From NCBI GenBank assembly GCA_031289145.1, contig JAITQA010000060.1, forward strand, positions 1 through 43,011: a DNA stretch of 43,011 nucleotides, given 5' to 3'. The stretch is from Dysgonamonadaceae bacterium. Lineage in GTDB: Bacteria; Bacteroidota; Bacteroidia; Bacteroidales; Azobacteroidaceae. The notes under the pieces are model-generated. The model was given only the letters and a program-made list of their open reading frames with translations. It ran no database searches and was not told where the DNA came from. The position numbers and the translations under genes were made by a program. Positions 1-43,011 of this stretch are shown piece by piece; the first letter of the stretch is position 1; every line of letters starts with the position of its first letter.

Positions 1-6
1 TCGTAT

Positions 7-91
7 CGTCATTGCGAGGGCGAAGCCCGAAGCAATCCGGAGAAAGAGATGTAGTAATTAGATTGCTTCAGCCTTCGGCTTCGCAATGACG
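7..91. repeat. REP/MITE-like imperfect inverted repeat
   Basis: Two 31-base arms (7-37 and 61-91) are imperfect reverse complements, beginning CGTCATTGCGA and ending TCGCAATGACG, with a 23-base spacer. Each arm has its own small inner palindrome (GGGCGAAGCCC on the left, GCCTTCGGC on the right), so the whole can fold as a long cruciform. Elements with this CGTCATTGCGA...GAAGCAATC pattern occur as dispersed intergenic repeats in several bacterial groups. No coding potential is seen. The left end of the window may cut off further copies. Confidence 0.75.
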
Positions 92-242
92 GCAAAATAT
101 AATTTACTTAACACTAAAAACTAAAAGTTAAAAACTAAAAATTGATAAATGCGTATCCCCGTCCCGCAGGGAGAGCACTTTATCATCCGCAGGTTGCGCT
201 TCGCTCCACTTGCGGGCAAACATGATTGTTATAAACCCGCAC

Positions 243-270
243 AAAAAAAGGGCGCCACTGGCGCCCTTTT
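243..270. terminator. Intrinsic terminator, bidirectional
   Basis: A 7-bp perfect GC stem (GGGCGCC 250-256 and GGCGCCC 260-266) with a 3-base loop is flanked by an A-run at 243-249 and a T-run at 267-270. Read on the minus strand it is a stem followed by seven T, placed just after the stop codon of the giant gene that ends at 295. It could also stop transcripts entering from the left. Confidence 0.85.
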
Positions 271-294
271 CTTTTATAGATTAATTGTTAATTT

Positions 295-3200
295 TTATTT
301 AACAACAACTTTCACTACCTTAGAACCGTTCTTCACGATTACTACACCCTTAGGAGCAGCAAGGATTTGATCGGCTCCGGAGATAACAGCAGACTTGATT
401 AAGCGTCCGTCGATGGTATAAAGATCAACTTTACCGCTTCCTTCAAGCACTCTTACACCTCCGTCTACAGCGAAGATACCTGATTTACCGATTACTTGAA
501 TGCCGGTACCGCCGGCAATCTTACTATATTGGAAGATCAAAGCATCTTTCAAATCTTTCACAAATACCAAGTGGTTATTTACTTCAGACAAGAAACGATA
601 ATCGCCATTGTTGGTCTTGTAGTTGGCATTCGATACAACATAGAAAGCTTGTACATTTTCAGCTTGTGCATCTTCACCGCCTATCAGCGATTTGTCTTTT
701 ACATACCAGAAACCGAATGTTTGTACAAAGTTTGGATCTGCAGTTATTTTGTCAGTTGCTATAGCGGCAATCTTAGTTTTGTTGAAATAAGCCAAAGCGA
801 AGTTAATACCGCTGTAGTTGTAAACATAATCGCCGGTTGCCGGATATGAATCCGTCAGGTATTGTCCATCCAATTTGATCCTGAAGTACCAAATCGGTTT
901 CGGCAATATCTGGCCAATAGTTGTATCGCCTTCAAATTCGAATGTTAATGCAACAGCATTACTTTTACCGGTAAAGATACCATAATTAACAGGGGATTGA
1001 CCGCTTTGGGCAATGAAAGTAACGCCATCCAATGCATAATCCGTCAATACACCGGTAGCAGTATGATCTGCAGAAGTTAACGCATCTTTTATCGGCAACC
1101 ATTCGTTACCTAAACTGGCTTCTCCACCCAATAACCAGGTAGTAACCTTAATCGGATCTATCTTGGAGTAATCTACCGAATAGATATTATATTCCAAAGA
1201 TTTATCAACAATGCTAGTTCCTATCAAAGCATCGTCTAATCTGCGTGCTGTTACATACTTGGTCGAAGAACCTGCGACTACCAAATATGGATAATCGTTA
1301 ATAGCCAAATCCAAAGTTTGCAAATAAACCGAAGGCACAGTTGTACCCTTAAATGACGTCTCATCATCTATACCTTCTTTGTATGGTAAACAGAATTTAT
1401 ATTTCGGTAAATACTCCGGATATTTCCAATATTCCAGCAGCGAATCTCTTGCAGTTTCAGTTAACCTCGTCCAGTAAACAGAGTCTACGCCTGATTTCGC
1501 GATATCTACATTCAAGAAATATTCTTGATGATCTACTTCATCTACATAAGAGAATGAATAATAAGGAATAATATGTACACTATCTACAGGCACATCAGCG
1601 TGAACATCTGATAAATAACGTTTGTTTTCCTGATATACTTGCAAATAAGTTGCATCTTTATAGTCAACAAGATCCAACACATTTTTGATATATGTGCGGT
1701 AAGCGTAAGGTTTGTATCCCTTCCAATTTTCACCACTTGTACGATAAATAGGCGTGTTAATACCATCTACCTTATCAGTCAAACTACGATCCTTGAACGG
1801 AGTTTCTATGATCGCCACTTTCAGTGCAGATACATTCTTAGAAATGCTTTCTAAGTTAAAGAACGGCAAATTATGATTGACACAAGTAAGCGTCAAAGTA
1901 TCATATACGGTCTTAAATGGAGTTGTTCCATCAAGGTATCCGTCAACATTGATTGCTAAGTAAGCATCAGGGGCTTTCGGGAGAGGATTCTTGTCTACAA
2001 AATAATACTTACCAAGCAGTTTTGCTTGTGAAATAGCTTGTGTGTAGGCATTTTTCAGTTCCGCTTCAAACGTAAACAGAAAATCATCATTTGTGCTTTC
2101 ATTAACTTTCCAGTGCGCATTCAGATTGAATACACCTTTCCTTGCTCCATCTTCTTTGTAAACATCGGAAATGGAACCGTTAAACGTGTAGTACTTATCT
2201 TTTCCATCCGCATCAGCGGTTCTTTGATTATTGTTCTGTACCAAGACATAATCGCAGTCAGGTTTTTGATAACCCGGCGTTTTTACCTTGAATTCGAGCG
2301 GAACCAAGTTACCACCTGTAGCACCCAACGAGTTGAATACAACCAACCTTTGAGCAGGACTTCCAACATACGAATACTGAGATACACGCCATGCTTCACT
2401 TACGTCATTTCCTGCACAGCTTGATTGAGGAGCAGCTTTACCCAGTTTTGTATTGAAATAAATCCCCGATTCACCTGTGTTTGTACTATAATTCCACTTA
2501 TAAGAAGCCAAAGGCAGATAAATAAACTCACCATAGAAGCCATTCTCGTCCGCATCACCCATACATCCGCTGATAGCAAATAATTGCAAAGCGCGTGATT
2601 TATCAGAAGATGATCCGGCAATTATGTTTTTCTGCCATGCCAACAAAACACCATTAACATCAGGAACAGTTGCAGACAGTTCACTCATCTCGGATTGCTT
2701 AATAACTGTCAGATATTCACCTTCTGCATTTTGTACATAGTACAATGGAACTTCCAAATCATTCTCAAAAGTTTTTGTTCCACTGACTGCTCCGTGGGTG
2801 ACGGAGGTCGACCAGTCTGTTAAGTTTGCTGCGCCGTACGGAATCTTTACAGTCTGATTCAAATCTGATGGATTCCATCTCTTGATTGAAGTCACATAAG
2901 TATGTTTCAATTGAACACCTGCGTCAGCAACTATAGCTGAATTATAAGCTGGTTCTACTTTTTTGCCGATAGCCTTCTTAGTATCTATTCCTTTATACCA
3001 AATTTGATTATCCAGCTTCACGCTCAATAAACGTTCCTGAAGCATCCAGAGCGGATCAATAAATTGTTGCGGGCAGCAACCTGGATCAGCTTCTTTCTTC
3101 ACAAATGTGAAACGCGTACCGGTAGAAGTTCCCGCATAACCGCGAGTGGCATAGATATAATCGGAAGCATTCGAAAGGGATGCGAAACATACCTCACCGC

Positions 3201-6198
3201 CACCGTTTATTACAGCAGCTGGATTTGTACTTTCAATATCCGGCCATTTATTCAGACCAAACTTAATGCCAGTATTCGTAGGATAGTAAGTATAATGCGG
3301 GATATAGAACTGGAACAAGAAGTTGTCGTTCGCTTTATCACCTACTAAAGGTTGATACAAACGAACCGGAAGGGCGTTTTCTATCGTAGCGTCTGTGAAG
3401 ACAAGACCTACTTTCTCACGGTTGGTTCTTCCTGCATAGTTCACGGTATCAAACCGTAAATATTTGTCGCCATATTTTACTAAGTACCATTTGTAAGTTT
3501 CGCCATACAATACATCAAGTCTATTGTCTGCATTATTTCTAATGACATCAATCTTAGTTTTCCTATCGGTTTGATCCAACGGAATAAATTGCAAAGCGTC
3601 AGTTGCATCTGTTGTTTTCAACCGAGCAACTGTAACTAAGCCATTGGCACCGTTGTTAATTTTCACAATAGCTGTGTCCAATTTCAAGCTATTGTTAACC
3701 GTTAAGGCCTCAGTGATATCGAAATTACCGGTCAAGAAAGTATAAGCCGTCAAAGAGTCTGCTTTTGCGAAAGTAGGTTCAGACGAAACTATAGCAAGAC
3801 CATCTACTATTTTACCACCGGTATTAATAATTTTGTCGTCGCCCTCCTTACCAAGATATTGTTCACCGGTAGGCACATAGTAAATCGGTTTCAAAGCCAC
3901 CAATAAACCATGGCAAGCAGGAATATTATTTTTATCATCAACATACGTATATCTTTTCAAACCATTCATTTCTATGGTATAGCTTACGCTTTTCTGATAA
4001 TAAGTAGAATCTGTTCCTGCTGTTCCTACATTACCTATTACAATAGAGTTAGCTCCATGTTCCCAAGGTGAATTCGGAGCCAAACCGATGGTAGCACCCA
4101 AATCATCATACAATTCCAAATAGAAAGCACCATCATAAGGAGCGTAAGGAGCACTCGGATTGAGACCAAATTCATGATCCTTCATCTTTTTTATCTTCCA
4201 TGTATCATGGGTCATACCAGCAGCCGTTACCAGTGGATTACGATCGAACCAGTGCGTAGAAGTGGCCCAAGCCTCAGTAGTAGTTCCAGGACGACCAAAA
4301 TAACCTTCGTCCGCATAACTACCCGGTGCAACACCCGGTTTACCTGCTATCAGACCATTTTCAACCAAATTACCACCTGCCAAAAGAGGATCATCAAATC
4401 TGTACTCAAGCGTATCACTCAACATATTGATGAAACGGTAAGCCACAACTTTATTATTCACTTTAACAGCAGCTTGTACTTCCCAATGAGCGGCCATATT
4501 GACTGAATCATAAGGATACCTCCAATAGTCTTTTTCGGTAGATAACAATTTTTCTTTCGGAACAATAACCAATTGTTTACCCGCTTTACTCCCTGTCAAC
4601 TGCGTAGAAAGTACATATTCTCTATTGTATTGATAACCACCAGCTTTGAATGCCTCGCGTATTTGACTACCACTTTTTCCATTGCCAAGCGTGTCGGGAT
4701 ATACTTCCAAGAAGTAGAAACGACCCGACAAATCATCATCGTCATCCTGACAAACTAGACTATACGAACGAGGAGCATAGTCGGACATAGACTGCTTTAT
4801 ATTAGGCATTGTACCTATAATACCAGGCGCGGCAGGCTTACTTGTCAAATTACCATTCCAAGAACCGATTTGCAGACCTTGGGTTTTATCTACAGCCGGA
4901 TCAGTAGGGCCACTCGGAGCAATGTTAATATCGTTGTAAGTCAACACTGCGTTTGCTACAATCTTATCCGGCGTTATTGTTGCACCTGTGAAAGTTTTCT
5001 TTTCTCCATATTCCCAATAGTAAGAAGCAGCAGGATAAAGAACAAATTCTCCTTCTTCATTAATCCAGATAGCAAATTTCTGCAAACTAGTATAATACCT
5101 GGAATCATCATCTGTAGGAACATTAGTGTCATCTGCAAAATATGAATTATATTTCCAGGCAGAACTTACATATTCCCATTTGTAATATTCTCCATATTTC
5201 CGTACTTCCAAATTGTTGGCATAGCCGCCATCCATCTGACTTTGGGTTTCCAAAGCATTTACACGACTTATGGACAATACTTCACAAGAATTCTCCGGTG
5301 TAGCCAAGGTAAACAACGGAATAACATGTTGAACAGCACTGATTTCCTGTGTTCCTTTATTAGAATTAAAGCTCGCGTTCGGCACAATAATGTTGTGAAC
5401 ATTGGAAACACCAGTGGCTTCTGCTTCTACGTAGTCCACTTGTTTAACGGTAAACACAGAGAAGGCTTTCTTGTTTGCTAAACCTGCGTTAATCGCAGTT
5501 GTAGAATTTACTTCACCGTTGGTTTTGTTGTAATAAACGTCATTCAAATCAACAGCTTTGTAAGCACTCAAAGTGCCAAACGAAGTAAAACTACAATCTT
5601 TAAAATCATCGGCAGTTGCCCAACGACCTGACATAAGTTCTGTACTTACATACAAAGGATAAAGCTTTGTTGCACCCGAAGATGCTTCAACTTCTGAGTA
5701 CTTCCTAATAGAAAGCACACCTGCAGCATTGTGAACAACCAGCAATAAATCAGGATATTTCACACTGTCCCCTGTCTGAACAGCCAGATAACCGCTGAAA
5801 AGACCGGTGGCAATCGTTGCACCCGACACTGTGGTAACTGTTGTACCAGAACCTGTAAAAAGAACAAAGCGGGTCTGATCAACGCCGCCATAAGGCAATG
5901 TAAGCGTTGTAGTGCTAGCGCCATCTATGTACTTAAAATCGACATAATTCGCGGCAGGATTGCTGACCGTGATTTTGTCGTAAGTGCTGTACGAAGGCTT
6001 GACACCCTCTTGGTGAATAAAGGTACCTGTACCCGGAACAAATGTCAGCTTAGAGGTAAAAGTCGTCGTAGCCGTAGCATAATTTGACCACTCAACAGCT
6101 TGGGCAGGAGAATTCACCCAGACCTTATGCTGTGCATTTGCCTGAAAAGCGCCCAAAGCCACGAAGGCTAAGAGCAAAGTAAATAGTTTTCTTTTCAT
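295..6198 (-). CDS. Giant secreted protein with C-terminal sorting-like domain (DUF6383-like)
   Basis: This 1967-residue protein begins with a clear Sec signal peptide (MKRKLFTLLLAFVALGAFQ, cleavage near ANAQ-H). The last 60 or so residues have the pattern of Bacteroidales C-terminal sorting or DUF6383-type domains: a beta-rich segment with VDLYTIDGRLIKS, then a PKG turn and the end KVVKVVVK. The body is Thr/Ser/Asn/Tyr-rich, without membrane segments or a catalytic motif I recognise. It contains degenerate internal repeats: one pattern of LQ-FAI, then GEF, then P-ASY-W-Y occurs near residues 370-400 and again near 1202-1237. Proteins of this class are probably exported through the outer membrane, perhaps by type IX secretion, and displayed on the surface; the function is unknown. 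The gene stands alone, with a strong terminator behind it and nearly 400 bp of AT-rich DNA in front. The reading frame is intact despite its length. Secreted CDS: high confidence; the DUF6383 name: moderate. Confidence 0.85.
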   Translation of the reverse strand: MKRKLFTLLLAFVALGAFQANAQHKVWVNSPAQAVEWSNYATATTTFTSKLTFVPGTGTFIHQEGVKPSYSTYDKITVSNPAANYVDFKYIDGASTTTLTLPYGGVDQTRFVLFTGSGTTVTTVSGATIATGLFSGYLAVQTGDSVKYPDLLLVVHNAAGVLSIRKYSEVEASSGATKLYPLYVSTELMSGRWATADDFKDCSFTSFGTLSAYKAVDLNDVYYNKTNGEVNSTTAINAGLANKKAFSVFTVKQVDYVEAEATGVSNVHNIIVPNASFNSNKGTQEISAVQHVIPLFTLATPENSCEVLSISRVNALETQSQMDGGYANNLEVRKYGEYYKWEYVSSAWKYNSYFADDTNVPTDDDSRYYTSLQKFAIWINEEGEFVLYPAASYYWEYGEKKTFTGATITPDKIVANAVLTYNDINIAPSGPTDPAVDKTQGLQIGSWNGNLTSKPAAPGIIGTMPNIKQSMSDYAPRSYSLVCQDDDDDLSGRFYFLEVYPDTLGNGKSGSQIREAFKAGGYQYNREYVLSTQLTGSKAGKQLVIVPKEKLLSTEKDYWRYPYDSVNMAAHWEVQAAVKVNNKVVAYRFINMLSDTLEYRFDDPLLAGGNLVENGLIAGKPGVAPGSYADEGYFGRPGTTTEAWATSTHWFDRNPLVTAAGMTHDTWKIKKMKDHEFGLNPSAPYAPYDGAFYLELYDDLGATIGLAPNSPWEHGANSIVIGNVGTAGTDSTYYQKSVSYTIEMNGLKRYTYVDDKNNIPACHGLLVALKPIYYVPTGEQYLGKEGDDKIINTGGKIVDGLAIVSSEPTFAKADSLTAYTFLTGNFDITEALTVNNSLKLDTAIVKINNGANGLVTVARLKTTDATDALQFIPLDQTDRKTKIDVIRNNADNRLDVLYGETYKWYLVKYGDKYLRFDTVNYAGRTNREKVGLVFTDATIENALPVRLYQPLVGDKANDNFLFQFYIPHYTYYPTNTGIKFGLNKWPDIESTNPAAVINGGGEVCFASLSNASDYIYATRGYAGTSTGTRFTFVKKEADPGCCPQQFIDPLWMLQERLLSVKLDNQIWYKGIDTKKAIGKKVEPAYNSAIVADAGVQLKHTYVTSIKRWNPSDLNQTVKIPYGAANLTDWSTSVTHGAVSGTKTFENDLEVPLYYVQNAEGEYLTVIKQSEMSELSATVPDVNGVLLAWQKNIIAGSSSDKSRALQLFAISGCMGDADENGFYGEFIYLPLASYKWNYSTNTGESGIYFNTKLGKAAPQSSCAGNDVSEAWRVSQYSYVGSPAQRLVVFNSLGATGGNLVPLEFKVKTPGYQKPDCDYVLVQNNNQRTADADGKDKYYTFNGSISDVYKEDGARKGVFNLNAHWKVNESTNDDFLFTFEAELKNAYTQAISQAKLLGKYYFVDKNPLPKAPDAYLAINVDGYLDGTTPFKTVYDTLTLTCVNHNLPFFNLESISKNVSALKVAIIETPFKDRSLTDKVDGINTPIYRTSGENWKGYKPYAYRTYIKNVLDLVDYKDATYLQVYQENKRYLSDVHADVPVDSVHIIPYYSFSYVDEVDHQEYFLNVDIAKSGVDSVYWTRLTETARDSLLEYWKYPEYLPKYKFCLPYKEGIDDETSFKGTTVPSVYLQTLDLAINDYPYLVVAGSSTKYVTARRLDDALIGTSIVDKSLEYNIYSVDYSKIDPIKVTTWLLGGEASLGNEWLPIKDALTSADHTATGVLTDYALDGVTFIAQSGQSPVNYGIFTGKSNAVALTFEFEGDTTIGQILPKPIWYFRIKLDGQYLTDSYPATGDYVYNYSGINFALAYFNKTKIAAIATDKITADPNFVQTFGFWYVKDKSLIGGEDAQAENVQAFYVVSNANYKTNNGDYRFLSEVNNHLVFVKDLKDALIFQYSKIAGGTGIQVIGKSGIFAVDGGVRVLEGSGKVDLYTIDGRLIKSAVISGADQILAAPKGVVIVKNGSKVVKVVVK

Positions 6199-6542
6199 AA
6201 AAAAACAAATTAAGTTAATAAATAAATGTTAATATAATAAATAATAATTCTCGTTCATACACGCACTATTTGCCAATATTCCCGGAATTTAGGTGCAAAG
6301 AAACAAAATTTTCAGCAAAAAAGCAAACATTTTTTGATAAATTTCTAACAATGCTGTTTTTCAAAGACTTATTTTGTTTATCAGCCATCAAAACGGTGCA
6401 ACCGGTATGCAAATGTAATTTTTTTTATCTTACCAATCATTTTTAATTAAAACTTATTTTGCCTTCCCTTACCAAAGCGGGGTTTTAATGTACAAAACTT
6501 GTTTTTTTGAGGACAAAAGTTGGAATTGGGGTAATCGACTTT
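6199..6542 (-). other. AT-rich upstream region of the giant gene
   Basis: No gene is seen here. On the minus strand the only exact TAnnTTTG match is TACATTTG at 6410-6417, which would give a 5' leader of about 200 nt; no exact TTTG lies at the right spacing upstream of it. A weaker TTTCTTTG lies at about 6296-6303. The start site of the giant gene therefore cannot be fixed. Confidence 0.35.
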
Positions 6543-6590
6543 AGGTCTTTAAGGTCTTTAAGGTCTTTAAAGTCTTTAAAGTCCTTAAAG
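6543..6590. repeat. 9-bp tandem repeat array (AGGTCTTTA), copy A
   Basis: Three exact AGGTCTTTA units (6543-6569) are followed by the variants AAGTCTTTA and AAGTCCTTA and a partial unit. The array ends five bases before the stop codon of the decayed gene at 6596-7008. The same array in the same orientation lies on the other side of that gene at 7042-7100. Copy number differs between the two arrays, as expected for slippage-prone repeats. Confidence 0.9.
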
Positions 6591-6595
6591 ACAGA

Positions 6596-7008
6596 TTAAA
6601 GCCGATTATTGTTATTTCCGCTTCGTTTTTGGATACGCATTCTGGTCATTCGTTCCTTGAATCCACCTTCATTAAGAAATTGTTTGCCAAGCGTATTTAA
6701 TTGTCTAAACAAGAGATAGTCTGTCTGATTAATCAGGCAGATAGCAATGTTGGCAATCGTTTCCGGCGGGCGTGTTTTCACTATCTGCATGAAAAAAACG
6801 GTATCATTGAAGTAGCGGAAGCCGCACATCCTTCCACAATGTTTTGCTTTCCCGAACGGGCAGCTTGTTTCATCTGGTCAATCGTACGGTCACCCCTTTG
6901 GAGAAAATTTTGGATAAAGTAGCAGGTGATGTCGTAAATAGCTTCGGCCTTTTGGTAGCTGAAGAGTTTGCGGTAGTTCCCACTGGGAGGGAAAAGAGAA
7001 TCTTTCAT
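6596..7008 (-). pseudogene. Four-helix-bundle (S23-like) protein gene with suffix domain, internally deleted
   Basis: The first half, starting at 7008, reads MKDSLFPPSGNYRKL, continues with YQKAEAIYDITCYF and RGDRTIDQMKQAARSGKQNI, then VEGCAASATS. That is the N-terminal signature of the four-helix-bundle family once called 23S rRNA intervening-sequence proteins. It then hits a stop near 6804. The second half is in another frame (6829-6596) and reads KTRPPETIANIAICLINQ, then FLNEGGFKERMTRMR, the C-terminal suffix domain of the same family. The helices normally between these blocks are missing, so an internal deletion of perhaps 80 codons left a frameshifted junction near 6800-6830. The remnant lies between two arrays of the same 9-bp repeat. 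The family's function is poorly known. The pseudogene call rests on my memory of the family's layout. Confidence 0.75.
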
Positions 7009-7041
7009 AGTTTTTTTTTCTTTAAAGATTTTAGTGACTTT

Positions 7042-7100
7042 AGGTCTTTAAGGTCTTTAAGGTCTTTAAGGTCTTTAAGGTCTTTAAAGTCTTTAAAGTC
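7042..7100. repeat. 9-bp tandem repeat array (AGGTCTTTA), copy B
   Basis: Five exact AGGTCTTTA units (7042-7086) are followed by AAGTCTTTA and a partial AAGTC. The orientation and the order of variants match copy A at 6543-6590. Unit length is a multiple of three, so a plus-strand frame reads through it as repeated Ser-Leu-Arg; that frame is not considered a gene. The array sits between the decayed four-helix-bundle gene and the 3' end of the TPR gene. Confidence 0.9.
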
Positions 7101-7114
7101 GCTGTTTAAAATTT

Positions 7115-7978
7115 TTAATCGCTTGCCGCTTTCCTGATTTCAGCAGCTGCCTTAGCATCGTATCCCAAGGCGACAGCTTTCTCAAGGTCTTCGAGTGCGG
7201 CTTTTTTTTCACGAAGCAGGAGCTTGGCTTTACACCTTATTATATATGGATAGGGTTCGTGATATGCCGCTCCATACAAACGGAGTGCTCGGGTGGCATC
7301 GGCAGAGGCTTTTCCCGGCTTATTGGCCAAGAGGTATACTTCGGCGCGTCCGGCATACAGACCGGGCAGCTCCGGCTCTTTCTCAATCAAATAATTATAG
7401 ATTTTCTCGGCGTCATCGTAATCGCCCCTGAATTTGGCCAAAGAGGCCAATCCCATCCGCGGATAGAGGCCGTCGGGATTCAAGGCGAGCATCCGGTTGA
7501 AATCGGTTTCCGCCAAATCGGTATTCCGCATTTGCAAATACAACAAACCCCGCTGATACAAGGCTTCCTCATCCTTGGTATTTTCGGCCAATAAGGCGGT
7601 ATAATCTGCAATGGCATTGGCCGGCTTGCCCATTTCGGCAAACAAAGCGGCGCGGGATGCCAAAAAAACCGTGTTCTTGGGATAGGTTCCCAAAGCGGCG
7701 GTATACGACAAAAGCGCCGCATCCCATTTGCCCAATCTCCGCTGAATGGTGGCAAGATTATTCAATACAAAAGGATTCAGTTGTCCGCCCGGATCGTTTT
7801 CAAGGTACTTTTTCAAGGCGTATTCCGCAGAGTCTAACTTATTTCCGTCGATATACGCAAATGACAAATCCAACCACTCCTGCCCCTGCTGCGCACGTAA
7901 AAAAACGCTGCAGGCAGGGATCATCAGGAGCAGCAGCAGTATCCGGCAACGCAAATACTTGTCGAAATACAGGTTCAC
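7115..7978 (-). CDS. Secreted TPR-repeat protein, coupled to rprY
   Basis: This 287-residue protein has a hydrophobic N-terminus (CRILLLLLMIPACSVFLRAQ) that looks like a signal peptide, so it probably acts in the periplasm. The rest is helical TPR repeats: blocks such as NPFVLNNLATIQRRLGKWDA, then TKDEEALYQRGLLYLQM, NPDGLYPRMGLASLAKFRGD and PGLYAGRAEVYLLANKPGKA are spaced by about 34 residues. TPRs bind other proteins; no enzyme motif is seen. The start is a GTG only three bases after the rprY stop codon, which suggests translational coupling. The next ATG (residue 19) would cut the signal peptide in half. It is the last gene of the rprX-rprY operon and may act in the same envelope or stress response; that is inference. 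Confidence 0.85.
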   Translation of the reverse strand: MNLYFDKYLRCRILLLLLMIPACSVFLRAQQGQEWLDLSFAYIDGNKLDSAEYALKKYLENDPGGQLNPFVLNNLATIQRRLGKWDAALLSYTAALGTYPKNTVFLASRAALFAEMGKPANAIADYTALLAENTKDEEALYQRGLLYLQMRNTDLAETDFNRMLALNPDGLYPRMGLASLAKFRGDYDDAEKIYNYLIEKEPELPGLYAGRAEVYLLANKPGKASADATRALRLYGAAYHEPYPYIIRCKAKLLLREKKAALEDLEKAVALGYDAKAAAEIRKAASD

Positions 7979-7981
7979 TGC

Positions 7982-8704
7982 TTATTTTTTAGGATTTTCG
8001 GGCACAGTCGGCGCAATCAATTTGTAACCCTTGCCGTGGATATTCATGATTTCCACTTTGGGATCGTCTTTCAACAATTTCCTGAGTTTGGTGATGTAAA
8101 CATCCATACTCCGGGCGGCAAACTGATAAAAATCGGGATGCGGATGCCATATCGTATTGACGGCATACTCGCGATCCAGAATTTCATTCATATTGATACA
8201 CAAATTGACCAACAAATCGCTTTCTTTTGTAGTCAGTTTGGTGGCAGCGCCGCCGCCGGTTAACAGCTGTTTTTGCGTATCGAACAGGAAATCTCCGATA
8301 TGATAAACAGGCGCTTCTTTGCTTTTTTTACCATTGATTCTCCGCAAAATCGCTTCAATACGAAGCAAAAGCTCCTCCATACTGAAAGGTTTCGTCAGAT
8401 AATCGTCGGCTCCGGCCTTAAATCCTTCCAGAACATCTTCTTTCATGTTTTTTGCCGTCAGAAAAATGATCGGTATCTGAGAATTGAAGGTACGGATATC
8501 ATGCGCTAAAGCAAAACCATCTTTTTTAGGCATCATCACGTCCAACAGACAGAGGTCGTATTTTCTACCGGGAAAAGCATACGCACCGGCTTCTCCATCA
8601 GGGAATAAATCTACATCAAAATCTTTTGCCTGCAGATATTCTCTTAACAACATTCCTAAATTTTCATCATCTTCGCACATGAAGATTTTAATTTTTTCTT
8701 CCAT
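7982..8704 (-). CDS. rprY: OmpR-family response regulator RprY
   Basis: This 240-residue regulator has a receiver domain in the first 120 residues: acidic pocket E11-D12-D13, phospho-acceptor Asp55 in LLDVMMPKKDG, Thr83 in FLTA and Lys105 in TKPF. The second half is a winged-helix DNA-binding domain of OmpR type (TTKESDLLVNLCINMNEIL, then RSMDVYITKLRKLL and IHGKGYKL). The opening CEDDENLGMLLREYLQAK closely matches Bacteroides RprY. It lies 95 bp downstream of the partner kinase gene on the same strand and is followed after three bases by a TPR gene. It presumably receives phosphate from RprX and controls stress-related genes. The 12-bp palindrome in the kinase-regulator gap could be an internal control site. 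Confidence 0.93.
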   Translation of the reverse strand: MEEKIKIFMCEDDENLGMLLREYLQAKDFDVDLFPDGEAGAYAFPGRKYDLCLLDVMMPKKDGFALAHDIRTFNSQIPIIFLTAKNMKEDVLEGFKAGADDYLTKPFSMEELLLRIEAILRRINGKKSKEAPVYHIGDFLFDTQKQLLTGGGAATKLTTKESDLLVNLCINMNEILDREYAVNTIWHPHPDFYQFAARSMDVYITKLRKLLKDDPKVEIMNIHGKGYKLIAPTVPENPKK

Positions 8705-8736
8705 AACAATTTACTTTATAATTTAATAGTTGTATA

Positions 8737-8748
8737 ACTTTAAAGTTG
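8737..8748. promoter_or_regulatory. 12-bp perfect palindrome between rprX and rprY
   Basis: AACTTTAAAGTT is a perfect palindrome 33 bases upstream of the rprY start. A small hairpin (CCGTG 8770-8774 with CACGG 8782-8786) lies closer to the rprX stop. The 95-bp gap is unusually long for a two-component pair. The palindrome could be an operator or chance in AT-rich DNA. Confidence 0.35.
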
Positions 8749-8799
8749 TTTGATTTAATTTCGTATCCACCGTGAAAAACACACGGAGCCATTGGTTTC

Positions 8800-10314
8800 T
8801 CATTGAATATAGGGGAGAATTATTGTAAATTTTGTCCCTTTATTCAACTCACTTTCCACTTTAATTGTCCCGTTCAACTCTTCGACAATTTTTTTCACAT
8901 AAGCCAATCCCAAACCGAATCCTTTCACATTGTGTACATTACCGGTATGCACACGATAAAAGCGTTCAAAAATTTTCTTGAGATTTTCCTTTTTTATGCC
9001 ACTGCCATTGTCTTTGATACTGATCAGGACTTTATCTTCTTTATTTTCCGTTTTTGCCAACAAACGCAAAGGAACGTCCGGCCTCCGGTATTTAACGGCA
9101 TTCTCCATCAGGTTGAAAAGCACATTGGTGAAATGCATTTCGTCCACATAGATGGTTGATTCCAGCGCTTCTAACTCCAAATCAAGCGTCCCGCCACATC
9201 TGACAACCTGTATATCAAAAATTTGCGCTACATTCAGCAACATATCGTTGATGTCTTTCTCTTTGATTTTCAAAACGGAACGGCCATCTTCCATCAACGA
9301 CATTTGTAAAACCTTATCAATCAGGAAATGCAAACGTTTGGTCTCATCCGTAATGGTACGGGTGATTTTATTATAGGAAACGGAATGTCTCAAAGAACCG
9401 TCTTTCTCCCAATTTTTTATCATGCTTTCGTCGCTCAGCATCTGCCCGGCAATCGAAATACTGGCAACGGGCGTTTTCAATTCATGCGTCATATTGCTGA
9501 TAAAATCTTTTTTCATTTCCGCCAGATGCTTCTGTTTCAGAATAATATAGAATGTGATGGTAAAAGCGACCAAGAGGATGAAAGTAAAAATAACCGACGG
9601 AGCAACGATACGGATGGAACTCATCACGTATTGATGCCAGGTAGGAAAACCGACCTGCAAGGTGTATAACTTATCGGGCGGGTCTTTCGGGAAAAGAATC
9701 TGGGAAAAAAGCTCCATTTCCCGGCCGTCAAAACCGGGGCTTTTATAGACAAAATTCCTTTTCGTATCCTGCACGGCATAATAGAACGGCAAAGTTAAAT
9801 TGTTGTTAGCCAGTTCCGACTGAAGATAAGAACCCAAAGTTTTAAAATCCATCCGCTCCTCAATAGATTTTCCGCTGGATTTCAAACCTGACCTGACCAC
9901 TTCATTGATCAGGCTTTCCCAATGGGAATACTGCGTATACAATTTTTCTATTGCTTCATTCGACTTGGTGTCCAGATCGTTTCTTTTATAGGCGGTAAAA
10001 TTATCCGGATTTACATCCAGATTATCAAAGCGTTTCCCGGAGAGCGGTTGTTGTTTTTCCAACAATGTGCCTTGCATGCTTCGGTGACCACTTCCTATAT
10101 GTTTGTTTTCAAGAACCCTGTCTTTCAATATATTAGACGCCTCATCCAATTCCAGATCATGCATCACCTGAAACAAACTTCTTTTGACGGCATCCTGAAA
10201 TTGCTCTTTCTGCTTATTGACAATCTCACGGACGTAACTGATCTGAAGATACAGCAGACCGGCAAAAGCAAAAAGCATCACACCTGCGAGTAACCAAACG
10301 GTTGATTTTCTCAT
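8800..10314 (-). CDS. rprX: Sensor histidine kinase RprX
   Basis: This 504-residue membrane kinase has a first TM segment at about residues 7-27, a periplasmic region of about 200 residues, and a second TM segment near 236-258 (VIFTFILLVAFTITFYIIL). The HisKA H-box follows in ISNMTHELKTPVASI, where the His is the autophosphorylation site. The ATPase domain shows an N-box (LMENAVKYR), G1 (IKDNGSGIKK), an F-box region (FERFYRV) and G2 (VKGFGLGLAYVKKI). The domain order matches Bacteroides RprX, and the RprY-type regulator is immediately downstream. The signal sensed by the periplasmic region is unknown. The ATG start fits the signal-anchor, and a TATCTTTG promoter element lies about 30 bases upstream. 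Confidence 0.92.
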   Translation of the reverse strand: MRKSTVWLLAGVMLFAFAGLLYLQISYVREIVNKQKEQFQDAVKRSLFQVMHDLELDEASNILKDRVLENKHIGSGHRSMQGTLLEKQQPLSGKRFDNLDVNPDNFTAYKRNDLDTKSNEAIEKLYTQYSHWESLINEVVRSGLKSSGKSIEERMDFKTLGSYLQSELANNNLTLPFYYAVQDTKRNFVYKSPGFDGREMELFSQILFPKDPPDKLYTLQVGFPTWHQYVMSSIRIVAPSVIFTFILLVAFTITFYIILKQKHLAEMKKDFISNMTHELKTPVASISIAGQMLSDESMIKNWEKDGSLRHSVSYNKITRTITDETKRLHFLIDKVLQMSLMEDGRSVLKIKEKDINDMLLNVAQIFDIQVVRCGGTLDLELEALESTIYVDEMHFTNVLFNLMENAVKYRRPDVPLRLLAKTENKEDKVLISIKDNGSGIKKENLKKIFERFYRVHTGNVHNVKGFGLGLAYVKKIVEELNGTIKVESELNKGTKFTIILPYIQ

Positions 10315-10341
10315 TTTATCAACTACCTTCTATTTATATAA

Positions 10342-10349
10342 CAAAGATA
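10342..10349 (-). promoter_or_regulatory. Putative -7 element of the rprX operon
   Basis: TATCTTTG on the minus strand matches the Bacteroidetes -7 consensus TAnnTTTG, with the rprX ATG 28 bases downstream. The nearest upstream TTTG (10374-10377) is 24 bp away, slightly longer than usual. Confidence 0.5.
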
Positions 10350-10455
10350 AGTCTTTTTTTATTTAACATTCAACAAAAAAAACAAAAAAATTCAGTTTGA
10401 AAAAACAAATGTTTTTAACAAATCGGCTCAATTGTTAATTTGCCGAGAAAAAGTG

Positions 10456-11535
10456 TTAAAACCGCCTCTCCGAGTCGAGTTGCAGGTTCGCTAATAAACG
10501 TAAATATACGTCGATAGCTTCTCTTATTTCGGATAGACAAATATATTCATCCGCCGTATGGGAGCGAGCCGACAAACCCGGTCCGATTTTTAGCGACGGA
10601 AAATTCATCAATGCCTGATCGGAAAGTGTAGGAGAACCGAAAGGATTCATACCCAACAAAATAGCCCTGTTCACCAAAGGATGGTCAATCGCAATATGCG
10701 AAGCGTTCAAGCGAAAGGAACGGGCATGCACTTCGGCGCCACATTCGGCGGCAATTTGCTGAAAAAGCGCCTCATTTCCATAATATTCGTTGGTTCGCAC
10801 ATCTACCGTAAAAGTACATTCCCCCGGAACCACGTTGTGCTGGCTACCGGCTTGCAAGACAGTCAGCGACATTTTTACCGGCCCCAACAAAGGACTGACT
10901 TCCGGAAACTGTTTGCAGCGGAACCATTCAATAACCGGCAAGGCTTTGTAAATGGCGTTTTCGCCTTCTTCCCGGGCCGCATGTCCTGATTTACCGTAGA
11001 CTTTCCCGTCAATGACCATCAAACCTTTCTCTGCAATAGCCGGTTGCATACCGGTCGGCTCGCCGACTATTCCTAGGGCAATAGCCGGTAGTTCGGGCAA
11101 GACCGATGCAATCCCGTTTTTCCCGGAAACTTCTTCTTCTGCCGAGGCTAAAAAAATAAAATTATTTTTTTTATCCTCCCGATTCAAAATAAGAAAAGCC
11201 TGCAAGAGCGAAACGAGCGAAGCGCCTGCGTCGTTACTGCCTAAACCATACAATTTTCCGTCTTCCTCAAGCGGAGAAAAAGGGTCTTTTGTCCAACCGG
11301 CAGCCGGTTTCACCGTATCAAGATGAGAGTTGAGGAGAATAACCGGTTTTTTATCCTCCCAAGCAGTGGAAAGCAACCAAACGTTATTCGCTTTTCGATA
11401 AGGAGATAAACCTTTTTCTTTCAGGTAAATTTCCAATAAATCAGCCACATTTCCCTCTTCTCTGCTCAAAGAAGGGATTGCAATCAACTGCTTCAACAAA
11501 TCCACAGCATCGTAAAAAAGTGTGTCAATATTCAT
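10456..11535 (-). CDS. argE: M20-family deacetylase, ArgE-like (N-acyl-ornithine deacetylase)
   Basis: This is a zinc-dependent M20 amidohydrolase of about 359 residues. Visible metal-site motifs are LNSHLDTVKP, the GSNDAGAS segment, the catalytic Glu pair in ASAEEEVSG, GEPTGMQPA, and the late His in ARSHTADE. The dimerisation-domain motif GKSGHAAREEGENAIYK is present. The compact architecture fits acetylornithine deacetylase, which frees ornithine in arginine synthesis; Bacteroides use a succinylated intermediate, so the substrate here may be N-succinyl-ornithine. No other arg genes are adjacent, so substrate assignment is moderate. The frame is open to 11628, but the ATG at 11535 (MNIDTLFYD) is chosen because a TATCTTTG promoter lies just upstream of it and because the extra 31 residues look non-coding. 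Confidence 0.8.
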   Translation of the reverse strand: MNIDTLFYDAVDLLKQLIAIPSLSREEGNVADLLEIYLKEKGLSPYRKANNVWLLSTAWEDKKPVILLNSHLDTVKPAAGWTKDPFSPLEEDGKLYGLGSNDAGASLVSLLQAFLILNREDKKNNFIFLASAEEEVSGKNGIASVLPELPAIALGIVGEPTGMQPAIAEKGLMVIDGKVYGKSGHAAREEGENAIYKALPVIEWFRCKQFPEVSPLLGPVKMSLTVLQAGSQHNVVPGECTFTVDVRTNEYYGNEALFQQIAAECGAEVHARSFRLNASHIAIDHPLVNRAILLGMNPFGSPTLSDQALMNFPSLKIGPGLSARSHTADEYICLSEIREAIDVYLRLLANLQLDSERRF

Positions 11536-11549
11536 AAAGTTTTTAAACT

Positions 11550-11583
11550 TTTGTGCAAAGATAAAATAAAATTCGTACTTTTG
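11550..11583 (+). promoter_or_regulatory. Promoter of the acyl-CoA synthetase gene
   Basis: TTTG at 11550-11553 and TACTTTTG at 11576-11583 match the Bacteroidetes -33/-7 elements, 22 bp apart. The ATG at 11607 is 23 bases downstream. It interleaves with the oppositely directed argE promoter. Confidence 0.65.
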
Positions 11584-11590
11584 TAGCAAA
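11556..11590 (-). promoter_or_regulatory. Promoter of argE
   Basis: On the minus strand TTTG (11590-11587) and TATCTTTG (11563-11556) are 23 bp apart, and the chosen ATG lies 20 bases after the -7 element. The two divergent promoters share the same stretch of about 40 bp. Confidence 0.6.
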
Positions 11591-11606
11591 TATAGATAAA
11601 ACCGGG

Positions 11607-13427
11607 ATGGAATACAATCATTTTTCACAGTTGATACATTTGCACGCCGAGAAATTCGGCGACGAAGAGGCTTTGAGGTTTCAAGATCAGGTCAGCGGGA
11701 CCTGGACATCCGTTTCTTGGGATCAGTTTTCAAAAACCGTGATGGGTGTCGCGCGTTCTTTAAGTCATACAGGCGTGAAGCCTCATTCAAAAATCGGCGT
11801 TTACACAAACAATGCCGTTGAATGTTTTTATATAGACTTTGGCGCTTTCTCCAACCGTGCGGCTGTTGTGCCGATGTATGCAACGGCTTCCGTGCCGCAG
11901 ATTGCTTATATCATAAACGATGCGGAAATTAAACTGCTGTTTGTGGGTGGACAAAGTCAGTATGATAATGCCTGGGAAGTAGCCAAACAAGTAGAAACCC
12001 CGCTACAGATAGTGGTATTGGAAAAGCAGGTTACACTTGCACCCGGTGACAAAACTTCTATGTATTTCGACTTTTTCAGTTCGGCCAAAAATCGTTCTTC
12101 ACAAGATATGATAGTGGTGGACAGACATTTAAGAGAGGCAGAATCGGACGATATTGCGCATATTATCTATACTTCCGGAACAACAGGAGAGCCCAAAGGT
12201 GTTGTGCTCACGCACAACAATTATGTCGAGGCGATGAAAATACACGATGCACGCTTGTCCTATCTTCCCAAGCGTTTTCTTTCGGTCAGTTTTCTTCCTT
12301 TGGCGCATATATTCGAAAAAGCATGGTCTGTTTTCTGTTTACACAGAGCCTCTACCATTGCCATCAACGCCGATCCGAGAGAAATAACGACTACGATAAA
12401 AGTCGTTAAACCACAGGCTTTATGCAGTGTGCCGCGATTTTGGGAAAAAGTGTATGCCGGTGTACAGGAAAAAATCGAATCTTCCGGGTTCTTACTGAAA
12501 AAAATATTTCTGGATGCTATTTCAACCGGAAAAAAATACAATCTCGACTGTATCAATCAGGGGAAGAAACCTTCGCTTTTCCTCAAATTACGGTTCCTTT
12601 TTTATGCCAAGACCGTTTATGCCTTGCTGAAAAAAACGGTGGGTATAGAAAACGGCTTGATTTTCCCTTGCGCTGGCGCAGTGCTTTCGGAAGAGATAAT
12701 CACTTTCCTGCGCTCTGTGGATATCCCTTTGGTTTATGGCTACGGCTTAACGGAAACGACAGCTACCATCAGTTGCTATCCAAAACTGGGATTTGAGCAA
12801 GGAACGGTAGGACAGGTTATGCCGGGTTTATCGGTACGGATAGGCGAAAATAATGAAATCCAAGTGAAAGGGGAAAGCATCATGAAGGAATATTACAAAA
12901 AACCGGAGGCTACAGCAGAAGTATTTACAGAAGACGGCTGGTTCAGAACAGGGGATGCAGGCGATCTGACAGAGAATATGGGGATTATCATGACCGAAAG
13001 AATCAAGGACTTGTATAAAACCTCAAACGGTAAATATATTGCGCCGCAACAATTGGAAGCAAGATTGGTGAACGACAAATATGTAGATAGCGCCATCATT
13101 ATAGCAGACAGGAGGAAGTATGTGAGCGCCCTGATAATCCCGGAGTTCACCGAATTGTTGAAATACGCCGAAGAAAAAAGAATCCCGTTTGAAAAACCGG
13201 AAGATTTATGCAAAAACCCGGACATCATCCATTTGTATCAAGCGCGTATCGAACCCATACAGAAAGAGCTCGCCGGTTTTGAGCAAATCAAACAGTTCAC
13301 CTTGTTACCCGAACCGTTCAGTATCCATACCGGAGAATTGACAAATACCCTTAAAATGCGACGTCAGTATATCGCAGAAAAATTCAAAGCGGAAATAGAG
13401 AAAATGTATGTGGAAACAGGGGACTAA
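11607..13427 (+). CDS. AMP-dependent long-chain acyl-CoA synthetase (FadD-like)
   Basis: This 606-residue ANL-superfamily enzyme activates a carboxylic acid with ATP to an acyl-AMP and then a CoA thioester. The P-loop-like motif IIYTSGTTGEPKGVVLTH is at about residues 185-203, followed by SFLPLAHIFEK, the A5 motif VYGYGLTETTATIS, and the A7/A8 region GWFRTGDAGDLTENMGIIM with RIKDLYKTSNGKYIAPQQLE. Length and motifs fit the long-chain fatty-acid-CoA ligase branch; acyl chain length cannot be read from the sequence. No signal peptide is seen, so it is cytoplasmic or membrane-associated. It is divergent from argE and monocistronic as far as visible. Confidence 0.92.
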   Translation: MEYNHFSQLIHLHAEKFGDEEALRFQDQVSGTWTSVSWDQFSKTVMGVARSLSHTGVKPHSKIGVYTNNAVECFYIDFGAFSNRAAVVPMYATASVPQIAYIINDAEIKLLFVGGQSQYDNAWEVAKQVETPLQIVVLEKQVTLAPGDKTSMYFDFFSSAKNRSSQDMIVVDRHLREAESDDIAHIIYTSGTTGEPKGVVLTHNNYVEAMKIHDARLSYLPKRFLSVSFLPLAHIFEKAWSVFCLHRASTIAINADPREITTTIKVVKPQALCSVPRFWEKVYAGVQEKIESSGFLLKKIFLDAISTGKKYNLDCINQGKKPSLFLKLRFLFYAKTVYALLKKTVGIENGLIFPCAGAVLSEEIITFLRSVDIPLVYGYGLTETTATISCYPKLGFEQGTVGQVMPGLSVRIGENNEIQVKGESIMKEYYKKPEATAEVFTEDGWFRTGDAGDLTENMGIIMTERIKDLYKTSNGKYIAPQQLEARLVNDKYVDSAIIIADRRKYVSALIIPEFTELLKYAEEKRIPFEKPEDLCKNPDIIHLYQARIEPIQKELAGFEQIKQFTLLPEPFSIHTGELTNTLKMRRQYIAEKFKAEIEKMYVETGD

Positions 13428-13503
13428 AGATGGATTAAAGTAAAATCGACGATACTGGGGGTTTAGTTGTCATCAATTGTTATGCCGCTGATTCCCACAC
13501 CAG

Positions 13504-13575
13504 TACCCCCGGGCAGAATCGAACTGCCATCTAAAGTTTAGGAAACTTCCGTTCTATCCGTTGAACTACAGGGGC
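13504..13575 (-). tRNA. tRNA-Arg (anticodon CCT)
   Basis: The 72-base minus-strand sequence folds as a full cloverleaf: acceptor GCCCCTG with CGGGGGT (G-U pairs at its ends), D stem GTTC/GAAC, anticodon stem GAAGT/ACTTT with loop TTCCTAA, and T stem GGCAG/CTGCC around TTCGATT. The anticodon CCT (plus-strand bases 13540-13542) reads AGG arginine codons. The 3' CCA is not encoded. Confidence 0.95.
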
Positions 13576-13646
13576 GTTTTTTCAGGCGCTGCAAAAGTAA
13601 TACAATTTATCCGGAAAAACAAAACCGGAGCGTTTGTTTTTTTTTG

Positions 13647-14552
13647 CTAATCAATAAAGCGTTTTGTTAAATCGCCGTAAGCATCTATCCGTCGGTCACG
13701 GAGAAAAGGCCACCAACGGCGGACATTTTCCGTGCGTTTCATATCAATTTCCACAACGCTATTTTCTTCCGCTCCGGTTGAAGCCTGGGAAAGCATTTCG
13801 CCTTGCGGCCCGACGGCAAAACTACTTCCCCAAAAGCGGATGCCTCCCGTCTGTCCGGAAGGGTCAAGCTCCTGTCCTACCCTGTTCACGGCAATCACCG
13901 GCAAACCGTTGCAGACCGCGTGCCCCCTTTGTGCAAATATCCATGCATTTCGCTGCCTTTCTTTTTCTTCGTCCGGGTCGGAAGATTCCCAACCGATGGC
14001 TGTCGGATAAATAAGCATGTCCGCACCGGCTAAGGTCATCAGGCGGGCTGCTTCGGGATACCACTGATCCCAGCAAACCATTATACCTAATTTTCCTAAA
14101 GAGGTCTGCACGGGGGTAAATCCCATGTCGCCCGGCGCAAAATAAAATTTTTCGTAATAGGCCGGGTCTTCGGGAATATGCATTTTGCGGTATTTTCCGG
14201 CAATTGTCCCGTCTTTTTCAAGGACAAGGGCGGTATTGTGATAAAGCCCCGGCGCCCGTTTTTCGAACAAAGACAAGACCAAAACCACCTCCAATTCCCT
14301 GGCTAAAGCGCCGAACAGGTCGGTGGAGGGGCCGGGAACAAATTCGGCCAAATCAAACAATTGCGGATTTTCCGTCTGACAAAAATACAAGGAATTATGC
14401 AGCTCTTGCAAAACAATCAGGCGGGCGCCCCGGGATGCACAATCCCGGATATTGGCGACCACTTTTTCTACGTTAGCCCGAATGTCGGCGGTGTTGGATT
14501 GTTGCACCATGCCTACAAGGATGTTGTCCGTATGTGCGTTATTCTTATTCAT
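13647..14552 (-). CDS. aguB: N-carbamoylputrescine amidohydrolase
   Basis: This nitrilase-superfamily enzyme of about 300 residues hydrolyses N-carbamoylputrescine to putrescine, CO2 and ammonia. The catalytic Glu-Lys-Cys triad is visible in VLQELHNSLYF, GKYRKMHIPEDP and GIMVCWDQWYPEAA. YPTAIGWESSD and the late GGIRFWGSSFAVGPQGE are also typical of AguB. It is the second gene of an operon with agmatine deiminase: the ATG at 14552 overlaps the aguA stop codon by 8 bases. An in-frame ATG at 14561 would overlap by 17 bases and is equally possible. It is cytoplasmic. The two genes together give the agmatine route to polyamines. Confidence 0.93.
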   Translation of the reverse strand: MNKNNAHTDNILVGMVQQSNTADIRANVEKVVANIRDCASRGARLIVLQELHNSLYFCQTENPQLFDLAEFVPGPSTDLFGALARELEVVLVLSLFEKRAPGLYHNTALVLEKDGTIAGKYRKMHIPEDPAYYEKFYFAPGDMGFTPVQTSLGKLGIMVCWDQWYPEAARLMTLAGADMLIYPTAIGWESSDPDEEKERQRNAWIFAQRGHAVCNGLPVIAVNRVGQELDPSGQTGGIRFWGSSFAVGPQGEMLSQASTGAEENSVVEIDMKRTENVRRWWPFLRDRRIDAYGDLTKRFID

Positions 14553-15603
14553 ATATTGCATCAGTTTGCTGAATCATTGTTTTTTCGGGCACTTGCATCG
14601 TCACACAATGCAGGCTTCCATGTTGTTTAATCAGCGACAGGCAGTTAATCCCTATTATTTCCCTGTCGGGAAATGCTTCCTGCAATCGCTGCCGGGCGAT
14701 CTCGTCTAAAGGTGAGTGGTAAAACGGAAGCAAGACAGCGCCATTGATAATCAGGAAATTTGCATAAGTAGCCGGTAAACGCAGGCCGTCTTCGTAAACC
14801 GCTTCGGCCATAGGCAAGGGAATCAGGCGGTAAGGTTTCCCTTCCACCGTACGGAATCGCTGTAATTCCTGCTCCATCAACGAGAGTTCTGGGAAATGTT
14901 CATCGCTTGCGTCCGTACATTGCACGTAGGCTATCGTATTTTCATTGCAAAACCGCGCCAAAGTATCAATATGGCTATCGGTATCATCTCCGGCCATATA
15001 GCCGTGATGCAGCCACAGCACCCGTTCAAGTCCGAAAATCAGTTTCAGGTAATCCGTTATCTCTGTTTTACTTTTGAAATCGTTCCGGTTTGCAGACAAC
15101 AAACAGCGGGCAGTTGTCAGCAAGGTTCCCGCTCCGTCCGATTCTATGCTGCCCCCTTCTAATATGATATGCAACATGCTCCGGTAGCCTGTTTCCGGCG
15201 AAAAGGACTGGGTGTCGAATAATTTCCGTGTAAGCTGATTATCGAAATGAGCCGGGAATTTCAATCCCCAACCATTAAAACCAAAATCGTAGATATAAGG
15301 ATCTCCGTTTACGAAAATCGAAACCGGACCATGGTCTCTCGCCCAGGTATCGTTGGATGGTATTTCTCGAAACGTAATCCGGGAAGAATCCACATTACCC
15401 AAAACCGCTTTTACTTCATCGGCAGACGGACAAACTATCAGCAGGTTTTCCCGTCGCAGAATCTCTCCGGCGATGGCGACAAAACAAGACACAGCTTCTT
15501 CCAGGTTGCTTTTCCAGTCTGTGTTTGCATGCGGCCAAGTGAGCAAAACAGCATGTTGAGGTTCCCATTCTGCCGGTAATTTGATCGTAAATGTTTGTTT
15601 CAT
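14545..15603 (-). CDS. aguA: Agmatine deiminase
   Basis: This guanidino-group-modifying enzyme of about 352 residues converts agmatine to N-carbamoylputrescine and ammonia. Family motifs visible are the N-terminal PAEWEPQHAVLLTWPH, SNDTWARDHGPVSIF, the substrate-site LEGGSIESDG, GDDTDSHIDTLARF, and the C-terminal catalytic Cys in QHGSLHCVTMQVP. The frame is open to 15726, but the ATG at 15603 (MKQTFTIKLP) is chosen because it begins at the conserved domain and lies just behind a TTTG/TACCTTTG promoter. It overlaps aguB and the two are presumably co-transcribed. No arginine decarboxylase lies nearby. Confidence 0.94.
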   Translation of the reverse strand: MKQTFTIKLPAEWEPQHAVLLTWPHANTDWKSNLEEAVSCFVAIAGEILRRENLLIVCPSADEVKAVLGNVDSSRITFREIPSNDTWARDHGPVSIFVNGDPYIYDFGFNGWGLKFPAHFDNQLTRKLFDTQSFSPETGYRSMLHIILEGGSIESDGAGTLLTTARCLLSANRNDFKSKTEITDYLKLIFGLERVLWLHHGYMAGDDTDSHIDTLARFCNENTIAYVQCTDASDEHFPELSLMEQELQRFRTVEGKPYRLIPLPMAEAVYEDGLRLPATYANFLIINGAVLLPFYHSPLDEIARQRLQEAFPDREIIGINCLSLIKQHGSLHCVTMQVPEKTMIQQTDAIYE

Positions 15604-15608
15604 GTATG

Positions 15609-15639
15609 CAAAGGTAAGATTTTCGTGTTTTATTTCAAA
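15609..15639 (-). promoter_or_regulatory. Promoter of the aguA-aguB operon
   Basis: On the minus strand TTTG (15639-15636) and TACCTTTG (15616-15609) are separated by 19 bp, a near-ideal Bacteroidetes promoter. The -7 element ends only 5 bases before the ATG, so the leader is extremely short or the message is leaderless. Confidence 0.65.
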
Positions 15640-15682
15640 TAAATGTGTAAATTTACCGTCAAAATAATTAAATAAATCCCTT

Positions 15683-17419
15683 ATGAAACGCTTATTTTTA
15701 TTGTTACTGTCTATTACAACCGGCATTACGGTTTTTGCTCAACTCGTAGTCAACCAAATCGGTTTTTATCCGGAAGGGCCTAAGCAGGCCGTAGTGATCA
15801 ACGGCGCATTGAACAAAGATTTCAAACTACTGCATGCAGAAACCGGAGAAACGGTATATGAAGGTAAATTGGGAGAAGCAATTCAATCCAAGAACGCTTC
15901 TCTCGTTACGCGCATTGCCGATTTTTCGGAGTTTACAAAGCCCGGAACCTATATCATTTCGTCCGGACAATTTGAAACAAAAGCGTTTACTATCGGAGAA
16001 AAAGTCCATCAGGAAGTTGCAAAAGGTGTTTTGAAAGGATATTATTACCAGCGGGCTTCCATGCCTTTGGCAGCGCAATATGCCGGCAAATGGGCGCGAC
16101 CGGCCGGACATGCCGATGATGTAGTATATATCCACGCCTCGGCTGCGAGTAAAAAACGTCCGGAAGGCACAGTTATATCAGCTCCCGGAGGCTGGTATGA
16201 TGCCGGAGATTACAACAAATACATCGTTAACAGCGGTATCACAATGGGCACCTTGCTGTCGGCCTATGAAGATTTCCCCCAATATTTTGAAGGATTGAAC
16301 GTGAATATTCCGGAAACAGGCAACGGGGCGCCTGACATCCTGAACGAAGCGGTCTACAACCTGCGATGGATGCTGTCCATGCAGGACCCTCACGACGGAG
16401 GCGTTTATAACAAATTGACCAACGCAAATTTCGATGCGATGGATACCCAAGCTCATCAAAATAAAGAAGCGCGTTATGTAGTGCAAAAAGGGACGGCCGC
16501 CACTTTGGATTTTGCCGCAGTCACCGCACAATCGGCAAGAATTTTACGTAATTTCCCGGCTGTCTTCCCCAACTTGGCCGACTCTTGTCTGGCAGCCTCC
16601 CGGAAAGCATGGAACTGGGCGATCAAACATCCCGACATGCCCTACGACCAAAATCAGATGAACCAAATCTATAAACCGGAAATAGCAACAGGCGGATACG
16701 GCGACCGCAATTTCAAGGATGAATGGTTCTGGGCTGCCGCGGAGCTTTACCTTACAACGAAAGACAATAAATACCAGAAATTTATAGATGCGAATAGCAT
16801 AGAAAAGCCGCAAATACCCGGTTGGAACAATGTATATCTGTTGGGTGTATATTCCCTGTTACGATACAAAGACAAAATCTATGAAGACCGGTTCGCCACA
16901 CTGATAAACGAATTAGCGGAAGAATTTGTAAACGCCATACCGACCAATGCTTTCGGGGTCGTGATGGGGAAAAGCCGCGCCGACTTTTTCTGGGGAAGCA
17001 ACTCTTTGGCAGCCAATCAAGGCATTCTATTGATAAATGCTTACCGACTCACAGGTAATGTGATATACCTGAAAGCCGCAATCAGCAATGCCGATTATTT
17101 ATTGGGCAGGAATGCTACGGGTTATTGTTTTCTGACAGGCTTTGGTTACCGGTCTGTCCGCCATCCGCATCACCGGCCTTCGGTATCCGACAATGTGGTC
17201 GAACCGATTCCCGGCCTGTTAGCCGGAGGCCCTAATCCGGGAGCGCCCTATTCGGATGGTCAATATTATGAATTTACCGAACCGGAAACCACTTATGCTG
17301 ATGTACAAGGTTCGTATGCATCCAATGAAATTGCAATTAACTGGAATGCGCCGGCTGTTTATTTATTTGGGGCTATCGAGGCAGAATCAAAACAGCTGCT
17401 TTTAAATCTGTTGAAGTAG
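15683..17419 (+). CDS. Glycoside hydrolase family 9 (cellulase-type) enzyme
   Basis: This 578-residue secreted enzyme starts with a signal peptide (MKRLFLLLLSITTGITVFAQ). An N-terminal Ig-like domain of the CelD_N type follows (VNQIGFYPEGPKQAVV, to about residue 105), then the GH9 alpha-barrel. Catalytic residues are visible: the Asp pair at about 173 and 176 in PGGWYDAGDYNKY and the general acid Glu at about 549 in YASNEIAINWNAP; the substrate-binding block with RHPHHRP is present too. GH9 members cleave beta-1,4-glucans such as cellulose; endo or exo action cannot be told apart here. There is no dockerin, CBM or T9SS tail at the C-terminus. It lies divergently from aguA, 79 bp away, with no nearby SusC/SusD pair, so it is not part of a visible utilisation locus. 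Confidence 0.92.
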   Translation: MKRLFLLLLSITTGITVFAQLVVNQIGFYPEGPKQAVVINGALNKDFKLLHAETGETVYEGKLGEAIQSKNASLVTRIADFSEFTKPGTYIISSGQFETKAFTIGEKVHQEVAKGVLKGYYYQRASMPLAAQYAGKWARPAGHADDVVYIHASAASKKRPEGTVISAPGGWYDAGDYNKYIVNSGITMGTLLSAYEDFPQYFEGLNVNIPETGNGAPDILNEAVYNLRWMLSMQDPHDGGVYNKLTNANFDAMDTQAHQNKEARYVVQKGTAATLDFAAVTAQSARILRNFPAVFPNLADSCLAASRKAWNWAIKHPDMPYDQNQMNQIYKPEIATGGYGDRNFKDEWFWAAAELYLTTKDNKYQKFIDANSIEKPQIPGWNNVYLLGVYSLLRYKDKIYEDRFATLINELAEEFVNAIPTNAFGVVMGKSRADFFWGSNSLAANQGILLINAYRLTGNVIYLKAAISNADYLLGRNATGYCFLTGFGYRSVRHPHHRPSVSDNVVEPIPGLLAGGPNPGAPYSDGQYYEFTEPETTYADVQGSYASNEIAINWNAPAVYLFGAIEAESKQLLLNLLK

Positions 17420-17465
17420 TAAAAGCCTTTTTTTAAAATTTACACAAACTGTAACTTTATTGCTT

Positions 17466-17494
17466 TTTGTTACGAAAATCGTAATTTATTTTTG
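17466..17494 (+). promoter_or_regulatory. Putative promoter with palindrome, upstream of ECF sigma gene
   Basis: TTTG (17466-17469) and TATTTTTG (17487-17494) resemble -33/-7 elements but are only 17 bp apart. A perfect inverted repeat TTACGA-AAA-TCGTAA (17470-17484) fills the space between them, an operator-like position. The leader to the ATG at 17645 would be about 145 nt. Confidence 0.45.
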
Positions 17495-17644
17495 TTTCAA
17501 TTGATATTTTCAAACACAAAGCGCCTAATCAACGACAATATTTTATAAAAATCATCGCAAAATAGTAGTCAAATACTCGCATTATAGCTTGTATATTCTA
17601 TTCAAACAAGATAATTTTGATAATGAAATTTAAAGGCAAATTTT

Positions 17645-18145
17645 ATGACAACGTTACAGTTTCAAGAAAGAATAGTAAACTTGCAAAAGAATATGTTTCA
17701 TTTTGCGCTGATGCTTACCGACAATAAACACAATGCTGAAGATTTGTTGCAAGAAACGATGCTCAAAGTGTTGGATAATCGGGAAAAATATCAGGATAAT
17801 ACCAATTTCAAAGCATGGGTATTGACCATTATGCGAAATATTTTTATCAATAATTACCGGAAAATTCTTCGCAACCAGCTTGTATTTGAGGAATCGGAAG
17901 ACTTTATAGCTGTTTGTTTATTGCAAAATTGTCAAACAAATGATTTTGAGGCATCTATCGCTATGGAGGAAATTAAATTTATAATCAACAATTTACAGGA
18001 TAATCTCAAAATTCCGTTTTCTATGTACCTGTCTGGTTACAGCTATCACGAAATCGCACAAAAGATGGACATCCCTATCGGAACTGTTAAAAGCAGGATT
18101 TCCACCACAAGAAAAACAATTCAAAGAATCTATGAAGAAAGCTGA
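17645..18145 (+). CDS. ECF-type RNA polymerase sigma factor
   Basis: This 166-residue protein has the two-domain layout of ECF sigma factors. Region 2 is at residues 10-75 (ALMLTDNKHNAEDLLQETML for the core-binding and -10 part, then FKAWVLTIMRNIFINNYRK). Region 4 is at about 110-160 (IPFSMYLSGYSYHEIAQKMD and IPIGTVKSRISTTRKTI, a helix-turn-helix for the -35 element). It directs core polymerase to a dedicated promoter set. No anti-sigma factor, FecR homologue or SusC/D pair follows, which is unusual for this group; the next gene is on the other strand. The regulon cannot be named. Confidence 0.92.
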   Translation: MTTLQFQERIVNLQKNMFHFALMLTDNKHNAEDLLQETMLKVLDNREKYQDNTNFKAWVLTIMRNIFINNYRKILRNQLVFEESEDFIAVCLLQNCQTNDFEASIAMEEIKFIINNLQDNLKIPFSMYLSGYSYHEIAQKMDIPIGTVKSRISTTRKTIQRIYEES

Positions 18146-18154
18146 TGGGTTTGA

Positions 18155-18218
18155 TAAATAAAAACCAAGCGGTTGTCCGAAAATAAATCGTACCAAACGA
18201 CTTTTCAGACAACCGCTT
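18155..18218. terminator. Hairpin between convergent genes
   Basis: AAGCGGTTGTC (18167-18177) and GACAACCGCTT (18208-18218) form an 11-bp perfect stem, extended inward by GAAAA/TTTTC. Read on the minus strand the stem is followed by GGTTTTTATTT, so it is a good terminator for the lipoprotein gene ending at 18245. It probably also stops the sigma-factor transcript. Confidence 0.7.
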
Positions 18219-18244
18219 AGGCGTTGTGTCGCAACAAAAACAAA

Positions 18245-18625
18245 TTATTGGCCGCCTTTATTGACCTTGATAACCAAGTCTTTGGCTTTTTGAAGCTCTT
18301 TCAGTTGTTTGCTGTTAAGTTCTTCCTTGATTTGCTCAACATCAGCCAGTTTTTGATTCACTTGATTCGCAAGTCCTATAAATTTTTGCGGATCTTTGGA
18401 AGCATTATTAAACGCTTCAGCATATTCTTTCGCAAAAGCCTGAAATTCTTTCAAAATTTCATCAGGCGCTTTTTGAACGGCAGGAGGAGTTTCCGGTTCT
18501 GCAACAACCTCTACAGGTGCGCTTTCTATAACTTCAGCAGGCGCTTCTGTTTTTTTTGCGCCATTGCATGCTGCTAATGATACCATCAAAGCAGCGGTAA
18601 AAAGTAAAACAGACATTCTCTTCAT
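18245..18625 (-). CDS. Small lipoprotein, unknown function
   Basis: The 126-residue product has a lipoprotein signal: MKRMSVLLFTAALMVSLAAC, with a lipobox ending in Cys20. A Pro/Ala/Glu/Val-rich linker (residues 24-50) follows, then a charged helical C-terminal half (PDEILKEFQAFAKEYAEAF and IKEELNSKQLKELQKAKDL), probably coiled coil. It should be anchored in a membrane facing the periplasm. No family is recognised. The frame extends to 18658, but the ATG at 18625 gives the standard signal and lies 31 bases after a TATATTTG promoter element. It stands alone between two terminator-like regions. Confidence 0.8.
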   Translation of the reverse strand: MKRMSVLLFTAALMVSLAACNGAKKTEAPAEVIESAPVEVVAEPETPPAVQKAPDEILKEFQAFAKEYAEAFNNASKDPQKFIGLANQVNQKLADVEQIKEELNSKQLKELQKAKDLVIKVNKGGQ

Positions 18626-18655
18626 AATAACTAATTTTATGATTAATAAACGATG

Positions 18656-18663
18656 CAAATATA
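18656..18663 (-). promoter_or_regulatory. Putative -7 element of the lipoprotein gene
   Basis: TATATTTG on the minus strand matches TAnnTTTG, 31 bases upstream of the chosen ATG. No exact TTTG is found at the -33 position. Confidence 0.45.
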
Positions 18664-18691
18664 AAGAAAAAAAATCAATAAATTGCTATCT

Positions 18692-19933
18692 TTAATATTT
18701 CAACCATTTAATAATTTCTGCATAAGTCGGTTTTTTTCCGTACATCAAGATACCGGTGCGATAGATTTTAGCCGCTAACTTGACAAACAGCAGAACCGTG
18801 ACAAACAACAAGGCGATTGATAAGAGAATTTCCCACCAGGGTACCCCGAAAGGCAAACGAACCATCATGACAATCGGCGATGTAAGCGGAACGACGGAAG
18901 TCCAAAAAGCCAAAGGCCCGTCGGGATTCTTTGCGCTGAAAAAACCGGCGTAAAAAGCGAATAAAATGATAATGGTGACAGGCATCATAAATTGCTGGGT
19001 ATCTTCCTGGCTATCGACCATCGCACCGATGGCGGCAAAAATGGAAGCATACATCATGTATCCGCCGATAAAAAACAGTATGAAATAAATGCAAATCTCT
19101 GCCATATTGACGGAAGCGAAGGGTGCGGTAAATTCCTGCAGCATTGCTGCATCGGCGAAGAACAGGCTGCCGAAAAGGACAGGCCCCAACAACACAAGCA
19201 TCCATATACCGAATTGGGTCAATCCGACCAAACCGATTCCGATCAACTTGCCCATCATCAAATCGAAAGGTTGAACGGAGGAAACAATCACTTCAACAAT
19301 CCTGTTGGTTTTTTCTTCCATCACACCTTGCATAACCATTGCGCCATAGACAAAAATAAACATGTAAATCAGAAAAGTAAAAATCATTCCGATCGCAGAT
19401 GCAAAATCGGCGGAAGTCTGGGTTTCCTTTCCCGAATCATCCCATTTGATGCTTTTCATCTTGACCGTTACCTTGCTCTCCGCGATGATATTCTTCAAGT
19501 CGGGAATGTTGTAGGAGGCTAATTTCTTATCGCTCAGGTATTCGTTCAAAGTCGACGTAATCGCCGTTTCCAAGCTGCTCACAACCTGTTTCCGGGAATA
19601 GAGCGTAACGGCATCCGGATGTTCCAGCAAATCGGCTGTAATAAACAAGGTGGCATAAACCGACTCATCGCTGTTTTCCCTGAAATCTTTGAATCCTTCT
19701 TTTGCTTCGATAAACTGAAACTGGTCGGTACTTTCTAAAACCGGGAAATACATACCGGTTTCATCCGCCACAACGATCACTTTGGCTTTGTCGGTATTGA
19801 GGGACGCCAGAAAATAAATACCCATAATCAAACCAACAAAAAGGAAGGGCATTAATACCGTTAGTAGGATAAAAGATTTTTTCTTTGCCCGGGTCAGGTA
19901 TTCCCGACCGATAATGATTCCTATTTTACTCAT
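18692..19933 (-). CDS. ABC-2 type exporter permease (NatB-like)
   Basis: This membrane protein of about 413 residues has one TM segment near the N-terminus (FILLTVLMPFLFVGLIMGIY), a large extracytoplasmic domain of about 130 residues, and five or so further TM segments in the second half (including FLIYMFIFVYGAMVMQGVM, with EEKTNRIVEVIVSSVQPFDL just after it, and VTIIILFAFYAGFF). This is the layout of NatB-type ABC-2 permeases, which export ions or small molecules. The ATP-binding subunit is encoded immediately upstream: its stop lies two bases before this ATG. A TTG six bases earlier is in frame but unlikely. The substrate cannot be deduced. Confidence 0.9.
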   Translation of the reverse strand: MSKIGIIIGREYLTRAKKKSFILLTVLMPFLFVGLIMGIYFLASLNTDKAKVIVVADETGMYFPVLESTDQFQFIEAKEGFKDFRENSDESVYATLFITADLLEHPDAVTLYSRKQVVSSLETAITSTLNEYLSDKKLASYNIPDLKNIIAESKVTVKMKSIKWDDSGKETQTSADFASAIGMIFTFLIYMFIFVYGAMVMQGVMEEKTNRIVEVIVSSVQPFDLMMGKLIGIGLVGLTQFGIWMLVLLGPVLFGSLFFADAAMLQEFTAPFASVNMAEICIYFILFFIGGYMMYASIFAAIGAMVDSQEDTQQFMMPVTIIILFAFYAGFFSAKNPDGPLAFWTSVVPLTSPIVMMVRLPFGVPWWEILLSIALLFVTVLLFVKLAAKIYRTGILMYGKKPTYAEIIKWLKY

Positions 19934-19935
19934 AA

Positions 19936-20844
19936 TCAATTGTTTTTTGTAACTGTTTGGATAAAAACATCGTTCATGGAAGGAATTTCTTCTTCGAACG
20001 AGATGATTTCATTCTGTTGCAACAGACGGGAAAGAAATTCGGAGTTTGAAATGTCCTGCGCCTTTTTCACCCTGAAAATGCAGTTATGGCAGGCTTGTTC
20101 CTTGTCTAATATTTCACAAACGGATGTATCTGCAAGCAGATTTTCGTCTGCTGTCCGTATCTTGAAAATATTTTTTTTATTGCTATCGCGTATTTCGGCT
20201 ACATTGCCGCTCAACACTACTTTAGACCGGTCTATCAACGCAATTTCGTCACATATTTCTTCGACTGAAGCCATATTGTGGGTCGAAAAAATAATGGTTT
20301 TGCCTTGGTTTTTCAGTTCCATGATTTCGTTCTTCATCAGTTCGGTATTCAAGGGGTCGAAACCGCTGAAAGGTTCGTCGAAAATAAGCAGACCCGGGTT
20401 GTGCACAACGGTTACAATGAATTGCACTTTCTGCTGCATACCTTTCGAGAGTTCTTCTAATTTCTTGTCCCACCACGAGAGAATTTCGAATCTCTTGAAC
20501 CAGATTTTCAGCCTTTCTTTCGCCTCCGCCGCAGAAAGACCTTTCAACCGCGCCAGGTAAACCGCTTGTTCCCCCACTTTCATCTTTTTATACAAACCTC
20601 TTTCTTCGGGCAGATACCCTATATCATAAATATCTTCCGGCGCCAACGGACGATTCCTGAACAGGACTTCTCCCGAATCGGGAGCCGTAATCCGGTTGAT
20701 AATACGGATCAATGTGGTTTTTCCCGCTCCGTTGGGTCCCAGCAACCCGAATATTTTCTGTTCGGGTACTTGTATGCTTGCCTTATCCAAAGCCAAGTGA
20801 TTCGCATATTGTTTTACAAGCGCTTTTGTTTCGAGAAAAAACAT
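19936..20844 (-). CDS. ABC transporter ATP-binding protein (NatA-like)
   Basis: This 302-residue ATPase shows Walker A (GLLGPNGAGKTTLIR), a Q-loop region (DIGYLPEERGLY), the ABC signature (ELSKGMQQKVQF), Walker B with D-loop (LLIFDEPFSGFDPLNTE) and the switch His (IIFSTHNMASVEEI). The C-terminal extension of about 80 residues is typical of ATPases paired with ABC-2 permeases. It is the first gene of a two-gene operon with the permease and powers export from the cytoplasmic face of the inner membrane. No regulator is adjacent. Confidence 0.93.
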   Translation of the reverse strand: MFFLETKALVKQYANHLALDKASIQVPEQKIFGLLGPNGAGKTTLIRIINRITAPDSGEVLFRNRPLAPEDIYDIGYLPEERGLYKKMKVGEQAVYLARLKGLSAAEAKERLKIWFKRFEILSWWDKKLEELSKGMQQKVQFIVTVVHNPGLLIFDEPFSGFDPLNTELMKNEIMELKNQGKTIIFSTHNMASVEEICDEIALIDRSKVVLSGNVAEIRDSNKKNIFKIRTADENLLADTSVCEILDKEQACHNCIFRVKKAQDISNSEFLSRLLQQNEIISFEEEIPSMNDVFIQTVTKNN

Positions 20845-20982
20845 AAATAAATTTTATAAATTAACTATTTTAACAGTGCATACTACACTCAAATATGCTA
20901 CGGTACAAAGTTATAAAAAAGATTGGTAACTTGGTGAAATAATGGCGAAATAAATTGAATTAAAATACTGCTATTATTCAGT

Positions 20983-21549
20983 CTATTTATTATTGAACTT
21001 GTTCATCGTATTATCCACTCCGGCCAAGCAGAAATTTTGAATAATTTCAATCGCTTTGTCAATGCGTTCAGGCAAGCATTTTTGTTCCGCTTCGGTAAAA
21101 GGGTTTAACACAAAATCAATTTGTCGACCGGACGGAAAATCATTTCCGATTCCAAAGCGCAATCGACAGTAGTTGCTTGTTGTCAGCGTTTCCTGAATAT
21201 TTTTCAATCCGTTGTGACCGGCATCGCTGCCTTTGGTTTTCAATCGCAGAGTTCCGAACGGCAATGCCAGGTCGTCGACTACAATCAACAAATTTTCCGG
21301 TACAATTTTTTCTTTCTGTATCCAATAGCGCACGGCATTCCCACTCAGATTCATAAATGTTGAAGGTTTGAGCAATACCAACTGTTTGTTTTTGAGGCTC
21401 ATTTCGGCTATCGCCCCATAACGTTTATTCACATCAAAAACAATATTGGACGCTTTAGCCAAAGCGTCCAATATCATAAAACCTATGTTGTGGCGGGAAT
21501 CGGCATATTCAGGTCCGATATTTCCCAAACCAACGATTAAGTACTTCAT
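20983..21549 (-). CDS. pth: Peptidyl-tRNA hydrolase
   Basis: The 188-residue enzyme releases tRNA from stalled peptidyl-tRNA in the cytoplasm. Family motifs are clear: [20 protein letters not shown] with the catalytic His in [30 protein letters not shown] and [13 protein letters not shown], then RLRFGIG. Length is normal. The gene begins two bases after the rplY stop, an arrangement common in bacteria, so both come from one transcript. Confidence 0.97.
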
Positions 21550-21551
21550 TC

Positions 21552-22121
21552 TTATCCTTTCGAAGCCAAACCTCTTGCAGCGCGTGTTAATTTGACGGCA
21601 GCTACCACATTGTCTTTTGCATTCAATAATTCAAGTTTATCGAATTGCAGATTACCTACCTGCAAAGTTTTGCCCAAGCCCAGGTTTTCGATATTGATTA
21701 ATAACTTTTCCGGAAAATCTTTGTAAAGACCTTTTACTTTCAGTTTACGAATTTCCAACGAAAGCTTACCTCCGTCTTTTACACCTTGTGCCAAACCTTC
21801 CAAAACAACCGGAATTTCCAAAATAACCGGTTTATTTTCAAATATTTGCAGAAAATCAACATGCAATGTCTCATCACTTACCGGATGGAATTGGATGTCT
21901 TTTAAAATGGCCGCGCATTTACTTCCGTCAATCGAAAGATCTACAATGTAAATTTCAGGCGTATAGACCAATTTGCGAATACTCTCTTTACTTACAGTGA
22001 AATGCACTACTTTTTCTCCCCCGTATAATACACAAGGTATTAACGATTCTTTGCGATAAGCTTTTGCAGCTTTCTTCCCGGTGTTCTCTCTTTCAGAACC
22101 TGATAATTCAAATGTTTTCAT
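21552..22121 (-). CDS. rplY: 50S ribosomal protein L25 (Ctc type)
   Basis: The 189-residue protein begins with the L25 5S-rRNA-binding domain (LSGSEREN, then [20 protein letters not shown]) and continues into the TL5/Ctc-type second domain ([19 protein letters not shown] and [10 protein letters not shown]). Long Ctc forms of this type are usual in Bacteroidetes. It binds 5S rRNA in the large subunit. It is first in the operon with pth. A TACCTTTG promoter lies about 80 bases upstream. Confidence 0.95.
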
Positions 22122-22200
22122 TTTTTAATTGTTTGTGTTACTCAAAATTAAGACTCTTGCTTCCTAACTTCCCATCACACGGAATTTTATAAAGCGGATG

Positions 22201-22208
22201 CAAAGGTA
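22201..22208 (-). promoter_or_regulatory. -7 element of rplY-pth
   Basis: TACCTTTG on the minus strand fits TAnnTTTG; an upstream TTTG lies at 22236-22233 with 24 bp spacing. The leader before the rplY ATG is about 75 nt. Confidence 0.55.
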
Positions 22209-22275
22209 ATACTTTTTTTTTACATAAAAAAACAAATAATATTTAGCATAATCAAAATATTTTAAAATTTTTTTC

Positions 22276-22283
22276 TACCTTTG
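22276..22283 (+). promoter_or_regulatory. -7 element of the DUF4301 gene
   Basis: TACCTTTG on the plus strand lies 33 bases upstream of the ATG at 22317. No exact TTTG is seen at -33, only A/T runs. Confidence 0.5.
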
Positions 22284-22316
22284 CCATATCGTCGTTAATT
22301 TGAAATTCATATCATT

Positions 22317-23840
22317 ATGTTATCTTACTCAGACCTACAGCAATTAGAGTTCAAGGGCATATCTGTCAGCCAGATAGAAGAACAATTGAGATTCTTCAGG
22401 TCCGGTTTTCCTTATTTGTCTATTTACGCTTCCGCATCCGTACAGAAAGGAATTCTGTCTATTCCCAAAAATGAACAGGAATTTTTCCTGAAAATATGGG
22501 ATATTTATCTACTGAAAAATAATACAATTGTAAAATTTGTGCCGGCATCCGGAGCAGCCAGCCGGATGTTCAAAGATTTGTTTGAGTTTTTAGATACCGC
22601 GGACAGTATGGTAACAACACCATCTGTAACCGCGTTTTTTGAAGGCATCTCACAGTTCGCATTTTATCATTTGCTGCAAGATTGTTGTAAGCAAAACGAA
22701 GGTAAAAGTATAGCAGAACTGATTGCAAACGGAGATTATAAAATAATTATCGAAAACTTGCTTTGTGACAAAGGATTAAACTATGGACAACTTCCCAAAG
22801 GATTGCTCTTTTTCCATCCCTGTTCCGGCAGTTCGCGCACTGCAATGGAAGAACATTTGGCGGAAGGCGCTATGTATGCTTGCAATGTAAGCAAACAAGT
22901 GAATCTCCATTTTACCGTATCACCCGAACATCGTAAACTGTTCCAAAAACGGGTAGACGAAATATTGTCCGAATACGAAAACAGGTTTGGCGTTTGGTAC
23001 AATATTGAGTTCAGCGAACAAAAATCATCGACCGATACAATTGCCGCAGATGCTGACAATCAACCGTTTTACGATAAGGAGCAACTGGTTTTTCGTCCGG
23101 GAGGCCATGGCGCTTTGATTGAAAATCTGAATGATATTCAAGCCGATGTGGTATTTATCAAAAACATAGACAATGTTGTACCGGACCGGTTGAAATTCGA
23201 AACCGTCCGTTATAAAAAATTGATAGCCGGTATTTTGATTCATTACCAACAAAAGATTTTTGAATACCTGTATAAAATCGATTCAGGAAAATACAGTCAG
23301 GAACAAGTATTGGAGATGTTGTATTTCCTTCAAAATGACCTTTGTATCAAAAATCCGGAGACAAAAATCCTCGAAGACGGAGAATTAATCCTGTATATCA
23401 AATCCAAACTGAACCGCCCCTTGCGGGTCTGCGGAATGGTCAGAAACCAGGGAGAACCGGGAGGAGGTCCGTTTTTGACGGTTAACTCCGATGGAACCGT
23501 ATCACCACAGATATTGGAAAGTTCTCAAATCGACTTGAAAGACCCTGAAAAAAAACAACTGTTCGAACAAGGCACGCACTTTAATCCTGTCGATTTGGTA
23601 TGCACTTTGAAAAATTACAAGGGGGAAAAATTTGACCTCCTCCGACATGTAGATAAAAATACCGGCTTTATTTCGCTGAAATCCAAGAATGGGAAAGAAC
23701 TTAAAGCATTGGAATTACCAGGTTTATGGAATGGTGCCATGTCGGATTGGAATACAATTTTTGTAGAAGTGCCTATTGAAACATTCAATCCTGTGAAAAC
23801 AGTGAATGACTTGTTGCGTGCGGAACATAGTGAACATTAA
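22317..23840 (+). CDS. DUF4301 family protein
   Basis: This 507-residue protein has no signal peptide and no TM segment, so it is cytoplasmic. I recognise the opening part (IVKFVPASGAASRMFKDLFEFL) as DUF4301, a conserved Bacteroidetes family without assigned function. Other blocks that look constrained are LPKGLLFFHPCSGSSRTAMEEHL, split here as LPKGLLFFHP and SSRTAMEEHL, then FRPGGHGALIENL and RVCGMVRNQGEPGGGPF. The Gly/Ser-rich first block and the GGHGALI motif resemble nucleotide or sugar-phosphate binding loops, but that is inference. It is divergent from rplY-pth and followed after 47 bp by the beta-helix gene. Confidence 0.85.
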   Translation: MLSYSDLQQLEFKGISVSQIEEQLRFFRSGFPYLSIYASASVQKGILSIPKNEQEFFLKIWDIYLLKNNTIVKFVPASGAASRMFKDLFEFLDTADSMVTTPSVTAFFEGISQFAFYHLLQDCCKQNEGKSIAELIANGDYKIIIENLLCDKGLNYGQLPKGLLFFHPCSGSSRTAMEEHLAEGAMYACNVSKQVNLHFTVSPEHRKLFQKRVDEILSEYENRFGVWYNIEFSEQKSSTDTIAADADNQPFYDKEQLVFRPGGHGALIENLNDIQADVVFIKNIDNVVPDRLKFETVRYKKLIAGILIHYQQKIFEYLYKIDSGKYSQEQVLEMLYFLQNDLCIKNPETKILEDGELILYIKSKLNRPLRVCGMVRNQGEPGGGPFLTVNSDGTVSPQILESSQIDLKDPEKKQLFEQGTHFNPVDLVCTLKNYKGEKFDLLRHVDKNTGFISLKSKNGKELKALELPGLWNGAMSDWNTIFVEVPIETFNPVKTVNDLLRAEHSEH

Positions 23841-23887
23841 TAAAATATGTCCTATAATGAAAAAAAATCAATCTAAAATACAATCAA

Positions 23888-26800
23888 ATGAAGCAATTAT
23901 TTATTAGTGTGTTATTTACACTTATTGCAGGCCTTTCGGCGCAAGCAACCGTCCGTTATGTTAAGATTGGCGGTAGTGTCGATGCAAATAATGCAATCAA
24001 TGCAGTGTCGTGGACAGCGGCTTGCCCCGACTTACAGGCAGTTATCAATGTTTCTAACGCAGGTGATGTCATCTGGGTGGCGGCAGGCATTTACAAACCG
24101 ATCCGCAGGGCGGATAACTTAACTGTTATTTCATTGAATAACAGGAACAATGCTTTTGTCTTGAAAAAAGACGTAAAAATTTTCGGCGGCTTTGCCGGAA
24201 CCGAGACAGCGCTCGACCAACGCACCGGAACGCCTGCTAACGCTTCAACGCTCAGCGGCGATATAGATGGCAATACTATTTTAAACAACAAAAATGCCTA
24301 CCATGTTATTGTCAGTGTAGGTGATGCAGGCGCTGCACTGTTAGACGGCTTTACCGTTACCGGAGGATATGCGCTTGAGCCGGAAGATGATAATACAAAT
24401 ATTACTGTGAATGGAGAATCGGTTTGGCGACTTGCCGGCGGCGGTATAAATTGTCACAATTCTTCGCCTGCGCTGACCAACCTGATCATTAAAAATAATA
24501 CAGCTGAAATTTACGGCGGCGGAATCTACAACAGGAATGGCGCCTCTCCACAATTAACCAATGTGACGATTAGTGGAAATACAGCGGCATTTGGCGGTGG
24601 AATAGCTAATTATGGAAATACTTCCCCGCAATTGACAAACGTACTTGTCAGTGGAAATTCGGCAGAGGTCGGCGGTGGAATTTATAATTATTACAACGCT
24701 TCTCCGCTTCTTACCAATGTGACTATCAGCGGAAATGCAGCAAGTGAGATTGCCGGAGGGGTATATAACCAAACTTCATCTTCACCCATACATCACAATA
24801 CAATCATTTGGGGTAACGGACAGACGGATGTTTTCAATTTTGAGAGTAATCCCGTTTATGCTTACAGCTTGGTAACGGGACAAACCCAAGCAGGAAGCAA
24901 CGGCAATATGGACGGAAATACAAATCCGCTTTTCGAACAAGGTATCGGCTCTAACCAAGCGCCAACTACCAACGGTGATTACCGAATAAAACTGACCAGT
25001 CCTTTATTAAATAAAGGTAGTAATGCGCTCTATCTTGCAGATAGAAAAATTGCCAATTTTAATAATGAAACGGATTTATCCGGCAATTCACGCCTGTATG
25101 CCAACACAATAGATTTGGGCGCTTATGAATTTCCCATCCATATCCAACCTTCCGCCGATGGCACTGTCTATGTGAAAGCCGGTGCAAACGGAGATGGTTC
25201 TTCGTGGGCAAATGCATATCCTAACTTAGCTTACCCCTTGATGATTGCAAAGGAATTTGCGATCGTTAAGCGGATTTGGGTCGCTTCCGGCACTTATTAT
25301 CCTGAGTATAAAGCAGCAGAAACAGATAATACGGGGCAAACTACCGACCGGGACAAATCTTTTGTGCTGGTGAAAAACATTGCGGTATACGGCAGCTTTG
25401 CCGGAAATGAAACATCTCCCGATCAACGACCTGTGACAGCGGCTAATACCACTATCCTTTCCGGCGATCTGAACAAGAACGGCGCTGTGGATGCAAACGA
25501 TGCTTACCATGTCGTAATCGCAGCCGGTGATGTCGGTTCCGCCTTGTTGGACGGGTTCACCATTACCGGAGGAAATACCAGCGCTTATTCCAACAATTAT
25601 ATTTCAGTAAACGGAGAACAGATAACAAGACATGGCGGCGGCGGAATACATGTCGCGCATGCGTCTCCCCATTTTAACCGGCTAACGATACGCAACAATT
25701 TTGCCACCTACGGCGGCGGCGTCTATTGCATCAAAGCTGCCTCCCCCACCCTTACCAACATACTCGTCAGAAACAATTCTGCAACAGAAACAGGGGGTGG
25801 AATATTCAGTTCCGCATCTTCACCGGTATTTGCAAACACAACAGTTGTGAATAATACGGCAAAAACAGGCAATGGAATCTACAACGCATCCACGTCCTCA
25901 ACCCGGTTTTACAACGCTATTTTATGGAACAACGGAACGAATGGTATTTTCAATGAATCCGCCGGTACGCTGACCTATTCTTATAGTGTGGTGCAAAACG
26001 CTCAAACCGGCGGCAAATGGAATACTGCGATTGGCAGCGACGGCGGCGGAAATATTGACGTCGACCCGCTTTTCACCAATGTTTCTGCAAACAATTTCAA
26101 CTTGGAACCTTGCAGTCCTGCTATCAATACCGGAAACAATGATTTGTATCTCTCAGCGGCGCTTGTTAGCAGTTTTGCCAACGAAAAAGACCTGGCCGGA
26201 GCGTCCCGCCTCATTTCCACTCGGGTAGATATGGGTGCGTTCGAAGCCTCAGTCATCAAGATACGGCCTACACTGACGCCAGCACCGTCTCAAACCATCA
26301 CATTCGGGGGAAAAGTCAACATTTTCACCTTGACCGGAACTCCACCATGGACAGTGGTGTATAACGACGGTTCGAATAATAAGACTTTGACAGGCCTTAC
26401 TACGCCTACTTATACCCTTACGCCAACTGCTGTTGGGGTATATACTTTCGCTCCGATCAGTGTACAGGATGTAAATTGCAGCAATACGCTTCTCTCCGGA
26501 ACCACTGTCATTACCGTTGAGAAAGCCCAACAAACCATTAAGTTCACTCCGCCTACGGTCATGCAAGTTGAAAAAAATATTTATACTTTGACTGCAACCG
26601 CTACTTCCGGCCTCCCGGTCTTGTTCAAACTTCGTCCTGCAGACAGCGAGCTTGCCGAAATAACCGGCAACAATTTGCGCCTGAAACAGTCCGGATCGAT
26701 TGTTGTAACAGCTTATACAGCTGCCAATCCGAACTATTTTGATGCACCGGAAGTACCCGTTACCATTTCGCTCACCAGCAACAATATCAGTGCAAGTTTT

Positions 26801-27541
26801 ACCGTACAGGGAGCAAGTTTGGTCAGCAGTAATAAATACCTTGTCAACACCCCCAACGTAACCGAAATTAGCATCAATGTTACCACAAGCGACCGGAATG
26901 CAAAAGTCGAATACAAAGGTGTAAGCGGAAAATCTTTTGTGGTAGCTGTGAATCGGGCAGGTACACAAACGGTTACATTCACGGTTGTTTCTCAGGACGG
27001 CACTAACCGCAAAGATTATACCTTCACCGTCGAACAACAATTGAACTTCGATGCGTATGTAGCAACGAAATGGGACAATACCTTTATACTGAATATTCGG
27101 AAATTTACGGAAGAAAAATTTGAGATAAACGCTTGCCGTTGGTATGAAGATGCGAAAGCCTTGGGTACCGGCTTAACTTATTCGAAAGGCAATCTCAAAA
27201 CAGATGTTTTCAAACCGGGTTCTGTCTATCATTTTGAATTGGATACAAAAGAGGGCGTCGTTCGTTCTTCAGGTAAAGTCTTTGCTGCGAAAAAGTCGAT
27301 TGAAAATAGCGCCTTACATATATATCCCAATCCGGTGACACAAAATCAAAAACTTACGGTAGAGATTGACGAAGCAGACAACTACTTAGAGAATACGCCA
27401 ATACGGATATACAGCCTCTCCGGTGTATTTGTAAAGCAACTGAATACCACCGGCCGTTTGAGGGAAATAAACCTCTCTTTACCGGCGGGCGCATATATTC
27501 TCAAAGTAGAAGATAAGGAAATGAAAGTGATTGTGAAATAA
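23888..27541 (+). CDS. T9SS-secreted parallel beta-helix protein
   Basis: This 1217-residue protein starts with a signal peptide (MKQLFISVLFTLIAGLSAQA). Two similar halves follow, about 20-412 and 418-790. Each holds a segment on the pattern IWVA-G-Y, one with AYHV and LLDGFT-TGG, and runs of beta-helix repeats such as GGGIYN...SP.LTNVTISGN. Next come Ig-like modules (about 795-960), a cadherin-like beta-sandwich (about 980-1050, with KVEYKGVSG and GTNRKDYTFTV), and a C-terminal type A T9SS sorting domain (HIYPNPVTQ, IRIYSLSGVFVKQL, LPAGAYILKVEDKEMKVIVK). Export by type IX secretion and surface attachment are therefore likely. Beta-helices of this kind bind or cut polysaccharides, but no catalytic site is recognised. 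An outer-membrane barrel gene follows 18 bp downstream. Confidence 0.9.
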   Translation: MKQLFISVLFTLIAGLSAQATVRYVKIGGSVDANNAINAVSWTAACPDLQAVINVSNAGDVIWVAAGIYKPIRRADNLTVISLNNRNNAFVLKKDVKIFGGFAGTETALDQRTGTPANASTLSGDIDGNTILNNKNAYHVIVSVGDAGAALLDGFTVTGGYALEPEDDNTNITVNGESVWRLAGGGINCHNSSPALTNLIIKNNTAEIYGGGIYNRNGASPQLTNVTISGNTAAFGGGIANYGNTSPQLTNVLVSGNSAEVGGGIYNYYNASPLLTNVTISGNAASEIAGGVYNQTSSSPIHHNTIIWGNGQTDVFNFESNPVYAYSLVTGQTQAGSNGNMDGNTNPLFEQGIGSNQAPTTNGDYRIKLTSPLLNKGSNALYLADRKIANFNNETDLSGNSRLYANTIDLGAYEFPIHIQPSADGTVYVKAGANGDGSSWANAYPNLAYPLMIAKEFAIVKRIWVASGTYYPEYKAAETDNTGQTTDRDKSFVLVKNIAVYGSFAGNETSPDQRPVTAANTTILSGDLNKNGAVDANDAYHVVIAAGDVGSALLDGFTITGGNTSAYSNNYISVNGEQITRHGGGGIHVAHASPHFNRLTIRNNFATYGGGVYCIKAASPTLTNILVRNNSATETGGGIFSSASSPVFANTTVVNNTAKTGNGIYNASTSSTRFYNAILWNNGTNGIFNESAGTLTYSYSVVQNAQTGGKWNTAIGSDGGGNIDVDPLFTNVSANNFNLEPCSPAINTGNNDLYLSAALVSSFANEKDLAGASRLISTRVDMGAFEASVIKIRPTLTPAPSQTITFGGKVNIFTLTGTPPWTVVYNDGSNNKTLTGLTTPTYTLTPTAVGVYTFAPISVQDVNCSNTLLSGTTVITVEKAQQTIKFTPPTVMQVEKNIYTLTATATSGLPVLFKLRPADSELAEITGNNLRLKQSGSIVVTAYTAANPNYFDAPEVPVTISLTSNNISASFTVQGASLVSSNKYLVNTPNVTEISINVTTSDRNAKVEYKGVSGKSFVVAVNRAGTQTVTFTVVSQDGTNRKDYTFTVEQQLNFDAYVATKWDNTFILNIRKFTEEKFEINACRWYEDAKALGTGLTYSKGNLKTDVFKPGSVYHFELDTKEGVVRSSGKVFAAKKSIENSALHIYPNPVTQNQKLTVEIDEADNYLENTPIRIYSLSGVFVKQLNTTGRLREINLSLPAGAYILKVEDKEMKVIVK

Positions 27542-27559
27542 TAAAATAAGATATAGAAT

Positions 27560-28423
27560 ATGAAAAAAATAATTTTATTAACAACGGGTTTACTTTGCTG
27601 CCTGCTGCTATTCGGCCAATCGAGACATGAGTTTAGTATTTATGGCGGATTTGGTTCATCAGGTCTGAAATATGAAATCAATGAGGGAGACAGGAGCAAT
27701 GTCACCGGAGGTACATACGGGTTGGGGTATACCCTCTTTTTTAATGAGCATTTCGGTTTTGCTACCGGTATCGGCTGGTCTACCTACAAATCGAAAGCGG
27801 AGATCTACGATACGGATTGTATAATTCCCGATTTGGATGATGGTGATGATATTTACAATATTTACGAATTGCAGACGAAAATTAATTGGTACACAGAAAA
27901 ACAACGTTTAAAAGTTTTCAATATCCCACTGCTGATTCAATACCAAAGTAAAGGTAAAACCAAGTTTTACCTGCAAACGGGTATCAAATTGGCTTTCCCT
28001 TCAAGTGCGGGTTTCGAAAGCGAAAATTATTCGCTTACCAACGCGCGTTATTATCCGGATTTAGATAATCCGCCGATAACGGAACCTACTTTCGAAGGTT
28101 TAGGTAATTTCGAAGACAGGAGTTCAAAAGGAGACCTTGATTTTAAAACCGCTACTATTTATAATTTGGAAATGGGTCTCAAATGGTCTTTAGGAGGTAG
28201 CACTGCGCTTTATACCGGTATCTATTTAGATTCCGGACTGAATAATATCCATAACGAAAGTCAGCAATTTTTTATCAAACCCAACAAGGAAGACCCGGAA
28301 AATTTTTCAAATTACAGCATTCTTGAGGCGCAAAGCGAACCCGGAAAAAGTTTTGTTGAAAAAGTAAAACCGTTCGCGATTGGTTTGAATTTCAGGTTGT
28401 CATTCGGAACAGGGAAGTTTTAA
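27560..28423 (+). CDS. Outer-membrane beta-barrel protein (PorT/OmpA-barrel type)
   Basis: The 287-residue product has a signal peptide (MKKIILLTTGLLCCLLLFGQ) and alternating amphipathic strands with many aromatic and Gly residues (HEFSIYGGFGSSGLKYE, GTYGLGYTLFFNEHFGFATG, VFNIPLLIQYQSKGKTKFYL). It ends in FAIGLNFRLSFGTGKF, the usual last strand of a small outer-membrane barrel. The start is 18 bp after the T9SS beta-helix gene, so the two are probably co-expressed. It may anchor or help display the beta-helix protein; that is inference. A long inverted repeat follows the stop. Confidence 0.85.
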   Translation: MKKIILLTTGLLCCLLLFGQSRHEFSIYGGFGSSGLKYEINEGDRSNVTGGTYGLGYTLFFNEHFGFATGIGWSTYKSKAEIYDTDCIIPDLDDGDDIYNIYELQTKINWYTEKQRLKVFNIPLLIQYQSKGKTKFYLQTGIKLAFPSSAGFESENYSLTNARYYPDLDNPPITEPTFEGLGNFEDRSSKGDLDFKTATIYNLEMGLKWSLGGSTALYTGIYLDSGLNNIHNESQQFFIKPNKEDPENFSNYSILEAQSEPGKSFVEKVKPFAIGLNFRLSFGTGKF

Positions 28424-28449
28424 GCTGAAAGCAACCGTCATTTATTCGG

Positions 28450-28497
28450 ACAAATCGGCGTCAATACAATGTGTAGCATGTAGTGACGCCGATTTGT
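28450..28497. terminator. 14-bp inverted repeat between convergent genes
   Basis: ACAAATCGGCGTCA (28450-28463) and TGACGCCGATTTGT (28484-28497) are perfect reverse complements with a 20-base spacer. It sits between the barrel gene (plus) and proB (minus), ending one base before the proB stop codon. T-runs on either side are weak, so it is a terminator-like hairpin without full proof. Confidence 0.6.
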
Positions 28498-28498
28498 G

Positions 28499-29587
28499 TT
28501 ATTGGCGTAAGTCCAAGCAAAGGTAGTCGTAATGGATAACCGGCTTATTCCCTTTTTTGCCGATTAATTCGCGTGCTTTCACACTATCATAACTCACTTT
28601 TCCCAAGCCAATCTGTCGCAACTTATCGTCATATATCCTGACAATATCATCTTTTTCAAACACGCCTTTTACGGCGACAATTCCTACGGGCAACAGCGAT
28701 GTCGCTTTTTCATCCGATAAAACTTTGGCGGCATCGGCATTGATATGGATTTCCCCCTTGGCGAAACTCTCGGAATGGGCTATCCATTTTTTGATTCCGG
28801 AAGAAACTTTGGGTGAAGGAATAAAACGCGAACACAGCACATCCTGATTTTTTTCCAATAAACGGGGAAGAACAGCCTCTGTTTTTCCATTGGCGATGAT
28901 TACCTCAATTCCTTCTCCGGCAACTTTTCGCGCGATACGGTATTTAGTCAACATACCTCCCCTGCCGAAGGTAGATTTACCGGTTTGAATACAAGCGGTA
29001 ATATCATTCGACAGGTCTATCTCTCGAATAATTTCCGCCGTGGAATCGCCGGGAGAGCCATTGTATATGCCGTCGACATTACTCAAAAGAATCAACATCT
29101 CCGCATCCATCATTGCGGCAATCATTCCGGAAAGTTCATCATTATCGGTAAACATCAGTTCTGTAACGGCAATCGTATCATTCTCGTTCATAATCGGAAT
29201 AACCTTGTTTTCCAACATCACGTTTACACAGTTTTTTTGATTCAGGTAATGTCTCCTTGTACCTAAACTCTCTTTCGTCGTCAGTACCTGACCGCAGGCA
29301 ATGCCGTGCGCTTTGAAAAAGTCGTAGTAGCGGTTCATTAACTTAGCCTGTCCTACAGCAGCATACAATTGACGCGCCGATACGTCGTCTAAGCGGCCTT
29401 TTACCTTTATTTCATTCCTTCCGGAAGCCACAGCGCCCGATGAGATAAGAATTATTTCCAATCCGTTCCGGTGAAGAAACGCAATCTGGTCGACTAAGGA
29501 CGACATCCGCGTTACATCAAGCGTACCGTCTGCCCGAGTCAATACATTGCTACCTATTTTTATGGCAAGCCGTTTTATTCCATACAT
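28499..29587 (-). CDS. proB: Glutamate 5-kinase
   Basis: This enzyme of about 362 residues phosphorylates glutamate, the first step of proline synthesis. The kinase domain shows IKIGSNVLTRADG, ISSGAVASGRNE, AVGQAKLMNRYYDFF, PIMNENDTIAV, DNDELSGMIAAMMDAEMLILLS and the K-loop region GTGKSTFGRGGMLTK (here QTGKSTFGRGGMLTK). The C-terminal 90 residues (INADAAKVL, then LPVGIVAVKGVFEKDDIV) are a PUA domain. No proA follows, so the next enzyme is encoded elsewhere. The ATG at 29587 is preferred over a TTG three codons earlier. Confidence 0.95.
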   Translation of the reverse strand: MYGIKRLAIKIGSNVLTRADGTLDVTRMSSLVDQIAFLHRNGLEIILISSGAVASGRNEIKVKGRLDDVSARQLYAAVGQAKLMNRYYDFFKAHGIACGQVLTTKESLGTRRHYLNQKNCVNVMLENKVIPIMNENDTIAVTELMFTDNDELSGMIAAMMDAEMLILLSNVDGIYNGSPGDSTAEIIREIDLSNDITACIQTGKSTFGRGGMLTKYRIARKVAGEGIEVIIANGKTEAVLPRLLEKNQDVLCSRFIPSPKVSSGIKKWIAHSESFAKGEIHINADAAKVLSDEKATSLLPVGIVAVKGVFEKDDIVRIYDDKLRQIGLGKVSYDSVKARELIGKKGNKPVIHYDYLCLDLRQ

Positions 29588-29596
29588 TTTTAACAA

Positions 29597-29941
29597 ATAA
29601 TTTTTCTTGTTAATATTCAGTCACTTATACTTATATAAAAATAAAAACTGAAAATAAAAAAAATAAAAAATAAAAAAATAGTTTCGATTTATTTGTGAGA
29701 TATATTTTTTATCAGTACATTTGCATATACATCAAGCGTGATGTATTTATTTTCAACTATTACAAGCCGCATTTTGTCGATTGGAAAACTCATCAAAAAT
29801 AACACAATTCCGAGACAAGCTTTACCGGGAATGGCGGGCCGCAACCTTAGGGTCAAGTTTTATGCTCAGCGGATTACAAATACGGTATCGCTCTCAAATC
29901 CTGTCATACGGAGTTTTGCATATCCACTGATGCGGCTTTTC
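29597..29941. other. Non-coding region with orphan promoter
   Basis: This 345-bp stretch lies between proB and the nitroreductase 3' end; both genes are on the minus strand. The first 120 bases are very AT-rich. It then holds a plus-strand promoter (29692-29723) and a palindrome (29727-29746). The following 190 bases have no convincing gene on either strand; an 88-codon plus-strand frame (29738-30004) runs antisense into the nitroreductase gene and resembles no family I know. Confidence 0.5.
29692..29746 (+). promoter_or_regulatory. Orphan promoter with palindrome at the start site
   Basis: TTTG (29692-29695) and TACATTTG (29716-29723) are 20 bp apart, an ideal Bacteroidetes promoter on the plus strand. 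ATACATCA (29727-29734) and TGATGTAT (29739-29746) form a perfect palindrome with a 4-base spacer, right where transcription should start. No gene is seen downstream in this orientation. Confidence 0.5.
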
Positions 29942-30544
29942 TTATTGCTGATAGCCAACGGTCTGGGTCAGCAACACTTCCTGTTTGTCATTCAACGTCA
30001 GTAATTTATGCAAACCATCCTTGTCGTATGAGCCGCGAACGACAGTAATCAAACCTTCCGAAGCACAGAAAAGATAAATATTCTGGGAAATAAATCCACA
30101 ATCCGTTAGCGCTGCATCCCGGTTAGATGCTTTGTCCAGATTCGCAACAAAAATAAAATTAAGCGGAGCTGTTGTCACAAAAGCTTGCATTCCGGTCATT
30201 GCCTGATGGTTGCCGGAAACTTTCAAAATCAGCTTGTTTTCTTTCGCTTCATAAAAATAAACGCCCGATTGTAAAGAAATGTACAAATCAATCTCTTGTC
30301 TATCCTGCGAAGTAGGAACCGTTCTTTTATTTTCCCGGTTAAATCCGTAAGCAGCCCATGCCAAATCGGCAATCGTTTGTAAACTCAAGTCTTTGGCAGA
30401 GAAATTCCGGTTGCTTTGCCGGTCATTGAAAGCTTCCATCAAGGGTTTTCCGCCTGTTTTCTGCGGTGCAGGCAATTGTATATCCTGTGCCATACAGGAA
30501 ACAGATAAACTTAACAATGCAAAAGAAAAAAATAATTTGTTCAT
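29942..30544 (-). CDS. Periplasmic nitroreductase-like (SagB-type) protein
   Basis: This 200-residue protein has a signal peptide (MNKLFFSFALLSLSVSCMAQ). The rest matches the nitroreductase/SagB-type fold: MEAFNDRQSNRNFSAKDLS, the usual 'RRS.R.f' FMN-binding start, LADLAWAAYGFNR (here IADLAWAAYGFNR), then DCGFISQNIYLFCASEGL near the end. Such proteins bind FMN and carry out NAD(P)H-linked reductions, but this branch is exported. It is therefore probably periplasmic, and the substrate is unknown. It is monocistronic. The gene lies next to a RiPP-like peptide gene, but the signal peptide argues against a role as a cytoplasmic peptide-modifying enzyme. Confidence 0.85.
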   Translation of the reverse strand: MNKLFFSFALLSLSVSCMAQDIQLPAPQKTGGKPLMEAFNDRQSNRNFSAKDLSLQTIADLAWAAYGFNRENKRTVPTSQDRQEIDLYISLQSGVYFYEAKENKLILKVSGNHQAMTGMQAFVTTAPLNFIFVANLDKASNRDAALTDCGFISQNIYLFCASEGLITVVRGSYDKDGLHKLLTLNDKQEVLLTQTVGYQQ

Positions 30545-30619
30545 GATTGAAGTAATTTTAAAGTGAATTTGTGCCTTTTTTTATATTTTATGTCCTTTTT
30601 TTCTTTTAAAAGAACACCA

Positions 30620-30627
30620 CAAATGTA
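30620..30627 (-). promoter_or_regulatory. -7 element of the nitroreductase-like gene
   Basis: TACATTTG on the minus strand fits TAnnTTTG, about 75 bases upstream of the ATG. No clear TTTG is seen at -33. Confidence 0.45.
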
Positions 30628-30642
30628 CCATTTTTTTTTGAT

Positions 30643-30858
30643 TTGGAAGGATATAATCTGAAAAAACGCTATATTTGTGACGTCAATGCAGAAATACAAT
30701 CTTTCTTGCCGGACTATTTTATTCAAATCAACAAAAACTGCATTGTAAATGGAGAAAAAGTAAAGTCTATTGTTGCCAAAGACAGAAAAGTAAAGGTGGG
30801 TGGGGAGTTTTTTGCTTACTCAGTGTCGGGAGGCAAAGTATTCAAGTATTATTACTAA
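30643..30858 (+). pseudogene. Truncated LytTR-type DNA-binding domain
   Basis: The 71-codon frame has no ATG; only a TTG could start it, and an in-frame stop lies at 30607. Its sequence (AEIQSFLPDYFIQINKNCIV, then NGEKVKSIVAKDRKVKV and AYSVSGGKVFKYYY) has the C-terminal half pattern of LytTR domains: 'L...FiRihrsyiVN...I..i......v.v.......vS'. The N-terminal half of the domain and any receiver domain are absent, and the nearby DNA holds no remainder. It is either a gene remnant or, less likely, a very small regulator. It lies 278 bp upstream of the peptide precursor gene, on the same strand. The LytTR assignment is by pattern only. Confidence 0.45.
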
Positions 30859-31061
30859 ATTTGTCACATAAAAGTAATGAATCTTTTTTTACAACTATTT
30901 TAGGAGCGCCACCTAAAGACTGTTGGTAAAAATGCCTCCTTGAGAGGTCGAGTCATACGCTTTCGAATCGTTAAATGAAATTATAAACTTTAAAATCATC
31001 AAGAAGGCGCAACAAAGATAGGAATTATTTTCAAGAACTAAAAATCCTGTACAGTTGCAGG

Positions 31062-31093
31062 TTTGCCGGGCGTGGGCGAATACGAAAGTTTTG
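31062..31093 (+). promoter_or_regulatory. Putative promoter of the peptide-GLPGLI-OMP cluster
   Basis: TTTG (31062-31065) and AAGTTTTG (31086-31093, one mismatch to TAnnTTTG) are 20 bp apart, 42 bases upstream of the precursor ATG. This is the best candidate in the upstream 270 bp. Confidence 0.4.
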
Positions 31094-31135
31094 CAAAAAA
31101 AAAACGAATTAATAATCAATAAAATTTATTTAAGT

Positions 31136-31348
31136 ATGAAGACAAATATAAAATTAAATGCTTTGGCTTCTCAAAGTCTTTCGGGAGTCGAAATGAACCA
31201 GACTAAAGGGGGCAACAATGGCTGTTGTGCATGTGCATGTGCTTATGAAGGTCAACCCGGAGGATCCAGTTATAATGATAATGGGGGAGCTAATAGTCGT
31301 GCTGGGAAAAGTTCTCCCCAATTAGATGCACCTCTTTGGTGTCCTTGA
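31136..31348 (+). CDS. GG-Bacteroidales natural-product precursor peptide
   Basis: The 70-residue peptide starts at the ATG at 31136 (MKTNIKLNALASQSLSGVEM); upstream codons of the open frame look non-coding. The leader, residues 1-26, ends NQTKGG and fits the GG-Bacteroidales family of natural-product precursors (TIGR04149 as I recall it), usually cut after GG on export. The 44-residue core has Cys at 30, 31, 33 and 35 in GCCACACAY, a Gly/Ser/Asn-rich middle (PGGSSYNDNGGANSRAGKSSP) and a C-terminal tail with W68 and C69 (APLWCP). Related cores carry the same C-x-C-A-Y then GGSS-DN-AN pattern. No radical SAM maturase or PCAT transporter is in the window. A hairpin separates it from the GLPGLI gene downstream. 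Whether the product is modified, or what it does, is not known. Confidence 0.85.
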   Translation: MKTNIKLNALASQSLSGVEMNQTKGGNNGCCACACAYEGQPGGSSYNDNGGANSRAGKSSPQLDAPLWCP

Positions 31349-31424
31349 TCAATGTTTTTATGTCAATAATTGATCGGATAAGTTTAGATAAGTTCACTTT
31401 ATTTAATTAGTCCGATTCTTAAAC

Positions 31425-31462
31425 AAGGGGCTTTCTGTGATGATTTTATAAGAAAGCCTCTT
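31425..31462 (+). terminator. Hairpin behind the peptide gene (attenuator-like)
   Basis: AAGGGGCTTTCT (31425-31436) and AGAAAGCCTCTT (31451-31462) form a 12-bp stem with one G-U pair and a 14-base loop. No T-run follows on the plus strand, so it probably allows read-through into the GLPGLI gene and protects or enriches the precursor message. This role is inference. Confidence 0.5.
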
Positions 31463-31510
31463 TGAAATAATTAAAATTAAAAAAAAATTATAAATTTTAA
31501 AAAACAGGTT

Positions 31511-32368
31511 ATGAGAATTGGAATATTGTTAATTATGGTTCTGTTTTCAGCGAGCGGTTTGCGAGCACAAAACTTTCGTTATGCGCCAAGTTATGAAAAT
31601 CTGAACAAATACAGTGTAATTGATTCAGCTTATTTAAAATGTGCTTATAAACTAACTTATTTAAAAGACTCGCTCAAGCCGGAAGAAAAATCAAGCGATG
31701 CACAGGTATTATGGATAGGAAAGACCTGTTCCAAATATTACAGCCAATACGCTTTAGCTTACAACTTGTATGTAGTCGAATATTTAAAAAAACATGACAC
31801 TTATCCCCGAATAAAAGAAGTTGGCTCATGGACTTATGAATTATTCAAGCATTATCCGCAAGGGAAAGAAACCGTGACCGACATTGCTTCTATGCTACAG
31901 GGAAATTTTGTCTATGAAGAAGAAATGCCTGTTTTTGATTGGAAAATTACGAATGAAACGCAGGAGGTCTTGTCCTACAATTGTCAAAAAGCAACATGTT
32001 CATTCCGTGGGCGGATCTATACCGCCTGGTTTACCTTGGATATTCCGGTAGATAATGGCCCATGGAAGTTTGGCGGGCTACCGGGTTTGATTCTGAAAAT
32101 ATACGATTCGAAAAATCATTTTGTATATGAATGTGAGGGCTTGGAACAATTAAAAACCAAAGAGCCTGTTAAATTCTACAAGTTAGACTATACCAAAGTC
32201 AACCGTGAAGAACTGAATAAACTATACCGAAGGTTTCATGACGATTTTGCTGCTTATATGAAATTAAAAGGTGTAAAGGTGAATGTGATGGATCCGGAAA
32301 CAAAGAAATTTAAAACAGTGGACCATTCTTCTTCTAAACTTCCGTATAATCCGATTGAATTGGAATAA
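31511..32368 (+). CDS. GLPGLI family protein
   Basis: The 285-residue secreted protein has a signal peptide (MRIGILLIMVLFSASGLRAQ) and the family hallmark WKFGGLPGLILKI at about residues 185-197. YNCQKATCSFRGRIYTAWFT, just ahead of it, is also typical. GLPGLI proteins (TIGR01200) are found throughout Bacteroidetes, often near GG-leader peptides and TonB-dependent outer-membrane proteins; their role is not known. It should be periplasmic or on the outer membrane. It follows the peptide gene by 162 bp containing a hairpin, and precedes the large outer-membrane protein. Confidence 0.9.
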   Translation: MRIGILLIMVLFSASGLRAQNFRYAPSYENLNKYSVIDSAYLKCAYKLTYLKDSLKPEEKSSDAQVLWIGKTCSKYYSQYALAYNLYVVEYLKKHDTYPRIKEVGSWTYELFKHYPQGKETVTDIASMLQGNFVYEEEMPVFDWKITNETQEVLSYNCQKATCSFRGRIYTAWFTLDIPVDNGPWKFGGLPGLILKIYDSKNHFVYECEGLEQLKTKEPVKFYKLDYTKVNREELNKLYRRFHDDFAAYMKLKGVKVNVMDPETKKFKTVDHSSSKLPYNPIELE

Positions 32369-32510
32369 ATTTAGACTAATATGAAAAAAGAAAATATCTA
32401 TTTACACGCCGAAGACATAGCATTTTCTTTGCCCAATACGCCTCAACTTACATTTGAAGGAATAAGCGCCTTTAAAAAAAGTTTGACAAATGCCGAAGAG
32501 CATAAAAACC

Positions 32511-32546
32511 CCACTCTCCCCTCCCTTTGTGGGGAGGGGCCGGGGG
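32511..32546. repeat. GC-rich short interspersed repeat with hairpin
   Basis: CCCCTCCC (32518-32525) and GGGAGGGG (32532-32539) form an 8-bp stem inside a C-run then G-run element, strikingly different in composition from its AT-rich surroundings. Elements of this look (C-rich arm, TTTG loop, G-rich arm) recur between genes in Bacteroidetes. It lies in an open frame upstream of the outer-membrane protein, giving spurious codons. Confidence 0.6.
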
Positions 32547-32560
32547 AGAAGTCCTTTCAC

Positions 32561-35212
32561 ATGAAAAAATACGCATTGTTAGCTATATTCATCGTATGCA
32601 ATTGCTGTCTTCGTTTTTGTTATGCGCAAACAACCATCATAACGGGTACGATAAAAGACACAAAAGGGGAGCGCGTCTCACATCTTTCAGTGACGTTGAG
32701 GCAGGTATCCGACAGCGCTTTGCTAAGTTATGCCTATAGCAACGATACGGGAAATTATAAATTATCGTATTCGGGCGAGGAAAAAGAATTACTGGTGGTG
32801 GTTTCCGGCTTGGGAATCGCTACCGAAGCAAAAAAAATACAAAACAGCAATCAGGCGGTGGATTTTGTTGTGAAAGAAGCGGTATTTCAATTGAGAGAAG
32901 TAGAAATCAAACCACAGAAAATATATTACAGCAAAGACACGCTCAATTATTTGGTATCGGAATTTATGGATGGCAAAGATTTTGTTATCGGCGATGTGTT
33001 GAAAAAAATGCCGGGTATTGAAGTCTCTAATTCAGGAAAAATCAGTGTCCAGGGAAAGCCGATTAATAAGTTTTATATCGAAAATATGGATTTACTGAAC
33101 GGACGATATGGTATTGCTACGCAAAATATTTCCGCAAAGGATGTTGCTACGGTACAGGTCTTGGAAAACCATCAGCCGATAAAAGCCTTGGATAGCGTTC
33201 GTATCGCCGATCAGGCAGCCATTAACCTGAAACTCAAAGACAGCGCCAAAGGAACATTAAGCATTATGGCGCAGTTGGGAATAGGCGCATCGCCGCTATT
33301 GTGGAACAATGCCTTGACCGGCATGTATTTTGCGAAAGGAAAACAGAACATTACCGCTTATAAAACGAATAATACGGGGAATAATTTAACAAATGAATTG
33401 CGCTCTTTTACAACAAGTTTTGATTTATCTCCGGACAAGGTTACGAATATTCAAATGCCTTCTCCACCGGATATTAGCCGGAACAGGTATTTGTTTAACA
33501 ACTCCAATGCCTTCACAACGAACAATTTATTTACTGTTGGGAAAAACAAGGAATTAAGCCTGAATATTATCTATTACAACGACTACGAAAAAAGGGAAAG
33601 CGAAGCCCGTTCTTCCTATTTTATCACCGGTGATAGTTTGCTGCGGATAAACGAAAATATCCGTTCGTTCACCAACACCAATCGAATAGAAACAGAAATG
33701 CGGTATAACGAAAATGACGAAAACCGGTATGTGAATGATTTGTTGAATCTGGAAGGTTCGTGGGAGAATGGAAAAGGAGTCCTGACCGAATCTGCGATTG
33801 GACAAGATTTATACCGGCCTTCATTGAAGATACAAAATGCGTTTCACTTTATAAAGCGGTCTGGAAGCGCCGGGTTTGAAATTAATTCTCAAACAGGATT
33901 TATATCCACTCCTCAGCGCTTGACGATTACGCCGGGATTGTATGCCGGTTTACTGAACAATGGGGAGGATTATTTTGATTTGCGGCAGGATGCTCGCGCC
34001 AATACATTCGTTTCGAACAACAGTCTTATTTTTCTGTCTCCCCTTGTGCTTGGAAAATTTTTCGTAAATCCGATTGCCGGATTTATGGTGGAAATGGATG
34101 AGCTTCATTCCGACTTGTATCCCCGCGATATTTTGGGAAATCCGTTGGACTTGGTTCCTGACGGTATGAGAAACAAGCTGAACAGAAATCAGTATTCAAG
34201 TCGCATCGGCCTGAATGTAGATTATCGAATAGACCGATTCAAGTTTAGTGCACTGCTACCGCTGAATTATCGTATTTACAGCTTGAAAAACAGGATTGAT
34301 GCAAACAATAGCGAAAATCTCAATAAATTTTCCTTTGAACCTGCATTGAAGATACAATACATTCCTTCGCAAAAGGTGGATATTAACGCAAATCTGTCTT
34401 TTTACAACCGAATGAATGGCATTCAAGAACTATACAGCGGTTATTTATTGCAGACATACCGGAACCTGAATCGGTACGATAGCCGGTTTGCCGCTTCTGA
34501 AGGCAGTAATTATTCTTTGGATATAAAGTACAAAGATATTCTCAAAATGCTTTTTGTAAATGCAAACATTGCCTACAATCGGGCTGAAAACAGCGTCACC
34601 TACATCCAAACTTTTGAAGAAAATTTATTGCTTACGTCTTATGTAAAACAACCGAATGAAACAAATACCACCATCGCAACCGGTAAAATCAGCAAAGGCT
34701 TGGATTGGATGCAGTTTACTTCTGATTTTGGTTTGACTTATCTTACAAGTACTTCCCAACAAATCCGGCAGAATCAATTGGTGGACTCAAAAATTGAGCA
34801 AACGGGAATTTCGTGCCGCTTGAGCGCTGTTCCGGTCTCGTTTATTATCCTGACGTATTCAGGTGAATGGCAGCAAAGCCGGTCGGAAATTGAATTACAA
34901 AAATCGTTTCCGGTAATCCATTCCTTGACCAATACGCTCACGCTTGATTTTACTTTGTTCAAAAAAATCCGGATGGGTTCACAATTGGAACATTATTACA
35001 ATAATGCGGTACAAGGCGATAAACAGTTGTATTTTGCCGATTTGAGCCTGCATTATGTATGGAAACAAGCGAATTTTGAATTGGCCTGCAACAACCTGTT
35101 TAATACGAAATATTATACCAGAGCGTATTATAGCGATTTGAATACATATCGCTACAACTACGTAATTCGTCCTTCCAGCGTGTTATTCAAAGTAAAATTC
35201 AAACTGAAATAA
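32561..35212 (+). CDS. TonB-dependent-type outer-membrane beta-barrel protein
   Basis: The product of about 883 residues starts with a signal peptide (MKKYALLAIFIVCNCCLRFCYA), followed by a carboxypeptidase-regulatory-like domain (TGTIKDTKGERVSHLSVTLR and NDTGNYKLSYSG), a plug-like domain (VLKKMPGIEVSNSGKISVQG, then NKFYIENMDLLNGRYGI) and a long barrel ending in YVIRPSSVLFKVKFKLK. This is the carboxypeptidase-regulatory plus outer-membrane barrel family related to SusC/TonB receptors; no TonB box is evident. It may import or export a ligand, perhaps the upstream peptide. The ATG at 32561 is chosen over an in-frame ATG at 32381, since the signal peptide begins there and the 60 upstream codons include a GC-rich repeat. 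It is the last gene of the peptide-GLPGLI cluster. Confidence 0.88.
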   Translation: MKKYALLAIFIVCNCCLRFCYAQTTIITGTIKDTKGERVSHLSVTLRQVSDSALLSYAYSNDTGNYKLSYSGEEKELLVVVSGLGIATEAKKIQNSNQAVDFVVKEAVFQLREVEIKPQKIYYSKDTLNYLVSEFMDGKDFVIGDVLKKMPGIEVSNSGKISVQGKPINKFYIENMDLLNGRYGIATQNISAKDVATVQVLENHQPIKALDSVRIADQAAINLKLKDSAKGTLSIMAQLGIGASPLLWNNALTGMYFAKGKQNITAYKTNNTGNNLTNELRSFTTSFDLSPDKVTNIQMPSPPDISRNRYLFNNSNAFTTNNLFTVGKNKELSLNIIYYNDYEKRESEARSSYFITGDSLLRINENIRSFTNTNRIETEMRYNENDENRYVNDLLNLEGSWENGKGVLTESAIGQDLYRPSLKIQNAFHFIKRSGSAGFEINSQTGFISTPQRLTITPGLYAGLLNNGEDYFDLRQDARANTFVSNNSLIFLSPLVLGKFFVNPIAGFMVEMDELHSDLYPRDILGNPLDLVPDGMRNKLNRNQYSSRIGLNVDYRIDRFKFSALLPLNYRIYSLKNRIDANNSENLNKFSFEPALKIQYIPSQKVDINANLSFYNRMNGIQELYSGYLLQTYRNLNRYDSRFAASEGSNYSLDIKYKDILKMLFVNANIAYNRAENSVTYIQTFEENLLLTSYVKQPNETNTTIATGKISKGLDWMQFTSDFGLTYLTSTSQQIRQNQLVDSKIEQTGISCRLSAVPVSFIILTYSGEWQQSRSEIELQKSFPVIHSLTNTLTLDFTLFKKIRMGSQLEHYYNNAVQGDKQLYFADLSLHYVWKQANFELACNNLFNTKYYTRAYYSDLNTYRYNYVIRPSSVLFKVKFKLK

Positions 35213-35255
35213 CAGAAAAAATCACAGACATGATTACTATGTAAACAAAAAATAG

Positions 35256-35263
35256 TAATTTTG
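35256..35263 (+). promoter_or_regulatory. Putative -7 element of the Lnb-like operon
   Basis: TAATTTTG matches TAnnTTTG, 31 bases upstream of the GTG start at 35295. No exact TTTG is present at -33. Confidence 0.45.
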
Positions 35264-35294
35264 CACAAAATAATCGTTAAGAAAACAAACACAG

Positions 35295-36470
35295 GTGAAA
35301 CGCATCCTTTTTTTTCTCGTTTTGATACTCTCTTTCCCGCTTGTAAAATCCCAGAATTACGATAATCTCCGGGTGAGTTTGCTGACTGTCGAGCCGCGCG
35401 ACAATGAGGTCTACACGATTTTCGGACACACGGCGCTCCGTTTATCCGACCCTGTTCAAAACATTGACATCGTATTTAACTGGGGTACTTTCGACACGCA
35501 AATACCGAACTTCATCCTCCGTTATGTAAAAGGTGAAACTGACTATTTCTTAAGTACGCTCTCTTTCGAATCGTTTACTGCCACGTATTTGATGTATAAA
35601 AACGCTACGGTTATCGAACAGGAACTGTATTTTACGGACAATCAAAAAGAAAATCTGATAAAAACCTTGGGAATCAATTTGCAACCTGAAAATAGCGAAT
35701 ATCGCTACGATTTTGTCTTCGATAATTGCACAACCCGTCCACGGGATATTTTTGAAAAAATCTGCGATGGCAATTTGGTTTATCCCAAGCTTCCGGAACC
35801 GCTTACCTTCCGAAAACTGATTCACAGCTGCACAAATCCTTATCCATGGTTGGAATTTGGCATTGATTGCGTAATCGGCAACGGCGCCGACTCCCTCATC
35901 TCATACCGTTCCACCCTGTTTCTGCCTGAAAAGCTGATGGAGGCCATGAACAATTCCGTTGTCGTATACCCGGATGGAAGTTCAAATACACTTGTCCTGT
36001 CTTCCGGAGTTGTTGTCCGACCGCAAGACGAATCGCAGGCGAAGTCTTTCGGATACGCCATCAGTCCTGTTTTTGCAGGGACAGGCTTATTGCTGTTGTT
36101 TCTTGTATTGATAATCGTCGGCTATTTCAAAAAGCGGCGTTTCAGATTGCTTTTTGCACTGCTGTTTCTCATTGCCGGAACAGGCGGAAGCATTGTCGCT
36201 ACCCTCTGTTTTTTCTCTCTTCATCCCTGTACATGGCCTAATTGGAATATCCTCTGGCTGCATCCCCTGCATTTTATCGGGTGTGTTGGTTTTTCTTTTG
36301 GAAAATCTTACCGGCTATTTACTTGGTATCATGCCATAAATTTCGTACTTTTGTCGGGCTTTATGTTGGGATGGTATTGGATTCCGCAGGAATTGAACCC
36401 GGCGGTGGTTCCATACATCCTCAGTTTGTGGATGATTTCCGGATATGAAAGTTTTAAAAAACATGAATAA
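35295..36470 (+). CDS. DUF4105/Lnb-type membrane protein (putative lipoprotein N-acyltransferase)
   Basis: The 391-residue protein starts with GTG and a signal peptide (MKRILFFLVLILSFPLVKSQ). The periplasmic domain (to about residue 245) carries the GH motif in YTIFGHTALRLSDP and a Cys motif in YDFVFDNCTTRPRDIFEKI; these look like the His and Cys of a thiol acyltransferase site. Five TM segments follow (for example LLLLFLVLIIVGYF and FVLLSGFMLGWYWI). This matches DUF4105, which in Bacteroides has recently been connected with lipoprotein N-acylation (Lnb), a job that lacks an Lnt in this phylum. That link is from recall, not a search. The gene overlaps the next one by 8 bases. Confidence 0.82.
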   Translation: MKRILFFLVLILSFPLVKSQNYDNLRVSLLTVEPRDNEVYTIFGHTALRLSDPVQNIDIVFNWGTFDTQIPNFILRYVKGETDYFLSTLSFESFTATYLMYKNATVIEQELYFTDNQKENLIKTLGINLQPENSEYRYDFVFDNCTTRPRDIFEKICDGNLVYPKLPEPLTFRKLIHSCTNPYPWLEFGIDCVIGNGADSLISYRSTLFLPEKLMEAMNNSVVVYPDGSSNTLVLSSGVVVRPQDESQAKSFGYAISPVFAGTGLLLLFLVLIIVGYFKKRRFRLLFALLFLIAGTGGSIVATLCFFSLHPCTWPNWNILWLHPLHFIGCVGFSFGKSYRLFTWYHAINFVLLSGFMLGWYWIPQELNPAVVPYILSLWMISGYESFKKHE

Positions 36471-38034
36471 ATTACTGACTTCACTGCTGGCTGTTCTGAC
36501 GGCAACGGGGATTCACGCGCAACAAAACGCCGAATCGCCTAAGTTGGTAATCAGCATTGTCATAGACCAGTTGCGGGGAGATTATTTGCAGTATTTCAGT
36601 CCAACCTTCGGGGAAAAAGGTTTCAAACGCCTGATGAACGAAGGATTGGTTTACCATCGGGTCGACTTTGGGTTTCCCAACCTGAGCCGGGCGGCATCCG
36701 TTGCGTCCATACATACCGGCACTTACCCGTATTATCATGGTATCACGGCAGACAAAAAATATGATTTTGAATCGAAACGGGAAGTATCTATCGTATTTGA
36801 CAATAGTTACTTAGGTAATTATACTTCCGACAGGTTTTCGCCCCTGTCGCTTTTAAGTTCTACCGTCAGCGATGAACTCAAGATTGCTACAGCCGGAAAA
36901 TCAGAAGTTTATACCATAGCGCCCAACGCGGATGAAGCCATTTTATCGGCCGGCAGATACGCCGATGCCGCTTTCTGGTTAGACGATTACAACGGAAAAT
37001 GGGCTACTACAACCTATTACAAAAATATCCCCTGGTATGTAGACCGCTACAATACCGGACAAGCCATCGGCAATAATCCCGAAAGAATATGGATGCCCAC
37101 CCTGTCTGAATTCAACGGATTTCCCTATACCAAAAGTACAATGCCTTTCAAATATACTTTTTCCAAATCGGATAAAGATAAATTCTTGAAAATCAAACAG
37201 TCTCCCTTTATCAATACGGAGATTACCAATCTGGCAGCTGTTTTTTTTGAATATGCGGAATTCAGTAAAAAAGTTTATCCCGCCTTTTTGTCCGTCAATT
37301 ATTACGCCGGAGACTATCAATCAGGCACACAAACGGATGCGTTCGGGTGGGAAATACAGGATACCTACCTCCGCCTTGACAAGGAAATCGAACGCCTTTT
37401 AGATTTGGCGGAAAAAAATGTAGGCCTCAAAAATGTTTTGATAGTACTCACGTCTACAGGATATTATGCGTTACGGACAAAATTGCCTGAAGGATTCGCT
37501 CCTGCCGGAGAATTTTATCCTAACCGTTGTACCGCCCTGTTAAACATGTACCTGATGGCCATTTACGGCTCAGGCAACTGGGTGCAGGGGTATTACAACG
37601 AACAAATCTACCTGAACAAAAAATTGATTGAAAATGAAAAGGTCAACCTGAATGAAATATTGCAGCAATCAGCCGGGTTTATTGCGCAGTTCAGTGGCGT
37701 GCAAGATGTAACGACCATCGCTCAATTGTATGTGGACGATGCCGGTAAAGCGGTTGGTTTTCGCCGGGGAATGAATAAAAAAATCAGCGGCGACCTGTTT
37801 ATCGAACTTCAGCCGGGTTGGGTGATTGTCAATGAAAATCAAGCTGAACAAGCGCGTTTTTCTCGTGAAAACGCTTCCCTCACACCCTTGTTTATTTTCG
37901 GTGGATCTACCCGGAAAGAACATGTCTACCGTGCCATAAAAGCAAGTGAAATAGCTTCTACCCTGTCTTTTATCCTGCGCATCAGGCCGCCAAACGCTTG
38001 TAAAGAAGCGCCTTTGCAGGAGTTTTTTAAATAA
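36463..38034 (+). CDS. Alkaline-phosphatase-superfamily protein, apparently inactive
   Basis: The product of about 523 residues has a signal peptide (MNKLLTSLLAVLTATGIHAQ) and the overall fold pattern of PafA-like phosphatases: IVIDQLRGDYLQYF, SIHTGTYPYYHGI, DTYLRLDKEIERLLDL and a C-terminal IASTLSFILRI. The first metal-binding Asp (IDQ) is kept. The nucleophile region reads NLSRAASVAS, where active relatives have a Thr in TGPGHAS; the DY-GH motif reads GDYQSG; the ADHG motif reads TSTGY; and the late His is absent. Hydrolase activity is therefore unlikely. A structural or binding role is inferred. The ATG at 36463 overlaps the Lnb stop by 8 bases; an ATG at 36445 is in frame too. secA follows 60 bp downstream. 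Confidence 0.85.
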   Translation: MNKLLTSLLAVLTATGIHAQQNAESPKLVISIVIDQLRGDYLQYFSPTFGEKGFKRLMNEGLVYHRVDFGFPNLSRAASVASIHTGTYPYYHGITADKKYDFESKREVSIVFDNSYLGNYTSDRFSPLSLLSSTVSDELKIATAGKSEVYTIAPNADEAILSAGRYADAAFWLDDYNGKWATTTYYKNIPWYVDRYNTGQAIGNNPERIWMPTLSEFNGFPYTKSTMPFKYTFSKSDKDKFLKIKQSPFINTEITNLAAVFFEYAEFSKKVYPAFLSVNYYAGDYQSGTQTDAFGWEIQDTYLRLDKEIERLLDLAEKNVGLKNVLIVLTSTGYYALRTKLPEGFAPAGEFYPNRCTALLNMYLMAIYGSGNWVQGYYNEQIYLNKKLIENEKVNLNEILQQSAGFIAQFSGVQDVTTIAQLYVDDAGKAVGFRRGMNKKISGDLFIELQPGWVIVNENQAEQARFSRENASLTPLFIFGGSTRKEHVYRAIKASEIASTLSFILRIRPPNACKEAPLQEFFK

Positions 38035-38094
38035 GCGTGATTTAATGATTAATGTTTAGTGATTAGTGAATAATAAAAATAAATAATTATAAAT

Positions 38095-41000
38095 ATGGGT
38101 TTTAACGAAGTTTTATCCAAATTGTTTGGGAATAAATCCCAACGCGACTTACGGGAAATAGATCCTTATGTAAAAAGGATTGAGGCTGTTTATCCGGAAA
38201 TTGAGAAACTTTCGAATGATGCCTTACGCGATCATACGGAAGCCATTAAACAAAGACTTGAAGATGAAGTTAGTATAGAAAAAGTCAAAATTGCCGAACT
38301 GAAAGCGAGCATAGACGATCTTGCATTGGAAGACCGGGAAAAAGTTTGGGCTGAAATCGACAAATTTGAAAAAGAAATTCTTGATAAACAGGAAAAAGTG
38401 TTGGAAGATGCACTTCCGGAAGTTTTTTCCATTATGAAAGATACTGCCCGTCGGCTTACACAAAACGAACAGGTTATTGTGACGGCCAATGATTTTGATA
38501 GACAATTGGCTGTTTCCCACGATTTCGTAAGCATAGACGGAGATAAAGCCATCTACTTAAACCATTGGACAGCAGGAGGTACTGAAATAACCTGGGACAT
38601 GATACACTACAATGTCCAGCTATTCGGCGGCGTAGTGCTGCACAAGGGGAAAATTGCCGAAATGGCGACCGGCGAAGGTAAAACCTTGGTGGCGACGCTT
38701 CCAGTTTTTCTGAATGCATTGACACACAACGGAGTACATGTAGTAACCGTGAATGACTACCTCTCCAAGCGCGACTCGGAATGGATGGGTCCCTTGTATA
38801 TGTTCCACGGATTGTCGGTCGATTGCATCGACAAACACCAACCCAACTCCGATGCTCGCCGCAAAGCCTACGAAGCCGATATTACTTTCGGTACCAATAA
38901 TGAATTCGGATTCGACTACCTGCGCGATAACATGGCCATCAGCCCCAAGGATTTGGTGCAACGGAAACACAATTATGCCATCGTCGATGAGGTTGACTCG
39001 GTTTTAATTGACGACGCCCGTACACCTTTGATTATTTCAGGGCCTGTTCCGAAAGGCGAAGAACAACTGTTCGAAGAATACCGTTCCCGCGTAGAGCAAG
39101 TGGTAAGTGTCCAAAAAAGTCTGACTACCAAACTGCTGGCCGATGCCAAGCGAATGATAAATTCGGCCAATCAGAAAGAAAACGAAGAAGGCGTCGTGCT
39201 TTTGTTCCGTTCTTACAAGGGAATGCCCAAAAACAAAGCGCTGATTAAATTCCTGAGCGAGCCGGGCGTTAAAGCAGCCATGCTGAAAACGGAAGAGTTT
39301 TATATGCAACAGCAAAACAGGGAAATGCATATTATTACCGATCCTTTGTTTTTCGTGATTGATGAAAAAAACAATACGATTGAACTAACGGAAAAAGGCA
39401 TCGACTTATTGACAGGTAATTCCGATGACCCGCAATTCTTCGTTTTACCCGACATAGGAAGTCTGATGGCGGTAATCGAAAATGAAACGATCTCCGACGA
39501 GGAAAAACAAGTCAAAAAGGACGAATTGATGCAGAATTATGCGGTAAAATCGGAGCGTGTCCATACCGTCAATCAATTGCTGAAAGCCTACTGCCTGTTC
39601 GAAAAGGACGATGAATACGTGGTTATCGACAACAAAGTGAAGATTGTAGATGAACAAACCGGCCGTATCATGGAAGGCCGCCGTTATTCCGATGGTCTGC
39701 ACCAAGCTATCGAAGCCAAGGAAAGGGTTACGGTAGAAGCTGCTACGCAGACTTTTGCAACGATTACCCTGCAAAACTATTTCCGCATGTACCGCAAATT
39801 AGCAGGGATGACCGGTACGGCAGAAACGGAAGCCGGAGAATTTTGGGATATTTACAAATTAGACGTTGTGGTTATCCCCACCAACCGTCCCATTGACCGG
39901 AACGATATGAACGACCGGATATACAAGACGGCCAGGGAAAAGTATGCCGCAGTCATTGAAGAAATTGTGAATTTGAAAGATGCAGGACGCCCGGTGCTGG
40001 TCGGTACGACTTCGGTTGAAATATCGGAATTACTCAGTCGTATGCTCTCTATGCGGAAAATTCCTCACAACGTGTTGAATGCCAAGTTGCACCAGAGAGA
40101 AGCGGACATTGTAGCCCAAGCCGGTCAGACCGGGACGGTTACAATTGCTACCAACATGGCCGGCCGTGGTACGGATATCAAACTTTCACAGGACGTCCGC
40201 AAAGCCGGAGGTTTGGCGATTATCGGTACGGAAAGGCATGACTCACGCCGCGTCGACCGTCAGTTGCGCGGTCGTTCCGGCCGTCAGGGAGACCCCGGTT
40301 CATCGGTCTTCTTTATCTCATTGGAGGATGACTTGATGCGTCTTTTTGCTACGGAACGCATTGCCGGAATGATGGACAAGATGGGATTTAAAGAAGGTGA
40401 GGTATTGGAACACAACATGTTGAATAAATCTGTTGAACGCGCCCAAAAGAAAGTCGAAGAAAACAACTTCGGGATTCGTAAGCGTTTGCTGGAATACGAC
40501 GATGTGATGAATTCCCAGCGCGAAGTCGTTTATACCCGTCGCCGCCACGCCTTAATGGGTGAACGTATCGGATTGGACGTAGTAAACATGCTTTACGATA
40601 CGGCCAATGCAATTTGCGAACAGTTTCTGGAAGCTAACGACTATGAGGGCATGAAGTTTGAACTTCTCAAAACCATGGCAGTGGATGTTCCGTTCTCTGA
40701 AGATGATTTCAAGGGAATGAAAGCGGATGATATGACCGAGAAAGTATTCAATGCCGCTTTAGACAGCTTCAAACGCAAGACGGAACGGATGGCCCAAATA
40801 GCGCATCCGATTATTAAAAAGGTTTATGAAGAACAGGGCGAACGTTACGAAAACATTGTCGTTCCGATCACCGACGGCAAACGGGTTTACAATGTCACCT
40901 GCAATCTCAAGGAGGCTTATAATACCGAATCTAAGGATATTATCAAATCGTTCGAGAAATCTATCCTCCTACATTCGATTGATGAATCGTGGAAAGAGCA

Positions 41001-41403
41001 TCTCCGGGAAATGGATGATTTGCGTCATTCGGTACAAAATGCCAGCTACGAAAACAAAGATCCGTTGCTGATATATAAATTAGAATCGTTCGATTTGTTC
41101 AAAAAAATGGTGGATGACATGAACCGGAAATCCGTTTCTATCCTGATGCGTGGGCAAATCCCCATGCGGGAACCGGAACAGGTCCGTCAGGCAACACCTG
41201 AACGCAAAACGGATTTCAGCAAATACCGCACGCAAAAAGATGAAATCGCAGAGAGTCGCCGGATTCAAAGCCAAGTTGCCTCCCGTGATACCCGCGAACA
41301 ACGGATAACAGCACCTATCCGCACCGAGAAAACCGTGGGAAGAAATGACCCTTGCCCTTGCGGAAGCGGGAAAAAATACAAAAACTGTTGCGGAAGTAAT
41401 TGA
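38095..41403 (+). CDS. secA: Preprotein translocase subunit SecA
   Basis: The 1102-residue ATPase drives proteins through SecYEG at the inner membrane. Motifs: Walker A region [29 protein letters not shown], the DEAD-type [20 protein letters not shown], the signature [12 protein letters not shown], and [15 protein letters not shown]. The C-terminus carries the zinc SEC-C motif [13 protein letters not shown] that binds SecB or lipids. The extra length compared with E. coli SecA is normal for Bacteroidetes, where a long insert lies in the preprotein-binding region. It follows the Lnb and AP-like genes and ends at a strong terminator. Confidence 0.98.
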
Positions 41404-41406
41404 TAT

Positions 41407-41457
41407 AAAATTGATTAGTGAAGGCTCTATTTAAGAGAGCCTTCACTAATCAATTTT
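41407..41457. terminator. 22-bp perfect stem, bidirectional terminator
   Basis: Bases 41407-41428 and 41436-41457 are perfect reverse complements with a 7-base loop; the arms start with AAAATTGATT and end with AATCAATTTT. T-runs lie on both strands. It serves secA on the plus strand and the YhcH-type gene on the minus strand, whose TAG stop at 41446-41448 lies inside the right arm. Confidence 0.85.
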
Positions 41458-41988
41458 TAATTTCACGACAGCTTTCCTGATCAAAGCGTTTTCCTTTACT
41501 TTTACCGAAGGCCTGTGTGCATCATCCGGAAAGAAAATGAAAAACCGACTGGAATCTGCAAGATAATACTTGTCATAATCCGGTTTCATGAAATAAATAT
41601 CCTTTTCCGCATCATAAAGCGTCGCGTCTTTTGTATCAGCTAAAGGCAACACGCCTATTTTTTCCTCTCCGAAAATAAGATACTGAATATCAATATACTT
41701 GATATGTGCCTCGCATTTGGCGTCTTCTTCGTTCTTGGTGATATATTCGCTGATATTCACGTACAAATCAGCGCCTTCCAGTTCGTAACGTCCCAAAGCC
41801 ATGCCTTGCAAATCCTGACTTGCCAGAAAACGAAAAGATTTTTGCCATCGTTCTTTATTGGCAAAATAATGACGAATAAACACCTCTTTGTCAATTGATT
41901 CATCCGGCGCTACCTGCCAACCTTCTTTCCATTCGCCTTTCTGAAACCAGGCTAAAACTTCCTCTGCTGTTTTTATGAAATCTTCCAT
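41446..41988 (-). CDS. YhcH/YjgK/YiaL family protein (DUF386)
   Basis: The 180-residue cytoplasmic protein has the family motifs CEAHIKYIDIQYLIFGEEKIG and FIFFPDDAHRPSVKV, with conserved Glu and His residues that line a cupin-like metal pocket. Relatives act on sialic acid or other sugar acids (anomerase-type activity in NanQ), but no sialic acid genes are nearby, so the substrate is open. The gene is monocistronic and converges on secA; its last four codons lie within the shared terminator. A TATATTTG promoter element lies 26 bases upstream. Confidence 0.9.
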   Translation of the reverse strand: MEDFIKTAEEVLAWFQKGEWKEGWQVAPDESIDKEVFIRHYFANKERWQKSFRFLASQDLQGMALGRYELEGADLYVNISEYITKNEEDAKCEAHIKYIDIQYLIFGEEKIGVLPLADTKDATLYDAEKDIYFMKPDYDKYYLADSSRFFIFFPDDAHRPSVKVKENALIRKAVVKLKID

Positions 41989-42014
41989 ATTATTTTGTAT
42001 TATTGAATGTGATG

Positions 42015-42022
42015 CAAATATA
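42015..42022 (-). promoter_or_regulatory. -7 element of the YhcH-type gene
   Basis: TATATTTG on the minus strand, 26 bases upstream of the ATG at 41988, matches TAnnTTTG. The -33 element is not clear. Confidence 0.5.
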
Positions 42023-42096
42023 CGAAATTTTATTTTTCAATCTCCTAAAAACAACTTTTTTACGCAAAAGAAAAATATAAATGGGTAACGATTTGG

Positions 42097-42119
42097 AAAC
42101 GAGCGAAGTGCTCTCGTTT
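42097..42119. other. Short hairpin after the coiled-coil gene
   Basis: AAACGAG (42097-42103) and CTCGTTT (42113-42119) form a 7-bp stem with a 9-base loop. It lies about 45 bases after the stop of the coiled-coil gene on the minus strand. No T-run follows, so terminator function is uncertain. Confidence 0.4.
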
Positions 42120-42164
42120 GCTGCGTTTTACCATACCGGTTTGACAAATGACGTTAAATAATAC

Positions 42165-42476
42165 CTATCTTTTGTCCACAATACCCACACGTTCCCACTT
42201 GGCGGGTTCGGTACCCAGTTTTACTTTCTTTTTAATTTCCTGATACTTTGCCCGAACTTCCAACAATTTCCGATTGGCATCTTTGGATATGGGTCTTGCC
42301 TCCTCCAAAAGTTGTTCAAGCGCTTGATTTTGCTTGTTCAGCACACTGTTTTCAGCCTCTAATTCGCTGATTAACACCTCATTTAAACCTGCGTTTTTCA
42401 TGATTTCCACATTGTTACGCAGACCGGAAATTAATATTTCCGCTTTTTTTACTTGTTCACTGATTGTCTTTGACAT
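42165..42476 (-). CDS. Small coiled-coil protein, unknown function
   Basis: The 103-residue product has no signal peptide or TM segment. Residues 1-80 are strongly helical with heptad spacing (ISELEAENSVLNKQNQALEQ, LLEEARPISKDANRKLLEV, RAKYQEIKKKVKLG), so a coiled coil is likely. The C-terminal tail GTEPAKWERVGIVDKR is basic. No family is recognised. It starts 12 bp after the stop of the MFS gene, so both are probably co-transcribed. Codon use and composition do not differ from the neighbours by eye. Confidence 0.75.
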   Translation of the reverse strand: MSKTISEQVKKAEILISGLRNNVEIMKNAGLNEVLISELEAENSVLNKQNQALEQLLEEARPISKDANRKLLEVRAKYQEIKKKVKLGTEPAKWERVGIVDKR

Positions 42477-42488
42477 AATGTTTAATAA

Positions 42489-43011
42489 TTATTGATTATT
42501 TTTATTCGCGAAAAGCGATGTAATTCCAGCAAGCGCAGCACATCCAATCATTACGTAACAGGTTGAATGTAAAATATTTCCTACTCCCGATAATGGCATA
42601 ACAATACCACCGATAAGGAATGTACTTGCACCCAAAACCGCCGATGCTGTGCCTTTGTATTTCTTTTCCAAGTCAAGCGCAAGGTTGGTCGAAATGGGGA
42701 AAGTCGCACCCGCACAAAGCAAAGTCAGAAACAATGAGATGCACAAAAAGGCGAGAGACAAATCCATTATGAGCGAAAAGCCGGTTAATACGCTGCATAC
42801 AAACAGACTTGCAACGGCATAATTTAATATCTTGGGGGGATTTTTAAAACGAGCCGACAGCAAATTTCCAATGGTTAAAGCAACTGCATTGACGGCAAAA
42901 ATAATGCTGTACGCCATAGGCGATACGCCATAATGTTCCTGAAAAATAAAGGGCGACGAGGCGATATAGGCAAACATGACTGCCGTTGAAAACGATAGCA
43001 AGGCAATGTAG
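42489..43011 (-). CDS. Bcr/CflA-type MFS drug-resistance transporter, 3' part
   Basis: Only the C-terminal half is in the window; the frame is open to the right edge (Y-I-A-L precede the first Leu-Ser). The roughly 174 residues hold five TM segments, including VMFAYIASSPFIFQEHYGVSP, which closely resembles the Bcr/CflA family (bicyclomycin/chloramphenicol efflux), then LLCAGATFPISTNLALD and GTASAVLGASTFLIGGIVMP. It exports small molecules by proton antiport at the inner membrane. The start codon, N-terminal six helices and promoter lie outside the window. A coiled-coil gene follows in the same operon. Confidence 0.88.
   Translation of the reverse strand, partial: YIALLSFSTAVMFAYIASSPFIFQEHYGVSPMAYSIIFAVNAVALTIGNLLSARFKNPPKILNYAVASLFVCSVLTGFSLIMDLSLAFLCISLFLTLLCAGATFPISTNLALDLEKKYKGTASAVLGASTFLIGGIVMPLSGVGNILHSTCYVMIGCAALAGITSLFANKNNQ

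Follow-up and report, generated by a model that had tools for sequence, protein, structure and literature searches.

The stretch of DNA analysed here (the window) comprises the whole of contig C112 from a Dysgonamonadaceae bacterium (43,011 nucleotides) and carries three genes on its forward strand that encode a 70-residue precursor peptide with a GG leader (31136..31348), a GLPGLI family protein of 285 amino acids with a Sec-type signal (31511..32368) and a TonB-receptor-like outer-membrane barrel of 883 amino acids (most likely 32561..35212). A candidate structured 5' leader element on the same strand (30856..30954) is located 181 nt before the ATG of the precursor. The initial annotation of the locus did not list a gene on the reverse strand (29942-30544) that encodes a secreted nitroreductase-family protein. 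Because this protein matches the SagB profile below cut-off (38 bits, cut-off 78.4), carries a signal peptide and is encoded on the opposite strand, it was ruled out as a SagB-like tailoring enzyme.

The precursor frame starts with ATG at 31136, stops with TGA at 31346-31348 and, as originally proposed, specifies 70 residues with a TKGG-terminated leader. It reaches 32 bits against NCBIfam TIGR04149 (curated cut-off 25), which makes a chance open reading frame unlikely. The leader ends with EMNQTKGG and the core begins with GCCACACAYEGQPGGSSYNDNGGANSRAGKSSP. Both parts are kept in relatives, i.e. in genome G037 (71% identity) as well as in G024, G004, G039 and on a second contig of the window's own genome, C151. 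Replacement changes between the precursors of the window and of G024 are fewer than silent-site changes (dN 0.30, dS 1.07). With TKGG in the leader and C39 genes in the genome, the peptide conforms to C39-dependent GG-leader export, and its processing is predicted. TIGR04149 precursors are usually, though not universally, encoded beside a TIGR04148 maturase; on C112 no such gene adjoins the precursor.

The protein encoded by the second gene belongs to TIGR01200 (198.4 bits, cut-off 50) and contains the GLPGLI signature in the form GGLPGLILKI. Its core resembles by profile the N-terminal domain of PNGase F-II (E 1.8e-5; PF22252 33.4 bits, cut-off 27.6), but the PNGase catalytic domain is absent. 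In the passages of PMC9522356 on this N-terminal domain, its own function is given as unknown. Pertinent passages of the open-access PMC literature do no more than name GLPGLI, either as a domain or within lists of genes, and no paper tying it to RiPPs or small peptides was recognised there. The window protein ends with PYNPIELE; a C-terminal [YF]NP[IVL]E occurs in only 30 of 106 full-length proteins and is therefore no family-wide feature. An AlphaFold2 model computed from a two-row alignment (the window protein and that of locus L055) was discarded (mean pLDDT 38.6).

The frame of the barrel is open from 32381. Since its first 60 codons cross a GC-rich inverted repeat and a signal peptide begins at 32561, the true gene most likely comprises 32561-35212; with this probable start, the order of precursor, GLPGLI gene and TonB-receptor-like barrel is as had been annotated. 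Likeness to SusC-type TonB-dependent outer-membrane proteins is seen in the signal peptide, a CarboxypepD_reg-like domain (residues 27-114, below cut-off), a plug-like conserved stretch and a profile match of the N-terminus to the SusC homologue 8aa4 that is confined to the first ~110 positions. The window barrel differs from these proteins in that a profile search yielded no full-length Pfam receptor/barrel match and in that the partner position is held by GLPGLI. The Plug profile was matched at E ≤ 0.01 by two of the 15 aligned barrel members, the window's barrel not being among them.

The reported lack of enzyme genes in the window also held. Profile searches of C112 detected neither a SPASM domain nor peptidase C39, nor any TIGR04149 match besides the precursor at 31136-31348, and inspection by eye of the lists of open reading frames of at least 110 amino acids revealed neither ATP-grasp nor lanthionine synthase genes. 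The whole-genome search for SPASM radical SAM genes, PCAT-type genes and further precursors with the same leader, suggested along with the initial annotation, located the maturase pair on another contig. This contig, C151, carries a second precursor, GLPGLI gene and barrel together with a TIGR04148 maturase (572.7 bits) and a TIGR04150 pseudo-radical-SAM protein (416.9 bits); nowhere else in the genome does TIGR04148 give a match at E ≤ 1e-15. The leaders of the two precursors are identical in 14 of 22 residues and have the pattern KLNALA.Q.LSG.EMN in common, while the barrels are 35% identical over 884 columns. Five C39 frames of at least 700 amino acids reside on contigs other than C112. The exporter on C151 is a 44-codon remnant and the precursor encoded there, at 22.8 bits, falls short of the TIGR04149 cut-off; the C151 system may therefore be decaying.

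The 5' leader element, termed R2, consists of a two-tier hairpin with the loop NNCGCCA and a second small hairpin. It is common to the precursors of the window and of C151 (copies on C151 at 573-666 and 5141-5234), and a model search found it upstream of three other GG-leader frames in G024 (two) and G043, with a spacing of 176-194 nt to the gene in all five cases. The upstream similarity was missed by blastn and detected by local alignment; its first reading as a plain homologous upstream region was set aside. Five of 14 pairs are altered on both sides in a compensatory manner among three sequences. The structure draws solely on pair counts from a small set of related sequences, and shuffles equalled two of five measures (17/500 and 78/500). 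Taken as a whole, the upstream RNA folds no better than shuffled versions (z -0.15 for the window, -1.47 for C151), and the model search did not find R2 ahead of the precursor genes of the nearest relatives, on G037:C294 and G024:C23. Rfam gives no match over the leader at the gathering threshold in the window and L032, and for the C151 copy nothing even at E ≤ 5. A second element, R1, a short frame with a hairpin before precursors of other genera, is not counted to the window locus because a search of the window's genome with its model found nothing at E ≤ 0.01; its alignment leaves out locus L137, where the short upstream frame is present and the stem is poor.

Across 294 genomes from the order to which the window belongs, 10 of 49 TIGR04149 places have one of the listed GLPGLI matches no more than 2 kb away, whereas about 0.02 would be expected if the genes were spread uniformly over genomes of 3.5 Mb. 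This count draws on 123 GLPGLI rows from the best matches listed (110 places inside the regions retrieved, 13 outside) and leaves out the rows for G224 and G287, which exceed the cut-off only together with their neighbours. Among the matches listed, the precursor is situated immediately upstream of GLPGLI in six genera (g1, g8, g50, g60, g61 and g123). The pairing of GLPGLI with the barrel is conserved (75 of 83 loci). When loci selected for their precursors are set aside, 20 of the 55 GLPGLI genes with room upstream (18 of 49 loci) are preceded by a small Sec or GG peptide that contains Cys, by a rule that was written after small frames had been inspected and that accepts at least one doubtful frame (L181); in the controls, the count is 0 of 20 for barrels and 6 of 173 for other frames. 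When three Cys are required, the figures are 16/55 for GLPGLI genes versus 4/173 for other frames. An earlier count of 30/69 includes loci picked for holding a precursor. Two-component genes, present in 13-14 of the GLPGLI loci, were judged too weak to use.

Genes for barrel, precursor, GLPGLI, maturase, pseudo-radical-SAM protein and C39 exporter stand in a row in G024 (where the C39 gene is truncated by the contig end), G197, G158 and G169. G169 harbors one enzyme-bearing and two enzyme-less units side by side and is likened to the window's genome; both genomes possess the TIGR04148 maturase. Units of either type recur in other genera. In three of six tested genomes with precursor-GLPGLI units, namely G037 (87% complete), G089 (97%) and G100 (99%), TIGR04148 is absent at E ≤ 1e-15; hence either such units can do without this maturase or its gene is missing from the assemblies. 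No over-cut-off GLPGLI is found near the maturase in 16 of the 20 TIGR04148 genomes of the sample, among the matches listed. Several TIGR04148 operons that lack GLPGLI contain another secreted-looking protein in the same slot, and in G100 the GLPGLI genes stand in tandem, accompanied by precursors that are fused or shortened. Precursors of the same family occur in the TIGR04149/TIGR04148/TIGR04150 cassettes of Bacteroides ('sactipeptide-like' clusters; PMC4573289): B. uniformis has the same radical-SAM/pseudo-radical-SAM pair, an ABC exporter and a hemolysin-secretion-type protein, and in B. fragilis the gene after the precursor encodes a putative lipoprotein. Passages of that paper on these cassettes mention neither GLPGLI nor a barrel nor enzyme-less units, whereas the window locus has GLPGLI and the barrel, and its maturase is unlinked.

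On the basis of the genes in the window, the enzyme-bearing copy on C151, the shared 5' leader and the recurrence in other genera, all read from sequence, we consider it probable that the window locus is an enzyme-less satellite unit of the TIGR04149/TIGR04148/TIGR04150 radical-SAM RiPP system, the peptide of which would be modified in trans and handled by GLPGLI and the barrel. The C151 maturase would recognise the leader common to both precursors and modify the Cys/Ser/Asn-rich core of the window precursor, and one of the peptidase-C39 exporters of the genome would cut after GG and move the peptide to the periplasm. GLPGLI and the TonB-receptor-like barrel would be matched partners at the outer membrane and bind the peptide of the very cell that makes it. 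They would most likely serve as a receptor or importer, be it for sensing, re-uptake or self-protection, and less likely as an exit path, the direction being a guess. The initial proposal of maturation in trans or unmodified export, with handling by the GLPGLI/barrel pair, gains support from co-occurrence and conservation and is still inferential.

Such an arrangement would suggest how peptides of this kind arise when no enzymes are encoded nearby and what awaits them at the outer membrane. A more far-reaching view, which we put forward tentatively as a possibility with the odds somewhat against it, is that GLPGLI and the barrel are a dedicated, widespread outer-membrane system for the producer's own small secreted Cys peptides, which would arrive by two routes (Sec, or GG leader plus radical SAM and C39), satellite units serving as a combinatorial code. 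If so, a single maturase could act for a number of peptide-receptor pairs by way of enzyme-less units, and shared leader-RNA control together with these pairs would amount to a combinatorial code for signalling or self-recognition. For GLPGLI, a curated family, the repeated occurrence after small secreted peptides and next to an outer-membrane barrel provides a testable role.

Instead of being modified in trans, the orphan precursor could be cut after GG and exported without radical-SAM modification, the maturase being dispensable and the GLPGLI-barrel pair handling the product. In its favour, G037, G089 and G100 keep precursor-GLPGLI units without a TIGR04148 match at E ≤ 1e-15; in addition, Sec-type Cys peptides occur at many GLPGLI loci where the region retrieved contains no radical SAM gene. 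It is nevertheless unlikely, as the maturase is present in the window's genome and in G169 and the core motif (C.C.C, GGSS, N..AN) is much alike in enzyme-linked and orphan precursors, as one would predict for substrates of a single enzyme. Rather doubtful, too, is an immunity module, in which GLPGLI and the barrel would act at the outer membrane to shield the producer against a peptide toxin made by itself or by a sibling, and enzyme-less units would be immunity or decoy remnants. The tandem GLPGLI genes of G100 and the substitution of another secreted-looking protein in the GLPGLI slot would fit such a module, but the orphan precursors of the window, G169 and G089 are open, full-length frames, and the dN and dS values given above for the window and G024 precursors likewise speak against remnants. 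Modification in trans aside, the common GLPGLI-barrel pair might simply happen to follow an orphan precursor, and indeed 35 of the 55 GLPGLI genes with room upstream are preceded by no recognised peptide. Lack of co-occurrence with GLPGLI genes or of conservation of leader and core had been named beforehand as the sign of such a chance neighbourhood. It is highly improbable: leader and core are conserved, the proximity count among the matches listed contradicts chance, precursors directly precede GLPGLI in the six genera listed, and the window's own genome contains two precursor-GLPGLI loci.

The precursor frame at 31136-31348, which encodes MKTNIKLNALASQSLSGVEMNQTKGG / NNGCCACACAYEGQPGGSSYNDNGGANSRAGKSSPQLDAPLWCP, matches the NCBIfam profile TIGR04149 (GG_sam_targ_CFB) with 32 bits against a cut-off of 25, and is followed by a TIGR01200 GLPGLI frame (198.4 bits) and by a TonB-receptor-like barrel whose signal peptide begins at 32561. 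The initial annotation had seen no radical SAM or peptidase-transporter gene in the window, and profile searches likewise detected neither a SPASM domain nor a C39 peptidase on this contig (C112), nor any further TIGR04149 match. Its suggestion that maturation enzymes and further precursors be sought elsewhere in the genome (3.94 Mb, 169 contigs, 96% complete) proved fruitful. The families it contains, the Bacteroidales-1 RNA and the closest named records of the maturase, which come from Bacteroidales assemblies, suggest that this genome belongs to Bacteroidales. It has nine TIGR04149 matches at E <= 10, six of them over the cut-off, and six GLPGLI matches, five over the cut-off; TIGR04148, the radical SAM maturase, matches once at E <= 1e-15, on another contig, C151. 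There, a precursor (843-1055; TIGR04149 22.8 bits, under the cut-off), GLPGLI (1206-2168) and barrel (2175-4835) precede the maturase (5538-6788, 572.7 bits), a TIGR04150 pseudo-rSAM (6803-8029, 416.9 bits) and, 3' of the latter, what is left of a C39 exporter (44 codons). In pairwise comparison with the window, the GLPGLI proteins are 34% identical over 307 columns and the barrels 35% over 884 columns, and the precursor leaders share 14 of 22 residues. The region 5' of the precursor recurs as a second copy (93% identity, 429 bases) ahead of the C151 maturase, followed by scraps resembling precursor, intergenic and GLPGLI sequence, so that this stretch of C151 (region L032, 4841-5540) is an apparent decayed duplicate of a precursor-GLPGLI unit.

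The sequence shows family membership, linkage, the genome's enzymes and exporters and the shared leader. Beyond this, the maturase pair on C151 would modify the window precursor in trans, C39 processing would be provided by another locus, and GLPGLI and barrel would act in a receptor- or importer-like manner. The two proteins may instead serve peptide export, or they may serve immunity. We argue that the GLPGLI-barrel pair tracks the peptide rather than its modification, because loci with Sec-type peptides also carry the pair. The TIGR04149/48/50 cassette is already described in PMC4573289, and we regard the locus as a variant within this known kind of RiPP; the claim on GLPGLI is wider and less certain. 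In the open-access literature, to which the search was confined, we recognised no link of GLPGLI to RiPPs or small peptides.

Eighty regions (L132-L211) were retrieved by place and, together with the loci of the window genome, represent 110 of the 123 listed over-cut-off GLPGLI places; with six other loci they make 86, of which 85 were taken into the count. GLPGLI cluster members occur in 83 of these, barrel cluster members in 76 and both in 75, several of the remaining loci ending at a contig edge. Histidine kinases (14 loci), response regulators (13), C39 (8), TIGR04148-like proteins (6) and pseudo-rSAM (6) are also present. Inspection of the frames 5' of GLPGLI revealed many small cysteine-containing peptides that carry a Sec-type signal (L141, L142, L144, L145, L150, L156, L160, L163, L164, L167, L168, L169, L174, L176 and L180). 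Under a rule demanding an ATG start, 38-125 aa, a hydrophobic signal or GG at 21-32 and at least two Cys, such a peptide lies upstream of 30 of 69 GLPGLI genes with room for one versus 8 of 203 other large frames (Fisher 5e-14); with precursor-chosen loci removed, the counts are 20/55 versus 6/173, with 0/20 for barrels, and p is 1.6e-9. The 19 accepted Sec-type peptides have 58-124 residues and two to six Cys past residue 18. Eight small peptides (seven Sec-type, one GG-type) gave no family match at a meaningful score in Pfam or NCBIfam. Both kinds are united in genome G065, where a Sec-type peptide, GLPGLI and barrel accompany a pseudo-rSAM, C39 and a TIGR04148-like maturase slightly below the cut-off (292.9 bits).

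The N-terminal domain of PNGase F-II (4r4x) is hit at E 1.8e-5 by a profile built from 18 GLPGLI proteins, and PF22252 is matched above its cut-off by the window's GLPGLI protein. According to PMC9522356, this domain is bowl-like, its function is termed unknown and its removal leaves PNGase F-II activity unaltered. Window-type GLPGLI proteins end in PYNPIELE, a possible docking tail, and [YF]NP[IVL]E occurs in 30 of 106 full-length proteins. In the barrel family, 13 of 15 members contain a carboxypeptidase-regulatory-like domain and Pfam recognises a Plug stretch in two; LREVEIK is a possible TonB box. The 60 codons 5' of the window barrel's signal peptide span a short, GC-rich inverted repeat at 32500-32560 (CCCCTCCC...GGGAGGGG), which is in frame ahead of the barrel start; in the C156 unit (L039, ~3000) the barrel is preceded by a similar reading, LPSPCGEGPG. 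Behind the GLPGLI-barrel unit on C69 come, at L038 194-2294 (minus strand), a small repressor-like frame and a gene for a membrane protein, which we take to resemble BlaI and M56/BlaR1.

Among 45 genomes of the family, the window peptide finds matches at E <= 0.01 in five, its own included. In G037 (71% identity) precursor and GLPGLI are followed by the contig end, while G024 offers barrel, precursor, GLPGLI, maturase, pseudo-rSAM and a C39 gene truncated by the contig end; in G004 and G039 the genes seen around the precursor encode other secreted-looking proteins, none of them GLPGLI. Conservation of the core, which the initial annotation had made a touchstone together with that of the leader and with recurrent proximity to GLPGLI, is borne out by the motifs C.C[GA]C, GGSS and N..AN, then a G, shared among 14 aligned precursors of which L132 and L054 are the most divergent. 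Proximity recurs as well: of the 49 TIGR04149 places (E <= 0.001) in a sample of 294 genomes from the order, 10 are no more than 2 kb from GLPGLI versus ~0.02 expected, among the matches listed. By one method and on short sequences, the precursor evolves faster than GLPGLI between window and G037 (dN 0.22, dS 0.41 versus dN 0.086, dS 0.35), and precursor values against G024 are dN 0.30 and dS 1.07.

Over their cut-offs, GLPGLI occurs in 69 of the 294 genomes (among the matches listed), TIGR04149 in 29 (33 at E <= 0.001) and TIGR04148 in 20. In four of the latter (G000, G158, G169, G197), no more than 4 kb separates GLPGLI from the maturase; in the other 16 none over the cut-off does, among the matches listed. 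G169 repeats the arrangement of the window genome, with an enzyme-bearing operon on C54 and two enzyme-less precursor-GLPGLI units on C1. Of six genomes checked for TIGR04148 at E <= 1e-15, G037, G089 and G100 have none. Several of 20 extra TIGR04149 regions (L212, L213, L215, L218, L231) hold another secreted-looking protein of ~400 residues between precursor and maturase. In G100 (L136, 12181-13161 and 11980, both minus strand) a GG leader and core-like stretch continues in frame into GLPGLI, giving a 326-aa protein within a tandem GLPGLI gene array.

Aligned with each other, the stretches 5' of the two precursors (window and C151) score 129, versus 42.5 (sd 7.3) in 100 shuffles, a likeness greater than expected from proteins at only 34-35% identity. 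The conserved part (window 30856-30954) can fold as a two-tier hairpin, five of its 14 pairs being altered on both sides among three sequences, and lies 181 nt (window) or 176 nt (C151) 5' of the ATG. A model of this leader (R2), built from the window and both C151 copies, additionally found two places in G024, one each in G043 and G025 and a partial one in G023 across the 45 genomes, with no match at the precursors of G037 or of contig C23 in G024. The places in G024 and G043 lie 188-194 nt 5' of the ATG of three Cys-rich GG-leader frames, which either stay under the TIGR04149 cut-off or give no score. In a seven-hit alignment not fitted to the model, both sides change in 5 of 11 pairs, and 17 of 500 shuffles reach that count. 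The share of pairing cells is 89.6%, versus at most 61% in slid versions. Since two of the seven hits are near-copies and the E-values are rough, R2 is a candidate structured RNA element, not a proven one; Rfam yielded no family match for it. Immediately 5' of it, a 71-residue frame (30643-30858, plus strand) matches LytTR with 22 bits (Pfam cut-off 22.6; profile 38-70/98) and may be a remnant. Further upstream, a Bacteroidales-1 (suggested 6S) RNA (29765-29943, plus strand; RF01693, 145 bits) adjoins a secreted nitroreductase gene.

A separate element, R1, consists of a short frame ending [WH][FYH]LCK[TN][NI]L and a subsequent stem ahead of GG precursors (L132 5160-5242; L133 5566-5650; L134 12225-12309, minus strand; L135 6180-6264 and 7491-7576; L225 6597-6682). 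Its stem shows compensatory changes at 4 of 11 pairs in an alignment of six rows, of which one genome supplies three, and the element looks like a leader-peptide attenuator. The R1 model finds 17 places in 10 of the 294 genomes, and in G158 and G075 the element also stands 5' of other secreted-looking proteins.
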